From Dehalococcoidia bacterium (GTDB lineage: Bacteria; Chloroflexota; Dehalococcoidia; Dehalococcoidales; UBA1222), in NCBI GenBank assembly GCA_003597995.1, contig QZJY01000007.1, forward strand, positions 1 to 54,136: a stretch of 54,136 nucleotides of DNA, read 5' to 3'. Every line of letters starts with the position of its first letter. The stretch's first letter is position 1. Positions 1 through 54,136 of this stretch are shown one piece after another. The translations under genes were made by a program, and so were the position numbers. A model generated the notes under the pieces. That model had not been told where the DNA came from, ran no database searches, and worked only from the letters and a program-made list of their open reading frames with translations.

Positions 1-2407
1 ACGGAGTGCCAGAGGCATTCTGTACCTGAATGCTCATCATGGCAGAAACATTGCCAGCCATTCCTCCCTGGGCACCGGTGGTGAAGACAATCTTGTTGGT
101 AGGGAGTGTAGTCGTCGTTGTCGGCGGTGTAGTCGTCGTTGCCGGCGGCGTAGTCGTCGTTGTCGGCGGCGTAGTCGTCGTTGTCGGCGGCGTAGTCGTC
201 GTTGTCGGCGGCGTAGTCGTCGTTGTCGGCGGCGTAGTCGTCGTTGTCGGCGGCGCAGTGATCACAGGCTGATAAATAATCAGATTGGAGCCGACGTAGG
301 TTATGTTATAGTTGCCGCCTGCGCTCACGGTGTCCAGCAAAATCGGGTAATAACCCACCGCTTCACCGGCCACGCGGGTCAAGCTTCCACTAAAAATTGC
401 TGAAGTGTCGCCGGTGCCATAGGACCCGGAGATGACATAGGTCAGCGCCGGATCGGCAGCGCCAACCACTTTAACTTGGGGATTAGCCGTTACCGTGATA
501 GGTCTTTTCGTGATGACACCGGTGGCAATGGTATTGTAGGTCACGGCGTAGTTGGCTCCGCCGTTGCCATCGTTCACTGCGGCCGGCGTCACCGTCATCA
601 CGTGAGTCGTGCCCACGTTCCCGTTGTCGTATGTCTCTACCCAGCTCGGCGCCGTATCACCCGGTACCAGTGTCCCGGCTGTGATCGTGGGGATTCCCGG
701 CGAGGTTACGTTTGTCCCGTTATAGACCTTGCTCGAGGCCCCTGCGGTTACCGTGATAGGTCTGGGGTTCACGTTGTGGGTGTATGGGGCAGAAGTGCCG
801 GCGCCATTATTGAGGTCTCCGGCATAGACTGCGGTGATGGAATGACCGCCTCCGACTACCCACAGCGCGCTGGTAGTGTAGGCCGCCTGGAAGGAACCAT
901 TGAGGAGAACCGGCAAGCCCAGAGGTGTAGCCCCATCCATAAATTGCACCGGGCCGGTGGGCGTGGTACCGGTAACAGTGGCGGTGAATGTCACTGAATT
1001 ACCGTAGATGGAAGGGTTAGTCCCTGAAGTTAACGTTACTACGACGGATGCAGCAGCGGGGGCCGGCGCAGCACCATTAACGCTACCGATGGCGCCGTTC
1101 AGATTAACCGCGGAGGCTGCCAGCGCTCTGCCGTTCAGCGTCCCCCCGCCATCCATTACAATGGCATAGGCGCTCAGTATGGTCCCCTCGAAAACAGAAG
1201 TCGTCCCGAGGGTCGCGCCGGGGCTGCCGGCGACCACCCAGAAGACGTTCGATGCCAGCGCGCCGCCGCTCAGATGAACAGTGCGGCCGCTGCTTACGAC
1301 CAGACCTCCCGCTCCCTGTACCTGGAAGATAAAGACATCGGAGGCGGTGCCGGTGAGATATATATCAGTGGTGATATTAACCGCGGTGCTCCAGCGATAG
1401 ACACCCGGAGTGAATGTCAGCCCGCCGATATTTCCGGCGCCCAGTTCGGTGGCATCGGCCGCCAGTCCGTTAAGGGTGGTGTAGGCGGTCAGTTTGTCGT
1501 TGGTAGCCGTGTTCATGTTGGTTGGGGTAGGCTCCGTCATGGCGGCCGCATAAATTTTCCCACCGCCCACTACATCGGGTGATGTCGCGAATACACCCGA
1601 GGCATCCAACGTAGGGCCGGTAAAACCAGTAATGGAAGACAGGCCGTTTGGATAAATTCCCACATTCCCGGAAACCACAGTGTGATTAGCGTTGGTGATG
1701 GCTGTTTGTGCCAGAACCGCGAAATTGCCGGCCAACCCCAGGCTGACCGGGGACGCAGGAGCAGTGCTTACTACCGGTGTATATGTTATCGTAATCTGCA
1801 TGTAGTCAACGGTCGCTGTCTGGGCGGCAACGCTACCGATGGCGGATAGAACTACACCGAAACCGGCATTATTGATATCATCATACGTCCATGTGGTTCC
1901 CCACGTGTTGCCTGAACCACCAAAGGTGGCTACGCCAAGAGAGGTCGGCCAAGCCGCACCTGCTGAGAGGTCAGTGCCTACAATCACACCAGCTTTAAGC
2001 AATTGTACTGTATCATCACTTATGGTGGCCCCACTAGAAAGACGGTTAATAGCAACCGTTATTCCGTTAATAGCCGCCCCCGCCGGAATGGCGAAGCCGT
2101 AATTTGTCCCCTTAAGATAATGAGTAACTGCACCTATTCCGATAGACGCGGATACTGCATAAGGGGGGCCGGGGGTAGTAATATTACCCTCAGTGGCGGT
2201 CCATCCCACTGTGCCAACAGTGGCATCATCAGTGCCTGTTCCGGCGTTTGTTGCCGCCGTCGAAATAGGAGCCGCCAGGGCTGGCGAGGTGTTGGCAAAG
2301 AGCGTTACCAACGCCAATACAATTGCCAAAAACGCTCCCAGGAACTTCCTGCTTTTCGCTAGTTTCCCCCGGGCATTTTTCCGGGCCGAGATTAGTATGC
2401 TTTTCAT
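1..2407 (-). CDS. Secreted surface protein with ice-binding-like (DUF3494) domain, C-terminus cut by window edge
   Basis: The frame stays open from ATG 2407 to base 1 (about 802 codons), so the C-terminus lies outside the window. A GGAGG ribosome site precedes the ATG. Residues 1-46 form a signal peptide (basic start, hydrophobic core AIVLALVTLFA, then SPALA). Around residues 215-430 is a DUF3494 ice-binding-like adhesin domain, recognised from LGLAGNFAVLAQTAITN near its start and NGRALAASAVNLNGA near its end. Bacterial Ig-like and MBG-like repeats follow (two copies of RPITVTA), then a TPPTTTT linker, then the start of another domain (KIVFTTGAQGG). I infer an exported, probably cell-surface protein; DUF3494 proteins are often adhesins rather than true antifreeze proteins, and the ligand cannot be told. 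Translation was done by eye and may hide a local error. Confidence 0.82.
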   Translation of the reverse strand, partial: MKSILISARKNARGKLAKSRKFLGAFLAIVLALVTLFANTSPALAAPISTAATNAGTGTDDATVGTVGWTATEGNITTPGPPYAVSASIGIGAVTHYLKGTNYGFAIPAGAAINGITVAINRLSSGATISDDTVQLLKAGVIVGTDLSAGAAWPTSLGVATFGGSGNTWGTTWTYDDINNAGFGVVLSAIGSVAAQTATVDYMQITITYTPVVSTAPASPVSLGLAGNFAVLAQTAITNANHTVVSGNVGIYPNGLSSITGFTGPTLDASGVFATSPDVVGGGKIYAAAMTEPTPTNMNTATNDKLTAYTTLNGLAADATELGAGNIGGLTFTPGVYRWSTAVNITTDIYLTGTASDVFIFQVQGAGGLVVSSGRTVHLSGGALASNVFWVVAGSPGATLGTTSVFEGTILSAYAIVMDGGGTLNGRALAASAVNLNGAIGSVNGAAPAPAAASVVVTLTSGTNPSIYGNSVTFTATVTGTTPTGPVQFMDGATPLGLPVLLNGSFQAAYTTSALWVVGGGHSITAVYAGDLNNGAGTSAPYTHNVNPRPITVTAGASSKVYNGTNVTSPGIPTITAGTLVPGDTAPSWVETYDNGNVGTTHVMTVTPAAVNDGNGGANYAVTYNTIATGVITKRPITVTANPQVKVVGAADPALTYVISGSYGTGDTSAIFSGSLTRVAGEAVGYYPILLDTVSAGGNYNITYVGSNLIIYQPVITAPPTTTTTPPTTTTTPPTTTTTPPTTTTTPPTTTTTPPATTTTPPTTTTTLPTNKIVFTTGAQGGMAGNVSAMMSIQVQNASGTP
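108..254. repeat. Seven tandem 21-bp units coding for a Thr-Pro linker
   Basis: Seven nearly identical 21-bp units beginning GTAGTCGTCG start at 108, 129, 150, 171, 192, 213 and 234. Read on the minus strand in the frame of the surface protein they give TPPTTTT repeats, a typical extended and possibly glycosylated linker. The unit number is likely to vary between strains by slippage. Confidence 0.9.
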
Positions 2408-2686
2408 CTGTGACCTCCCTATTACTACTTACCGTTACAACCATATGCCAAAACAGAAAAGGTTAGATGTCCTCGCCTTCTCTTGCAAACGAGCACCCAC
2501 CTATCCATGTTCGAAAATAGCGGCAGCTTTATACTGCTCATTGCACCCAAACTTATGAATTCATCCTCCAAGTTACTTCATTCTACAATTAAATATATTA
2601 AGAATCCACAAAAATAAGCCCAAAATAGTTACAAATCTATTACATTTAAGGGATTCAATTACGAATAACTACCTTCACATAATCTT

Positions 2687-2716
2687 CATATACTTATATT
2701 TTATCATTCTTGTCAA
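2687..2716 (-). promoter_or_regulatory. Candidate sigma-70 promoter of the surface-protein gene
   Basis: On the minus strand TTGACA (2716-2711) is followed after 18 bases by TATATG (2692-2687) in an AT-rich gap. It would give a leader of about 270 bases before the ATG at 2407. I saw no known riboswitch in that leader. The rest of the 2408-2786 gap holds no gene that I can support. Confidence 0.45.
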
Positions 2717-2786
2717 TAGGCTCTTAGGGGGATATCCATCCCGCAAGATTAGTCAAAAAGGTCCGTTTTTTACTGTGGCAGCCTCC

Positions 2787-3278
2787 TTACAGCTTGGCAA
2801 AGTTGGGTTTGAGCATTTTATACGTTTCTTCGATAGCCTCGTTGATGACCTTGGTGTCGGCCAGAAGGGGCATGAAGTTGGTATCGCCGTTCCAGCGCGG
2901 CACGATATGGGTGTGGATATGCTGGTCCACGCCCGCCCCGGCCACCCGTCCCAGGTTGAGGCCGACATTGAAGCCGTCGCAGTGGAAGGTCTCGCGCAGG
3001 ATGGAGACACAGCGAGAAACTATCAGGAAATGCTCGTCGCGCTCCACGTCGGTCAGGCCGTCGAGGGCATTACAGTGTCTCTCGGGCGCTACCATAAGGT
3101 GCCCGGCGTTATAGGGATAGCGGTTCATCATGACGTAGTTATATTTACCGTGGTACAGGATGAGGTTCTTTTCGTCGTCCTTGCGCGCCGGGTGGTCGCA
3201 CAGGATGCAGCCTTCTTCCTTGTGCCCGGCGGCCTGCTTGATATATTCCATGCGCCAGGGAGCCCACATGTACTCCAT
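2787..3278 (-). CDS. HIT-family nucleotide hydrolase or phosphorylase
   Basis: This 163-residue protein has the histidine triad HIHTH at residues 120-124, the nucleotide-binding and catalytic motif of the HIT superfamily. The N-terminus MEYMWAPWRMEYI and a CILC pair at 24-27 (likely zinc ligands) are typical of bacterial Ap4A phosphorylase/hydrolase-like HIT proteins. It probably cleaves diadenosine polyphosphates or related nucleotide conjugates in the cytoplasm. The exact substrate cannot be read from sequence. Start at ATG 3278 is supported by a GAGGAGG site just upstream. It appears monocistronic, and the surface-protein gene downstream has its own candidate promoter. Confidence 0.88.
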   Translation of the reverse strand: MEYMWAPWRMEYIKQAAGHKEEGCILCDHPARKDDEKNLILYHGKYNYVMMNRYPYNAGHLMVAPERHCNALDGLTDVERDEHFLIVSRCVSILRETFHCDGFNVGLNLGRVAGAGVDQHIHTHIVPRWNGDTNFMPLLADTKVINEAIEETYKMLKPNFAKL

Positions 3279-3397
3279 ACTGCCCTCCTCAACTCCGAGC
3301 CATTTTAGGATGAGAGCAAGGATATGTCAAAGGAGCTTCAAAAGTATAAGCTGACAAGCCGCTGCGATTGCCGCGTCGCGAGGGAATCAGAAACCTT

Positions 3398-3502
3398 CTC
3401 CCCTTGGAAAGGGGAGATAAGAGAGGGATTCAAAAGGCAATTTGATAGGCTCCAGCCGATAAGAATCTCCCTTAATCCCTCTTTTCCAAAGAGGGAAATT
3501 AC
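3398..3502. repeat. Dispersed stem-loop repeat (CCCCTTGGAAAGGGG type)
   Basis: Two short hairpins, one around CTCCCCTTGGAAAGGGGAG at 3399-3417 and a second, inverted-like one at 3474-3500 (CCCTCTTTTCCAAAGAGGG), flank about 60 bases. Related copies occur near 11.2, 12.1, 16.5, 19.2, 26.6, 31.9, 45.8 and 53.9 kb, always between genes or at gene ends. This is the main content of the 3279-3608 gap. Confidence 0.75.
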
Positions 3503-3608
3503 CTGCCCACCAGATCTTCGATCTGTCGAGGCGGACTCTCACAACGACAGCCGCATACCATGACAAAGGCATCGTTCTCCGACTATAATTGACGCGAGGA
3601 GAACCGCT

Positions 3609-5420
3609 TTGAACTATCCCGACCGCCTGCTCTACCAGGTCACCAGGCCCGCCCGCTACACCGGCGGCGAGTTGAACATTATCCGCAAGGACTGGGGCAA
3701 AACGCCCCTTAAATTTGCGCTGAGCTACCCCGACACTTACGAGATAGGCATGTCCAACATGGCCGTCGGCATACTCTACGAGCAGATAAACGCCCGCAGC
3801 GACTCCCTGGCCGAGCGCGTTTTCGCCCCATGGACGGACATGATGCGGGTGCTGAAAGAGAATCAAATGCCGCTGGTCAGCCTGGAGAGCGGGCATTCGC
3901 TGGCGGAGTTCGACGTGGTGGGCTTTTCGCTGGGATATGAGTTCACCTTCACCAACATCCTCGCCATGCTCGACCTGGCATCGATTCCGGTCTGGTCGCA
4001 TGAACGAAACGACTCGCACCCGCTGGTCATCGCCGGAGGCAGCGCCGCACTCAACCCGGAGCCCATGGCCGACTTCATAGACCTGTTCGTCATCGGCGAA
4101 GCGGAGGAACTGTTGCCCGCGCTTGTCGACCTTCTCATGCAACATAAGAGAAAAGACGGCAAACTGGACAAGCAGAAACTCCTCAAGGCGGCGGCCAAAC
4201 TGCCCGGCGTCTATGTTCCCAGTCTGTACGAGGTCGGCTATGTCGACGGCAAGTACCAGACCCTGACTCCGCTTGTCCCCGAGGCTCCGGCGAGAATCAG
4301 GCGTCAAATAGTCTCGAAGCTCCCGCCCCCTCCCGTCAAGCCCGTCGTGCCCTACATCGAGGTGGTGCACGACCGCGGCGCGGTGGAGATAGCGCGGGGC
4401 TGTTCGCACGGCTGCCGCTTCTGCCAGGCCGGCGTCATCTACCGCCCGGTGCGCGAGAGGCCTAAAGATGAGATTGTGAAGGCCATCGGCGAGATTATCG
4501 AGAACTGCGGCTACGATGAAATGTCGCTGGTATCGCTTTCCACCGGAGACTATTCTCAGATAGACGACCTGGTATCTGACATAACGCGGGCTTACAGCAG
4601 CCAGATAGCCCTGTCGCTGCCCAGTCTGCACCTAGACGCCCACTCGGTGAAGCTGGTGGACTCGCTGCCCGGCCGGCGCAAGAGCGGCCTCACCTTCGCC
4701 CCTGAGGCGGGTTCTGCCAGACTTCAGCGCGTCATCAACAAGCACATCCCGGAAGAGGAAGTGCTGGCCACCGCCGCCATGGCCTTCGAGCGCGGCTGGA
4801 CCACGCTCAAGCTGTACTTCATGCTGGGGCTGCCCACCGAGACCGACGCCGACATCGAGGGTATCATCGACCTCGTTATCAAGGTCAAGGCGCAGGGGAG
4901 CAAAGCGCCGGGAAGAACCCCTCAAATACGGCTGACGCTGTCCACCTTCGTGCCCAAGCCGCACACTCCCTTCCAGTGGGCGGCGCAGGAGAGCGAGGAA
5001 AACCTTTTACGCCGTCATGAGATTCTGAAGCGCACGCTGGGCAAGCGCGGCGTCAAGCTCTCCTGGCAGGATACGCGGGTGAGCCTGCTGGAAGCGGTCA
5101 TCTCGCGCGGGGACAGAAAAATCGGGCGGGTAATCCACCGTGCCTGGCAGATGGGGGCAGTATTCGACGGCTGGAGCGAGTGCTTCAACTTCGAGATATG
5201 GCAGAAGGCCATGCAGGAGGAAGGCATAGACCCGGATTTCTACGCCCGCCGCGAAAGGCCGCTAGACGAGCCGCTGCCCTGGGCGCACATAGACACGGGC
5301 GTGTCAGACGAGTTTTTGAAAAGGGAGTACAAGGCTGCCGTGGCCGGCGAGCTTACCCCAGACTGCCGTACCGAAGGCTGCAACCTCTGCGGGCTGGAGG
5401 GGCTGGGGGTGGGGTGCTGA
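3609..5420 (+). CDS. Radical SAM protein, TIGR03960-like, with N-terminal B12-binding-like region
   Basis: The 603-residue protein carries the radical SAM cluster motif C265-x3-C269-x2-C272 (ARGCSHGCRFCQAG). The N-terminal 200 residues (SYPDTYEIGMSNMAVGILYEQIN, then VIAGGSAALNPEPMADFIDLFVIGEAEE) match the cobalamin-binding-like half of the TIGR03960 family. Members of this family often neighbour or fuse to DUF2344 and may be linked to tRNA or cobalamin-dependent methyl chemistry, but the reaction is not established and no DUF2344 gene is visible here. The start is TTG 3609 behind GAGGAG at 3596-3601. The C-terminus ends in a small cysteine cluster (CRTEGCNLCG) that may bind an additional metal. 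Confidence 0.88.
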   Translation: MNYPDRLLYQVTRPARYTGGELNIIRKDWGKTPLKFALSYPDTYEIGMSNMAVGILYEQINARSDSLAERVFAPWTDMMRVLKENQMPLVSLESGHSLAEFDVVGFSLGYEFTFTNILAMLDLASIPVWSHERNDSHPLVIAGGSAALNPEPMADFIDLFVIGEAEELLPALVDLLMQHKRKDGKLDKQKLLKAAAKLPGVYVPSLYEVGYVDGKYQTLTPLVPEAPARIRRQIVSKLPPPPVKPVVPYIEVVHDRGAVEIARGCSHGCRFCQAGVIYRPVRERPKDEIVKAIGEIIENCGYDEMSLVSLSTGDYSQIDDLVSDITRAYSSQIALSLPSLHLDAHSVKLVDSLPGRRKSGLTFAPEAGSARLQRVINKHIPEEEVLATAAMAFERGWTTLKLYFMLGLPTETDADIEGIIDLVIKVKAQGSKAPGRTPQIRLTLSTFVPKPHTPFQWAAQESEENLLRRHEILKRTLGKRGVKLSWQDTRVSLLEAVISRGDRKIGRVIHRAWQMGAVFDGWSECFNFEIWQKAMQEEGIDPDFYARRERPLDEPLPWAHIDTGVSDEFLKREYKAAVAGELTPDCRTEGCNLCGLEGLGVGC

Positions 5421-5474
5421 GGGGTGGGTAAATTGTGGGGCTGGTCTGAGTCCGTCCCAAAATAGAATTTGACG

Positions 5475-6029
5475 ATGTTTAATCCAGATATTCACCACCG
5501 CCATTCTCTTCGTTTGCAGGGATACGATTATTCGCAAAGCGGAGCGTATTTTATAACCGTCTGCACCTATAACCGGCAATGTTTGTTTGGCGATATTGTA
5601 AACAGGGAAATACGGTTGAATGAATTCGGAAAGGTCATTGCAGGTGAGTGGCTGAAATCGTCAAAAATGCGGAAAGAGTTAATCATGGATGAATACGTCG
5701 TAATGCCGAACCATTTCCACGGGATTGTGTTTATCAACCGGGACAATAACCTTGGTAGAGGCGTATGGCCATACGCCCCTACATTGCACGGAACATCGCC
5801 ATATTCCATAGGCGCTTTTGTCCAGGGTTTCAAATCGACTATTACGCGTCAGATCAACGAATTGCGGCACGCTCCGAGTTCACCTGTCTGGCAACGGAAT
5901 TATTACGAACACGTTATCCGGGATGATGACGATCTGAACCGCATCCGCGAGTACATCGAAAACAATCCTGCCCGATGGGATGAGGATGAGGAAAATCCTT
6001 CGCGCGCAAAACCGTTGAGGCAGGTCTAA
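5475..6029 (+). CDS. REP-associated tyrosine transposase (RAYT, Y1 family), copy 1
   Basis: A 184-residue Y1 transposase-like protein with the HUH motif MPNHFH (H80, H82) and the catalytic region NYYEHVIR (Y143/Y144). RAYTs are single-copy domesticated relatives of IS200/IS605 transposases that process REP palindromes. Between the HUH motif and the helical half, about residues 94-103 (GRGVWPYAPT) are encoded by a 28-bp palindrome of the dispersed REP type found in this window. The second RAYT at 19721-20281 has the same arrangement. A TTG lies 6 bases upstream, but ATG 5475 gives the usual family N-terminus. No transposon ends or target duplications are evident. Confidence 0.87.
   Translation: MFNPDIHHRHSLRLQGYDYSQSGAYFITVCTYNRQCLFGDIVNREIRLNEFGKVIAGEWLKSSKMRKELIMDEYVVMPNHFHGIVFINRDNNLGRGVWPYAPTLHGTSPYSIGAFVQGFKSTITRQINELRHAPSSPVWQRNYYEHVIRDDDDLNRIREYIENNPARWDEDEENPSRAKPLRQV
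5755..5782. repeat. 28-bp REP-type palindrome inside RAYT copy 1
   Basis: Two 14-base arms abut with no loop. The right arm is CCATACGCCCCTAC and the left arm is its complement except for one A in place of G. It shares the outer GTAGGGGC / GCCCCTAC ends with the intergenic palindromes at 13809, 19983, 20309, 31722 and 36015. Confidence 0.9.
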
Positions 6030-6061
6030 GTCCCGCCCCTGCCTAAATGACAAAATAAATA

Positions 6062-6081
6062 GGGGGAGCTTGCGCTCCCCC
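6062..6081. terminator. Hairpin between converging RAYT and DUF2283 genes
   Basis: GGGGGAGC (6062-6069), loop TTGC, GCTCCCCC (6074-6081). On the minus strand it is followed by TATTTATTTT, so it most plausibly ends the DUF4258-DUF2283 transcript. It may act in both directions. Confidence 0.6.
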
Positions 6082-6106
6082 CTCTTAAATAGCTTTCTAA
6101 CAATGA

Positions 6107-6346
6107 CTAAGCAAAGACTTTAATGTCTCGCCCCTCAAGCAGCCGAGTTAATTCAGCCGCCTTTGGCAGGTCTTCAACGGCCACGCCCCCGCTCACGCCC
6201 AATAACTCTACTCCCACCGGCGTGCCATCAGAAGCGTAGTCAACGTACCTCATGTCATCTAATTTTTTGGTTTCAGCGCATTTTTTGGTGCTCAGGGTGA
6301 TATAGATGGCGTCAACCTTTTTATCGTACTTTAATTGCATTGGCAT
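6107..6346 (-). CDS. DUF2283 family protein
   Basis: A 79-residue protein with the DUF2283 pattern: LKYDKKVDAIYITLS near the start, DYASDGTPVGVELLGVS in the middle. It lies 14 bases downstream of a DUF4258 gene on the same strand. This pairing is common in bacteria and archaea and resembles a toxin-antitoxin unit, with DUF4258 as an RNase-like fold. That role is an inference, and neither protein shows a catalytic motif that I can name. Confidence 0.8.
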   Translation of the reverse strand: MPMQLKYDKKVDAIYITLSTKKCAETKKLDDMRYVDYASDGTPVGVELLGVSGGVAVEDLPKAAELTRLLEGRDIKVFA

Positions 6347-6360
6347 CTTTACCCCCTTTC

Positions 6361-6573
6361 CTAATCCAGCCAGAGAGCAGTAACCAGATCATTATTCTCA
6401 GGATTAACCACTATCTGTAATCGCCTGCCATTCGGGTGGTTTGCTATATAAAGAGTATACCCTTCTTTAGGCGTAAAAGCGATATTATGATGGTCGAAAC
6501 AATACTGAACGTCTTCCTCGGTGATACCTCGCTGCTTCATGCGAAGACTAGCGTGTTCAGAAATATTGAACAT
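6361..6573 (-). CDS. DUF4258 family protein
   Basis: A 70-residue protein matching DUF4258: SEHASLRMKQRGITEEDV at the N-terminus and a C-terminal beta segment RRLQIVVNPENNDLVTALW. The H-x(3)-RMxxRxI element is shared with RelE/BrnT-like small folds. It is the first gene of a two-gene unit with DUF2283 and may be the effector partner. No experimental function is known to me. Confidence 0.8.
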   Translation of the reverse strand: MFNISEHASLRMKQRGITEEDVQYCFDHHNIAFTPKEGYTLYIANHPNGRRLQIVVNPENNDLVTALWLD

Positions 6574-6625
6574 TCAAGTTATCTCTGAATCACGCCAGAC
6601 TCTAATTCCATAACGTTTCTGTCTT

Positions 6626-9112
<2,487 letters not shown>

Positions 9113-9131
9113 AAGCTAAATCCATCCCCTC

Positions 9132-9947
9132 TTACTGCTGGTCATCGCCTTCCGCCTCGCCCTCGTCTATTCCCTCAGGCTCGGCCTCGTCCTCTTCGGC
9201 GAGCAGGCCGAAACCGGGTTCTTCGGAGACGCCTTCATCATTCTCGGCGTGGCGGTGGGCCAGTTTATCCCCGCCGAGCGCGCGCATGCTCTCCACGCCC
9301 CTGGAGGGGAAGGAAAGCTGCCCTGCCTGGCTGGGGTGCTGGTATATCTCGCGGATGATGACGGCCAGGGATTCTTCCGACGAACTGGTGACGCTGGCAG
9401 CATATTTGTTTCCACCGGCCATCAGGCGTACCAGGCGCTGGCCGTGGCGGGGTTCCACCACTCCCAGAAGTTCGCCCGCCTCGTTTTTGACGCTCAGAGT
9501 GGCGGCGGCGGCTTCCAACTCCACTTTATCGCCGGCCACCATCCTGGCCAGCACTTCCTTAGGACCGAGCTGCTGCAACCGCACCACGCCGGCCTTGCCC
9601 GTTTCCTCGATAAAATAATTGGGTTCCAGTTTGGTGGCGCCGTCCCCCTTGGCGTTCTCCTCATCGCCGTCGAGGTGCGCCAGGCGGCGCAGATTCTTGT
9701 CGGCAATGGAGTTATAGGGGTCGAGTTCCTTGGCGCGGGTATAGGCCGTGCGGGCTTCGTCATACTCGCCAAGCTCGATATGGGCGCGGCCCAGCCTGTT
9801 GAGCGTATCGACATCGTTTGGGAAGTTCCCCAGGATGCCCTTGTTGGCTTCCACGGCCTCGCGCCAGCGGCCTTCCAGCGCCAGCGCTATCGCCTGCTTG
9901 GAAGATTGGCGGATAAGGCGGGCCTGTTCTTCTTTATCGCGTACCAT
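9132..9947 (-). CDS. TPR-repeat protein upstream of gyrA
   Basis: In this 271-residue protein residues 15-95 form two or three tetratricopeptide helices (ALEGRWREAVEANKGILGNFPNDVDTLNRLGRAHIELGEYDEARTAY region). The middle holds a small beta-rich segment with LSVKNEAGELLGVVEPRHGQRLVRLMAGGNKYAA. The C-terminal 40 residues are strongly acidic (LLAEEDEAEPEGIDEGEAEG). It has no signal peptide, so it is probably cytoplasmic. Its place directly ahead of gyrA suggests cotranscription, but no role in gyrase function is shown by the sequence. Confidence 0.75.
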   Translation of the reverse strand: MVRDKEEQARLIRQSSKQAIALALEGRWREAVEANKGILGNFPNDVDTLNRLGRAHIELGEYDEARTAYTRAKELDPYNSIADKNLRRLAHLDGDEENAKGDGATKLEPNYFIEETGKAGVVRLQQLGPKEVLARMVAGDKVELEAAAATLSVKNEAGELLGVVEPRHGQRLVRLMAGGNKYAASVTSSSEESLAVIIREIYQHPSQAGQLSFPSRGVESMRALGGDKLAHRHAENDEGVSEEPGFGLLAEEDEAEPEGIDEGEAEGDDQQ

Positions 9948-9985
9948 TCTCTCGCACCAAACCAGAATTTCCGTGCTAATCCAAT

Positions 9986-10015
9986 ATTTTACCTTAGAAA
10001 CAGGACATAAAACAA
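9986..10015 (-). promoter_or_regulatory. Candidate promoter of the TPR-gyrA operon
   Basis: On the minus strand TTGTTT (10015-10010), an 18-base spacer and TAAAAT (9991-9986) lie about 40 bases upstream of the TPR start. The rest of 9948-10214 holds a 65-codon open frame with no recognisable domain, which I do not call. Confidence 0.45.
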
Positions 10016-10214
10016 GCCGAAGAAGTACTGCCGGTCGTCCTCCATCGTCATCACAAGTGTCCGCCGAGCGGACTGAGGGACTAAGAAGTCGGTAATGCCT
10101 TGAGTCATATCAGCGGATACAAGCAGAAAACCAGTAACTATCCGAACCGGTTGCGGCAGCGGCAAAGAAAGTAGAAAATCCGTCATGAGAACTACCGCTT
10201 GGTGAGAGGCGCAA

Positions 10215-10391
10215 TCAATCGCTGAGCATTTTTATGATATGTTTGGCCAGGCTTTCAGCGATCTCAGTATGGCGTGGAATCGGCTGAGATACTTTGGTTG
10301 TCGTGTTCTGATACCAGTCGTGCTTACCACCATGACGAAGCAGTATGCATCCCATACTCAGGATTTGCTTGATAAGCGTTGCCCGCTTCAC
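10215..10391 (-). CDS. hicA: HicA-family toxin (mRNA interferase)
   Basis: Translating from GTG 10391 gives 58 residues, MKRATLIKQILSMGCILLRH then GGKHDWYQN and PIPRHTEIAESLAKHIIKML. This is the HicA double-stranded-RNA-binding-like fold, with the catalytic histidine in the GGKH element (H24). HicA cleaves mRNA in a ribosome-independent way and is neutralised by HicB. The start overlaps the stop of hicB by four bases (GTGA at 10388-10391), so translation is coupled. The order is antitoxin first, the reverse of the classic hicAB order. The GTG start and small size make the gene easy to miss. Confidence 0.8.
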   Translation of the reverse strand: MKRATLIKQILSMGCILLRHGGKHDWYQNTTTKVSQPIPRHTEIAESLAKHIIKMLSD

Positions 10392-10579
10392 TTGAGGGCT
10401 AATTCCCCGATTTTCCGAATGTGGGGAATCTTTCCGGTATTAATTTCTGCGTAGATGTCTCTGAGATTTTCTTCCAATTCTTCGAGGGACATACCCTGAC
10501 TCTTGTAATCCGGATATGCCTCCAGCCAGCCGACCCATGCATCGCCTTCCTGGTAATATACGTATTTTATCTTTTCCAT
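10388..10579 (-). CDS. hicB: HicB-family antitoxin (short form)
   Basis: A 63-residue protein with the HicB core: YYQEGDAWVGWLEAYPDYKSQG (the strand-rich part that contacts HicA) and SLEELEENLRDIYAEINTG. The C-terminus IRKIGELALK is short, and there is no separate helix-turn-helix or ribbon-helix-helix domain, so DNA binding may be weak or supplied otherwise. It forms a pair with the downstream overlapping hicA. Confidence 0.82.
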   Translation of the reverse strand: MEKIKYVYYQEGDAWVGWLEAYPDYKSQGMSLEELEENLRDIYAEINTGKIPHIRKIGELALK

Positions 10580-10641
10580 ATTACACTTACCACCCCCGCA
10601 TGTTTAGGTGATAATTATATCACACCCAAGCGTGATGCAAA

Positions 10642-10670
10642 TTGACAGCAAAAGGGGTCTGTGATAATCT
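10642..10670 (+). promoter_or_regulatory. Strong sigma-70 promoter of the NifU-domain gene
   Basis: TTGACA (10642-10647), exactly 17 bases, then TAATCT (10665-10670). The predicted start near 10677 leaves a leader of about 150 bases before the ATG at 10826. Confidence 0.65.
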
Positions 10671-10676
10671 CTCTAA

Positions 10677-10825
10677 ACAGGGTTTGGTTTATAAATACGA
10701 CAGAAGATAGCCAAAGGTGCACACATCCCGAAAACCTCGGGGATAGAAATCCGCAGGACTGTAGCCCCGGGCAGCGCAAAATATGTCACCCAAAAGTAAG
10801 CGAAATAAACTCAATAGGAGAGAAC
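10677..10825 (+). other. Long 5' leader of the NifU-domain gene, possible structured RNA
   Basis: The leader contains a hairpin CCCGA-AAACC-TCGGG at about 10728-10742 and further GC-rich complementary stretches (CCGCAGG, GCCCCGGGC) up to 10780. It does not match any riboswitch consensus that I know. Regulation by iron or cluster status would be an inference only. Confidence 0.35.
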
Positions 10826-11053
10826 ATGGATAATCTGAAGGATAAAGTAGAAGCCACCCTCAACAAAATCCGCCCGGCGCTTGTGGCCGACGGCGGCAAT
10901 GTGGAACTGGTCGACGTCAAGGACGGCGTGGTCAAGGTCAGGCTGGTCGGGCACTGCGCCGGCTGCCCCATGTCGCAGATGACCCTCAGAAACGGCATCG
11001 AGCGCACGCTCAAGCAGGAGATACCCGAGGTCAAGCAGGTCATCGCCGCTTAG
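10826..11053 (+). CDS. NifU C-terminal-domain iron-sulfur scaffold/carrier
   Basis: A 75-residue NifU-like domain with the cluster-binding motif CAGCPMS (CxxC) following DGVVKVRLVGH. Proteins of this kind (NfuA/NifU C-domain) carry Fe-S clusters to target enzymes. ATG 10826 has AGGAG five bases upstream and gives the typical NLKDKVEATLNKIRPALVADGG start; earlier in-frame starts would add an unrelated extension. It is monocistronic with its own promoter and terminator. Confidence 0.9.
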   Translation: MDNLKDKVEATLNKIRPALVADGGNVELVDVKDGVVKVRLVGHCAGCPMSQMTLRNGIERTLKQEIPEVKQVIAA

Positions 11054-11073
11054 TTTAAGTCGTCATTGCGAGC

Positions 11074-11476
11074 GTCCGCCTGAGGCGGACCGAAGCAATC
11101 TTTACCGAATAGCCTGACGGGAGCTTAAAGCTCCCGTCCTTTTTTGTTATTGGGAGCTCATTAAAATCTTCTCGCCCCGTCGTGGGAGAGATTGAGAGAG
11201 GGGGTAGTTCCCTCGTTGTCATGCCAAAGGCCCGCCGCAGGTCCGCCTATGGCAGAAAGCATCTGGTGGGGAGTCCCATTTCCCTCCCTTTTGTAAAGGG
11301 AGGTTAGGAGGGATTTAGCCTCGCGTCATTCCGGCGTCCCGCTATGGCGGGACTGAGAGGGATTTTCCCGAAGATGTTTATAACACAAAACTCCCTTTGC
11401 TAAATAGGGATTTTTTCCCGCCTAATGACAATCACCCCTTGCCACCCGCTAGAACACATGTGCTACTATATCACCC
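11074..11476. repeat. Intergenic cluster of dispersed palindromes and stem-loops
   Basis: The gap holds a palindrome GTCCGCCTGAGGCGGAC at 11074-11090 within a TTGCGAG...GAAGCAATC repeat, then stem-loop repeat fragments of the CCCTCCTTTT...GGAGG class to about 11420. Apart from the terminator at 11116 I see no gene. Confidence 0.6.
11116..11146 (+). terminator. Rho-independent terminator after the NifU-domain gene
   Basis: GACGGGAGC (11116-11124), loop TTAAA, GCTCCCGTC (11130-11138), then CTTTTTTG. About 60 bases downstream of the stop. Confidence 0.85.
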
Positions 11477-11838
11477 ATGAGAGAAAAATCGCGACCTAAA
11501 CGCACTTGTCCTGAGCATAGCCGAAGGAAGCGCGGTGGGCAGCCGGGCAACCAGAATGCCCGCACCCACGGCCGCTATTCCCGCGTAATCCCCCTCGCAC
11601 TCTTGAGGTGCTGAAGGCTGTGCGCGGGCTCGACCTTGACGGCCAGCGCCTTATTTTCGCGCAGCTTTTCAAGCATCTGGCCGGAATCAAGTATGCGTCC
11701 CGATTGGAATCCCATTCGTTCCGCGCCGTGCCTGAAAAAGTGGAAACGGATGCCCTTGAGGCCGATTTTAACCGCCAGTTCCATGCCTGGGCCAGGGAAC
11801 GAAACCTGCAAGACGAAGATTTCACGCTTGTCGAATAA
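11477..11838 (+). pseudogene. Degenerate small protein with GGQPGNQNARTHG(R)YS motif, frameshifted
   Basis: From ATG 11477 one frame reads MREKSRPKRTCPEHSRRKRG then GQPGNQNARTHGRYSRVIPL and stops near 11620. A second frame continues as LEVLKAVRGLDLDGQRLIF ... NLQDEDFTLVE to 11838. The GNQNARxHGxYS motif occurs at the N-terminus of phage terminase-small-subunit-like and related proteins. One frameshift near 11600 joins the two parts, so this looks like a broken gene. The CPEHSRR stretch comes from a dispersed repeat (TGTCCTGAGCATAGCCGAAG) that is translated in many genomes. Confidence 0.5.
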
Positions 11839-11969
11839 AAAACCATTCAAGGCTGAAAAAGAAACGAATCGTCGTTTCCAGCGCTCGAAGTCCAGGCGTC
11901 ACTGATGGCTAAATTTTGAATCTTCGTTTCCCGAAAGTGCGACCCTCCGAAAAACGAATACGAATCGCC

Positions 11970-12412
11970 GTAACCCGGTCTCCTCGCCCCCTTGAGGGAG
12001 AGGACTAAGGTGAGGGTGAGGCCAGTGTTCTAAACTTTACCCCTCACTCTCATCTCTCACCCAGGGGGCGAGAAGACAGGAACGGGATTGCCACGCTCGT
12101 TACTCGCTCGCAATGACACGAAGGAAAATCCCCCTTTCATCCCTCTTTCGCCAAAGGGGGAGGGGACATTCGCAATGACAGGACAATTATGAGGCGACTG
12201 GATTCCGGCTTTCGCCGGAATGACAACCGGGGCGGACGGGGTTGAAACCCGCTCCTACAAACGACAAATGGACAAAAGACATCGCGCACGACGCGCATTA
12301 ATTACCGAATAATTGACGCGCATGGCTGCGTGCAGGGGAACAGAGCGGGAAAACCCTCTCAGTCCCGACAGATCGGGACAGTCTCCCTTTCTCCAAAGGG
12401 AGAGCGGCCGGG
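11970..12412. repeat. Cluster of dispersed stem-loop repeats
   Basis: Several units of the AGGGAGAGGACTAAGGTGAG and CTCACTCTCATCTCTCACCC kind, plus CCCTCTTTCGCCAAAGGGGGAGG and CTCTTTCTCC-type fragments, fill the gap between the pseudogene and lysC. No gene or RNA is evident. Confidence 0.6.
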
Positions 12413-12418
12413 AACAGG

Positions 12419-13633
12419 CTATTCTTTTTCCAGCTCGAAGGCCTTGTGCAAGGCCTTTACCGCTTCCTTCACCTTGTTTTCGTCAATAATGACTGTGATT
12501 CTGATTTCTGAAGTGGTGATAAGCTGGATATTTATGCCCGCGGCGGAGAGTGTGCTGAACATGGTGGCGGCATAGCCCGGCGTGTTCTGCATGCCGCTGC
12601 CGATAATGCTCACCTTGCCCAGTTTGGTATCAACGACACACTCGCGCGCGCCGATGGACTCGGCAATAGGCTTGACCACCGCCAGCGCCTTCTCTGCATC
12701 GCCCTTAGTCACAGTAAAGGTGAGGTCGGTGATATGCTTGATGCTGGCGTTCTGGACGATGGTGTCCACGCTGACACCGGCTTTGGACAGCGGCCCGAAA
12801 ATGGCGGCGGCGATGCCCGGCCTGTCCGGTACCCCAACAACCGTTATCTTGGCCACATCCATATCATGAGTGATGGCGGTGACCTTGTTGCGTATTTCCA
12901 TATGCCCTCCATGAATGAGAGTTCCCGCGTGGTCGTTGAAGCTGGAAGCCACCAGGATGGGGATGTTGTAAATCTGCCCCAGCTCCACGGCGCGCGGGTG
13001 CATTACCTTGCTGCCGTAGGTGGCCAGCTCCAGCATCTCGTCGTAGCTTATCTCTTTGAGCTTGGTGGCCTCGGGCACGGCGCGGGGGTCGGCGGTGTAG
13101 ATGCCTTCGACGTCGGTATAACGCTCGCAGACTATGGCTCCTAAGCTCGCCGCCAGCGCCACCGCCGTGGTGTCGGAGCCGCCGCGTCCCAGCGTGGTGA
13201 CGTCGCTGTCCTTGGTGATGCCCTGGAATCCTGCCACGATGACGACGCAGCCTTTCTTGACCTCCTGCACGATGCGGCCGGGTTCGATGTTGAGGATGCG
13301 CGCCCGGCTGTGGTTGGCGTCGGTCTGTATGCCGGCCTGCGCGCCGGAAAGGCTGATGGCTTCGTAGCCCATGCTCTTCAGCGCCATCGCCAGGAGCGTG
13401 CTGGCCACTATCTCACCGGTGGAGAGCAGCACGTCCAGCTCGCGCGCGCTGGGCTTGTCGCTTACCTGATAGGCCAGCTTAATGAGGTCATCCGTCGTGT
13501 CGCCCATAGCGGAAACCACCACGACAACATCGTTGCCTGACTGCTTGGTGGCAATGATGCGCCGCGCCACGTTGCGTATGCGTTCCGCATCGCCTACCGA
13601 GGTGCCGCCGTATTTCTGGACTATAAGAGGCAT
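12419..13633 (-). CDS. lysC: Aspartate kinase
   Basis: The 404-residue protein is a monofunctional aspartokinase. The N-terminal kinase domain has the KYGGTSVGD motif (residues 7-15) and [18 protein letters not shown]. The C-terminus has two ACT domains ([28 protein letters not shown] and [29 protein letters not shown]) for feedback control by lysine and/or threonine. It phosphorylates aspartate, the first step to lysine, methionine and threonine. It lies downstream of apgM and a zinc-ribbon gene on the same strand, but 240 bases and a promoter separate them. Length is normal. Confidence 0.96.
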
Positions 13634-13745
13634 GTTTCAGTCAGTTCCAGAGTGTTACTCTCTACCCCGGTAAATGGCCATAACCTATCCCGGGCTACCA
13701 GGCGTTTGATGTTCACACTAACCATTTTAAATTTGTAGATGGTTT

Positions 13746-13775
13746 ATTATAGCAAAAATCGGCCAATCATTTGAA
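13746..13775 (-). promoter_or_regulatory. Promoter of lysC
   Basis: On the minus strand TTCAAA (13775-13770), 18 bases, TATAAT (13751-13746) with a TGC just before it (extended -10-like). It lies 113 bases upstream of the lysC ATG. Confidence 0.6.
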
Positions 13776-13808
13776 TGCATGTTCTCGATTGTTCTTTTTG
13801 GGCATATC

Positions 13809-13836
13809 GTAGGGGCACAGCATGCTGTGCCCCTAC
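13809..13836. repeat. Perfect 28-bp REP-type palindrome (intergenic)
   Basis: Two 14-base arms, GTAGGGGCACAGCA and its exact complement, abut without a loop between the zinc-ribbon gene and lysC. Same family as the palindromes inside both RAYT genes. Confidence 0.92.
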
Positions 13837-13874
13837 CTATGGGAGGCGGATTAGCTCCAACTAAAAGAGGATAA

Positions 13875-14081
13875 TTAGCCCCGCCCCCTCAAACGGTCCC
13901 ACCAGGAGGGTTTGCCGTGGGCGCCGTAGCTGGGGGTGGGGAAGCTCTGCTCGCAGCGGTTGCAGCGCCAGGTCTTATACATCTTGTTGTAAGAAAGGTT
14001 GGGGCTGCCGCATCTGGGGCAGAGGGCCGTTCCGCGCGGCTCTTTGCGCTGGCGGCTGTACTCGTCTTCACGCCGGGGCAT
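13875..14081 (-). CDS. Small zinc-ribbon protein
   Basis: A 68-residue basic protein with two CxxC knuckles, CPRCGSPNLSYNKMYKTWRC and NRC, forming a single zinc ribbon. The C-terminus is aromatic and basic (KPSWWDRLRGRG). It starts two bases after the apgM stop and is surely cotranscribed with it. The function is unknown; nucleic-acid or protein binding would be typical for such ribbons. Confidence 0.72.
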   Translation of the reverse strand: MPRREDEYSRQRKEPRGTALCPRCGSPNLSYNKMYKTWRCNRCEQSFPTPSYGAHGKPSWWDRLRGRG

Positions 14082-14083
14082 TT

Positions 14084-15274
14084 TTACGGCCTCCCGGTAA
14101 AGCGGCTCATGACATTATGCCCGAGGGGAACCAATACGCCAGTTTTTTGCGCCTCGGATTCAGTGAAACGAACGGCATCATCCGCCTCGAAACCGGGCCC
14201 CCACATAAGGAAAGGCACCGGCTCGGCCACGTGGGTGCGCGCGGGCACAGGAGTGGGGTGGTCCGGCAAAACGAGGATGCGCAGGCTGTCCTGTCTGTAA
14301 GAGCGTAGCCTGCTCACGATCTCAGCATCGATTTTCTGGATAGCCTCGATTTTTTCTGCGGCATCGCCGGCGTGTCCGGCCTCGTCCGGCGCTTCGACGT
14401 GAACCACCACCAGGTCGTGCTTGGCAAGCGCCTTCAGCGCGCCTTCGGCCTGTCCGGCGAAATTGTTTTTCGTGTTGTCGGTAACGCCTTTGATATTCAG
14501 GATAGTCATGCCGGTCATCTTGCCCAGGCCCTTCAGCAGGTCGACGCCTGAAGTGATGGCGGCTTTGAGCCCGTAAGCCTTCTTGAAGGAGGGTGTTTTG
14601 GGGACGGGGCCGCTGCCCCAGAAGAGCCATATCGAGGTGGACGGTATCTGCCCGCGCGAAGCGCGGTGATAGTTCACCGGGTGATGCTTGAGCACCTCCT
14701 GCGAATCGGCCATGAGCTTGTTGAGGAAACGGCTGCCGCGCCCCTTGGGAAGGTATTCCACTACTGGCTTGTCGGGGATATCGTGGGGCGGGGTGCAGAC
14801 GGCTTTTATAGTATCCGTGTGTCCTTTGAGTTTGAGGAGGTGGCGATAGCCGACGCCCGGGAAAAACTCTACCTCGTCGCTGCCCAGCTTCTCGTTTAAT
14901 GTTTCTATAAATTCGCGCGCCTCTTCGCTCTCGATATGGCCGGCGCAGTAACTCCACATGCGCCCGCCCTTGGTGGCCACCAGGTTGCAGCGGAAGACCG
15001 TTTCGCCGCGGCTCACCGGAACGCCCATGCTGATGGCCTCGATGGCGGCGCGGCCTCGGTAGTAAACTGCGGGGTCGTAGCCCAGCAGCGACATGCAGGC
15101 TACCGCGCTGGAGGGCTCCATGCCAGGCGGCACGTTGTTGGTCAGGCCGAGGGTGCCTTCGCGGGCCAGCGCGTCCAGGTTGGGGGTGCGCGCTAACTCG
15201 AGTGTGGTTTTATTGCCCCTATCTTTGATGGGCCAGCCGGCGGCCCCGTCGATTATCAAAACGCAGTATTTCAT
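14084..15274 (-). CDS. apgM: Archaeal-type cofactor-independent phosphoglycerate mutase (or related proposed homoserine kinase)
   Basis: The 396-residue alkaline-phosphatase-superfamily protein has the family N-terminus VLIIDGAAGWPIKDRGNKTTLELARTPNLD, the metal/catalytic serine region EPSSAVACMSLLGYDP, and the C-terminal metal ligands in [16 protein letters not shown] and VLPDHPTPVPARTH. ApgM interconverts 3- and 2-phosphoglycerate. A sister family (TIGR02535) has been proposed to be a homoserine kinase from gene context. lysC, the next pathway gene downstream on this strand, leaves that alternative open. Start ATG 15274. Confidence 0.85.
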   Translation of the reverse strand: MKYCVLIIDGAAGWPIKDRGNKTTLELARTPNLDALAREGTLGLTNNVPPGMEPSSAVACMSLLGYDPAVYYRGRAAIEAISMGVPVSRGETVFRCNLVATKGGRMWSYCAGHIESEEAREFIETLNEKLGSDEVEFFPGVGYRHLLKLKGHTDTIKAVCTPPHDIPDKPVVEYLPKGRGSRFLNKLMADSQEVLKHHPVNYHRASRGQIPSTSIWLFWGSGPVPKTPSFKKAYGLKAAITSGVDLLKGLGKMTGMTILNIKGVTDNTKNNFAGQAEGALKALAKHDLVVVHVEAPDEAGHAGDAAEKIEAIQKIDAEIVSRLRSYRQDSLRILVLPDHPTPVPARTHVAEPVPFLMWGPGFEADDAVRFTESEAQKTGVLVPLGHNVMSRFTGRP

Positions 15275-15307
15275 ATCACTGACCTTCCATAATTATCCAG
15301 CCACGAG

Positions 15308-15336
15308 TTGCCCCGTGAACTGAAAGCACCTATAAT
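15308..15336 (+). promoter_or_regulatory. Promoter of tRNA-Pro
   Basis: TTGCCC (15308-15313), 17 bases, TATAAT (15331-15336), ending nine bases before the mature tRNA 5' end. Confidence 0.75.
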
Positions 15337-15345
15337 ATCACTTTG

Positions 15346-15424
15346 CGGGGCGTAGCGCAGTTTGGTTTAGCGCGCAGCGTTCGGGACGCTGAGGTCGGTG
15401 GTTCAAATCCACTCGCCCCGACCA
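15346..15424 (+). tRNA. tRNA-Pro (anticodon CGG), CCA encoded
   Basis: The acceptor stem CGGGGCG pairs with CGCCCCG at 15414-15420. The anticodon arm CAGCG-TTCGGGA-CGCTG gives anticodon CGG (codon CCG). The T arm contains GGTTCAAATCC, and ACCA at 15421-15424 supplies discriminator and CCA. All four arms fold by eye. It stands alone between apgM and mazG. Confidence 0.95.
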
Positions 15425-15429
15425 GTTAA

Positions 15430-16347
15430 CTAACCTTTTTTCCCCTTCTTTAACTGCTTCTGGAACTCCTCGATTGTCATTGAGCCCTCAGTATCAGCCA
15501 GAGCCTTAAGCCCCTCGCGGATATCTTCTTCATCTTCGCGCTTCTCTAGTTCCGCCTCGAAATCCTCTTTAGCAACCTTCATCTTGGCCTCATCCCACAG
15601 CTTGTTCTGTTGATCCAGCGTCATTTTCGATAAGTCCAGCTTGCGCTCGCGGCAGAGCCTTTCCATGTGCGCGAAGCGGCGGTAAAACTTGTGATTGGCC
15701 TGGCGCAGCGAAGATTCCAAGTCGATGCCTTGCCTGCGCGCGTAGTTCGCCAGCGTGAAGAGGATATCGCCGAACTCGTCGGACTTGCCTTCTCGAGTAT
15801 CCTCGCGTTTGAATTCGCCAATCTCCTCTGAGAGCTTATCCAGCACGCCTTCGTCGCTGGGCCAATCGAAGCCCACGCGCGCCACGCGGTCCTGCACCGA
15901 CTGGCTGTAAGCCAGCGAGGGAAGGGCTTTCGGCACGCCGTCCAGCATTCCGGCGTCCTCCTGGCGCTCTTTTTTCTTGAGCTCCTCCCAGTGCACCAGC
16001 ACCTCGTCGGCATCTTTTGCACTGGTAGAGCCAAAAACGTGCGGGTGGCGGTAAAGCAGTTTTTTGCTGATGCCCTCCACCACGTTGCCCATGTCGAACT
16101 CGCCGGCCTCTCGGGCTACCTGGGAGTGCAAAACTATCTGGAGCAGCAGGTCGCCCAGCTCGGCGCACAGCTTTTCAGCGTTGGGTTCGTCCAGCGCCTC
16201 CAGCACCTCGTAGCTTTCCTCCAGCAGGTGCTCGCGCAGCGAGGCATGGGTCTGCTTTTTATCCCAGGGGCAGCCCTGCGGGCCTCTGAGGTGGGCAATT
16301 ATCTCGACCAGACTGTCGAAACGCTTAAGGTCTTTGGGGATTTCCAT
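15430..16347 (-). CDS. mazG: MazG nucleoside triphosphate pyrophosphohydrolase
   Basis: The 305-residue protein has two MazG domains, the first with WDKKQTHASLREHLLEESYEVLEALD and ELGDLLLQIVLHSQ, the second with EEIGEFKRE and DEFGDILFTLANYARRQGIDLE. The glutamate/aspartate clusters bind Mg2+. The enzyme hydrolyses NTPs to NMP and pyrophosphate, a house-cleaning role. A charged C-terminal tail of about 40 residues (EKREDEEDIREGLKALAD) extends past the usual length. A GAGGAG site precedes ATG 16347. Confidence 0.94.
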   Translation of the reverse strand: MEIPKDLKRFDSLVEIIAHLRGPQGCPWDKKQTHASLREHLLEESYEVLEALDEPNAEKLCAELGDLLLQIVLHSQVAREAGEFDMGNVVEGISKKLLYRHPHVFGSTSAKDADEVLVHWEELKKKERQEDAGMLDGVPKALPSLAYSQSVQDRVARVGFDWPSDEGVLDKLSEEIGEFKREDTREGKSDEFGDILFTLANYARRQGIDLESSLRQANHKFYRRFAHMERLCRERKLDLSKMTLDQQNKLWDEAKMKVAKEDFEAELEKREDEEDIREGLKALADTEGSMTIEEFQKQLKKGKKG

Positions 16348-16451
16348 GCCGTCTCCTCATATATTCACGATTATACATTCAAGTTATCATAAGGGGCAAT
16401 TTAGAATGCTCATTGTTGATGTCATTGTCGGGCTCGACCCGACAATTCAGG

Positions 16452-16600
16452 AATCTTCTCCCCTTAACAAGGGGAGATAAGAGAGGGATTTGAGATGATG
16501 GGAATCGAGAAAAATCCCTCCTAGCCTCCCTTTTCCAAAGGGAGGGATAAGCAGGTTGTCAGACTATTCGATAAAGATTGCTTCGCCCCGATGTTATCGG
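16452..16600. repeat. Dispersed stem-loop repeat copy
   Basis: CTCCCCTTAACAAGGGGAG at about 16458-16476 and CCTCCCTTTTCCAAAGGGAGG at about 16525-16545 flank a spacer, followed by a GATTGCTTCG...TCGCAACGAC fragment. It matches the 3398-3502 copy in order. The gap 16348-16675 holds nothing else that I can support. Confidence 0.7.
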
Positions 16601-16675
16601 GGCTCGCAACGACGATTGACTGTCTTGACGCCTGCCCTTGTGGCTGTTACTCTATAAACACGGAGGGTGATGCGC

Positions 16676-17488
16676 ATGGGATTTTTCTCAGAGCTCGATG
16701 AAGCCGTCAAAAAGAATCACAGCCTCCTGTGCGTGGGGCTGGACCCCGACCCCACCCTCATGCCCCCCGGCGTGAGCATCCTCGATTTTAACAAAGCCAT
16801 CATCGACGCGACATCGAACCTCGTTTGCGCCTACAAGCCCAACCTCGCCTTTTACGAGGCGGAGGGAGCGAGAGGCTGGGACACCCTCAAGCAAACGGTG
16901 GACTATATACCCAAAGGCATCCTGGTCATCGCCGACGCCAAACGCGGCGACATCGGCAACACGGCTAAAGCCTACGCTAAAGCCATCTTCGAGGAGCTTG
17001 GAGCGGGCGGTGTGACTATCAATCCCTACCTCGGCTTCGATTCTGTCGAGCCTTTCTTGAATTACAAAGATAAAGGCGTTTTTATCCTGTGCCGCACCTC
17101 CAACGCGGGCGCCGCCGACTTCCAGAGCCTTAAGGTCGTAGCGGAAGGAAAAGCGATGCCCCTGTACCAGGCCGTGGCTAAAAAAGCCAGCGAGTGGAAT
17201 AAGGCCAACAACATCGGGCTGGTGGTAGGCGCTACGTCTCCTGACGAACTCAAACTGCTCAGGCAGGCCTATCCCGAAATGCCCTTCCTCATCCCCGGGG
17301 TGGGGGCGCAGGGGGGCGACTTGAAACTCGCGGTACAGTACGGCATAGACAAGCGCGGCGCGGGCATCATCATCAATTCCTCAAGGCAAATCCTCTACGC
17401 CTCACGAGGAAAAGACTTCGCCGAAACCGCCCGCAAGGCAGCCCTCAATCTGCGCGACGAAATCAACCTCTACCGCTCCGCCTCATAA
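16676..17488 (+). CDS. pyrF: Orotidine 5'-phosphate decarboxylase, type 2
   Basis: The 270-residue protein matches the longer PyrF subfamily (TIGR02127): LCVGLDPDP near the start and the catalytic DAKRGDIGNTAKAYA with the essential lysine between two aspartates. PyrF makes UMP from OMP, the last step of de novo pyrimidine synthesis. I choose ATG 16676 because GGAGGG sits at 16662-16667; the GTG at 16667 would overlap that site. It starts a four-gene run with DUF951, a ferredoxin and dinB, separated by only 2 to 12 bases. Confidence 0.95.
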   Translation: MGFFSELDEAVKKNHSLLCVGLDPDPTLMPPGVSILDFNKAIIDATSNLVCAYKPNLAFYEAEGARGWDTLKQTVDYIPKGILVIADAKRGDIGNTAKAYAKAIFEELGAGGVTINPYLGFDSVEPFLNYKDKGVFILCRTSNAGAADFQSLKVVAEGKAMPLYQAVAKKASEWNKANNIGLVVGATSPDELKLLRQAYPEMPFLIPGVGAQGGDLKLAVQYGIDKRGAGIIINSSRQILYASRGKDFAETARKAALNLRDEINLYRSAS

Positions 17489-17500
17489 CGGGAGTCCGCC

Positions 17501-17692
17501 ATGGTCGTCGATTTCAAAATGAACGACATCGTGCGCCTCAGGAAGGTCCACCCGTGCGGGGGCTTCGAGTGGCAGGTGACGCGGCTCGGTGCCGACATCG
17601 GCCTCAAGTGCAAAGACTGCGGACGCTACATGCTGATGCCCCGTTCCGAACTCGAACGCCGCATGAAGGGTCACCCGCGCCGGGAGGAATAG
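17501..17692 (+). CDS. DUF951 family small protein
   Basis: A 63-residue protein with the DUF951 pattern: FKMNDIVRLRKVHPCGGFEWQV and GADIGLKCKDCGRYMLMPRSELER. Three cysteines (one in HPCG, two in CKDCG) suggest a small OB-like or zinc-binding fold. The family is common in Firmicutes and Chloroflexota and is of unknown function. Twelve bases after pyrF, so likely cotranscribed. Confidence 0.88.
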   Translation: MVVDFKMNDIVRLRKVHPCGGFEWQVTRLGADIGLKCKDCGRYMLMPRSELERRMKGHPRREE

Positions 17693-17695
17693 CCC

Positions 17696-17908
17696 ATGCC
17701 CTCCAAGGTGGCCCTCGTCATTTACGACAAATGCCGACCTGAGCTGTGTCCCGAAGGCATATGCCAGGCGGCGTTGGTATGCAAGCGCAAGATTTTGACG
17801 CAGGAAAAGCCCTACGAGATGCCGGTACCCAGCCCCTCCGTCTGCGCCTCCTGCTCCGACTGCGTGCGCGCCTGCCCGCAAAAGGCCATTAAAATAGTGG
17901 TGACATAA
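17696..17908 (+). CDS. Ferredoxin-like 4Fe-4S protein
   Basis: A 70-residue protein with one complete 4Fe-4S motif near its C-terminus (CASCSDCVRACP, CxxCxxCxxxCP). Its N-terminus has spaced cysteines (CRPELCPEGICQAALVC) that may bind a second, less regular cluster. It resembles the small ferredoxins found ahead of ABCE1-type or redox genes, but the partner is unknown. It lies four bases after DUF951 and one base before dinB. Confidence 0.78.
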   Translation: MPSKVALVIYDKCRPELCPEGICQAALVCKRKILTQEKPYEMPVPSPSVCASCSDCVRACPQKAIKIVVT

Positions 17909-17909
17909 C

Positions 17910-19133
17910 ATGGCTACACGTCGCATCATGCACGTGGACCTGGACGCCTTCTTCGTTTCGGTGGAGCAGGTGGACCACCCGGAACTGCGGGGCAAGCCGG
18001 TCGTGGTGGGTGGCCGTCCCGACACACGCGGGGTAGTGGCCGCCGCATCCTATGAAGCGCGCGCTTTCGGTGTGCATTCGGCCATGCCGCTGAGGACGGC
18101 CGCCCGATTATGCCCGCAGTGCATCTTCGTCGAGGGCAATTTCAGTAAATATGCCGAGACCTCGCGCAAATTCATGGACATACTGGCCGATTTCACGCCG
18201 TTCCTGGAGCCGATGGGGCTGGACGAGGCTTACATGGACGTCACCGGCTTCGAGTCGCTCCACGGCACTATTCGCGATATGGCAACCGCCCTTAAAAAGC
18301 GCGTCAGGGACGAGCTGGGCATCAACGTATCCGTCGGCATCGCCAACTCCAGGGTGGTGGCCAAAATCGCCTCCGACGCCTCCAAGCCCGATGGATTGAT
18401 AGAGGTGCCTCCCGGCGGTGAGGCTGCCTTCATGGCGCCCCTGCCTATCCGCCAGATGCCCGGCATCGGCGAGAAGACCGAGCCCGTGTTGAAACGGCTG
18501 GGAATAGACACCATCGGCAAGCTGGCGCACGCGCCGGCCGAGGGCCTGAAAAAGCTGCTGGGGAGCCACGGCGAGCACCTGCATAATATGGCGCTGGGGC
18601 TGGACGACAGCCCGGTGGTCGGCCGCGGCGAGGCCAAGTCCATGAGCCGCGAGACCACCTTTGCCGAAGACTTGCGCGACCGGGCCGTGCTGGAGGCCAC
18701 GCTGCGCTACCTGGCGGAGCGGGTGGGGCGGAAGCTGCGCCAGAGCGGCAAGCTGGCTAAATGCGTCACCATGAAACTGCGTTACGCCGACTTTGCCACT
18801 ATTACGCGGAACCGCACGCTGCCGCAGGCGACGGATGCCGACGGGGTCATCTTCGAGGCTGGGTTGAAACTGCTGCATACGGCGCTGATTAAAGAAAAAC
18901 GCGCGGTGCGGCTCATCGGCATAGGCGTGACCGGGTTTACCGAGGCGGGGCAGCAGCTCAGCCTGCTGGATAACTCGACGCTGAGGATGGCCAAGCTGGA
19001 TAAAGCGGTGGACCGCATACGCGAAAAGTACGGCTTCGGGGCCATACAGACCGGGCGCACCATGAAGCTGCGGGAGCTGTTCGAGGAGAACGAGCGCGGC
19101 TACAGCCTGCATACGCCGGGGCTGTCGAGGTAA
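17910..19133 (+). CDS. dinB: DNA polymerase IV (Y family)
   Basis: The 407-residue protein has the Y-family catalytic residues D10 (HVDLDAFF) and D105-E106 (GLDEAYMD), with F15 as likely steric gate. The helix-hairpin-helix thumb reads LPIRQMPGIGEKTEPVLKRLGI and a C-terminal little-finger domain follows. It performs translesion synthesis. No beta-clamp motif is obvious at the very end (SLHTPGLSR), although QQLSLLDN at about residue 350 fits a QLxLF-type clamp peptide. It is last in the pyrF-DUF951-ferredoxin run. Confidence 0.95.
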   Translation: MATRRIMHVDLDAFFVSVEQVDHPELRGKPVVVGGRPDTRGVVAAASYEARAFGVHSAMPLRTAARLCPQCIFVEGNFSKYAETSRKFMDILADFTPFLEPMGLDEAYMDVTGFESLHGTIRDMATALKKRVRDELGINVSVGIANSRVVAKIASDASKPDGLIEVPPGGEAAFMAPLPIRQMPGIGEKTEPVLKRLGIDTIGKLAHAPAEGLKKLLGSHGEHLHNMALGLDDSPVVGRGEAKSMSRETTFAEDLRDRAVLEATLRYLAERVGRKLRQSGKLAKCVTMKLRYADFATITRNRTLPQATDADGVIFEAGLKLLHTALIKEKRAVRLIGIGVTGFTEAGQQLSLLDNSTLRMAKLDKAVDRIREKYGFGAIQTGRTMKLRELFEENERGYSLHTPGLSR

Positions 19134-19212
19134 TCCTCTCGTCGTTGCGAGACTTTGATAACATGGGGGTGGAACATGATAGAGATTCTTATTGGCAGGA
19201 GCCTATCGATTT

Positions 19213-19260
19213 GCCTTAAGAATCCCTCTCTTATCTCCCCTTTCCAAGGGGAGAGGTTTT
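19213..19260. repeat. Dispersed stem-loop repeat copy
   Basis: AATCCCTCTCTTATCTCCCC then TTTCCAAGGGGAG, the reverse orientation of the 3398 copy, in the short gap between dinB and the PAS gene. Confidence 0.7.
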
Positions 19261-19294
19261 TTGCCCCTTACGATCGCTCTACCTCGCCAAAACC

Positions 19295-19636
19295 TCAGTC
19301 AGCCCACTCGCAAATTTCGACCAGCCCTGCGTATTTTCCCTTATCATCTTTTATAGCGATGTAGCGCACGCGCACCTTGCGCCCGCCTTTCTCAGCCGGG
19401 TATTCCGACACGTCCTTGCGCCCGCTGCGCAGGTCGTCGATAACGCGGTTCACCTCATCACGGCTTTCAGGCTTGTGGCAGTTCTGAACGGTCGTGCCGA
19501 GAATGTCCGGCGTTCGCTTGAAGATGTGGTATTCGCTGTAATAACGGATGATGTCGCGCTCGTCGATATAGGTGATGTCCAGCGGCAGGGCGACGAGAAC
19601 GGCAAGCGCGACATTTTTAGGCAATTCACCGGGCAT
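19295..19636 (-). CDS. PAS-domain protein (DUF438-type PAS)
   Basis: The 113-residue protein is a single PAS fold: ALPLDITYIDERDIIRYYSE, then RTPDILGTTVQNCHKPES and VRYIAIKDDKGKYAGLVEICE. This pattern is that of the PAS domain found at the end of DUF438 proteins, some of which bind heme. There is no attached kinase or effector domain, so it may act by protein contact. A GGAGG site precedes ATG 19636. Confidence 0.83.
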   Translation of the reverse strand: MPGELPKNVALAVLVALPLDITYIDERDIIRYYSEYHIFKRTPDILGTTVQNCHKPESRDEVNRVIDDLRSGRKDVSEYPAEKGGRKVRVRYIAIKDDKGKYAGLVEICEWAD

Positions 19637-19720
19637 GGCTTATCCTCCAGAAAGAGTTGCTGAGACTATAACATTTTAGATGAAATCATTTCCACTCCGA
19701 AATCGCAAGGTAAGCGTCAT

Positions 19721-20281
19721 CTATCTTCTGCCTTGAGAGATTCCATTCGCGCTTTTCGCCGGATTTTCCTCGTCTTCCGCCCATTTCTGAGGATTGTACC
19801 GAACATATTCCCGAACCGAATTCAGATCGGTCTCGCCGCGGATAACGTGTTCATAATAGTTACGATGCCAGACGGGAGCGCCGGGGGTTTGGCGCAAAAC
19901 GTTGATTCTCCTTGCCGCAGCAGACTTTAACGAGCGGATGATAGTTGGAATAGAATTTGCAGTAGGTTTGCCAAATCGTTCCGTAGGGGCACGGCATGCC
20001 GTGCCCCTACTTGCTGCATCAATACTAATGATTGCATGAATGTGATTTGGCATAACGATAAATTCGTCTAGCGACGCATTGCTAAAATGTTTGGGTATCT
20101 CCAACAAGCACATGTGGACGATCCGCCCGCATTCATTCAACCGCACATCTCCATCTACAATCTCACCGAACATGTTTCGTTTGCCATGAGTGCAAATGGT
20201 GATAAAATACGCGCCGTTCTGGGCGTAATCGTATCCTGACAGGCGGATGGAGCGGCGGTCGCGGGTATTGTTCTCAGGCAT
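19721..20281 (-). CDS. REP-associated tyrosine transposase (RAYT, Y1 family), copy 2
   Basis: The 186-residue protein resembles RAYT copy 1: RRSIRLSGYDYAQNGAYFIT, the HUH motif MPNHIH (H80, H82) and NYYEHVIR (Y142/Y143). Residues 91-100 (SRGTACRAPT) are encoded by a perfect 28-bp palindrome, at the same place and in the same reading frame as in copy 1. A second palindrome of the family sits just upstream at 20309-20336. I chose ATG 20281; ATG 20305 is also possible, while a start further upstream would read into the palindrome. The ribosome site is weak. Confidence 0.86.
   Translation of the reverse strand: MPENNTRDRRSIRLSGYDYAQNGAYFITICTHGKRNMFGEIVDGDVRLNECGRIVHMCLLEIPKHFSNASLDEFIVMPNHIHAIISIDAASRGTACRAPTERFGKPTANSIPTIIRSLKSAAARRINVLRQTPGAPVWHRNYYEHVIRGETDLNSVREYVRYNPQKWAEDEENPAKSANGISQGRR
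19983..20010. repeat. Perfect 28-bp REP-type palindrome inside RAYT copy 2
   Basis: Arms GTAGGGGCACGGCA and its exact complement meet without a loop, fully inside the coding sequence. Confidence 0.95.
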
Positions 20282-20308
20282 TGTTTGATTGTGGTTATTA
20301 TACATCAC

Positions 20309-20336
20309 ACGGGGGCACGGCATGCCGTGCCCCTAC
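20309..20336. repeat. REP-type palindrome upstream of RAYT copy 2
   Basis: Same core as the 19983 copy, with the outermost two positions of the left arm changed (ACGGGGGC for GTAGGGGC). It lies between the divergent RAYT and ilvE genes, which fits the usual position of REPs beside their RAYT. Confidence 0.88.
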
Positions 20337-20357
20337 ACCACGGTTCACGCCCCACAC

Positions 20358-20386
20358 TTGCCCGAACTCGGCTCAAGGTTTATAAT
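20358..20386 (+). promoter_or_regulatory. Promoter of ilvE
   Basis: TTGCCC (20358-20363), 17 bases, TATAAT (20381-20386), about 36 bases before the ATG. The same TTGCCC/N17/TATAAT form is used for tRNA-Pro. Confidence 0.75.
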
Positions 20387-20422
20387 CCTTATTCTACTGC
20401 CGTAAAAAAGGAGATTAACGCT

Positions 20423-21340
20423 ATGCCTGCCATTGCTTTTTTCCAGAAAAAGTTCGTCCCCCTGCCTGAGGCCAGAGTCGGCGTTATGACCCAGGCCCTG
20501 CACTACGGCACCGCGCTGTTCGAGGGCATTCGCGGCAACTGGAACGCGGACAAAGGCGAAATGTACCTCTTCCGCCTGAAGGAGCACTACCAGCGCCTGC
20601 ATAACGGCGCCAAACTGCTCAAGATTTCGCTCGACTATTCGGTCGATGAGATGATTGCCCTGACCGTCGAACTCATCCGCAAGAATGGGTTCAAAGAGGA
20701 TACCTACGTCCGCCCGCTGGCGTATAAAAGCACCGAGCAGATGGGCGTGCGGCTGCACAACCTGGACGACGATTTCCTGATTTTCTGCATGCCCTGGGGG
20801 CGCTACCTCGACACCGATGCCTGCAAGTGCGGCGTTTCCTCGTGGCGCAGGCCTGACGACAACTGCATCCCGACCCAGGTGAAGGCCACCGGCATGTATA
20901 TCAACAACGCCCTGGCCAAGACCGAGGCTATCGAAAACGGCTACGACGAAGCCATCATGCTCGCCCCCGACGGACATGTCTCCGAGGGCAGCGGCGAGAA
21001 CATCTTCCTGGTGATTGACGGCAAGCTGCACACGCCGGCGACGCACAACAACATACTGGTCGGCATCACGCGCGACACCGTCATTCAACTGGCCAAGAAC
21101 GAACTGGGTATCGAGACGGTAGAGAGGTCTATCGACCGCGTCGAGCTTTACATGGCGCAGGAGTGCTTCCTCACCGGCACGGCGGCGCATCTTACCCCCG
21201 TTTCCGAGATAGACCGCCGCCCGCTGGGCGACGGCAAAGTAGGCCCGGTCACGGCGCAGTTAAAAAAGCTCTTCTTCGACACCATCAAGGGCAATCTGCC
21301 GCACTATATGGACTGGTGCACGCCGGTTTACAAGAAATAG
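20423..21340 (+). CDS. ilvE: Branched-chain amino acid aminotransferase
   Basis: The 305-residue class IV aminotransferase has the PLP lysine K154 in TQVKATGMYINNALAK, the fold-type IV element HYGTALFEGIRG and the cofactor-binding VSEGSGENIF and LVGITRDTVIQLA. IlvE makes the last step of leucine, isoleucine and valine synthesis. ATG 20423 follows AAGGAG at 20408-20413; an earlier in-frame start would run through the promoter. Flanked by a clear promoter and terminator, so it is monocistronic. D-amino-acid transaminase is a less likely alternative because of the length and sequence. Confidence 0.94.
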   Translation: MPAIAFFQKKFVPLPEARVGVMTQALHYGTALFEGIRGNWNADKGEMYLFRLKEHYQRLHNGAKLLKISLDYSVDEMIALTVELIRKNGFKEDTYVRPLAYKSTEQMGVRLHNLDDDFLIFCMPWGRYLDTDACKCGVSSWRRPDDNCIPTQVKATGMYINNALAKTEAIENGYDEAIMLAPDGHVSEGSGENIFLVIDGKLHTPATHNNILVGITRDTVIQLAKNELGIETVERSIDRVELYMAQECFLTGTAAHLTPVSEIDRRPLGDGKVGPVTAQLKKLFFDTIKGNLPHYMDWCTPVYKK

Positions 21341-21365
21341 AGATTATCCGAGGGTTGGATTAAGC

Positions 21366-21396
21366 AAGACGGCTGGCACAAACCAGCCGTCTTTTT
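21366..21396 (+). terminator. Rho-independent terminator after ilvE
   Basis: GACGGCTGG (21368-21376), loop CACAAA, CCAGCCGTC (21383-21391), then TTTTTG. It also marks the left border of the AT-rich island. Confidence 0.9.
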
Positions 21397-21508
21397 GTTT
21401 GCTCTTGGAATGAAATTCCAAATCCCAATGTCTAAATCCTAAACGCGGGTTCAATAATGAAGTGCAACACTTGGAGGAGCAGGAAGGAGCCTGTTATTCT
21501 AAGTGGTT

Positions 21509-21667
21509 ATGGGAAAACAATGCCGGCATCTGAGTATTGATGAGAGGGAGCAAATAGCCCAGTTAAGGAACGAAGGCACAGCGCTGAGGGAGATCGCACG
21601 TCAACTCGGGCGCGATAAAGGGACTATATCGAGGGAATTGAAAACTGAGATAGACGGAACAAATTGA
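21509..21667 (+). pseudogene. IS30-family transposase fragment (N-terminal HTH only)
   Basis: ATG 21509 opens a 52-residue frame reading MGKQCRHLSIDEREQIAQLR then NEGTALREIARQLGRDKGTI and SRELK. This is the IS30-type helix-turn-helix (HTH_38). The DDE catalytic domain is missing, so this is a remnant. TTCAATAATGAAGTGCAACAC just upstream (about 21450-21470) could be part of an IS30 terminal inverted repeat. It lies at the border between ilvE and the low-GC island. Confidence 0.75.
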
Positions 21668-21696
21668 GAACTGCCAGTAAGCTATCGTATTTTACG

Positions 21697-21884
21697 TGTT
21701 GCAAAATTTTCGCATCACGACCAATGTCGTGTTATGCAATTTAGCATATTTTTTAGCCATTGCCTGCTGCGCAGAAAACCTAAGTGTATGTGTTGCGAAG
21801 CACTTTTATGCACAAAGGAGCGCAAAAACTACGCATAGCCCCCCAGCAAATGTGCTGCAAAACGAACCTCCAAATTTTGCAATA
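21697..21884. repeat. 188-bp segment bounded by 14-bp inverted repeats
   Basis: GTGTTGCAAAATTT at the left end and the complement of GTATTGCAAAATTT at the right end (13 of 14 match). The interior is not convincingly coding. It may be a miniature mobile element remnant next to the IS30 fragment. No target duplication could be established by eye. Confidence 0.4.
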
Positions 21885-22024
21885 CAGAGTCACCACACAT
21901 GGCACTGCCTGGCATAGTGAATTACCTCACACTTGCACCCGGGCACATCATGGATTCGACTTCAGCCTTGTCTTAATTGAACACAACTAACTGATTAATA
22001 TAATAACTAGTATGCATAATGCAC

Positions 22025-22053
22025 TTGACTAACGAACCCGATTATGCTATTGT
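22025..22053 (+). promoter_or_regulatory. Promoter of the accessory three-gene island
   Basis: TTGACT (22025-22030), 17 bases, TATTGT (22048-22053), followed by AAAGGAGGAAG at 22060-22070 and the TTG start at 22075. The leader is very short. Confidence 0.55.
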
Positions 22054-22074
22054 TCGGTTAAAGGAGGAAGAAAT

Positions 22075-22563
22075 TTGGATACCAAACAAAGTATGAGGTT
22101 AGAAAGTTATTTCTTAAATGCACAACTCTTTCTGTGGGGTTTAGGGGGTGGGCAAAAAGGAACATACAGATGGCTTGAGCGGCATAATATATCATTTGAA
22201 CGCGGAAAATATGAACGTGTTAGTTCGCATCTGAAAGACACCATTGGGATAGGGAGAATTATAGAAGAAATAATTATCCCTCTTGTTAGAGAGCGTTTCC
22301 CCAAAGAAACTAGGGATTATTTACGAGAAAAGTGGAACAATCACAAGCTTCCCGAGCTTTTTGAAGTCAATAAACTTACGATTAATGACAACTTTGAAGA
22401 ACTAAAAGGGAAAGAAGGTGTCGGAGGACAATATCGACTTTGGCGGCCCTTCTTAGAGATCAGCACTCAGAATCCTACCTGGAATTATGTGGAAAGATGG
22501 GGGCAACTTGCACCTATTTGGTTTTTGGAAATTGAAGATATATTCCACGATGCCACGAAGTAA
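22075..22563 (+). CDS. Uncharacterised protein, first gene of accessory island
   Basis: I do not recognise this 162-residue protein. It is charged and rich in tryptophan (WGLGGGQKGTYRWLERHN, YRLWRPFLEI, NPTWNYVERWGQLAPIWFLEIED), with no signal peptide or membrane segment. Start TTG 22075 is chosen for its ideal spacing from GGAGG; ATG 22093 is the alternative. It has markedly lower GC than its neighbours. It is 36 bases ahead of the phosphatase-domain gene and probably in the same operon, so a shared function is plausible but unproven. Confidence 0.65.
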   Translation: MDTKQSMRLESYFLNAQLFLWGLGGGQKGTYRWLERHNISFERGKYERVSSHLKDTIGIGRIIEEIIIPLVRERFPKETRDYLREKWNNHKLPELFEVNKLTINDNFEELKGKEGVGGQYRLWRPFLEISTQNPTWNYVERWGQLAPIWFLEIEDIFHDATK

Positions 22564-22599
22564 AGACGAAGATTTGTAGGCTAACCAAGGGAGGTAAAA

Positions 22600-23301
22600 A
22601 TGCCCAACTTGAAGTCGAATATCGAATTTCAACTCAGAAAAGTAAAAGAACTAAGGAACTCATGTGGGAGAACTGAAATAATAACTCAACGTGATCTCGG
22701 GAAGGTAAAAGAGAAGGTTGGGGACGACCAGACTCTGCGTCTCTTAAAAACCGACCGAAGCGCTCTTCAGTTTGCCCGCAATTATTGCAACCGAAGTGAT
22801 GAACGAAAAGGGTTGGGCAAGGGCGAAAAATTTGCAGGGGTCGTGGTAGCACGGTTTGAAGACGAGTCCACAGACCCCAAGACAGTATTCTCGTCTATCC
22901 CTCCGAGTAGAATCGGAGGTCATAGTGCACCCCGCAAGGGCGGCACAACGACCTGGCTTTACTATGTTGAACCAGAAACTTGCAAGGCATTTCACGTGGT
23001 TACGCTTGCGGGAAAGAGATATGTCGGAGAAGAAGTAAAATCTGGAGGTATTCATGTGTCAAACTCAAATACGATATTCGTTGTCTGCGCGGGCAACACT
23101 TGCCGATCACCAATGGCGAAAATTATTTTGGAGAAAATGCTCCAGGATAATGGGCTGGGTACAAAATTCAAGGTAGATAGTGCGGCTTATAAGGGGCCTA
23201 CTGATACAAAGGCTCATCCGAACTCCCGGAAAGCAATCAAAGAACTTTATGGGGAAGACTTACTGGCTAACCATATACCGAAGAAGCTACCAAGGAAATG
23301 A
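22600..23301 (+). CDS. Unknown N-terminal domain plus first half of a low-molecular-weight protein tyrosine phosphatase
   Basis: Residues 1-150 of this 233-residue product are unrecognised (they include RKGGTTTWLYYVEPETCKAFHV). From residue 158 follows IFVVCAGNTCRSPMAKIILE, the phosphate-binding loop C-x5-R-S of LMW protein tyrosine phosphatases and arsenate-reductase relatives, then KVDSAAYKG...AHPNSRKAI. The frame stops at 23301 just after the HxP region. The rest of the phosphatase, from TEEATKEMIDEAKVIIVM on, is in the -1 frame and continues in the next gene. So the enzyme is split by a frameshift or made by coupled translation (ATGA overlap at 23298-23301). GGGAGG precedes ATG 22600. Confidence 0.75.
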   Translation: MPNLKSNIEFQLRKVKELRNSCGRTEIITQRDLGKVKEKVGDDQTLRLLKTDRSALQFARNYCNRSDERKGLGKGEKFAGVVVARFEDESTDPKTVFSSIPPSRIGGHSAPRKGGTTTWLYYVEPETCKAFHVVTLAGKRYVGEEVKSGGIHVSNSNTIFVVCAGNTCRSPMAKIILEKMLQDNGLGTKFKVDSAAYKGPTDTKAHPNSRKAIKELYGEDLLANHIPKKLPRK

Positions 23302-24251
23302 TTGATGAGGCGAAAGTTATCATAGTCATGGAAGAGCATATGAAAGCCAGTCTCCCACCAGACAAAGTTATTGTCTTGGGAATCCCGGATATTTGGAATT
23401 CCAACATTGACGCCTATAAAGCATGTGCACTCGAAATGAAGCAAGGCTTTCAGAAGTATTGGCCAAAGATAGTTAACGAGAGCCCTCAACTTCAGAAGGC
23501 TTCACCACCACCGAAATCTAAAATCGAAGAACAATTAGAACATTTCAATAAGCTAATAAAGAACTCTGGGCTGGACCCGTGGCCCTCTGCCCCAAAGGTA
23601 TGTGAAGAAGTTCTCAAAATTGCTAAAAGTGTTAATTATGGTCGAGGTGCCCATTCCAAAACCGTCACAAGGCTCATGCTGAATATGTATGATGACATGG
23701 TAGCTATTGATCTTATCAAACGTGTTAACAACAAGCGTATTCTTGCTGAGATAATCGGGTTGTCTCACGATATTGGAGTTGGCAAGGAAAAACCCAATGA
23801 AGAGCACAATGAAGCTGGCTGGCGGATGTTAAAAGAACAACTATGGGAATGTAATATCCTGGGTGATAACGAAAAGGATCCGCTCGCCTTGATAATGTAT
23901 GGCGTCTTCTATCACAGGGACGAGATTATTGACGGCAAGCTTAAGCCTTTAGGTGATATACCCCTTTGGGACTCTCGGGCTGCTGCCGAACTCGTGTCTT
24001 TAGTTCGAATCGCTGATGGTCTGGACCATGGTTATTCCACGGGTTCCCCAGATAAGATAGTGAAAGTGGAAATGGTTAGAACTCCTAAAGGGGTCGAGTG
24101 TAGGGTTTTCCCACGGTCTGGAGAGAATGTTGACTCATTTATCGCTAAATCTTACTCAAAACGTGAGGTATTTGAAGCCACGTTCGGTAAGTTAACATAT
24201 TGGTTACCTGGAGGAGGTGGCGGTTGGGTGCCTTGGAATCCAAATGACTAA
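23298..24251 (+). CDS. Second half of LMW tyrosine phosphatase fused to an HD-domain phosphohydrolase
   Basis: The first ~60 residues (MIDEAKVIIVMEEHMKASLP ... GIPDIWNSNIDAYKACALEM) complete the LMW phosphatase begun in the previous gene; the aspartate of IPDIW fits the general acid. Residues ~110-300 form an HD domain: AHSKTVTRLML, LSHDIGVGKE, EEHNEAGWRML, FYHRDEII and RIADGLDHGYS, as in the HD domain at the C-terminus of Ppx/GppA proteins. Such HD domains cleave phosphoesters of nucleotides or polyphosphate. The C-terminus is glycine-rich (LPGGGGGWVPW). The substrate is unknown. ATG 23298 overlaps the upstream stop by four bases. Confidence 0.78.
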   Translation: MIDEAKVIIVMEEHMKASLPPDKVIVLGIPDIWNSNIDAYKACALEMKQGFQKYWPKIVNESPQLQKASPPPKSKIEEQLEHFNKLIKNSGLDPWPSAPKVCEEVLKIAKSVNYGRGAHSKTVTRLMLNMYDDMVAIDLIKRVNNKRILAEIIGLSHDIGVGKEKPNEEHNEAGWRMLKEQLWECNILGDNEKDPLALIMYGVFYHRDEIIDGKLKPLGDIPLWDSRAAAELVSLVRIADGLDHGYSTGSPDKIVKVEMVRTPKGVECRVFPRSGENVDSFIAKSYSKREVFEATFGKLTYWLPGGGGGWVPWNPND

Positions 24252-24307
24252 ATTCATAATTCCAAAAAGAGTCTTTGGAAAATTTGAGATTTGTATTTTG
24301 AGCTTAT

Positions 24308-26494
24308 TTAGGATTTGGGATGGGCGGTTTGAGGGCTGGCAGGGTGTTCTTCCCCCACCCGCGCCACGCCTGTCACCCCCGCAATGGTCTCGATGCGGCT
24401 CATCAGGCGCGAGAGCTGCGGCAATCCGGTGGTCTCCACGTCGAAATAGAGTGAGGTGGTGTGGTCCTTGTGGGGGGTAACGTTCATGTTGGATATATTG
24501 ACCTTTTCTTCCGCCAGCAGCGTCGAGATATCCCGCACCAGCCCCACCCTGTCCCAAGCCTCCACCTGCATCTTCACCGGATAATGCACGTCAGCACGGC
24601 CCCACTCCACGCGCACCAGGCGCTCTTTTTCATCCTCATGCGTCACGTTGTAGCAGTCCTGCCGGTGGATGGTGATGCCGCGGTTGCGCGTAATATACCC
24701 GATGATAAGGTCGCCCGGCACCGGGTTGCAGCAGCGGGCTAAATTGGTGAGCAGGTCTCCCGAACCCAGCACCTGTATCCCTGACGTTGACGGCCTGACC
24801 GTCGCTTCCACTGCCGGTTTGGGCTGTTCCTGGGCCGCCAGCTTGAGGGCAATGGTCTGCACGCTGACGTCGCCGCAGCCGATGGCGGCGAAGAATTCGT
24901 CCATGTTTTCATATTTAAAAAGTTTGGCGATTGTCTCGCGGTCGCCCACGTCCAGCCCCAGGTGCTTGATCTCCTTGTCCAGCATCTCGCGGCCAAGCTC
25001 GATGTTCTCTTCGCGTTCCTGCTTCCTGAACCACTGGCGGATCTTCTCGCGGGCATGCGAGCTCTTGGCGAAACCCAGGTTGGGGCTCATCCAGTCCCGG
25101 TTGGGGCCTTTAGCCTTCTTGGAAACGATTATATCCACCACATTGCCATTGGAAAGCTGGAAATCCAGCGGCACCATGCGCCCGTTGACCTTGGCCCCGG
25201 CGCAACGGTTGCCCAGGTCGGTATGGATGCGGTAGGCGAAATCAATCGGCGTGGACCCTTTGGGCAGGTCTTTTATTTCGCCCTTGGGTGTGAAAACGAA
25301 AACCTGGTCGTTGAAAATATCCGTCTTGACCGATTCGAGGAATTCCTCGGCTCCTGCCAGCTCGCGGTGCCAGTCGATGAGCTGCCGCAGCCAGCCGATG
25401 CGTTCCTCGACCTCGATGTCCTTTTTGTCGCCTTCCTTGTAGCGCCAGTGGGCCGCCACGCCGAACTCGGCCACGCGGTGCATCTCGCGCGTGCGTATCT
25501 GGATTTCGAGGGGGGTGGTGCCTTTGAAGAGGACGGCGGTGTGCAGGGACTGGTATCCGTTGGGCTTGGGGTTGGCGATGTAGTCGTCGAAAGCGCCGGG
25601 GATGGGGTGCCACAGGTTATGCACCGTGCCCATGGCATGATAGCATTCAGGGATGGTATCGACAAGCACGCGCACTGCCAGCAGGTCGTATATCTCGTCG
25701 AACTGCCTCCCCTGGGCGGCGTAGCGTTCTATTTTTTGCGAGATGCTGTAAAGGTGCTTGGGACGCCCGGAGACATCGGCTTTGAGGCCCATACGTCCGA
25801 ACTCGTCGCGCAGTATCTGCATCACGCTGCCGACGATTTCCTCGCGTTCGGCGCGGCGGTTGGCCACCAGTTTGGCTATCTGGCTGTACTTGCGCGGTTC
25901 GATGTAATGGAAGGCCAAGTCCTCCAGTTGCCACTTGAGCTCCCATATACCTAAGCGGTGGGCCAGCGGGGCGTATATCTCCAGCGTCTCGCGGGCGATG
26001 GCCTTCTGGCGTTCGGGTGGAAGCGCCTCCAGCGTGCGCATGTTGTGCAATCTGTCGGCCAGCTTGATGAAGACCACTCTGAGGTCGTCGGCCATGGCCA
26101 CCAGCATCTTGCGCAGGTTTTCGGCCTGCTGTTCGCGCACCGAGGGGCGCTGCTGCAACTCTCCCGGCAGGGGCAGGGCCAGCCTGGAGAGCTTGCTCAC
26201 GCCGTCCACCAGGCGCGCTACGTCCGGCCCGAATTTGTCTCCTATCTGCTTGATGGTGATGCCGCAGTCTTCGGTGACATCGTGCAAGAGCGCCGCGGCC
26301 AGCGTGGTGGCATCCAGTTGCTGTTCAGCCAGCGTGAGGGCTACCTGGAAAGGGTGCTCCATGTAGGGGTCGCCCGACTTGCGCACCTGGCCTGCATGGG
26401 CGCTGGCGGCATAGTCGAAGGCGGCTGACACCAGCGTCAGTTTCTCGGGAGGAAGGTACTTGCCTGCTCTTTCCAGCAGCGCTTCAGCCGTCAT
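24308..26494 (-). CDS. Bifunctional (p)ppGpp synthetase/hydrolase, RelA/SpoT family
   Basis: This 728-residue long RSH protein has an intact hydrolase site (H47 in PYMEHP and H71-D72 in LLHDVTED), an intact synthetase region (FDEIYDLLAVRVLV, NPKPNGYQSLHTAV), a TGS domain (VFVFTPKGEIKDLPKGSTPIDFAYRIHT) and a C-terminal ACT domain (MQVEAWDRVGLVRDISTLLAEE). The TGS is followed by the conserved-cysteine zinc-finger region (LARCCNPVPGD). It makes and degrades the stringent-response alarmone. As the only long RSH in the window it probably serves both roles. The gene converges on the accessory HD gene, 56 bases apart. Confidence 0.95.
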   Translation of the reverse strand: MTAEALLERAGKYLPPEKLTLVSAAFDYAASAHAGQVRKSGDPYMEHPFQVALTLAEQQLDATTLAAALLHDVTEDCGITIKQIGDKFGPDVARLVDGVSKLSRLALPLPGELQQRPSVREQQAENLRKMLVAMADDLRVVFIKLADRLHNMRTLEALPPERQKAIARETLEIYAPLAHRLGIWELKWQLEDLAFHYIEPRKYSQIAKLVANRRAEREEIVGSVMQILRDEFGRMGLKADVSGRPKHLYSISQKIERYAAQGRQFDEIYDLLAVRVLVDTIPECYHAMGTVHNLWHPIPGAFDDYIANPKPNGYQSLHTAVLFKGTTPLEIQIRTREMHRVAEFGVAAHWRYKEGDKKDIEVEERIGWLRQLIDWHRELAGAEEFLESVKTDIFNDQVFVFTPKGEIKDLPKGSTPIDFAYRIHTDLGNRCAGAKVNGRMVPLDFQLSNGNVVDIIVSKKAKGPNRDWMSPNLGFAKSSHAREKIRQWFRKQEREENIELGREMLDKEIKHLGLDVGDRETIAKLFKYENMDEFFAAIGCGDVSVQTIALKLAAQEQPKPAVEATVRPSTSGIQVLGSGDLLTNLARCCNPVPGDLIIGYITRNRGITIHRQDCYNVTHEDEKERLVRVEWGRADVHYPVKMQVEAWDRVGLVRDISTLLAEEKVNISNMNVTPHKDHTTSLYFDVETTGLPQLSRLMSRIETIAGVTGVARVGEEHPASPQTAHPKS

Positions 26495-26569
26495 TGGTTT
26501 GCCTCAACTGCGGATGTGGAAATATGACATAAGTATAAATCAAGACTAGGTGGTTGGCAAAGGCTCAAG

Positions 26570-26672
26570 AGGAATTCCTCCCCTTTTCCCCGTTGTCATG
26601 CTGGAGCGGAGCGAAGCATCTTGGGGGAGGGGTATCCCCCCTTTTTTGTAAAGGGAGGTCAGGAGGGATTTT
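26570..26672. repeat. Dispersed stem-loop and GGAG-type repeat
   Basis: The short gap between the RSH and glycosyltransferase genes holds TTGTCATGCTGGAGCGGAGC and CCCCCTTTTTTGTAAAGGGAG fragments of the repeat families seen elsewhere. The glycosyltransferase reading frame ends in this repeat (AEENPS tail). Confidence 0.55.
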
Positions 26673-28080
26673 CCTCCGCAGCAAGAACGGCTCGCGGTTC
26701 CCTCTTTTCGGCGTACTCCTGCATCACCGCCGCCAGCAGGATGACATCAATGTAGAGGAAGTAAGTCCAGAGGCTGCGCCAGGCGAAAAAGAGGGGAAGA
26801 ACCGGCAATACGACGCCCAGATATGGATACTTTCGCGCGTTGCGCCAGTACCAGATTATAGCCGCAATAAATACCGTTGCTTCCATGATGGTGAACAGGA
26901 GCGGCGACGTTGTGCCGACCCAGCCCTGCAGGACCAGCGTGATGATGCCCCATCCGGAGGGGAATAATGCATCTTTCATCATGGATACTACCGAATCGAA
27001 CCAGAGATACGGGCCCGCTATTATAAACGGCAGGTTGAAAGCGGCGAAGACTCCTGCAACCAATCCCGCGCCGAGAGCGGCTTGCCGCCATGACAGTTGC
27101 CTCGCCAGCAGAATGAGGTAAAAGGGGAGAAAGAACCAGACGACCTGCTTGGTGGCCACCGCTATGCCCATGCAAATAGCGGACGCCCAGAGATTCCGGC
27201 GCCACAGCAACCATGCCAGTAGCAGGAACGGGAAATAGAGGTTGCCGGTCAGGCCGCTGGCGATGCCGTTCCAGATGACCAGGCTGCCCAGGCAGGCGCC
27301 GGCCAGCCACAACCTCATGCGGGAAGGTGTCAGGGCAATGGCGGCTGCGAGGGCGGCCACCACCAGCAACAGGGAGACCCCGCGGATGTTGTCCACTCCG
27401 AAAAGGGAGAATAGAGCCGGGATAAGAAAGAAACCCGAGGGATAGCCGAGTTTGGACTCAAGCTCGACGGGGACGATTTCAGGGGTTTTGACCGCTTCGT
27501 CCCACAGGGAATCAATCTCGGCGGCGCTGGGATAGGGGAAAACGCCGGCGAAACGCCCCAGGCGCAGCGGCGTGGTTTTATCATAGGGGCTGTCCATGCT
27601 GATAACGGCGCTGACTACATTGGAATGGGCATACGGGTTCTTGCCATCGAACACGTTATCCACAGCCTGGTCGAGCAGGGCGACGGCGTCGCTCGATGAC
27701 AGGTCGCGCGAAATAGAGGCCAGTAACCTGGGAGTGCTGGCTCCCAGTATGCCACCTCCCGTAGTGCCCAGGCCGGTGGCTACCAGCGCCAGCAGCTCCA
27801 CCACGCCGGCGAAAACCAGAAAAAACATGAGCGTGGCGGCCAGCGGCTTGAACCAGCTCTGCATACCGGCCAGCCATTTGTCGGTCTGGGGCAGGGCTAC
27901 CAGAGCCAGCAGCCCCAGCCAAAAAAGCCCCAGCACGATGCCGACCACAGCCAGTGCATCGTTTTCGTAAGTCAAAGCCAGCGCCCCCGCCAGCATGGCC
28001 AGCAACATGACCAGAATCGCGGGGAAGATGAGCAGTATTCTGGGGGGAGGCTTGGGATGGAACCAGGATTTGATATTCAT
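26659..28080 (-). CDS. Polytopic membrane protein, GT-C glycosyltransferase-like (GT87/DUF2029 type)
   Basis: The 473-residue protein has about ten hydrophobic segments. An extracytoplasmic loop after the second or third segment carries SSDAVALLDQAVDNVFDGKNPYAHSNVVSA, where the DxxxxGKNPY pattern is typical of GT-C mannosyl/arabinosyl-like transferases that use polyprenyl-phosphate sugars. It probably adds sugar to lipid-linked or surface glycans. The donor cannot be told. The C-terminal residues appear to derive from an intergenic repeat. Confidence 0.72.
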   Translation of the reverse strand: MNIKSWFHPKPPPRILLIFPAILVMLLAMLAGALALTYENDALAVVGIVLGLFWLGLLALVALPQTDKWLAGMQSWFKPLAATLMFFLVFAGVVELLALVATGLGTTGGGILGASTPRLLASISRDLSSSDAVALLDQAVDNVFDGKNPYAHSNVVSAVISMDSPYDKTTPLRLGRFAGVFPYPSAAEIDSLWDEAVKTPEIVPVELESKLGYPSGFFLIPALFSLFGVDNIRGVSLLLVVAALAAAIALTPSRMRLWLAGACLGSLVIWNGIASGLTGNLYFPFLLLAWLLWRRNLWASAICMGIAVATKQVVWFFLPFYLILLARQLSWRQAALGAGLVAGVFAAFNLPFIIAGPYLWFDSVVSMMKDALFPSGWGIITLVLQGWVGTTSPLLFTIMEATVFIAAIIWYWRNARKYPYLGVVLPVLPLFFAWRSLWTYFLYIDVILLAAVMQEYAEKREPRAVLAAEENPS

Positions 28081-28228
28081 TTAGAGGTAAAAATTAAAGC
28101 ACGATTCAGAGGCAAATTCAAGTTTAGACCCTTCGAGGTACTTTTCAGCAAGATACGCGAGAGAGTAAATATTCTATCACCCTGAGTCTTGGATGCAGGA
28201 TGCGTATGGAAAATTGTCGTCCTGAGGA

Positions 28229-28314
28229 GTCCGCCTGAGGCGGACGACGTGAGGACCCCAGGGTGGGGCATTTCAAGGGATTTTATTCTCATCCTGAGTC
28301 CGCCTGAGGGGGAC
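28229..28314. repeat. Two copies of the GTCCGCCTGAGGCGGAC palindrome
   Basis: A perfect copy lies at 28229-28245 and a copy with one change at 28298-28314. They are most of the recognisable content of the 28081-28452 gap between the glycosyltransferase and dnaA genes. I see no gene there. Confidence 0.8.
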
Positions 28315-28452
28315 GAAGGATCGACCAGCAGTCTCTTATGATTATTATGAGTGCAAGATGTAGTAGCTCCAAGACTCAAGCCTCAAATCTCTAGGGGTCT
28401 TAATAGACAAGATGGACTTCTGATGGTGTCGGATTATCGTAGAGGGTCAGGA

Positions 28453-29778
28453 CTAGGAAGCAAGCTTTTTCTGAATATCCTCCACCTTGCGGCGCAACAG
28501 GTGCGAGTTCGCCATATCCTGCGCTACTTTCTCGCAGGCATAGCTCACGGTAGAAGGATTGCGCCCTCCTATGGCAGCGCCGATGTCGGAGAGAGAATAG
28601 CCATTTTTCTGCCTGAGGACGTACATGGCCACCTGGCGCGCCTGGGCCACCTCTTTGTCCCGTTTGCGTCCCAGCAGGTCGTCAATGTTGAGTTCGAACG
28701 TCCGGGCTATCGTACCCAGGATGGATTCCAGGTTGCCGCACGCCTCAGGGAGTTCTTTAGCACCGGCTACGTCTTTGAGGGCTCTCGCAGCCAGTTCGGG
28801 AGTTATCTGCGCCCGCAGCAGGCGGGCATAGGCGATAATGCGGTTGAGCGAACCTTCCAGCTCGCGGATATTCTGTTTCAGCTCGTGGGCCATCATATCT
28901 AGCACGTCGGGGGCGACCGCTGTCTGCGCCTGCTCCGCCTTGGACTGTAAAATAGCAAGGCGCGTTTCGAAATCGGGCGGCTGGATGTCGACGGTCAGAC
29001 CCCACTCGAAGCGCGAGCGCAGTCTTTCCTGAAGCATCGGCATGGACTTGGGCGGGCGGTCGCTGGTGATAACTATCTGGCGCCCGGCGTTATGCAGGTC
29101 GTTGAAGGTGTGAAAAAAACTCTCTTCAGTGGCTTCCTTGCCGCTGATGAAGTGAATATCGTCCACCATGAGCATGTCCGCCGAACGGTACTTGGCGCGG
29201 AACTCGTCGGTGCGCCTCTCGCGCAGCGCGGCCACGAAATCGTTGGTGAACTGCTCTCCGGAGACATAGACGGGTTTGAGGTTATTATCCAGCGCTTTCT
29301 GTCCGATGGCTTGTAAAAGGTGTGTCTTGCCCAGGCCCGGCGCGGCATAGATGAATAGCGGGTTATAGCTCTGCACGGAGGGGTGCTCGGCGGCACTCGC
29401 GGCCGCAGCGTAGGCCATGCGGTTGCCGGCCCCCACCACGAAATTATCGAAAGTGTACTTGGGGTTAAAGCCGTAGATGGCCGAGACGTTGCGGCGGGCT
29501 TCGCACGTGCGCGCGGTGCCCCCATCCTGCGCCCAGCTTATCTGGAAGCGCGTGCTTACGCCGCGGTGAATCAGGCCGATGAGGGTTTTTTCTATGAGCG
29601 AGCGCTGGTTTTTTTCAAGATACTCAGCCACGAAGGCGTTGGGAACACCCACGAGGAACTGGTCGCCGTCGAAAGCCAGCCCTTGAGTCCCCTTGAACCA
29701 TGTCTGGTAGTTCGGTTTATTTACCTGCAACTGGAGTTCGCCGAGCGCGGCTTCCCAGATTTCACTGGCAGAATTCAT
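28453..29778 (-). CDS. dnaA: Chromosomal replication initiator DnaA
   Basis: The 441-residue protein shows all four DnaA domains: domain I (IWEAALGELQLQVNKPNYQTWF), a short linker, the AAA+ domain with Walker A PGLGKTHLL (K151) and Walker B MLMVDDIHFISGKE, and domain IV with RQVAMYVLRQKNGYSLSDIG and GGRNPSTVSYAC, the DNA-binding signature. In domain IV the usual RDHTTV is RNPSTV, so the preferred DnaA box may differ slightly from the consensus. It initiates replication at oriC. dnaN is not next to it and there is no cluster of standard DnaA boxes in the flanks. Confidence 0.96.
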   Translation of the reverse strand: MNSASEIWEAALGELQLQVNKPNYQTWFKGTQGLAFDGDQFLVGVPNAFVAEYLEKNQRSLIEKTLIGLIHRGVSTRFQISWAQDGGTARTCEARRNVSAIYGFNPKYTFDNFVVGAGNRMAYAAAASAAEHPSVQSYNPLFIYAAPGLGKTHLLQAIGQKALDNNLKPVYVSGEQFTNDFVAALRERRTDEFRAKYRSADMLMVDDIHFISGKEATEESFFHTFNDLHNAGRQIVITSDRPPKSMPMLQERLRSRFEWGLTVDIQPPDFETRLAILQSKAEQAQTAVAPDVLDMMAHELKQNIRELEGSLNRIIAYARLLRAQITPELAARALKDVAGAKELPEACGNLESILGTIARTFELNIDDLLGRKRDKEVAQARQVAMYVLRQKNGYSLSDIGAAIGGRNPSTVSYACEKVAQDMANSHLLRRKVEDIQKKLAS

Positions 29779-30143
29779 ATGGTCAGGATGCTCCTAATTG
29801 CAGGCAATACTACGCCAGGGACGTTTATTTTGGGTGTGTTTTTCGTTTGTTGCCCCGGCCAGGATATCCGGCCTGGTCCAGGGGAATTAAAACCTTGATA
29901 ATGGTATCAGCCATTCTTTTGATGTAGCAAGGGTTCTGGCAATGGTCTGGCGGCAGTTTGCAGGATTTATCTTCCCATCAAGGTCTCTCGGACTGCTCTT
30001 TTTGACCCTTTTCTACCCTCTTTCGGCCTGACAGCCTTGAATCAGTAATTAGTACCAGCTAATTTTACAAGACGTCGGATTATGTTTAGCGAGCCTTGTG
30101 AGAGCCCTTTTTTCGTGTTAGAATGGCCGGGCGGAGGGTAGTT
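29779..30143. other. Gap between divergent dnaA and fmt genes; no clear oriC
   Basis: This 365-base stretch holds an imperfect palindrome around CCAGGATATCCGG (about 29860-29872) and AT-rich parts near 30040-30110. I found no copy of TTATCCACA on either strand, so I do not call it an origin. Confidence 0.4.
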
Positions 30144-31073
30144 ATGCGCCTGGTCTTCATGGGAACCCCGGAATTCGCCGTCGCCCCGCTACGCAACATA
30201 GTACTAAATGGTTATGAGGTGGCGGCAGTCTACACCAAAAAGGATAAACTGTCGGGGCGCGGGCAGGAGATGTCCTCTTCCGCCGTGAAACGAGAGGCTC
30301 TATCCCTGGGTCTTACTGTGGTGCAACCAGGCAGTCTCAGGAAGCCCGAGGCTTTGGCCGAACTGGCGTCCTTAATGCCGGATGTCATCGTGGTGGCGGC
30401 CTTCGGCCAGATACTGCCGCCGGAGGTGCTGAATCTGCCACGTTTCGGTTGCATCAATATACACCCGTCCCTGCTGCCACGCCACCGGGGGGCCGCGCCT
30501 GTCGTCTCCACCATCCTGGCGGGTGACGCCTGGGGCGGGGTGAGCATCATGCAGATGGATGAAGGGCTGGATACCGGCCCGGTCCTCACCCGCGCGCAGG
30601 CGCTGGTGCGGGATGACGACACGACGGAGACTCTCTCGGAGCGCTTATCGTTGATGTCAGCCCAAATGCTGGCGGACATACTACCGGGCTGGACGCGCGG
30701 CGAGATAAAGCCCCAACCTCAAGACGATGCGCTGGCCACCTATTTCAAGCCCATCGAGAAAGAGGCCGGCGAGATAAAATGGAATTTACCCGCCTTGGAA
30801 CTCTGGCGGCAGGTGCGCGCCTACCAGCCCTGGCCGGGGAGTTTTACACATTTTAACGGGAGAGTCCTGAAAATTCTGGAGGCTTGGCCTGTCGCCTGCG
30901 CAACTCAAACTGAGGTTGGTGCGGTGGTGGCGCTGGGGAAGGGCTGCGGGGTGGTCACGGGCAGCGGCATACTGGAGTTGCGCCGCTTGCAGATTGAGGG
31001 CAAACAGGCCATGTCCGCCGCGGATTTCATCAGAGGGCAGCGCGGCTTTATCGGGACTGTGCTGCCGGGTTAA
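30144..31073 (+). CDS. fmt: Methionyl-tRNA formyltransferase
   Basis: The 309-residue protein starts MRLVFMGTPEFAVAPL and carries the catalytic formyltransferase signature NIHPSLLPRHRGAAP (N105, H107), followed by the C-terminal domain (EIKWNLPALELWRQVRAYQPWPG). It formylates initiator Met-tRNA. ATG 30144 follows GGAGGG by five bases, preferred over an in-frame ATG 21 bases upstream. No def gene is adjacent. Confidence 0.95.
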   Translation: MRLVFMGTPEFAVAPLRNIVLNGYEVAAVYTKKDKLSGRGQEMSSSAVKREALSLGLTVVQPGSLRKPEALAELASLMPDVIVVAAFGQILPPEVLNLPRFGCINIHPSLLPRHRGAAPVVSTILAGDAWGGVSIMQMDEGLDTGPVLTRAQALVRDDDTTETLSERLSLMSAQMLADILPGWTRGEIKPQPQDDALATYFKPIEKEAGEIKWNLPALELWRQVRAYQPWPGSFTHFNGRVLKILEAWPVACATQTEVGAVVALGKGCGVVTGSGILELRRLQIEGKQAMSAADFIRGQRGFIGTVLPG

Positions 31074-31127
31074 GCCGCCTCGGCAATCCTCGCACTATTT
31101 GTATCGGCGATGCTATACTGAACCCCT

Positions 31128-31688
31128 GTGGACATTTTCGCACTTCTCCTCATCGCTCTAAGCCTCTCCATGGACTGTTTCGCCATTGCCCTGGGTATAA
31201 GCTGCTCTGGGAAGCGCGTTTCGCGGGCGATGGCGCTAAGAGTTGCCGCCGCTTTCGGCGGAGCGCAGGCGGTCATGGCGGCTATCGGCTGGCTGGCCGG
31301 GCGCGGGCTGCTTAACTTAATATCCTCTTACGACCACTGGGTGGTCTTCGGCCTGCTGCTGGCGGTAGGCGTTCACATGATTTGGGAATCGTTTGAGGAG
31401 GAAGAGGAAGGCGAAAAGCTCGACCTCACGCGCGGCTGGGCGCTCCTGACGCTGGCGGTGATAACCAGCATTGACTCGCTGGCCACCGGGCTGGCGCTGT
31501 CTTTCCAGCGGGTCAACATCGCCGTCGCCGCTGGAGCTATCGGAGCCGTCACCTTCACCGTTGTAATTGTGGGGTTCGTCATCGGCGGCAAGGTGGGCGA
31601 GTGGCTGGGGCGCTGGGCGGGGGTGCTGGGCGGACTTATCCTCATCGGCATCGGAACGCGGGTGTTGCTGGAACACCTGCTGGGTTGA
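31128..31688 (+). CDS. mntP: Manganese efflux pump MntP
   Basis: The 186-residue protein has six transmembrane segments and the conserved acidic residues inside membranes of MntP (LSMDCFAIALG in segment 1, TSIDSLATGLAL in segment 4). It exports Mn2+. The start is GTG 31128. The 54-base gap to fmt is too short for the yybP-ykoY Mn riboswitch often found upstream, although TATACT at about 31113-31118 could be a -10 element. Confidence 0.92.
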   Translation: MDIFALLLIALSLSMDCFAIALGISCSGKRVSRAMALRVAAAFGGAQAVMAAIGWLAGRGLLNLISSYDHWVVFGLLLAVGVHMIWESFEEEEEGEKLDLTRGWALLTLAVITSIDSLATGLALSFQRVNIAVAAGAIGAVTFTVVIVGFVIGGKVGEWLGRWAGVLGGLILIGIGTRVLLEHLLG

Positions 31689-31721
31689 TGCGCCGTTTGA
31701 GTCCGCGCGTCTCTTCGTACC

Positions 31722-31749
31722 GTAGGGGCGACCGGCCGGTCGCCCTTTC
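31722..31749. repeat. Decayed REP-type palindrome after mntP
   Basis: Left arm GTAGGGGCGACCGG is intact; the right arm CCGGTCGCCCTTTC has lost the outer CTAC. Confidence 0.75.
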
Positions 31750-31807
31750 TTTTGGGAGAAGCAATCGATAGAGAGTCCTTATGAGCCGTTGCGTAATAAT
31801 ACTCGAG

Positions 31808-31985
31808 ACTCTCACCCTCACCTACACCTCTCCCGTCAAGGGAGAGGAGCGATTACGTACCGTCGTTTTTCCCTCTTTTCCAAAGAGGGATTAAGGGAGA
31901 TTCTTAATGGCTGGAACCTCTCGAGTTGCCTATTTAATCCCTCTCTTATCTCCCCTTTCCAAGGGGAGAGGGTCCACCAAAGGAG
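31808..31985. repeat. Cluster of dispersed stem-loop repeats
   Basis: Contains CTCACCCTCACCTACACCTC, CCCTCTTTTCCAAAGAGGG and AATCCCTCTCTTATCTCCCC with TTTCCAAGGGGAGAGG, i.e. the same order of units as the 3398 copy in reverse. No gene. Confidence 0.7.
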
Positions 31986-31998
31986 AGGGGAGTTTAAT

Positions 31999-32030
31999 AA
32001 AGAGGAGCGGCACAATGTCGCTCCTCTTTT
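31999..32030. terminator. Bidirectional terminator between mntP and hisS
   Basis: AAAGAGGAGCG (31999-32009) pairs with CGCTCCTCTTT (32019-32029), loop GCACAATGT, with T4 on the plus strand and TTTATTAAA on the minus strand. The genes converge here. Confidence 0.75.
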
Positions 32031-32066
32031 GATTATGCTTGATCTCAAACTATCGTTTGTGAAATG

Positions 32067-33320
32067 CTAGTGAGCCGTCAGCTTCTCCATGAGTTTATTC
32101 ACAGCCACCGGCTCCTGCTGGGCGGTGCGCATATCCCGCAGCGTGACGGACCCCTGCGCCAGCTCTTCCTCACCGATGATGGCGGCGAAATGGCAGCCTG
32201 CCCCGTCCGCCTGACGTAGCTGGGCTTTCATGCTGCGGGGGCTATAGGACGTTACTGCGCTGATGTCCGCCTGCCGCAGGTCGCCGATGAGTTTGACCGC
32301 GGCTTCCCTGGCTTCATCCCCCAGCCACACGACAAAGACCGAGGGTTTGAAGGCCCCAGGGACGGCCACGTTCTGCTTCTTAAGGTTGAGGATGATGCGC
32401 TCGATGCCCGTGGCGAAACCCACCCCTGGCGTGGGCTTGCCGCCCAGCTCTTCGATTAGACCGTCGTAACGCCCGCCGCCGGCGATGGTACTCTGGCCAC
32501 GCTCTTCCTCAGGCTGTATCTCGAAGACCGTCCTGGTGTAATAGTCCAGCCCGCGCACCATGCTGGAATTTATCTCGAAGGGCAGTTTGAGGGTCGAAAG
32601 GTTGCGCTTGAGCTGCTCGAAATGCGCCGCGCACTCCGGGCACAGGTTATCGATGCTGCGCGGAGCCTGTTGTGCAAGGGGCTGGCAGGTGGGTTTTTTG
32701 CAGTCGAGGAGTCGAAGAGTATTTTTATCGAGCCTGACCTTGCAGTCGCCGCAGAGCGCCTCCTGGTGCGCCGCGTAATACTCTTTAAGTTTGGCGAGGT
32801 AGGCCGGGCGGCATGCGGGGCATCCGATGCTGTTTATCTGGAGGGTAAGGCTTTTAAGACCGAGCGTCTGGAAAAAACGCCATGCCAAATCTATCAGTTC
32901 TGCGTCGAGCGTTGCATCGCCGTCGCCGATGGCCTCGAAGCCGAACTGATGGTGCTGGCGGAAGCGCCCCGCCTGGGGACGCTCGTACCTGAATATGGGC
33001 GCTTGGTAAAAGAGCTTGACCGGCTGAGGGAGTGAGGCCATGCCGTGCTCGATATAGGCGCGGCAGACGGGCGCAGTCCCTTCGGGGCGCAGCGTCATCT
33101 GGCCGCCGCCCAGGTCGGTGAAAGTGTACATCTCCTTCTCGACAATGTCCGTTCCCTCGCCAACCGTGCGCACGAAAAGCCCGGCTTCCTCGAAAACGGG
33201 CGTGTCGATGCGCTCGTAGCCGTAGAGACTGGCGGTAACCTCAGCCGCTTGCTGGATGTAGCGCCAGTAGGGTTGCTCGGCTGGCAGTATGTCCTGGGTG
33301 CCGCGCGGTGACTGAAACAC
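32067..33320 (-). CDS. hisS: Histidyl-tRNA synthetase
   Basis: The 417-residue class II synthetase has motif 2 (RPEGTAPVCRAYIEH, FRYERPQAGRFRQHHQFGFE), the histidine-specific GLDYYTRTVFEI element and the C-terminal anticodon-binding domain (VFVVWLGDEAREAAVKL). It charges tRNA-His. The length and domain order are standard, ruling out HisZ. Confidence 0.96.
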   Translation of the reverse strand: MFQSPRGTQDILPAEQPYWRYIQQAAEVTASLYGYERIDTPVFEEAGLFVRTVGEGTDIVEKEMYTFTDLGGGQMTLRPEGTAPVCRAYIEHGMASLPQPVKLFYQAPIFRYERPQAGRFRQHHQFGFEAIGDGDATLDAELIDLAWRFFQTLGLKSLTLQINSIGCPACRPAYLAKLKEYYAAHQEALCGDCKVRLDKNTLRLLDCKKPTCQPLAQQAPRSIDNLCPECAAHFEQLKRNLSTLKLPFEINSSMVRGLDYYTRTVFEIQPEEERGQSTIAGGGRYDGLIEELGGKPTPGVGFATGIERIILNLKKQNVAVPGAFKPSVFVVWLGDEAREAAVKLIGDLRQADISAVTSYSPRSMKAQLRQADGAGCHFAAIIGEEELAQGSVTLRDMRTAQQEPVAVNKLMEKLTAH

Positions 33321-33645
33321 GATATTACTCCTGTCTGATTAAGGCTAGGATAGCGCAAAGGCGAGGGGGTTGTAAAGATTGCCACGAGACTTATTCTACA
33401 ATATTCTTTCGATATGTTTGGCACAACCATCCCATTTTTTCGACAAGTTCCTTCTTTTGTCGATAACTTTTCCGGGGCGAGTGGCTGCCGGACTGCTTTT
33501 ATGATACTTTTCGATAACTCCCCTGCGCCTGCGCGGTCACCAGAAGTATCGTTATGCTATTATTGTGGTTAGTACTGTTCTACTACATATACTTACTTTA
33601 AATATTGAAATAGATATTGCATAAAAGCTAGCAGGGTTTGATAAG
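33321..33645. other. Divergent hisS-obgE promoter region with repeated TCGATAACT motifs
   Basis: The gap is AT-rich. TGTCGATAA at 33458-33466 and TTTCGATAA at 33509-33517 are spaced 51 bases apart; on the minus strand they read TTATCGACA and TTATCGAAA, one and three changes from the DnaA box. The end near 33590-33640 (ATTGAAATAG, GCATAAAAG) probably contains the obgE promoter. Confidence 0.35.
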
Positions 33646-34908
33646 ATGCTTGATAAAGTGGAAATAAAGGTAAAAGCAGGTGATGGAGGAGACGGCGCGG
33701 TCACCTTTAGGCGCGAGAAGTTCGTGCCGTACGGGGGGCCGGACGGCGGGGACGGGGGTAAAGGCGGAGACGTAACTGTAAAAGCTGACGAGTGCCTTAC
33801 CACACTCACCTTTTTTCATAACAAACGTTTATACAAAGCCGAGAATGCTGGCTCCGGTCGGCGCAAGAAGCAGCACGGCAAGAACGGTGCCGACCTGTTC
33901 TTAATGGTGCCCACCGGCACGGTGGTGCAGACCATAGACAAACTGGGCGAACCCGTTCTGCTAGCTGACCTAGCTGAGCCGGGACAGCAGGTGGTGGCGG
34001 CTAGAGGAGGGAAGGGTGGACTGGGAAACTCGCACTTCGCCTCGTCCACCAACCAGACGCCGCGCCTGGCTGAAAAGGGCGTGCCCGGCGAGGAAAAAGA
34101 CATCTTGCTGGAGCTCAAGCTCATCGCCGACGTGGGCATCATCGGCTTTCCCAACGTGGGCAAGTCCTCGCTCCTGAGTTCCGCCACGCGGGCCAACCCC
34201 AAGATTGCCGACTACGCCTTTACCACTCTCGAACCCATGCTGGGAATGGTGGAGACGGCTGAAGAACGTTTCGTCCTCTGCGAAATACCCGGACTCATCG
34301 AGGGGGCGCATCTCGGCAGGGGGCTGGGGCACGACTTCCTGCGCCATGCCGTGCGCACGCGCGTGCTGATTCACTTGCTCGACGGGGCATCGCCTTCGCC
34401 CGTGGACGACATGATAGCCGTCAACAACGAACTCTCGCTTTTCGATGCCTCGCTCTCGCGGAAAGCGCAGATACTGGTCATCAATAAGGTGGACCGCCCC
34501 GACGTCAAAGAGCGCGTGAAAGAGCTCAAAAAGACCTTCAAGAGCATCGGAATAACGCCGCGTTTCGTATCGGCTGCTTCGGGTGAAGGCGTCAAAGAGC
34601 TCATGGATGAAGTTCTCTCCCTTCTGCAAAAGGCCCCGGCATCCGAAAAGCCCAAAGAGGCTGAGGTTCCGGTGTTGCGTCCCAGGGGCAGGCAGGTCAA
34701 CCTCCGCGTCGAGGAGGAAGGCGGGGTGTTTGTCGTTCATTCGCCCGAGCTGGAAAGGCTGGTGGCCGGCAGTGACGTGCGCGACCCCGAAGTAAAACGC
34801 CAGCTGGGCAACCGCCTCAACCGGCCGCACATCCGTCATATCATGGAACGCGCCGGCCTGAAACCGGGCGATAAGATACGCATCGGCGATTTCGAATGGA
34901 TATGGTAG
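33646..34908 (+). CDS. obgE: GTPase Obg
   Basis: The 420-residue protein has the glycine-rich Obg fold (KVKAGDGGDGAVTFRREKFVPYGGPDGGDGG), the G domain with G1 GFPNVGKSSLL, G3 EIPGLIEG and G4 NKVD, and a C-terminal OCT domain (RVEEEGGVFVVHSPELERLV). It acts in ribosome maturation and stress control. It is followed by nadD after four bases, an order common in many bacteria. Confidence 0.96.
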   Translation: MLDKVEIKVKAGDGGDGAVTFRREKFVPYGGPDGGDGGKGGDVTVKADECLTTLTFFHNKRLYKAENAGSGRRKKQHGKNGADLFLMVPTGTVVQTIDKLGEPVLLADLAEPGQQVVAARGGKGGLGNSHFASSTNQTPRLAEKGVPGEEKDILLELKLIADVGIIGFPNVGKSSLLSSATRANPKIADYAFTTLEPMLGMVETAEERFVLCEIPGLIEGAHLGRGLGHDFLRHAVRTRVLIHLLDGASPSPVDDMIAVNNELSLFDASLSRKAQILVINKVDRPDVKERVKELKKTFKSIGITPRFVSAASGEGVKELMDEVLSLLQKAPASEKPKEAEVPVLRPRGRQVNLRVEEEGGVFVVHSPELERLVAGSDVRDPEVKRQLGNRLNRPHIRHIMERAGLKPGDKIRIGDFEWIW

Positions 34909-34912
34909 CGCC

Positions 34913-35539
34913 GTGAACATAGCTGTGCTGGGCGGCACCTTCGACCCTCCCCACAACGGACACCTGGCGGTGGCCGCCGTGGTAAGCCAGAGGCTGGCCC
35001 CGGCAGAGATTGTTTTTATGCCTGCTGGCCTGCCCTGGATGAAAGAGGACCACCGCATAAGTCCGGCCGGAGACCGGCTGGAAATGGCGCGCCTGGCCAT
35101 CCAGGGCAACGCCAGCTACAAGCTCTCCACCGCCGAAACAGAGCGCTCCGGCCCGACCTATACCGTTGACACCATCCGCGAGTTGAAAGCTCAGGTTTCA
35201 GCCCAGGACGAGCTTTACTTCATCCTCGGCTGGGACAAGCTGGAAGAACTGCCGCGCTGGCACAAACCGGCGGAGCTCATCGCGCTGTGCAAGCTGGCGG
35301 CTGTGTCGCGCATCGGTTTCCCTGTTCCCAACCTCTCCGCCCTCGACAAGATATTGCCCGGCCTCTCCAGGCGCGTTATCCTCCTGGACAAACCTGAGGT
35401 GGACATCACATCCTCGGTTGTCCGGGAGCGCGTCAGCCTCGGGCTGCCCATCAGCCACCTGGTGCCGCCGGCGGTCGAGGCTTACATAAAAGAAAAAGGC
35501 CTCTACAAAACTTCCTCTCCCCCAAAGGGAGAGGAGTGA
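34913..35539 (+). CDS. nadD: Nicotinate-nucleotide adenylyltransferase
   Basis: The 208-residue protein has the nucleotidyltransferase motif GGTFDPPHNGH (residues 7-17) and the C-terminal ITSSVVRER (ISSTxxR-like). It makes deamido-NAD. The start is GTG 34913. The last nine residues (SSPPKGEE region) and the stop are encoded by a dispersed hairpin (CCTCTCCCCCAAAGGGAGAGG), so the native C-terminus seems to have been replaced or extended by a repeat. Confidence 0.95.
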   Translation: MNIAVLGGTFDPPHNGHLAVAAVVSQRLAPAEIVFMPAGLPWMKEDHRISPAGDRLEMARLAIQGNASYKLSTAETERSGPTYTVDTIRELKAQVSAQDELYFILGWDKLEELPRWHKPAELIALCKLAAVSRIGFPVPNLSALDKILPGLSRRVILLDKPEVDITSSVVRERVSLGLPISHLVPPAVEAYIKEKGLYKTSSPPKGEE

Positions 35540-35547
35540 ATCTGCTA

Positions 35548-35642
35548 TTGTCATTCTGAGGTGGCAACGACCACCGAAGAATCTCAGGGTGGGGTGGTCG
35601 CCTCCGCCTCCCTGGGATTCTTCACTTCGTTCAGAATGACAA
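35548..35642. repeat. 95-bp imperfect inverted repeat (MITE-like) after nadD
   Basis: Outer arms TTGTCATTCTGA and its complement, inner arms GAAGAATCTCAGGG and CCCTGGGATTCTTC. Similar sequence is widespread in Chloroflexota intergenic DNA. It would form a long hairpin in the nadD-smr transcript. Confidence 0.7.
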
Positions 35643-35684
35643 CCAAACTAGAGAAAAGGTTGAAGAGAGGGAGTTAAGTCCGGT

Positions 35685-35969
35685 ATGAAACGTAGTCATT
35701 CCTTCCAACCTTCCGACTATCCGGCGGCGGAGCTCGACCTGCACGCGCGCACCGTGGAAGAGGCCATCCCGCTCGTCGAGGAATTCCTGCATGACGCCTA
35801 TGCCCGGGGCTGGCAAAGAGTGCGCATCGTCCACGGCAAAGGCACCGGCACGCTGCGGCTGGAGGTGGACAGATACCTCTCGCGCAACTCACTGGTAGCC
35901 CGCCACCACCCGGCGGACCGTTTCCACGGCGGCAGTGGCGCCACAGAGGTGGAACTCAGCCGGAGATAG
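35685..35969 (+). CDS. Small Smr-domain protein (MutS2 C-terminal type)
   Basis: The 94-residue protein is essentially one Smr domain: LDLHARTVEEAIPLVEEFL, RVRIVHGKGTGTLRLEV with the HGxGxGxLR motif, then the RHHPADRFHGGSGATEV end. Smr domains nick DNA or RNA junctions. It lacks the MutS core, so this is a stand-alone form. Thirty or more bases of repeat separate it from nadD. Confidence 0.9.
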   Translation: MKRSHSFQPSDYPAAELDLHARTVEEAIPLVEEFLHDAYARGWQRVRIVHGKGTGTLRLEVDRYLSRNSLVARHHPADRFHGGSGATEVELSRR

Positions 35970-36014
35970 CTATTTTAGTAGCGGGGGATTCATAGGATTT
36001 TCCCAACATCTCTC

Positions 36015-36042
36015 CTCCGGGCGAGGCATGCCTCGCCCCTAC
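36015..36042. repeat. REP-type palindrome between smr and gyrB
   Basis: Core GGGCGAGGCATGCCTCGCCC with a right end CCCCTAC; the left outer end is degraded (CTCC). Confidence 0.82.
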
Positions 36043-36054
36043 ATCTGGACAAAA

Positions 36055-36084
36055 GTAAAAGGGAGGGCTAAAAACCCTCCCTTT
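36055..36084 (-). terminator. Terminator of gyrB
   Basis: On the minus strand AAAGGGAGGG, loop TTTTTAG, CCCTCCCTTTT, then ACTTTTG. Twenty-two bases after the gyrB stop. Confidence 0.8.
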
Positions 36085-36105
36085 GGTACTCTCCGAACTA
36101 GTTTC

Positions 36106-38046
<1,941 letters not shown>

Positions 38047-38153
38047 TCACCTTATCTAATGGGAGTCTTCAGATGCCGGAATACCTGGTGCTATTAAAAA
38101 TGCCCCCGCCCAGGCGGGCCGGGGTTCGGTTTTCAGGCTTACACATTTATATC

Positions 38154-38182
38154 ATTATAGCATATTTCAGGCATAGAGAAAA
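38154..38182 (-). promoter_or_regulatory. Candidate promoter of gyrB
   Basis: On the minus strand a TGC-TATAAT extended -10 (TATAAT at 38159-38154) lies 117 bases upstream of the ATG. The -35 is poor (TTTTCT). The leader contains a GC-rich hairpin (CCCGCC...GGCGGG class) at about 38103-38124. Confidence 0.45.
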
Positions 38183-38365
38183 AGGCTAAATAGTACTGCT
38201 GCTGGTTGAGGTGAATCTAAACTTCGCAGGACTTTCTGGAGGTAAGGCTATCTTAAGGAATCCATCCCCGCTTATTTGACAGAATTGATGGCGTCACCGT
38301 ATCTATGACATCGCTTCTATGAACGAGGTTCGACCCGGCGCTTCATCCGGCAACAAGAAATAGCT

Positions 38366-38412
38366 TATAATGATATTCGAGGTGTGGACAGTCCGCCTCA
38401 GGCGGACTGTCC
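38366..38412 (+). promoter_or_regulatory. folC -10 element and leader hairpin
   Basis: TATAAT at 38366-38371 predicts transcription from about 38378. The next 35 bases contain a perfect inverted repeat with 13-base arms, GGACAGTCCGCCT (38386-38398) and its complement (38400-38412), a copy of the GTCCGCC palindrome family. It sits 13 bases ahead of the chosen start. Confidence 0.55.
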
Positions 38413-38425
38413 TTGTTTAACGCAG

Positions 38426-39760
38426 ATGGATAAATATCAATCAGTCCTCGATTTTCTTTACAGTTTCGTCGATTACGAAACCTCCCACCAGCCGCGCTCG
38501 CCGCTGAACTACGACCTGCGGCGCATGGACGAGCTGCTGGCGAGGCTTGGCAATCCTCATCTCAAGGCTAGGACCGTCCATATTGCCGGGACTAAGGGCA
38601 AGGGCAGCACTGCGGCCATGGTCGCCTCCGTTCTCACCGCATCGGGCTACCACGCCGGCCTCTATACCTCTCCGCATCTGGTTGACATAAGAGAACGCAT
38701 GCGCGTGGACGGACGTCTCATTTCCAGGTCTGAATTTGTCAAACTCGCCGGGAGACTGAAACCCGAAGTCGAGGCCGTCAACGCCAGAGCCAGCTACGGC
38801 AGGCTCACCACCTTCGAGCTACTCACGGCGCTGGGTTTCATGTATTTCGCCGACAAGCGGGTTGATTTCCAGGTGGTGGAGGTGGGGCTGGGCGGCAGGC
38901 TCGATGCGACGAATGTCGTCAAACCCGAAGTCTGTGCCATTACCACTCTCGGCCTGGACCACACCGATGTTTTGGGCGACACGCTGGCCAAAATCGCAAC
39001 CGAGAAGGCCGGCATTATCAAGCCGGGCGTTCCGGTGGTGAGCGCGCGTCAGGAGGCTGAAGCCGCGGAGGTAATAGAGGAGTTCTGCCGGCGCAACGAT
39101 GCAAGACGCATACTTGTCGGTCGGGACATCGCTTACTCCAGCCGGGGTGAGGAAGACGGCGTCCAGTCGCTTGAGATAAAGGGCAGGCTCGGCACGTATG
39201 AAGCGGCTCTCCCCCTGCGCGGCCGCTTCCAGCAGGAAAACGCCGCCGTGGCGGTCGGAGTCCTTGAAGTGCTGGCTGAGAGAGGATTTAGCGTCACTCA
39301 GAAGAGTATCGTCAAAGGGCTGCAAAAAGTGCGCTGGCCCGGCCGTTTCCAGGTCATCCGCCGGCGTCCTGCGGTCGTTATCGACGGGGCTCACAACCCG
39401 CAGGCGGCGCGCGAACTCAGGCTGGCCATAGAAGCTTTCCTCGCCGGCAGGGCGCCCGGACGCCGGATACTGGTCATCGGCATGTCGTCGGATAAAGACT
39501 GCCAAACGGTCGCTTCAGAACTCGCTCCGCTTTTCGATACGGTTATTGTCACACGTTCACGCCATCCGCGCGCGCTGGCAGTCGATATTCTCTCGTCCGA
39601 GTTCATCAAGTATGGCTGCGATGTCGAAACGGCGGATTCAGTCGCGGCAGCCATGAGGCGGGCAGTTGAACTGGCGAAGAATAACGGCTTCGCCTGCGCC
39701 ACCGGTTCGCTCTTTATCGTCGGTGAAGCGCTGGAGTGGGCCGACAAGCCGGGCTACTAG
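38426..39760 (+). CDS. folC: Folylpolyglutamate / dihydrofolate synthase
   Basis: The 444-residue Mur-ligase-family protein has the P-loop GTKGKGSTAAMVASVL, TSPHLVDIRERM, VVEVGLGGRLDATNVV, and the C-terminal HNPQAARELRLA and GMSSDKDC. It adds glutamate to folates and may also make dihydrofolate. I use ATG 38426 because the in-frame GTG at 38384 lies inside the hairpin, six bases after the predicted transcript start, and adds a non-conserved peptide. Confidence 0.93.
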   Translation: MDKYQSVLDFLYSFVDYETSHQPRSPLNYDLRRMDELLARLGNPHLKARTVHIAGTKGKGSTAAMVASVLTASGYHAGLYTSPHLVDIRERMRVDGRLISRSEFVKLAGRLKPEVEAVNARASYGRLTTFELLTALGFMYFADKRVDFQVVEVGLGGRLDATNVVKPEVCAITTLGLDHTDVLGDTLAKIATEKAGIIKPGVPVVSARQEAEAAEVIEEFCRRNDARRILVGRDIAYSSRGEEDGVQSLEIKGRLGTYEAALPLRGRFQQENAAVAVGVLEVLAERGFSVTQKSIVKGLQKVRWPGRFQVIRRRPAVVIDGAHNPQAARELRLAIEAFLAGRAPGRRILVIGMSSDKDCQTVASELAPLFDTVIVTRSRHPRALAVDILSSEFIKYGCDVETADSVAAAMRRAVELAKNNGFACATGSLFIVGEALEWADKPGY

Positions 39761-39770
39761 CCGCTGAGCG

Positions 39771-40040
39771 CTACTGGGTCGCGCCGGCGATCTCGAAGTT
39801 GGTCTTAGCCTCGGTGGGCAGCATGCGCTCCAGGACTTTTTCCATGGCCATGCTGTGGGCGCACAGCCCCCAGGCGCTGAAGAAATCGCAGGTGCAAAAC
39901 CACTTGTTGTCTTTATAGCAGGTGGTGTGGTCGTCATTAGTGCCGCGAAATTTGACGGAGAAATCGGTGAAGGTGATGCGTTCGGGTTCCTGGGCGTAGC
40001 GATGGGCCTTTTCAATCTTGCCGATAAGACTGGACTGCAT
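39771..40040 (-). CDS. Small SWIM zinc-finger protein
   Basis: The 89-residue protein has a SWIM finger, C49-x-C51-x8-C60-x-H62 (WFCTCDFFSAWGLCAHSMAM), after a beta-hairpin (ITFTDFSVKFRG...CYKDNKW). SWIM fingers bind DNA or proteins. There is no attached helicase or transposase domain. An AGAGGAGG site precedes ATG 40040. The leader holds a short peptide frame and a terminator hairpin (see next entries), so expression is probably attenuated. Confidence 0.87.
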   Translation of the reverse strand: MQSSLIGKIEKAHRYAQEPERITFTDFSVKFRGTNDDHTTCYKDNKWFCTCDFFSAWGLCAHSMAMEKVLERMLPTEAKTNFEIAGATQ

Positions 40041-40060
40041 GGCACACCTCCTCTTAAATT

Positions 40061-40097
40061 AAAAAAAGCACCGGCTTATGCAAAGCCCGGTGCTTTT
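40061..40097 (-). terminator. Terminator hairpin in the SWIM gene leader (attenuator)
   Basis: On the minus strand AAAGCACCGG pairs with CCGGTGCTTT around a partly paired loop, followed by seven T. It ends about 20 bases before the SWIM start codon, so termination here would prevent expression of the gene. Confidence 0.75.
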
Positions 40098-40128
40098 AAT
40101 TTCCCTCCGAGACAATAAACACTTTCAT
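40096..40128 (-). CDS. Putative 10-residue leader peptide of the SWIM gene
   Basis: ATG 40128 opens MKVFIVSEGN and stops (TAA) at the first base pairs of the terminator hairpin. AGGAG lies nine bases ahead (40142-40138). The position between promoter and terminator is that of attenuation leader peptides. No run of one regulatory amino acid is present, so the signal is unclear. Too short to be sure that it is translated. Confidence 0.45.
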   Translation of the reverse strand: MKVFIVSEGN

Positions 40129-40156
40129 AGCGGTGTTCTCCTAGGGGTACAGCCCT

Positions 40157-40185
40157 ATTTTACCCCGTCAGGGACGGCTTGTCCA
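40157..40185 (-). promoter_or_regulatory. Promoter of the SWIM leader transcript
   Basis: On the minus strand TGGACA (40185-40180), 17 bases, TAAAAT (40162-40157). Transcription would begin near 40150, giving a leader of about 110 bases. Confidence 0.65.
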
Positions 40186-40365
40186 TAGGGTGTCAGGCGT
40201 GACGCTGAAACTTTAGAAAAATTTAATGCCTTGCGACTTTCGGGAGACTCCGCCAGCGCTACAAAGGGAGTTGGTCGCCATCAGCTATATTGACAGCACC
40301 CTTCATTCAAGTTAGATTTATCTGAGAACCGAATACAGGTCGGCTTGTAATCAAAGGAGGACTAC

Positions 40366-40782
40366 ATGATGATTGAGCGCGTCCATGAGCACATCACGCA
40401 GGAGCTGCAGCAGAACGCCCGCACCGACACCATTTTCATCCTCACCGCCATATTCTTGAATCTCGTCACCCTCGGCATCAACTCCGGCCAGGCTTCGCGC
40501 AATCCCAAGGATGCCACCGCCTGGATTGTGTTCTTCACCTTCACCGCCCTTGTGATAGTCATCAATTTCGTCGTCGTCAACGGGCTGCTCAAGGGCAAGC
40601 AGATGCGCACCAAGCTGATAACCGGCCTGCTCAAGATGTACAAGGACAACAACGTGGAGGGCTATTACGACCCCACCCTGCTCACCAATTACTCCACGCG
40701 CTATAACCTTTTCCTGCTGGCGGTGGGTTTTACCGGCGTAGTCGCGCTGTTAGTCCCCATCTTCCTGCTCGGCGGTCGGTAG
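40366..40782 (+). CDS. Small membrane protein of unknown function
   Basis: The 138-residue protein has three hydrophobic helices, at about 22-40 (TIFILTAIFLNLVTLGIN), 51-74 (AWIVFFTFTALVIVINFVVV) and 113-136 (YNLFLLAVGFTGVVALLVPI). Between the second and third is a charged cytoplasmic or outer loop (KGKQMRTKLITGLLKMYKDNNVEGYYDPTLLTNYS). I do not recognise a family. AAAGGAGG precedes ATG 40366. It is two bases ahead of dtd and probably cotranscribed. Confidence 0.78.
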   Translation: MMIERVHEHITQELQQNARTDTIFILTAIFLNLVTLGINSGQASRNPKDATAWIVFFTFTALVIVINFVVVNGLLKGKQMRTKLITGLLKMYKDNNVEGYYDPTLLTNYSTRYNLFLLAVGFTGVVALLVPIFLLGGR

Positions 40783-40784
40783 CT

Positions 40785-41243
40785 TTGAAGGCACTGCTTC
40801 AGCGTGTCTCCTCGGCAAAGGTCACTATCGAGGGGACGGAGGTCGGGTGCATCGGCCCCGGTCTCTGCGTGCTGGTGGGCGTGGCGGCTGGCGACACGGA
40901 AAAAGACGCGGACTACCTCGTCTCCAAGCTGGCCGGGCTGCGCATCTTTGCCGATGAGGCCGGCAAGTTTAACCTCTCACTGCTGGATGTTAAGGGCGAG
41001 ATGCTGCTCGTCAGCCAGTTCACCCTGCTGGCGGACGCCCGCCACGGACGGCGCCCCGGCTTTACCGATGCCGCCCCGCCGGAGATAGCTGAAAAGCTGT
41101 TCAACCTCTTTGTGGAAAAAGCGAGAGCGACGGGGCTTAAAGTGGCAACGGGACGATTTCAGGCGTATATGCAGGTGGAGATAGTCAACGACGGCCCGGT
41201 GACCATCATGCTGGACAGCCGGAGCAATAATTTTGCTTCATAA
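40785..41243 (+). CDS. dtd: D-aminoacyl-tRNA deacylase
   Basis: The 152-residue protein is a complete DTD: LKALLQRVSSAKVTIEG at the start, the SQFTLLADARHGRRPGF active-site loop and the NDGPVTIMLDS Gly-cisPro motif. It removes D-amino acids (and glycine) mischarged on tRNA. The start is TTG 40785, which gives the conserved N-terminus, directly after the membrane-protein gene. Confidence 0.94.
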   Translation: MKALLQRVSSAKVTIEGTEVGCIGPGLCVLVGVAAGDTEKDADYLVSKLAGLRIFADEAGKFNLSLLDVKGEMLLVSQFTLLADARHGRRPGFTDAAPPEIAEKLFNLFVEKARATGLKVATGRFQAYMQVEIVNDGPVTIMLDSRSNNFAS

Positions 41244-41255
41244 GGAGCTGAGGAA

Positions 41256-42167
41256 ATGGCACCAATTTATTCAGCACCTATGCCATCGTCAGAAATTAAA
41301 AAGCTGGCAAAAATTGTACATGATGAGATGTACTCAATTGAGAATACTTTAAAGCGACGCGGTTATATTTATGCAGGCGAAGGACAGCTTGATAACATCT
41401 TATTGCCTAAAAATGCAAGCAATGTGGACAAATATTTCTTTTATATGGGTAGTTGTACATTCAGGAAACTACTTAAGAAAATGGTTGGTAAAAACACAGG
41501 TATAAGCTATGACGAATTCGAAAAGGATTGTGGAACAGCTAAACGCACAGAATACCTTGATTTCTTAGTACAATCTGGAATTTTAAGCAAAGACAATTCT
41601 GGTTTTTATAATCTCGCCGTAAATGTCAATGACTATGGCCATACGTTAGAGTGGTATGTTTCGGAATTATTCAAACGTGAATTGGGATGCACATCTGCTT
41701 GGGGTGTGGCTGTTGAAGCCGTAGGTGCTGGTGGTGATTTCGATGTACTTGCTCGTATTGAATCCCAATTAGCCTATGTTGAAACCAAGTGTTCTACGCC
41801 AAATAAGATTAGCACCTCCGATGTGTGCCATTTTCTGCAAAGAGATCAGGATTTGGATCCCGACATATCTATTTTTTTAATTGACACAGAAGATGACATT
41901 TCCGAACTGATTGCAAGGTTTGAGGACGTAATGACGCCTACAATCGCGAGGGACTCAAATATCAAAGATTCAAACTTCCATTACAGAATTGAACAACTCT
42001 CAGATTTTGGTAATATCAATCATTTCCTGCGCCGTGTCTTTCTCATTAACAGTAAACCCTCAATTTTAACCAATATACGTTATTGTTTGAACTACTATTT
42101 TGCTATTGTGACTCATTCTATTTATGCATCGAGAAGCCGGCGTATGGATTTTGTGCCTAAGACGTGA
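41256..42167 (+). CDS. PD-(D/E)XK-nuclease-like protein
   Basis: The 303-residue protein is not a named family to me. It contains GAGGDFDVLARIESQLAYVETKCS (D161/D163, E176-x-K178), the metal-binding core of PD-(D/E)XK nucleases, with E133 in HTLEWYVSELF as likely upstream acidic residue. The N-terminal third looks helical (KKMVGKNTGISYDEFEKDCGTAKRTEYLDFLVQSGIL), like a winged-helix recognition part. The composition is lower in GC than the flanking genes, which suggests transfer. No methylase or helicase is adjacent. It may be a lone restriction or defence nuclease. ATG 41256 follows AAGGAGCTGAGG. Confidence 0.68.
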   Translation: MAPIYSAPMPSSEIKKLAKIVHDEMYSIENTLKRRGYIYAGEGQLDNILLPKNASNVDKYFFYMGSCTFRKLLKKMVGKNTGISYDEFEKDCGTAKRTEYLDFLVQSGILSKDNSGFYNLAVNVNDYGHTLEWYVSELFKRELGCTSAWGVAVEAVGAGGDFDVLARIESQLAYVETKCSTPNKISTSDVCHFLQRDQDLDPDISIFLIDTEDDISELIARFEDVMTPTIARDSNIKDSNFHYRIEQLSDFGNINHFLRRVFLINSKPSILTNIRYCLNYYFAIVTHSIYASRSRRMDFVPKT

Positions 42168-42203
42168 ATGTCTTTATTTAGCCTAATATTGCAAATCTTC
42201 GTA

Positions 42204-42222
42204 ATTGCAAACCACTTGCAAT
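42204..42222. promoter_or_regulatory. Nur-type operator overlapping the fur-family promoter
   Basis: The perfect inverted repeat ATTGCAA-ACCAC-TTGCAAT matches the TTGCAA-N5-TTGCAA box described for the nickel regulator Nur. The second TTGCAA (42216-42221) is also the -35 of a promoter whose -10 is TACAAT (42239-42244, spacer 17). A further TTGCAA lies at 42189. The transcript would start about three bases before the ATG, so the mRNA is nearly leaderless and autoregulated. Confidence 0.75.
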
Positions 42223-42253
42223 AACTTTCAGCCTCTGCTACAATTTTTCTGCT

Positions 42254-42673
42254 ATGACCCATGTGAAGGATATTGCCTCCCGCCTCGCGCAGAAAGGCTA
42301 CCGCATGACGCCCCAGCGGCTGATGATACTGGAGGCCATCGAGGGAGCCAGCGGCCATATCAGCGCCGAGGAAATCTACCGGGACATACGCCGGCGCTAC
42401 CCCGGCCTCAACATCTCCACCGTCTACCGCACGCTCGAACTGCTCAAAGAGATGGGCATGGTGACCGAGACCGATATGGGCGACGGGCGGGTGCGTTTCC
42501 ACAGCGCCGGCCACGAGCATCATCACCATCTGGTTTGCTCGAAATGCGGCAAAGTCATCGACCTGGATGAGGAGACGCTGTCGCCTCTCACCGTTGCCTT
42601 GTCTGAGAAGTATGGCTTCCGCGCCGACCTGAAACACCTGGCTATCTTTGGACGCTGCAAGGGCTGCGACTGA
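42254..42673 (+). CDS. Fur-family metal-dependent regulator, probably Nur (nickel)
   Basis: The 139-residue protein has the Fur winged helix (YRMTPQRLMILEAIEGASGHISAEEIY and NISTVYRTLELLKEMGMV), the metal-binding histidine run HEHHHHLVCSKC, and C-terminal CKGC, giving two CxxC pairs for structural zinc. It lies directly ahead of a nickel/cobalt transporter operon, and both carry TTGCAA palindromes, so nickel sensing is favoured over iron or zinc. ATG 42254 fits the family start but is close to the predicted +1. Confidence 0.9.
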   Translation: MTHVKDIASRLAQKGYRMTPQRLMILEAIEGASGHISAEEIYRDIRRRYPGLNISTVYRTLELLKEMGMVTETDMGDGRVRFHSAGHEHHHHLVCSKCGKVIDLDEETLSPLTVALSEKYGFRADLKHLAIFGRCKGCD

Positions 42674-42690
42674 TTTTTTTTAATTTATAG

Positions 42691-42717
42691 CTGCAACTAA
42701 TTGCAGTTGCATATAAT
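42691..42717 (+). promoter_or_regulatory. Operator and -10 of the cbiM operon
   Basis: CTGCAA-CTAA-TTGCAG (42691-42706), a near relative of the TTGCAA-N5-TTGCAA box, lies just upstream of TATAAT (42712-42717). A repressor bound here would block polymerase. The spacing is four rather than five. Confidence 0.6.
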
Positions 42718-42749
42718 AGCAAAGGAAAAAAAGGAGGGAAGGAAACTGT

Positions 42750-43388
42750 ATGCATATTCCCGATGGTTTTCTCAACGCAGGCACAATGGCGGGGACGGCG
42801 GTGGTTTCGGCCGGCGGGCTGGCTAATGCCGTCAGAATAGTCGGCAAGAATCTGGGCGAAAAACAGGTTCCGCTCATGGGCATCATGGCAGCCTTTGTCT
42901 TCGCTGCTCAAATGCTCAATTTCCCCGTAGCCGGGGGCACTTCGGGGCACTTTTTGGGCGCTGCCCTGTGTGCCATCCTGCTCGGACCGTGGGCCGCGGT
43001 CATCATTCTGGCCCTGGTGCTTATCGCCCAGTGCTTTATCTTTCAGGACGGCGGGATGCTGGCGCTGGGGGCCAACATATTCAACATGGGCATCATAGGC
43101 GGGCTGGGGTCATATCTGCTCTACCGCCTGGGTAACAAACTCATGGGGGATAATCTCCGTTCTAAAATGATTTCGGGCTATTTTGCCGCGTGGGCTTCAG
43201 TTGTACTGGCTGCCACGGCTGCTTCTTTGGAACTGGCCATCTCGGGCGCCTCTCCCCTGGGCGTGGTATTACCGGCCATGCTCAGCGTGCACGTTATTAT
43301 CGGGCTGGTCGAAGGCGCGATTACTGTGTCTGCTCTGGCTTTGATTCGCAGCACACGCGCCGATCTGCTGGAATTGCAGAAAGCATAG
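42750..43388 (+). CDS. cbiM: Energy-coupling-factor nickel/cobalt transporter, substrate-binding subunit CbiM
   Basis: The 212-residue polytopic protein starts MHIPDGFL, where the N-terminal methionine and His2 are metal ligands in CbiM/NikM. It also has FPVAGGTSGHFLGAALCAILLGPWAA and FQDGGMLALGANIFNMG, typical of the family. It binds and moves Co2+ or Ni2+ together with CbiN, CbiQ and CbiO. The operator suggests nickel. Confidence 0.93.
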   Translation: MHIPDGFLNAGTMAGTAVVSAGGLANAVRIVGKNLGEKQVPLMGIMAAFVFAAQMLNFPVAGGTSGHFLGAALCAILLGPWAAVIILALVLIAQCFIFQDGGMLALGANIFNMGIIGGLGSYLLYRLGNKLMGDNLRSKMISGYFAAWASVVLAATAASLELAISGASPLGVVLPAMLSVHVIIGLVEGAITVSALALIRSTRADLLELQKA

Positions 43389-43394
43389 GAGCAA

Positions 43395-43703
43395 ATGATG
43401 AATAAAAAGTGGTGGTTGATCGCCTTTATCTTCTGCCTGGCTGTAGCGGCGCTGTCTCCCCTGGCCTCGTCCTCTCCCGACGGGCTGGAGCGTGTGGCCG
43501 AGGGCAAGGGATTTCTGGGACTGGCTGGCTCCTCGCCATTCTCCGTCATCGCCGACTACGCCTTTCCCGGCATTCACAATGAAGCGCTGGCTACCATTCT
43601 GGCCGGCTGGCTGGGGACTGTGATTGTCTTCGGGCTGGCCTACGGCGTTACCTGGCTTATCACCCGGGCCCGTCAATCGAAGCTCATGCCGACAAATCAA
43701 TAG
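43395..43703 (+). CDS. PDGLE-domain subunit (CbiN-like)
   Basis: The 102-residue protein has two membrane helices (WWLIAFIFCLAVAALSPLA and ALATILAGWLGTVIVFGLAYGV) around an outer loop with SSPDGLERVAE, the PDGLE motif. Such proteins replace or match CbiN/NikN and are needed for metal loading of CbiM. It starts six bases after cbiM. Confidence 0.88.
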   Translation: MMNKKWWLIAFIFCLAVAALSPLASSSPDGLERVAEGKGFLGLAGSSPFSVIADYAFPGIHNEALATILAGWLGTVIVFGLAYGVTWLITRARQSKLMPTNQ

Positions 43704-43723
43704 TGTGGTTGGCTTAACAACGC

Positions 43724-44515
43724 ATGAAATATCATTTTCTCGACCAGTACCGCGAGGTCGATAGCTTCTTGCACCGCCTCGACCCGCGCGCCAAGTTTAT
43801 AGCTACGCTGGCTCTGGTGACGGCCATAGTGCTGATACCCAGGGCCAGCTGGCTGGCTTACGGCCTTTTCCTTATCCTCATTTTCGCACTGCTGCTGCTT
43901 TCCCGCGTGCCGCCCCTTTATGTGCTCAGGCGTTCGCTGACGGTGCTGCCCTTCGTGCTGATGATCGCCATTTTCATGCCTTTCTTCAAAGAAGGGACAG
44001 CGGTGTGGGGTTTCGACCTCGGCTCGTGGCATATCGGCGTCACGCGCGAAGGGCTGGAACTGGTGGGGGGCATATTAGCCAAAGCCTGGCTGTCTGTTCT
44101 GGCACTCATTCTGCTCACGGCCACCACCAGCATGGCGGACCTCTTAAAAGGGCTGGAAAAACTGAAGATGCCTTCTATTATGGTAATGCTGATGAGCTTC
44201 ATGTACCGCTATCTTTTCGTGATAAGCGATGAGTCCGCGCGCCTCAGGCTGGCGCGCGACAGCCGCAGCTTCGGCGGAGGTGTGAGGCTGCATGTAAGGG
44301 CGCTGGGTTATATGGCGGGAGCGCTTTTTCTGCGCAGCTTCGAGCGCGGCGAGCGCATCTACGGAGCCATGCTCTCGCGCGGTTTCGACGGCCACAGCCG
44401 TTCCCTCAACGAGCTTAGTTTCGGCATTTCTGATGTCGCTTTTATGATAATTATAGTTCTGGCGGCCATCGTTATAGGCCTGTCGCCGCTATTGACGAGG
44501 AACTTGATTGGCTGA
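43724..44515 (+). CDS. cbiQ: ECF transporter T component CbiQ
   Basis: The 263-residue membrane protein begins FLDQYREVDSFLHRLDPRAKF and contains the coupling helices with ARDSRSFGG and AMLSRGFDG, the Ala-Arg-Gly-like motifs that contact the ATPase. It is the transmembrane coupling subunit of the metal importer. It overlaps cbiO by eight bases. Confidence 0.92.
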   Translation: MKYHFLDQYREVDSFLHRLDPRAKFIATLALVTAIVLIPRASWLAYGLFLILIFALLLLSRVPPLYVLRRSLTVLPFVLMIAIFMPFFKEGTAVWGFDLGSWHIGVTREGLELVGGILAKAWLSVLALILLTATTSMADLLKGLEKLKMPSIMVMLMSFMYRYLFVISDESARLRLARDSRSFGGGVRLHVRALGYMAGALFLRSFERGERIYGAMLSRGFDGHSRSLNELSFGISDVAFMIIIVLAAIVIGLSPLLTRNLIG

Positions 44516-45242
44516 AGTTATCGCTGTTAAAAACCTGTCCTACTCTTACCCCGACGGCCAGACCGCCCTGCGCGGCGTCAGCCTGAGCATAAACGAGGGC
44601 GAGACCGTGGCCCTCATGGGGCCCAATGGAGCCGGCAAGTCCACGCTGCTGCTGCATCTCAACGGACTGCTGCACTCGCACGACGGCGCGGTCAGGCTAC
44701 TGGGTCAGGCAGTAGAAGAGGGCAATCTCAAGATGGTGCGCAGGCAGGTGGGGCTGGTCTTCCAGAACCCCGACGACCAGCTTTTTTCACCCACCGTCTT
44801 CGACGACGTGGCCTTCGGCCCGCTCAACCTGGGCATGTCCCCGCATGAGGTCAGGCGAAGCGTCAACAAGGCACTGGATGAGGTGGGCATGGCGGGCTAC
44901 GAAAAACGCTCGCCGCATCACCTCAGCCTGGGTGAAAAGCGGCGCATCGCCATCGCGACCGTGCTGGCCATGTCGCCCAAGGTGTTAGTACTGGATGAGC
45001 CCACCTCCAACCTCGACCCCGGCGGCAAGTGGCATCTCATCGGGCTGCTGCGCAAGTTGCCCGGTACCAAGCTCATCGTCTCGCATGACATGGAGATGGT
45101 GCGGGCGTTGTGCTCGCGCGTCATCATCATGGACCAGGGGCGCATCATAGCCGACGGCGACAGAGATGTCATCCTCAAGGACAGGGCATTGCTGGCGGCC
45201 CACAGCCTGGCGGCTCCGGCAGAGGAAGGAGAGATAAGATAA
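44508..45242 (+). CDS. cbiO: ECF transporter ATPase CbiO
   Basis: The 244-residue ABC ATPase has Walker A GPNGAGKSTLL, signature LSLGEKRRIAIA, Walker B VLVLDEPTSNLDPGG and the switch histidine in LIVSHDMEMV. It drives the CbiMQO metal importer. Start TTG 44508 overlaps the end of cbiQ, implying coupled translation. Confidence 0.94.
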   Translation: MAEVIAVKNLSYSYPDGQTALRGVSLSINEGETVALMGPNGAGKSTLLLHLNGLLHSHDGAVRLLGQAVEEGNLKMVRRQVGLVFQNPDDQLFSPTVFDDVAFGPLNLGMSPHEVRRSVNKALDEVGMAGYEKRSPHHLSLGEKRRIAIATVLAMSPKVLVLDEPTSNLDPGGKWHLIGLLRKLPGTKLIVSHDMEMVRALCSRVIIMDQGRIIADGDRDVILKDRALLAAHSLAAPAEEGEIR

Positions 45243-45796
45243 TGGCACTTATGGACCTGATACGGCATCGCCACAGCATACGCCATTACCTGGACAAACC
45301 GGTGGAGCGAGGGAAGATAATGCAATGCCTGGAAGCGGCGCGCCTGGCGCCCTCGGCCAGTAACAGCCAGCCCTGGCATTTTGTTATCGTCGATGAGCCG
45401 GTTTTGAGGGGCAAGTTATGCCATGCGGCCTTCAGCGGATTGTTCTCCGCTATGAAATTCCCCGGAGAGGCGCCGGTGCTGGTTGCCGCCGTGGCCGACC
45501 CGCCCGGCCCCGGTATCAGGCTGGGGAACCTTGTTCTGCGCACGAATTTCGGCCTGATAGACATGGGCATCGCCGTCGAGCATTTCATCCTGCAGGCGGA
45601 CGAGCTGGGGCTGGGCACCTGCTGGATGGGGCTCTTCGACGAAAAGAAGGTCAAGAAAGCGCTCAATATCCCCTGGGACAGGAAGGTAGTGGCTCTTTTG
45701 ACGCTGGGTTATTTCGACGAGGCGCTGGCGAGGCGGGAGCATCATCGCGAGGCTCTTTCCGGGATGAGCAGCTTCAACGGCTGGCAAAACAAGTAA
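45242..45796 (+). CDS. Nitroreductase-family flavoprotein
   Basis: The 184-residue protein shows the nitroreductase FMN-binding pattern: IRHRHSIRHYLDKPVE, AARLAPSASNSQPWHFVIV and GLGTCWMGLFDEKKVKK. It probably reduces a flavin-accessible substrate with NAD(P)H. ATG 45242 overlaps the cbiO stop by one base, so it is in the transporter operon. A link to metal or cobalamin metabolism (BluB belongs to this superfamily) is possible but not shown; the length is shorter than BluB. Confidence 0.88.
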   Translation: MALMDLIRHRHSIRHYLDKPVERGKIMQCLEAARLAPSASNSQPWHFVIVDEPVLRGKLCHAAFSGLFSAMKFPGEAPVLVAAVADPPGPGIRLGNLVLRTNFGLIDMGIAVEHFILQADELGLGTCWMGLFDEKKVKKALNIPWDRKVVALLTLGYFDEALARREHHREALSGMSSFNGWQNK

Positions 45797-45802
45797 TTAG
45801 AA

Positions 45803-46015
45803 TCTCCCCCTTTAACAAAAGGGGGATTAAAGGGGATTTTCCCCTTGTCTTTGCGAGGCTGCGCAGCAGGCGAAGCAATCTCTCTTAATTTCCTCTCCCT
45901 TGAGGGGAGAGGACTAAGGTGAGGGTGACTGTAACCCCCAACCCCTTTCTCCCCTTGGAAAGAGCTTGCCCTGAGCGAAGCCGAATGGGGGAGATTAAGA
46001 GGGATTCTTCATGAC
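45803..46015. repeat. Cluster of dispersed stem-loop repeats
   Basis: Contains CCCCCTTTAACAAAAGGGGG, TTGCGAGGCTGCGCAGCAGG, GGGAGAGGACTAAGGTGAGG and CCTTGGAAAGAG units. A similar mixture, with a CCCCGACCGCAAGGTCGTGG stem, fills 46223-46497. No gene in either gap. Confidence 0.65.
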
Positions 46016-46027
46016 AAAAATACAGAC

Positions 46028-46222
46028 CTAGCTCTTTATCTCCTTTACACGCCCCACCTGCCCGCTCACCAGGCGCACCTTGATGCCGTGGGGGTGGGTA
46101 GGGGAGTTGGTCAGAATGTCCCTGACCACGCCCTCGGTGAGTTTGCCGCTCTGCTGGTCAGCCTTGAGCACAATGGCAACCTTCATGCCGGGCTTGATGC
46201 TGGAGCGCTGATTACCGTTCAC
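46028..46222 (-). CDS. YwbE family protein
   Basis: The 64-residue protein matches YwbE (TIGR03833): RSSIKPGMKVAIVLKADQQSGKLTEGVVRDILTNSPTHPHGIKVRL. It is a small beta-barrel protein with unknown function, often annotated as a DUF2196 protein. It lies alone among repeats. Confidence 0.88.
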   Translation of the reverse strand: MNGNQRSSIKPGMKVAIVLKADQQSGKLTEGVVRDILTNSPTHPHGIKVRLVSGQVGRVKEIKS

Positions 46223-46497
46223 AATTATTAGTCCTCAGTCCCATCCCCTTTATCCCCTTCCCACCGGGAAGGGGAATTTATACTCACCTTTTCCCGAATA
46301 TCCCGACCATTGTGGTCGAGGGATGTAGTTCGCCGCGAAGCGGACCGAACGAAGTTCGTATCTGTTAATACCCCGACCGCAAGGTCGTGGGAAGTTTATT
46401 TAAGAGAGTGGGCGCTGCGGCGCCCCTCTCTTGCAGGATCTTTCCCTTAGAACAAGGACGGAGACGCACACTCATACCCCTCAAAACGGACATAAGA

Positions 46498-46752
46498 TCA
46501 GAACTTGAAATGCACGAAAATCCGGCCGAAGTTCTTGTCATCCTTCTCCAGCCGGTGATACAGCTTTTTCACCTGCGGCTCTGCCAGAAAACGCAGAACG
46601 CGCTTTTTGAGCTGCCCTGAACCCTTGCCGGGGATTATCTCTACGAGCGCAATCCTCTTACTCACCGCATCGTTGATGACGCGGTTGAGCTCGGCGTCTA
46701 TCATGGAGCCGTTGTTGAAGCAATCGTGCAAGTCCAGGACGATTTTAGCCAT
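46498..46752 (-). CDS. Small Smr-domain protein, second copy
   Basis: The 84-residue protein is an Smr domain: IVLDLHDCFNNGSMIDAELNRVINDAVSKR and IIPGKGSGQLKKRVLRFL, where the usual HGxGxG is PGKGSG. Its own 5' end and promoter segment recur as truncated copies at 47904 and 49646 (see repeats). A TGTAAT -10-like element lies only a few bases ahead of ATG 46752. Confidence 0.82.
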   Translation of the reverse strand: MAKIVLDLHDCFNNGSMIDAELNRVINDAVSKRIALVEIIPGKGSGQLKKRVLRFLAEPQVKKLYHRLEKDDKNFGRIFVHFKF

Positions 46753-46790
46753 AGCTATAGATTACAGGATTGGCGGAAGAATAACTAATA
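46735..46790 (-). repeat. Direct-repeat module, copy 1 (promoter plus 5' end of the Smr gene)
   Basis: On the minus strand CGCCAATCCTGTAATCTATA is followed by ATGGCTAAAATCG. Two other copies in the same orientation at 47935-47990 and 49669-49715 keep the AATCCTRTAATCTATA core and the start of the coding part. Confidence 0.75.
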
Positions 46791-46862
46791 CAAAACGCTC
46801 TTGTTTACCAGTATACGTTTGATAGTTTATATGTACTTTTTGCAACACAGGGAATCTTCTGC

Positions 46863-47777
46863 TTAAACCACAACGGTCAACGCGGATGGCATCACCGAAA
46901 ATGACGCAGGAGCTTCCCCGAGGATTTCTCCATCGGCCTCTACGAGCAGTCGCTCATCGGACTCAATCGTGACAACTGTTACCTTTCTCTCTTTTATTTT
47001 AGGATGTCCGATGTGACTCCCATCGTAAACTGTTGGCACAATCCTCAGCAGTTCAGATTTGCTGACATCACCTACGGTCACTAAGTTCAACAAGCCGTCG
47101 TCTAGCCTGGCATGGGGAGCTATCTGCATTCCGCCTGCAAAGTATTGTCCATTGGCTACTACCACATAACAGCCTAGAAAATTCTCGTGTTTATTTCCTA
47201 CGACAAGTCTAATCCACCTGTTCCGATGGGCAACCAGGGCGCTGTAGCCCGTGATAGTGCGAAGCCTGTAATTGATACTGTGCCCAAACAGTTTCGGCAA
47301 TCTGCTCCAAGCGTTCACAATGGCAGCCCCAAAACCTGCGCTGGCTTCATTTACAAAAAAGCGCTGCAGGCGTCGTCCTTGGTTCCAGCATTCAACCATG
47401 CCAACGTCTATCGAAATCGTTTTCCTATTGACCAATAAAGAAGCGTAATCCTGGGTGATACCAAGCGAACGGGCAAAACTGCTCGCGGTTCCCGTGCTGA
47501 ACATGCCAAGAGTCACATCGCTCGAATTGGTTGAACGTAATATGCCATTGGCCACCTCGTTTATGGTTCCGTCACCACCAGCGGCTATAAGGTAGCGATA
47601 GTCAGCGTCGATAGCTCGTTTGGCTATTTCAATCGCATGACCCGGGCCTCTTGTGAATTCATAGTCAAACGATAAGCCAGTGTCACGCAGGTGCGTGTAG
47701 ATATGTGGCCAGTGCCTGCGGATTGAGCCACCACCCGCTACCGGATTGATAATTACTTTGGCACGCGATAATGTCAT
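46863..47777 (-). CDS. Diacylglycerol kinase-like lipid kinase
   Basis: The 304-residue protein has the DAGK catalytic pattern: IINPVAGGGSIRRHW at the start, AAGGDGTINEVANGI (GGDGT) and GTASSFARSLGI. It phosphorylates diacylglycerol or a related lipid, like DgkB/YegS. The NAD kinase fold is shared, but length and motifs favour the lipid kinase. It sits between two of the direct-repeat modules. Confidence 0.92.
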   Translation of the reverse strand: MTLSRAKVIINPVAGGGSIRRHWPHIYTHLRDTGLSFDYEFTRGPGHAIEIAKRAIDADYRYLIAAGGDGTINEVANGILRSTNSSDVTLGMFSTGTASSFARSLGITQDYASLLVNRKTISIDVGMVECWNQGRRLQRFFVNEASAGFGAAIVNAWSRLPKLFGHSINYRLRTITGYSALVAHRNRWIRLVVGNKHENFLGCYVVVANGQYFAGGMQIAPHARLDDGLLNLVTVGDVSKSELLRIVPTVYDGSHIGHPKIKERKVTVVTIESDERLLVEADGEILGEAPASFSVMPSALTVVV

Positions 47778-47903
47778 TGTCTGCGCCCATTGGACCCAGG
47801 CACATCAGGCCTTAATACATCCAAACTAAATGAATATTTTGCACTCGTTATACAATATACTCTATTTTTAATACTCTAAGTATAAAAAGTTCAGCTAGTT
47901 TGG

Positions 47904-47990
47904 TTAGTGAAGGATGTTATTGAAGCAGTCGTGCAGTGACAGAACGATTTTAGCCATGGAGATAGATTACAGGATTGAGGGCGGAATGAC
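47904..47990 (-). pseudogene. Truncated copy of the Smr gene 5' end (direct-repeat module, copy 2)
   Basis: ATG 47957 reads MAKIVLSLHDCFNNILH and stops; the full gene reads MAKIVLDLHDCFNN. The upstream segment CAATCCTGTAATCTAT is kept. After residue 14 similarity ends, so this is a remnant of duplication. Confidence 0.75.
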
Positions 47991-48012
47991 GAGTTGTTGC
48001 GCCTGCTGTCCA

Positions 48013-48040
48013 TTTCAATTACCCTGAATGATGTTATAAT
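48013..48040 (+). promoter_or_regulatory. Candidate promoter of the VWA/J-domain pair
   Basis: TTTCAA (48013-48018), 16 bases, TATAAT (48035-48040). Transcription would start near 48047, which excludes the in-frame starts further upstream and supports ATG 48072. Confidence 0.55.
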
Positions 48041-48071
48041 GCCAACGAAACACCACAAGGATTGGCGGGCG

Positions 48072-48728
48072 ATGGACAAAAAATCGAAGGGGATTGAGAT
48101 TGTGCGCGGGGCGGCAAGCGCAGGCTATTCCGTGAAATCCGGTGGAATCAGTGTGCATACTGAAGGACAGAAGATAAACCTGCATTTCGACAGCCAGCAA
48201 GGTTACGTTTATCTTGTTATTGACTGTTCTGCCAGCATGAGCGGGTACAAGCTGGAGCAGGCGAAGAAGGGTATCATCGATTTCGCCAGAGATGCGATTA
48301 AGAAAGAGTATCTTGTCGGCCTGATATCGTTCGATTCAGAAGCAAGTCATCTTTGCGAACCGGTCCGTGATATGAAAGTGCTTCAACCGTGCCTTCAAAA
48401 CCTGGTACCGGGCGGAACGACAAATATGGCTGATGCAATTAAGCTGGCGCACACGCGCTTAAAGCTATTTGACGGCAGCCGTGCTATTGTAATCGCAACC
48501 GATGGACAAGCCGATGATGAGCAGGCTGCCTTATCAGCCGGCAAACAAGCCAGGAGTGAGGGTATCGACATTATCACAATCGGCACTGATGACGCAGATA
48601 GGGAATTTCTGCAGAATCTTGCCACGCGAAAAGAGTTGGGGTCTAAGGTAGCTAGAGAGCAGTTCGCAAAAACAATTGCTTCGGCATCCAACCTCTTGCC
48701 GCCGCCCAGGGGAATCATAAGGAAGTAG
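48072..48728 (+). CDS. von Willebrand factor A domain protein
   Basis: The 218-residue protein has a VWA domain with a full MIDAS: D51-C-S-A-S55 (VIDCSASMSG), the threonine in GGTTNMADAI and the aspartate in IATDGQAD. Residues 1-45 precede it (GGISVHTEGQKINLHF). There is no signal peptide, so it acts in the cytoplasm, probably as a metal-dependent protein-binding module. It is followed after 12 bases by a J-domain gene, and the two are surely cotranscribed. The gene lies between direct-repeat modules 2 and 3. Confidence 0.85.
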   Translation: MDKKSKGIEIVRGAASAGYSVKSGGISVHTEGQKINLHFDSQQGYVYLVIDCSASMSGYKLEQAKKGIIDFARDAIKKEYLVGLISFDSEASHLCEPVRDMKVLQPCLQNLVPGGTTNMADAIKLAHTRLKLFDGSRAIVIATDGQADDEQAALSAGKQARSEGIDIITIGTDDADREFLQNLATRKELGSKVAREQFAKTIASASNLLPPPRGIIRK

Positions 48729-48740
48729 TGGATATTTGAA

Positions 48741-49451
48741 ATGACCTGGGAAGAAGCCTGCCGTATCCTCGGGGTTCCAGTAACTGCTGCTCCCGCGGAA
48801 ATAAAAACCCAATGGCTGTACAAAGCCAACCTGTTTCACCCGGACAAAACGGCAAACCTGCCCGAGAGCATGCGGGAAAAAGCCGAAGATGATTTCAAGC
48901 AGGCAAGCGCGGCGTACGATTTCCTTAAAGACCTAAAGAACAATCCGTACACTACCCCACCGAAACTTGATATCCGAGTCAGACACATACGCTTCAAAGA
49001 CCTTGAGACTGGACAAAAAAAGAGCACCAGTTTTGAAATCAAAAGCACCGGCGGTCCTTACACCAGGTTTTGGATCGATGATGCGGCAGCCCCCTGGCTG
49101 CGTGTTACCGATATTAAATCAACAACCAATGAGCCCCTGCCGCTGGAAGTTACCGTAGAAGCTACCGGGATGGGACAACCGGGGCAGCAAGCCCAGTGCA
49201 GATTATTAATCCGGCTGGAGAATGAAAAAACCAAATCCAGAGATGAAAAGGTTATCCCGGTTGAAATAGTGATGCGGAAAGCTCAAAAACCAAGGCTGGA
49301 ACACACGCAGGACCTGAACCCGAGGATTCAACCTCCGCCAACTCTACCCGCAAGGCCTGTGCTGAAGCAGAAGTTCGCCTTTCTGTATTTTTTTATCGTA
49401 TGTCTGGTCCTCATTATTGTCATCGCAGTATTACAATACAGGGGTAGTTAA
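48741..49451 (+). CDS. J-domain protein with C-terminal membrane anchor
   Basis: The 236-residue protein starts with a J domain (residues 2-66) with the HPD motif H33-P34-D35 (LFHPDKTANL). A beta-rich middle (residues 75-180: IRVRHIRFKDLETGQKKSTSFEI ... LPLEVTVEATG) resembles an Ig or C-terminal DnaJ-like sandwich. A proline-rich stretch leads to one hydrophobic helix at about 208-230 (FAFLYFFIVCLVLIIVIAVL). It is tail-anchored with the J domain in the cytoplasm. It would recruit DnaK to the membrane, perhaps with the VWA partner. Not a normal DnaJ, since the zinc and G/F regions are missing. Confidence 0.83.
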   Translation: MTWEEACRILGVPVTAAPAEIKTQWLYKANLFHPDKTANLPESMREKAEDDFKQASAAYDFLKDLKNNPYTTPPKLDIRVRHIRFKDLETGQKKSTSFEIKSTGGPYTRFWIDDAAAPWLRVTDIKSTTNEPLPLEVTVEATGMGQPGQQAQCRLLIRLENEKTKSRDEKVIPVEIVMRKAQKPRLEHTQDLNPRIQPPPTLPARPVLKQKFAFLYFFIVCLVLIIVIAVLQYRGS

Positions 49452-49461
49452 AACGGGCAAT

Positions 49462-49484
49462 AAAAAACCTCCGTTGTAAGGAGG
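49462..49484 (-). terminator. Terminator of the SAM riboswitch expression platform
   Basis: On the minus strand CCTCC-TTACAAC-GGAGG followed by TTTTTT (49467-49462). It lies 32 bases beyond the aptamer, the usual place for a SAM-I off-switch. Confidence 0.8.
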
Positions 49485-49515
49485 CTAAAGCCCTCTTTTT
49501 CGCTTTGTAAGCGGC

Positions 49516-49614
49516 CTATCGTTTCCCTTGCGGGATGGCTTTGGCACCTTTAAGAAAGACTAAAGGTTGCCGGGTGGGTCACAGGGCCATAACCCTCGCC
49601 ACCACTCTCGATAG
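49516..49614 (-). ncRNA. SAM-I riboswitch (S-box) aptamer
   Basis: On the minus strand P1 is CTATCG (49614-49609) pairing with CGATAG (49521-49516). Between them are the S-box hallmarks in order: GAGAGTGGTGG, GAGGGTTATGGCCC, TGTGACCCACCCGGCAACC, a P3 hairpin (CCTTTAG...TTAAAGG), GGTGCCAAAGCC and a small P4 (CCCGCAAGGG). SAM-I aptamers bind S-adenosylmethionine and usually switch off methionine or cysteine genes. Here no gene on the minus strand follows; the downstream DNA is the reverse strand of the J-domain and VWA genes. Confidence 0.92.
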
Positions 49615-49642
49615 TTAATATATTCAGTTGTTAATCACAAGT

Positions 49643-49671
49643 ATTCTACGCTACCTGCGCTCGAATGGCAA
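49643..49671 (-). promoter_or_regulatory. Promoter of the orphan SAM riboswitch transcript
   Basis: On the minus strand TTGCCA (49671-49666), 17 bases, TAGAAT (49648-49643). Predicted start near 49636, some 20 bases before the aptamer. Confidence 0.65.
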
Positions 49672-49715
49672 CTTTAGTCATAGGTATAGATTATAGGATT
49701 GGGGGCAGAATAATT
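49646..49715 (-). repeat. Direct-repeat module, copy 3, feeding into the riboswitch
   Basis: On the minus strand CCAATCCTATAATCTATACC precedes ATG 49681, which reads MTKVAIRAQVA and stops at 49646. It is a third, more decayed copy of the Smr 5' segment. Its TATAAT could provide a second promoter for the riboswitch RNA. Confidence 0.65.
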
Positions 49716-49869
49716 ACTTTGTGCGACGCGAGTGGGGCGCGAGAGGCCGGAGGAGATGGGAGAATCATGGGTGCGCTGGAAGTGCAGGTTTGGATTTAGA
49801 CTGCGGAAAGCAGAAATTCCCTTCTATTGCTATTCTTTTCTGTTGATGATTCGTTTACAGAAGTGGATT

Positions 49870-50535
49870 CTAGGCCACGGTGAAATATGTTTCCTTCGGC
49901 ACCGTTTTCCCTCCCAAACTAGCTGTGACTACAATCCTCCACGAGCCGGGTGTCGTGTTCGTGCCCACCTTCCATGTCCAGGATACATTCCCATTGCTGT
50001 CCGCATTCTTGGCATATAGACCCTGCGCGGTACTCGGACCTGACTTATAGTAGACGGTTATGCTGCACAGCGCGCCTGGTGCTGTCTTTGCAGTCAGTGT
50101 AGCGTTTGCGCCGGGACGGACCGGTGATGTCACTGAAACAATCTCGAGCTGCAGTGTTGCCGTGGTGGACGGGGGAGTAGTAATGGTAGTCGGAGGAGCG
50201 GTTGTAGTTTGGGGAGTAGTCGTTGTCGTAGACGGCAAGGTTGTTGTCGGAGGAATGCTTGTCGTCGGGGCTATGCTGGTCTTTGTGGAAGGTGAAGCAC
50301 TGGAAGTCGTGCTTACCGAAAGCGAGCTGGTGGTTGGTGACGGAGTGGTAACAGTTGTTGTAGGTGGAGTGCTGGTTGACAAAGGCGGCTTCGTCGTAGT
50401 TTGCGGTAAGTTTGATGTAGCCAGTGGGCTCGACGGAGGAAGGGTCGTCTTCTGAGTTGTCTGGGCTGGGCTTTGGATGCAGGCATAAAGCATGATGCTG
50501 AGAACGATTGCCAAGGTTATCAATGCCCTTTTCAT
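49870..50535 (-). CDS. Lipoprotein with Ser/Thr/Pro-rich linker and Ig-like C-terminal domain
   Basis: The 221-residue protein has a lipoprotein signal peptide with lipobox LYAC (C19). Residues 22-128 are almost only Ser, Thr and Pro. The C-terminal ~90 residues form a beta-sandwich (LEIVSVTSPVRPGANATLTAK, SITVYYKSGPSTAQGLYAK, VSWTWKVGTNTTPGSWRIVVTA) of a type found in Chloroflexota and archaeal surface proteins. It is surface-exposed and probably glycosylated. It is the second gene of an operon, 12 bases after the metallo-beta-lactamase-fold gene. Confidence 0.85.
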   Translation of the reverse strand: MKRALITLAIVLSIMLYACIQSPAQTTQKTTLPPSSPLATSNLPQTTTKPPLSTSTPPTTTVTTPSPTTSSLSVSTTSSASPSTKTSIAPTTSIPPTTTLPSTTTTTPQTTTAPPTTITTPPSTTATLQLEIVSVTSPVRPGANATLTAKTAPGALCSITVYYKSGPSTAQGLYAKNADSNGNVSWTWKVGTNTTPGSWRIVVTASLGGKTVPKETYFTVA

Positions 50536-50547
50536 TCCCGGCCTCCT

Positions 50548-51591
50548 CTAACTTCTAGCAGGTTGGACGCTATATGTTATCCCATCGGTTCTTACTAAGA
50601 TATTACCATTAACGTCGGTACCGAATATGGCAGCTCCAATGTTCTTCAATGTATCAATTGTCACTTTATGCGGATGCCCATAACTATTTCCTACCCCAGC
50701 CATATACACGGCAATCTCTGGCATGACTCTTGCCAGAAATGCCGGAGAAGAAGCCGTTTTTGACCCATGATGCCCTACCTTCAAAACCTGCACATGGTGC
50801 AATGGAATATCGCTAGCTGAGAGCATCCTCGCCTCAGATTCCCGCTCAGTATCCCCTTCGAACAGGAAATCGACGTTCCCATAATCAAGCTCTGTAACGA
50901 TGCTGTTGTTATTGGTGGTGCCGGATAAATCGAACGGGTTAAGGATTGTTAAAGTAAGGTTGCCTGCGGTGATTTTGTTACCCCTCTTGCCGATATTAAC
51001 TTGAGCATTTTCTACCTCCACAGCGTTCATGAAGTCAGAATAAGTCTTTGATGTACTAGATTCGCCATTGTACCAAACCTGATCAACTTTGAAGGTGTTC
51101 AGGACATCGATTAGACCACCTATGTGGTCGGCATGGGGGTGGGTGGCAATCATTACTTCGAGGTCGCCGTCCACATGTTGCTTAAGGAATTGCACCACAC
51201 CGGGTTGCCTCTCGCCAGCATCAATGAGGATTTCGGTAGTGCCGAGGTCGATAAGAATGGAGTCGCCTTGGCCGACGTCGATGAAATAGACGGAGAGGGT
51301 GCCGCTAGTAGTTAGAATTGTATTAGTGACAGTTGTTGTAGTAACAGTCGCTGGCGTATTAGATGCAGTAGACAAAGCATCCCCAGCTATAGTTGACGCT
51401 TGGGTAGTTGGGGATGCAGTAACTGTCTGAGTTACTGTGGTTCCTGGGCTTGTTTGCGTAGCAACTGGAGATATTATTATCGCATTGCCTGAGGTAGTGA
51501 TGGATAACGTACAGCCGGTAAATGCCATAACAAGGATTGCGAGGACAACCAACGCGATACGTTGCCAACATGTACGAGCTGAATTATTCAT
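50548..51591 (-). CDS. Secreted metallo-beta-lactamase-fold lipoprotein (ComEC-like hydrolase domain)
   Basis: The 347-residue protein has a lipobox at AFTGC (C27), a Ser/Thr-rich linker (residues 35-95) and an MBL domain: VYFIDVGQGDSILIDLG, ATHPHADHIGG (HxHxDH), LFEGDTERESEARM and VGHHGSKTASSPAFL. This is the stand-alone form of the ComEC C-terminal nuclease/phosphodiesterase domain. It probably cleaves extracellular nucleic acids or phosphoesters. A second, related gene is at 53043. Confidence 0.9.
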   Translation of the reverse strand: MNNSARTCWQRIALVVLAILVMAFTGCTLSITTSGNAIIISPVATQTSPGTTVTQTVTASPTTQASTIAGDALSTASNTPATVTTTTVTNTILTTSGTLSVYFIDVGQGDSILIDLGTTEILIDAGERQPGVVQFLKQHVDGDLEVMIATHPHADHIGGLIDVLNTFKVDQVWYNGESSTSKTYSDFMNAVEVENAQVNIGKRGNKITAGNLTLTILNPFDLSGTTNNNSIVTELDYGNVDFLFEGDTERESEARMLSASDIPLHHVQVLKVGHHGSKTASSPAFLARVMPEIAVYMAGVGNSYGHPHKVTIDTLKNIGAAIFGTDVNGNILVRTDGITYSVQPARS

Positions 51592-51726
51592 AACGAACCT
51601 CCAGCTATCCTGTGCTACATAGTAGGTCGCTCAATATCTAATGTCAATATATATCTATTATCATATAATTGTGCCTAATGAATCTCCGTTCTGTACCATC
51701 ACCTCAAAACGTAGGGATGGTGAAGC

Positions 51727-51927
51727 ATGGCAAGGAAGAAGGTATCAGAACAACCCAAAGAGAAAATTGATAGGATATTCCTGAGCTTCACGGATGCACA
51801 GGAGTTTTTAGGGGTAAGCCATCAGACCGTGTATAAGTTGATGAAGGAAGGATTGCCGAGCCATAAAATTGGGAAGAAAAGGGTGTTCTTAAAAGAGGAT
51901 TTAGTTATGTGGATTAAGCAACATTAA
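51727..51927 (+). CDS. Excisionase-family helix-turn-helix protein
   Basis: The 66-residue protein has the HTH_17/excisionase motif FTDAQEFLGVSHQTVYKLMKEGLPSHKIGKKRVFLKEDLVMWI. Such proteins are MerR-like DNA binders and occur with mobile elements. No integrase is near. It converges with the HEPN gene. Confidence 0.85.
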   Translation: MARKKVSEQPKEKIDRIFLSFTDAQEFLGVSHQTVYKLMKEGLPSHKIGKKRVFLKEDLVMWIKQH

Positions 51928-51984
51928 GCGTTTGATTTCACCCACAGCCTCCGTCCATCAGTTATGAACTCTTGCTGGACATTC

Positions 51985-52431
51985 CTAGAGCAGTTCAGGG
52001 TGATTCTTTTTCAACCACTCCTCGACCGCGTTTCGTAAATTTTTAGCCAGAGTGAGCATTGCTTCTGCCTCTGCTTCTGTTATCATTCCCGCCATTTCGT
52101 AATCGCTGATGTTACGTTTCTGGCGGAACTTATCCAGCGTCGTGATGAGGAGCGGCTTTGCCTTGATGGTATAGGCCAGCGATTGTATAACGCGGTAGTG
52201 CTGGCCATCTTTCCTCGCGCGATATCCGGCCGCCGATAGCGCCGCCATAGCCGCCGTGAGGGCGGCATTATAAGCTATGCTCAGCTTCCAGTCGGGCCCG
52301 AGCCCGGGTATGCAACACTTTTCCAGGTCGCGGTCGCATATAGCCAGCAGGCGCTTGGTCTCATGCGCCGAAGGATGATGTATTTCGATAAGTTTATCGG
52401 CCAGCCAGTTTTCCAAGCTCATTTTCATCAC
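51985..52431 (-). CDS. HEPN-domain protein (toxin partner of MNT)
   Basis: The 148-residue all-helical protein has the HEPN signature region FRQKRNISDYE (R106, N107, Y111). Classic HEPN toxins carry Rx4-6H; here the expected histidine is not clear, so RNase activity may be altered. It overlaps the upstream MNT gene by 38 bases, as in type VII toxin-antitoxin systems, where the MNT protein neutralises the HEPN RNase by adding nucleotides. Confidence 0.78.
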   Translation of the reverse strand: MMKMSLENWLADKLIEIHHPSAHETKRLLAICDRDLEKCCIPGLGPDWKLSIAYNAALTAAMAALSAAGYRARKDGQHYRVIQSLAYTIKAKPLLITTLDKFRQKRNISDYEMAGMITEAEAEAMLTLAKNLRNAVEEWLKKNHPELL

Positions 52432-53008
52432 CTATTATAAATATCTTTTTGCCTTGCATTACTTCCAGGACAAAAGGATGCTTCTCCGCCAAACGTTTTT
52501 TAAATTCTCCAACCGGATAAACCACCGGATTTATTTCACGTCGCAGTATGTCCTGGGCTTTTGAAATGGAAAAGACAACGTCGTCAAAGCTCATCGGTCC
52601 TATCAGCACCAGGTCTATATCGCTTGCCCTATCGTCTGTACTGCGGGCCACTGAGCCGAAAATGAAAGCAACCCTGATCTTATCTGCCATCGGTTCCAGC
52701 GCTTTTTTGATTACGCCGGCAGCGCCAAGTGTTTTTCTGACGATGTCCCTAAGCTCATTGAAAATGGGGGATTTGCTGTTAGCCTGGTAAAAAACCAGAT
52801 TTCCTTTTTGTGTCCTCACGATTAATCCGGCTTCGGTCATCAACCGGAGTTCGCGTTGAACAGCGCCGGAACCCTTAACGAGCGACCTCACTATCTGATT
52901 GACATAATAGGATTCATCGGTATGTTCATAGAACAAGGCTAATAATGCCCGCCGCGTCTGATTAAACAGGAAGGACGAGAGTTTGTCATCGTAAATTGAT
53001 ATACCCAT
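52394..53008 (-). CDS. MNT nucleotidyltransferase with N-terminal winged helix (antitoxin)
   Basis: The 204-residue protein has an ArsR-like winged helix (residues 10-75: TRRALLALFYEHTDESYYVNQIVRSL...GLIVRTQKGNLVFYQAN) and a minimal nucleotidyltransferase domain with GSVARSTDDRASDID, the GS-x10-D-x-D motif. MNT proteins AMPylate HEPN toxins. ATG 53008 is chosen because the -10 element ends at 53019, which would put the alternative ATG 53017 before the transcription start. The winged helix probably binds the palindrome in the promoter. Confidence 0.84.
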   Translation of the reverse strand: MGISIYDDKLSSFLFNQTRRALLALFYEHTDESYYVNQIVRSLVKGSGAVQRELRLMTEAGLIVRTQKGNLVFYQANSKSPIFNELRDIVRKTLGAAGVIKKALEPMADKIRVAFIFGSVARSTDDRASDIDLVLIGPMSFDDVVFSISKAQDILRREINPVVYPVGEFKKRLAEKHPFVLEVMQGKKIFIIGDENELGKLAGR

Positions 53009-53018
53009 AATAGGCATG

Positions 53019-53046
53019 ATTATACCTTAATTAGGTATTTTGTCAA
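53019..53046 (-). promoter_or_regulatory. Consensus promoter with embedded operator for the MNT-HEPN operon
   Basis: On the minus strand TTGACA (53046-53041), 16 bases, TATAAT (53024-53019). The spacer and -10 contain the perfect inverted repeat ATACCT-AATTA-AGGTAT (53022-53038). Transcription would start around 53012, four bases ahead of ATG 53008. Confidence 0.8.
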
Positions 53047-53921
53047 GTACCCCTCACCCACAGCCTCCGCCCATCCGTGATGAACTCGATTGTACCCCTT
53101 TTGTCCGTGCGGTAAATGTTGGATGCTCCCAGCCTCCCCGCCAGCCTCTCCAGCACCTCCGCTTTCGGGTGGCCGTAGTCGTTCTCGCCCACCGAGATGA
53201 CAGCTATCTGCGGCATGAGGACGTTGAGGAACTCGTCACTCGTGGAGGTGTCCGAGCCGTGGTGCGCCACCTTGAGCAACGTGCTTTGAGGCAGCAGCCT
53301 CTCGTAGGCTATCTCAAGCTCGCCCTCCCACATCAGGTCGCCGGTGACAAGGAAACTAATCTCTCCAGCCCTCACCTGCAAGACCACGCTGTTGTTGTCG
53401 ATGTCGGACTCAGTGCCGCTGAGAGGAGTAGCCGGCGGGTTGAGCACCTCAATGACGATATCGCCGACGCTCAATTCGAGATAAGTCCGAGCCAGCGTTG
53501 ATTTTATATTCTTTTGTTCGATTAATCTCAGCCACTCGTTAAAGAGAGCTTCGTCGTATTCCTCCGGCGAGGCATAGGAGATGTCGGGATAGAGCACCTC
53601 TCCCACCTGGTAGCGGTTAAGCACCTCTACCAGCCCCGTCATGTGGTCGGCGTGCGGGTGGGTCATCACCACCAACTCGATGCTCCGGTCCCAGAAGGGC
53701 AGCCTTTTTCCCAGTTCCGTAGTGATGGCCTGCGGGCTGGGGCCGCCGTCGATGAGAATGTCGAGGTTCCCCTGCCGTATCAGCGTGGCGTCTCCCTGCC
53801 CCACGTCCAGGAAATAGACATGCACCTTGTCATCGGGGCGTGATATCCAGGCCACCGTGCCGAGGATAAGCGCAATCACTAAGACGAGGGCAAGCCATTT
53901 CTTAATTGATTTTGAGTTCAT
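53043..53921 (-). CDS. Membrane-anchored metallo-beta-lactamase-fold protein (ComEC-like)
   Basis: The 292-residue protein has one N-terminal hydrophobic helix (WLALVLVIALILGTVAWI, residues 9-26) as signal anchor, then an MBL domain with VYFLDVGQGDATLIRQG, MTHPHADHMTG (HxHxDH), VTGDLMWEGE and VAHHGSDTSTSDEF. It resembles the ComEC C-terminal domain and the lipoprotein at 50548, but lacks the Ser/Thr linker. It is likely an extracytoplasmic phosphodiesterase or nuclease. Confidence 0.9.
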   Translation of the reverse strand: MNSKSIKKWLALVLVIALILGTVAWISRPDDKVHVYFLDVGQGDATLIRQGNLDILIDGGPSPQAITTELGKRLPFWDRSIELVVMTHPHADHMTGLVEVLNRYQVGEVLYPDISYASPEEYDEALFNEWLRLIEQKNIKSTLARTYLELSVGDIVIEVLNPPATPLSGTESDIDNNSVVLQVRAGEISFLVTGDLMWEGELEIAYERLLPQSTLLKVAHHGSDTSTSDEFLNVLMPQIAVISVGENDYGHPKAEVLERLAGRLGASNIYRTDKRGTIEFITDGRRLWVRGT

Positions 53922-53927
53922 ATTTCT

Positions 53928-53975
53928 CTTTCCCTCTCCCCTTGTGGGAGAGGATTAAGGTGAGGGGTAACTGTT
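53928..53975. repeat. Dispersed stem-loop repeat copy
   Basis: CCCTCTCCCCTTGTGGGAGAGG followed by ATTAAGGTGAGGGG upstream of the last gene, then a GAGATTGCTTCGG...CTCGCAACGAC fragment at about 54013-54052. No gene is seen from 53922 to the window end. Confidence 0.6.
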
Positions 53976-54136
53976 TTCATATTCACCTCGTCCTCGCAAA
54001 GGGAAATTGATAGAGATTGCTTCGGTCCGCCACGGTGGACACTCGCAACGACGCTGAGACAGTCGTTTCGTTCATTCGACAAGCGCCATTTCGGTCATGA
54101 ATTTCGCTCTCCTGCGGCGCGCCAGCTACCACACTA

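Follow-up and report, generated by a model that had tools for sequence, protein, structure and literature searches.

Why does a complete SAM riboswitch stand where no gene follows it, and does it act on the operon that it faces? The riboswitch lies on the minus strand of a 54,136-nucleotide contig from a Dehalococcoidia bacterium (this whole stretch is called the window here) and points at the 3' end of two genes encoding a VWA-domain and a J-domain protein (VWA/J). The initial annotation proposed that RNA read through from the riboswitch at low SAM controls these genes as an antisense RNA, and as an alternative it named an orphan whose methionine gene had been lost. Three genomes carry the comparison: that of the window (G000), another genome of the same genus (G001) and a genome from another genus (G004).

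The Rfam model RF00162, which the initial annotation had suggested running on the minus strand, matches 49617-49513 (-) significantly, with 49.8 bits (E 1.7e-8; gathering score 44.4 bits) over positions 1-108, the full model. This places the aptamer in the SAM-I family. It is the single SAM riboswitch of G000; no further one was found genome-wide (1.8 Mb, 95.5% complete). Promoter, S-box aptamer and terminator follow one another within 49671-49462, in the order that had been described from the first reading (Table 1). A sigma-70-like pattern alone is at chance level (6 found versus 4.6 expected). The G001 counterpart of the promoter, TTGACA-17-TATAAT, has the same distance to its aptamer as the TTGCCA-17-TAGAAT of the window and is the better match. 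The RNA of 49640-49455 (-) folds with a z-score of -2.95, and only one of 200 shuffles folds as well or better. The terminator T1 and the antiterminator (AT) hairpins both use GCCTCC and are mutually exclusive, forming an expression platform of the SAM-I kind. Promoter, aptamer and antiterminator/terminator look able to work still, and transcription of the unit and SAM binding by its aptamer are predicted. By analogy with SAM-I biology, RNA polymerase would start near 49636. Bound SAM would close P1, withhold the antiterminator strand and favour T1, and T1 formation would release a free RNA of about 175 nt. Without SAM some read-through would be possible; with the weakened antiterminator described below, termination would probably be the usual outcome.

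Table 1. Features of the riboswitch locus and its neighbourhood (window coordinates)
Feature	Position	Strand	Evidence or remark
Promoter-like site	49643..49671	-	-35 TTGCCA, 17-nt spacer, -10 TAGAAT (sigma-70-like)
SAM-I (S-box) riboswitch aptamer	49513..49617	-	RF00162, full-length match
Small P5-like hairpin after P1 (CGC-TTACAAA-GCG)	49501..49513	-	folds; kept in G001 and G004
Purine tract AAAAAGAGGGC	49490..49500	-	antiterminator strand; candidate P3-loop partner (PK-2-like)
Intrinsic terminator T1 with T-run	49462..49486	-	AGCCTCC-UUACAAC-GGAGGUU
J-domain (DnaJ) gene convergent with the riboswitch; product has a C-terminal hydrophobic segment	48741..49451	+	PF00226; homologues in eight genomes
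VWA-domain gene	48072..48728	+	PF00092; neighbour of the J gene in eight genomes
Diacylglycerol-kinase-like (YegS) gene	46863..47777	-	PF00781, PF19279
DUF2196 (YwbE) gene	46028..46222	-	synteny; PF09962 for the G004 homologue directly behind the orphan riboswitch
Degenerate Smr 5'-end copy that borders the riboswitch upstream	49673..49716	-	86% identical to 46744-46787
Degenerate Smr 5'-end copy separating VWA from DAGK	47916..47986	-	82% identical to 46711-46778

Behind the terminator, the claim that no sense gene follows was borne out. The minus strand holds only mechanical open reading frames, antisense to the J and VWA genes, until 47777, where the first recognisable minus-strand gene, a diacylglycerol-kinase (DAGK)/YegS lipid-kinase gene about 1.7 kb away, starts. 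A cis-regulated sense gene directly downstream, which is usual in the SAM-I family and not part of the definition of the aptamer, is thus missing in the window.

The origin of the unit is indicated by gene order in the sister genome, a comparison that the initial annotation had called for. In G001, a riboswitch with terminator that is 90% identical to that of the window stands 173 nt upstream of metK2, a second SAM synthetase gene located between fabF and a methylthiotransferase gene. G001 holds metK and metK2, while G000 and G004 (95.5% and 77% complete assemblies) each hold the usual metK only, which is about 54% identical to metK2. At the position of metK2, both have two short HicAB-like genes instead, and no remnant of metK or of a riboswitch was found at this locus in either genome. 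The HicAB-like pairs (G000:C58 33281-33825; G004:C12 7213-8159) were assigned by sequence reading alone; a Pfam scan in this stretch, covering one opposite-strand reading frame only, gave nothing. Judged by gene order, the riboswitch of the window sits elsewhere than the metK2 locus of the G001 type, and tblastn found no metK fragment near it within the window.

G004 carries an orphan riboswitch as well, 88.6% identical to that of the window over riboswitch and terminator. The first recognisable gene behind it encodes DUF2196, on the same strand and beginning 226 nt past the aptamer. In G000 the DUF2196 gene is also on the strand of the riboswitch, about 3.2 kb downstream, and gyrB lies further on in both genomes. 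The shared DUF2196/gyrB side suggests a common old position of the riboswitch in G000 and G004, although in G004 the contig breaks off 0.6 kb before the riboswitch and its two flanks are on different contigs. Because the 90% identical element of G001 leads metK2 and G000 is without metK2, the element of the window would be a metK2 leader without its gene. Thus, we consider it probable that the element is a displaced metK2 leader, that metK2 is gone and that the antisense arrangement is incidental. The orphan that the initial annotation had offered as its second choice is supported in this form, the closest relatives of the element leading a gene that G000 does not have.

The surroundings of the unit show how it may have come to face another operon. 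The 5' end of the Smr gene, together with sequence upstream of it, is present in three direct copies, one intact (46711-46787) and two degenerate (47916-47986 and 49673-49716). These copies border stretches of inserted genes, as if insertion upstream of Smr had been repeated. The two remnants flank the stretch of VWA/J plus riboswitch, and the DAGK stretch lies between the remnant at 47916-47986 and the intact Smr gene. In G001, genes for an MBL-fold protein, Smr and DUF2196 stand side by side, with no VWA/J, DAGK or riboswitch between them. Given these remnants and the uninterrupted order in G001, the arrangement in the window would most simply be the product of insertions upstream of Smr. 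Loss of metK2 from G000, together with these insertions, would then have left the riboswitch unit facing the VWA/J operon.

Control of the VWA/J operon by SAM, with read-through at low SAM giving an RNA antisense to the J and VWA genes, has the geometry in its favour. The riboswitch is directly convergent with the operon and lies opposite its 3' end (J stop codon 49451; terminator 49486-49462 (-)), so that about 10 nt would separate the 3' end of its RNA from the stop codon of J. There is also a precedent in the ubiG operon of Clostridium acetobutylicum, at whose 3' end a SAM riboswitch on the opposite strand controls an antisense RNA (PMC2940859, PMC9943018), a case that the initial annotation had cited. 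However, the ubiG operon converts methionine to cysteine and its antisense RNA has been demonstrated, whereas the VWA/J genes encode VWA and DnaJ domains only, with no evident SAM-related role or other metabolic link to the ligand, and their relatives are without riboswitch. VWA and J genes are adjacent in eight other related Dehalococcoidales genomes (L052-L059), none of which gave an RF00162 match. Conversely, G004 has the orphan riboswitch and no VWA/J pair, only a distant DnaJ match. Conserved antisense control of VWA/J is therefore rejected, since pair and riboswitch each occur without the other. Furthermore, the purine tract of G000 has one G deleted relative to G001, and because of this one-base deletion the antiterminator needed for read-through is weaker (-6.5 kcal/mol in G000 versus -10.8 in G001). 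Constitutive termination as a consequence was considered and found not decisive, as AT minus T1 is +2.1 kcal/mol in G000 and +2.2 to +2.4 in some metK-linked elements. The antisense relation is best explained as incidental, with no comparative support for control, and we regard SAM-controlled antisense regulation, the main proposal of the initial annotation, as very unlikely. Even such a reading would add a further member to a kind already described, that of antisense-acting riboswitches, with two experimental cases and 292 computationally predicted candidates (PMC9943018); AspocR of Listeria is a B12 example. As an observation on the operon itself, the J proteins of the VWA/J pairs are 46-55% identical over their N-terminal 130-190 residues; the J domain and the part after it are common to them, and the C-terminal parts differ between genomes.

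A displaced leader that is purely a relic should decay, yet the unit is 90% identical to its G001 counterpart and has changed no more than that gene-linked copy. Among polarised sites, 4 of 139 have changed in G000 and 10 of 145 in G004, compared with 6 of 141 for the G001 copy, which is still linked to metK2. The core is intact, and riboswitch plus terminator are 90% identical to those of G001 and 88.6% to those of G004. Four-fold degenerate sites are saturated: compared with G000, gyrB shows 48% identity at these sites in G001 and 60% in G004, and recJ shows 43% and 44%, respectively. Therefore, unconstrained sequence would be close to unrecognisable across these splits. Local sequence has also diverged more. 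Relative to the intact copy, 13 of 71 and 6 of 44 sites are changed in the two Smr remnants (together 19 of 115), against 4 of 139 in the riboswitch (Fisher p = 2e-4, or 0.014 against the adjoining remnant alone), in a comparison chosen post hoc that assumes that the riboswitch became an orphan roughly when the Smr copies arose. The identity of 90%, the four changes and the saturated four-fold sites point to a constraint that either still acts on the unit or did so until a short time ago. Any one of three histories could account for this conservation: metK2 was lost recently and separately, the unit was acquired horizontally, or a function has been retained.

What a retained function might be can be read in more than one way. 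The unit may have been kept after metK2 loss as a free-standing SAM-responsive small RNA, in which either the roughly 175-nt RNA or its terminator would have an effect. That two genera keep promoter, aptamer and terminator although no met gene follows is consistent with this, as is the slow evolution of the unit relative to the local degenerate sequence and the saturated four-fold sites. In G004, moreover, aptamer and T1 are preserved, whereas the adjoining second hairpin, which G001 and most relatives have behind T1, is degenerate. In Listeria monocytogenes, the terminated SAM riboswitch SreA acts in trans by pairing with another mRNA (PMC8079631). Both would be terminated SAM riboswitch RNAs with the potential of a free small RNA, but SreA keeps its own cis operon and has a trans target that was shown (PMC8079631), whereas the free-RNA role of the window's unit is putative. 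Recent loss of metK2 would give equal conservation, and the G004 copy stands directly before the DUF2196 gene, where an ordinary cis target is possible. We take such a small RNA as a tentative possibility, and it is doubtful that a riboswitch which has lost its gene for good is maintained in two Dehalococcoidales genera as a SAM-responsive, free-standing small RNA gene that has a promoter and a terminator of its own.

The position before DUF2196 in G004 leads to another reading, in which the riboswitch controls or formerly controlled in cis, possibly at a distance, the downstream DUF2196/YwbE, Smr and DAGK genes, from which later insertions separated it in the window. That DUF2196 lies on the strand of the riboswitch in both genomes, starting 226 nt after the aptamer in G004 and about 3.2 kb downstream in G000 with gyrB beyond, would fit. 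Against it, 1.7 kb of antisense sequence precedes the first sense gene of the window, and G001 has the Smr-DUF2196 pair without riboswitch. We know of no link between DUF2196 and SAM. This cis control is improbable in our view. Exaptation of the element as a terminator of the convergent VWA/J operon, by way of the plus-strand antiterminator hairpin followed by CTTTTTC, appears extremely unlikely. A terminator-like site does lie on the plus strand at 49478-49498, 3' of the J stop codon, but the hairpin is weak there (-6.4 kcal/mol), the conservation of aptamer and promoter would be left unexplained, and G004 is without a convergent VWA/J operon.

The displaced metK2 leader thus would be mostly an ordinary evolutionary leftover, though an unusually well preserved one, and the riboswitch of the window presumably has no dedicated local target. 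Here a metabolite switch would have outlived its gene, since at least two genomes without metK2 would retain an intact leader of metK2. If selection still acts on the unit, it would serve as a test case when free-standing riboswitch RNAs are studied. Should it instead be a recent leftover, it shows that facing another operon does not in itself make a riboswitch an antisense regulator, a caution for surveys that infer antisense regulation from position alone.

Orphans of this type are met elsewhere in the order. The RF00162 search gave 20 SAM-I elements in 18 of 156 Dehalococcoidales genomes; 11 lead metK or ahcY-metK and the other nine do not. Those without metK behind them are the elements of the window and of G004 (DUF2196), G010, G036 (DUF2958), G046, G105 (NUDIX) and G109, the second copy of G049, and one copy of G126 (an MFS-like transporter by sequence reading). 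With nine of 20 elements in this group, a SAM-I element lacking a met gene behind it is not rare in Dehalococcoidales. A pattern scan of a genome collection matched only five contigs, all from relatives already identified. The contig of G049 (L046) holds two SAM-I riboswitches (2171-2277 and 3661-3766), one before metK and the other after metK and before a gene for an uncharacterised protein of 207 residues.

Compared with the metK-leader type of SAM-I (RF00162), the element of the window has the same order of aptamer, promoter and terminator parts and its closest relative is the metK2 leader of the same genus, but no metK or other sense gene lies directly downstream. It also differs from this type in its small hairpin and in a candidate P3-loop pseudoknot, both of which resemble SAM-IV and SAM-I/IV. 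In most relatives of the order, the antiterminator purine tract that follows the small hairpin is complementary to the P3 loop (UCUUUCUU and variants). Pseudoknot PK-2 of SAM-IV and related riboswitches has this topology (PMC6890682). With the register set by hand, 88.5% of the cells pair, three pairs have changes in both partners, and one of 500 shuffles reached the covariation score. A partner-swap test for coevolution of P3 loop and linker was less positive, with P = 0.03 for all 20 elements and 0.19 for the 17 with this platform. These values are suggestive of a P3-loop pseudoknot in the SAM-I elements of the order, which we treat as a candidate. In G000 the one-base deletion leaves a mismatch in this pairing. 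The SAM-I/IV model RF01725 matched neither G000 nor ten other relatives, unlike the G004 orthologue, which exceeds the cut-off (41.6 versus 41.1 bits) in a match that extends over the post-P1 hairpin and the tract able to pair with the P3 loop.

Two further observations were made on the leaders and on the window. In many Dehalococcoidales SAM-I leaders, a second hairpin with a T-run follows about 10-100 nt after T1 (L037, L041, L042, L044, L045, L048, L051, L132); the copy of the window is without it. GATAG(C) is conserved in the loop region of this hairpin and complements the P1 5' strand (GCTATC), and the hairpin could be a second terminator coupled to P1. In addition, a dispersed repeat occurs three times in the window, at 3391-3498, 19182-19259 and 31868-31973, in copies of about 80-106 bp that are 88-91% identical.
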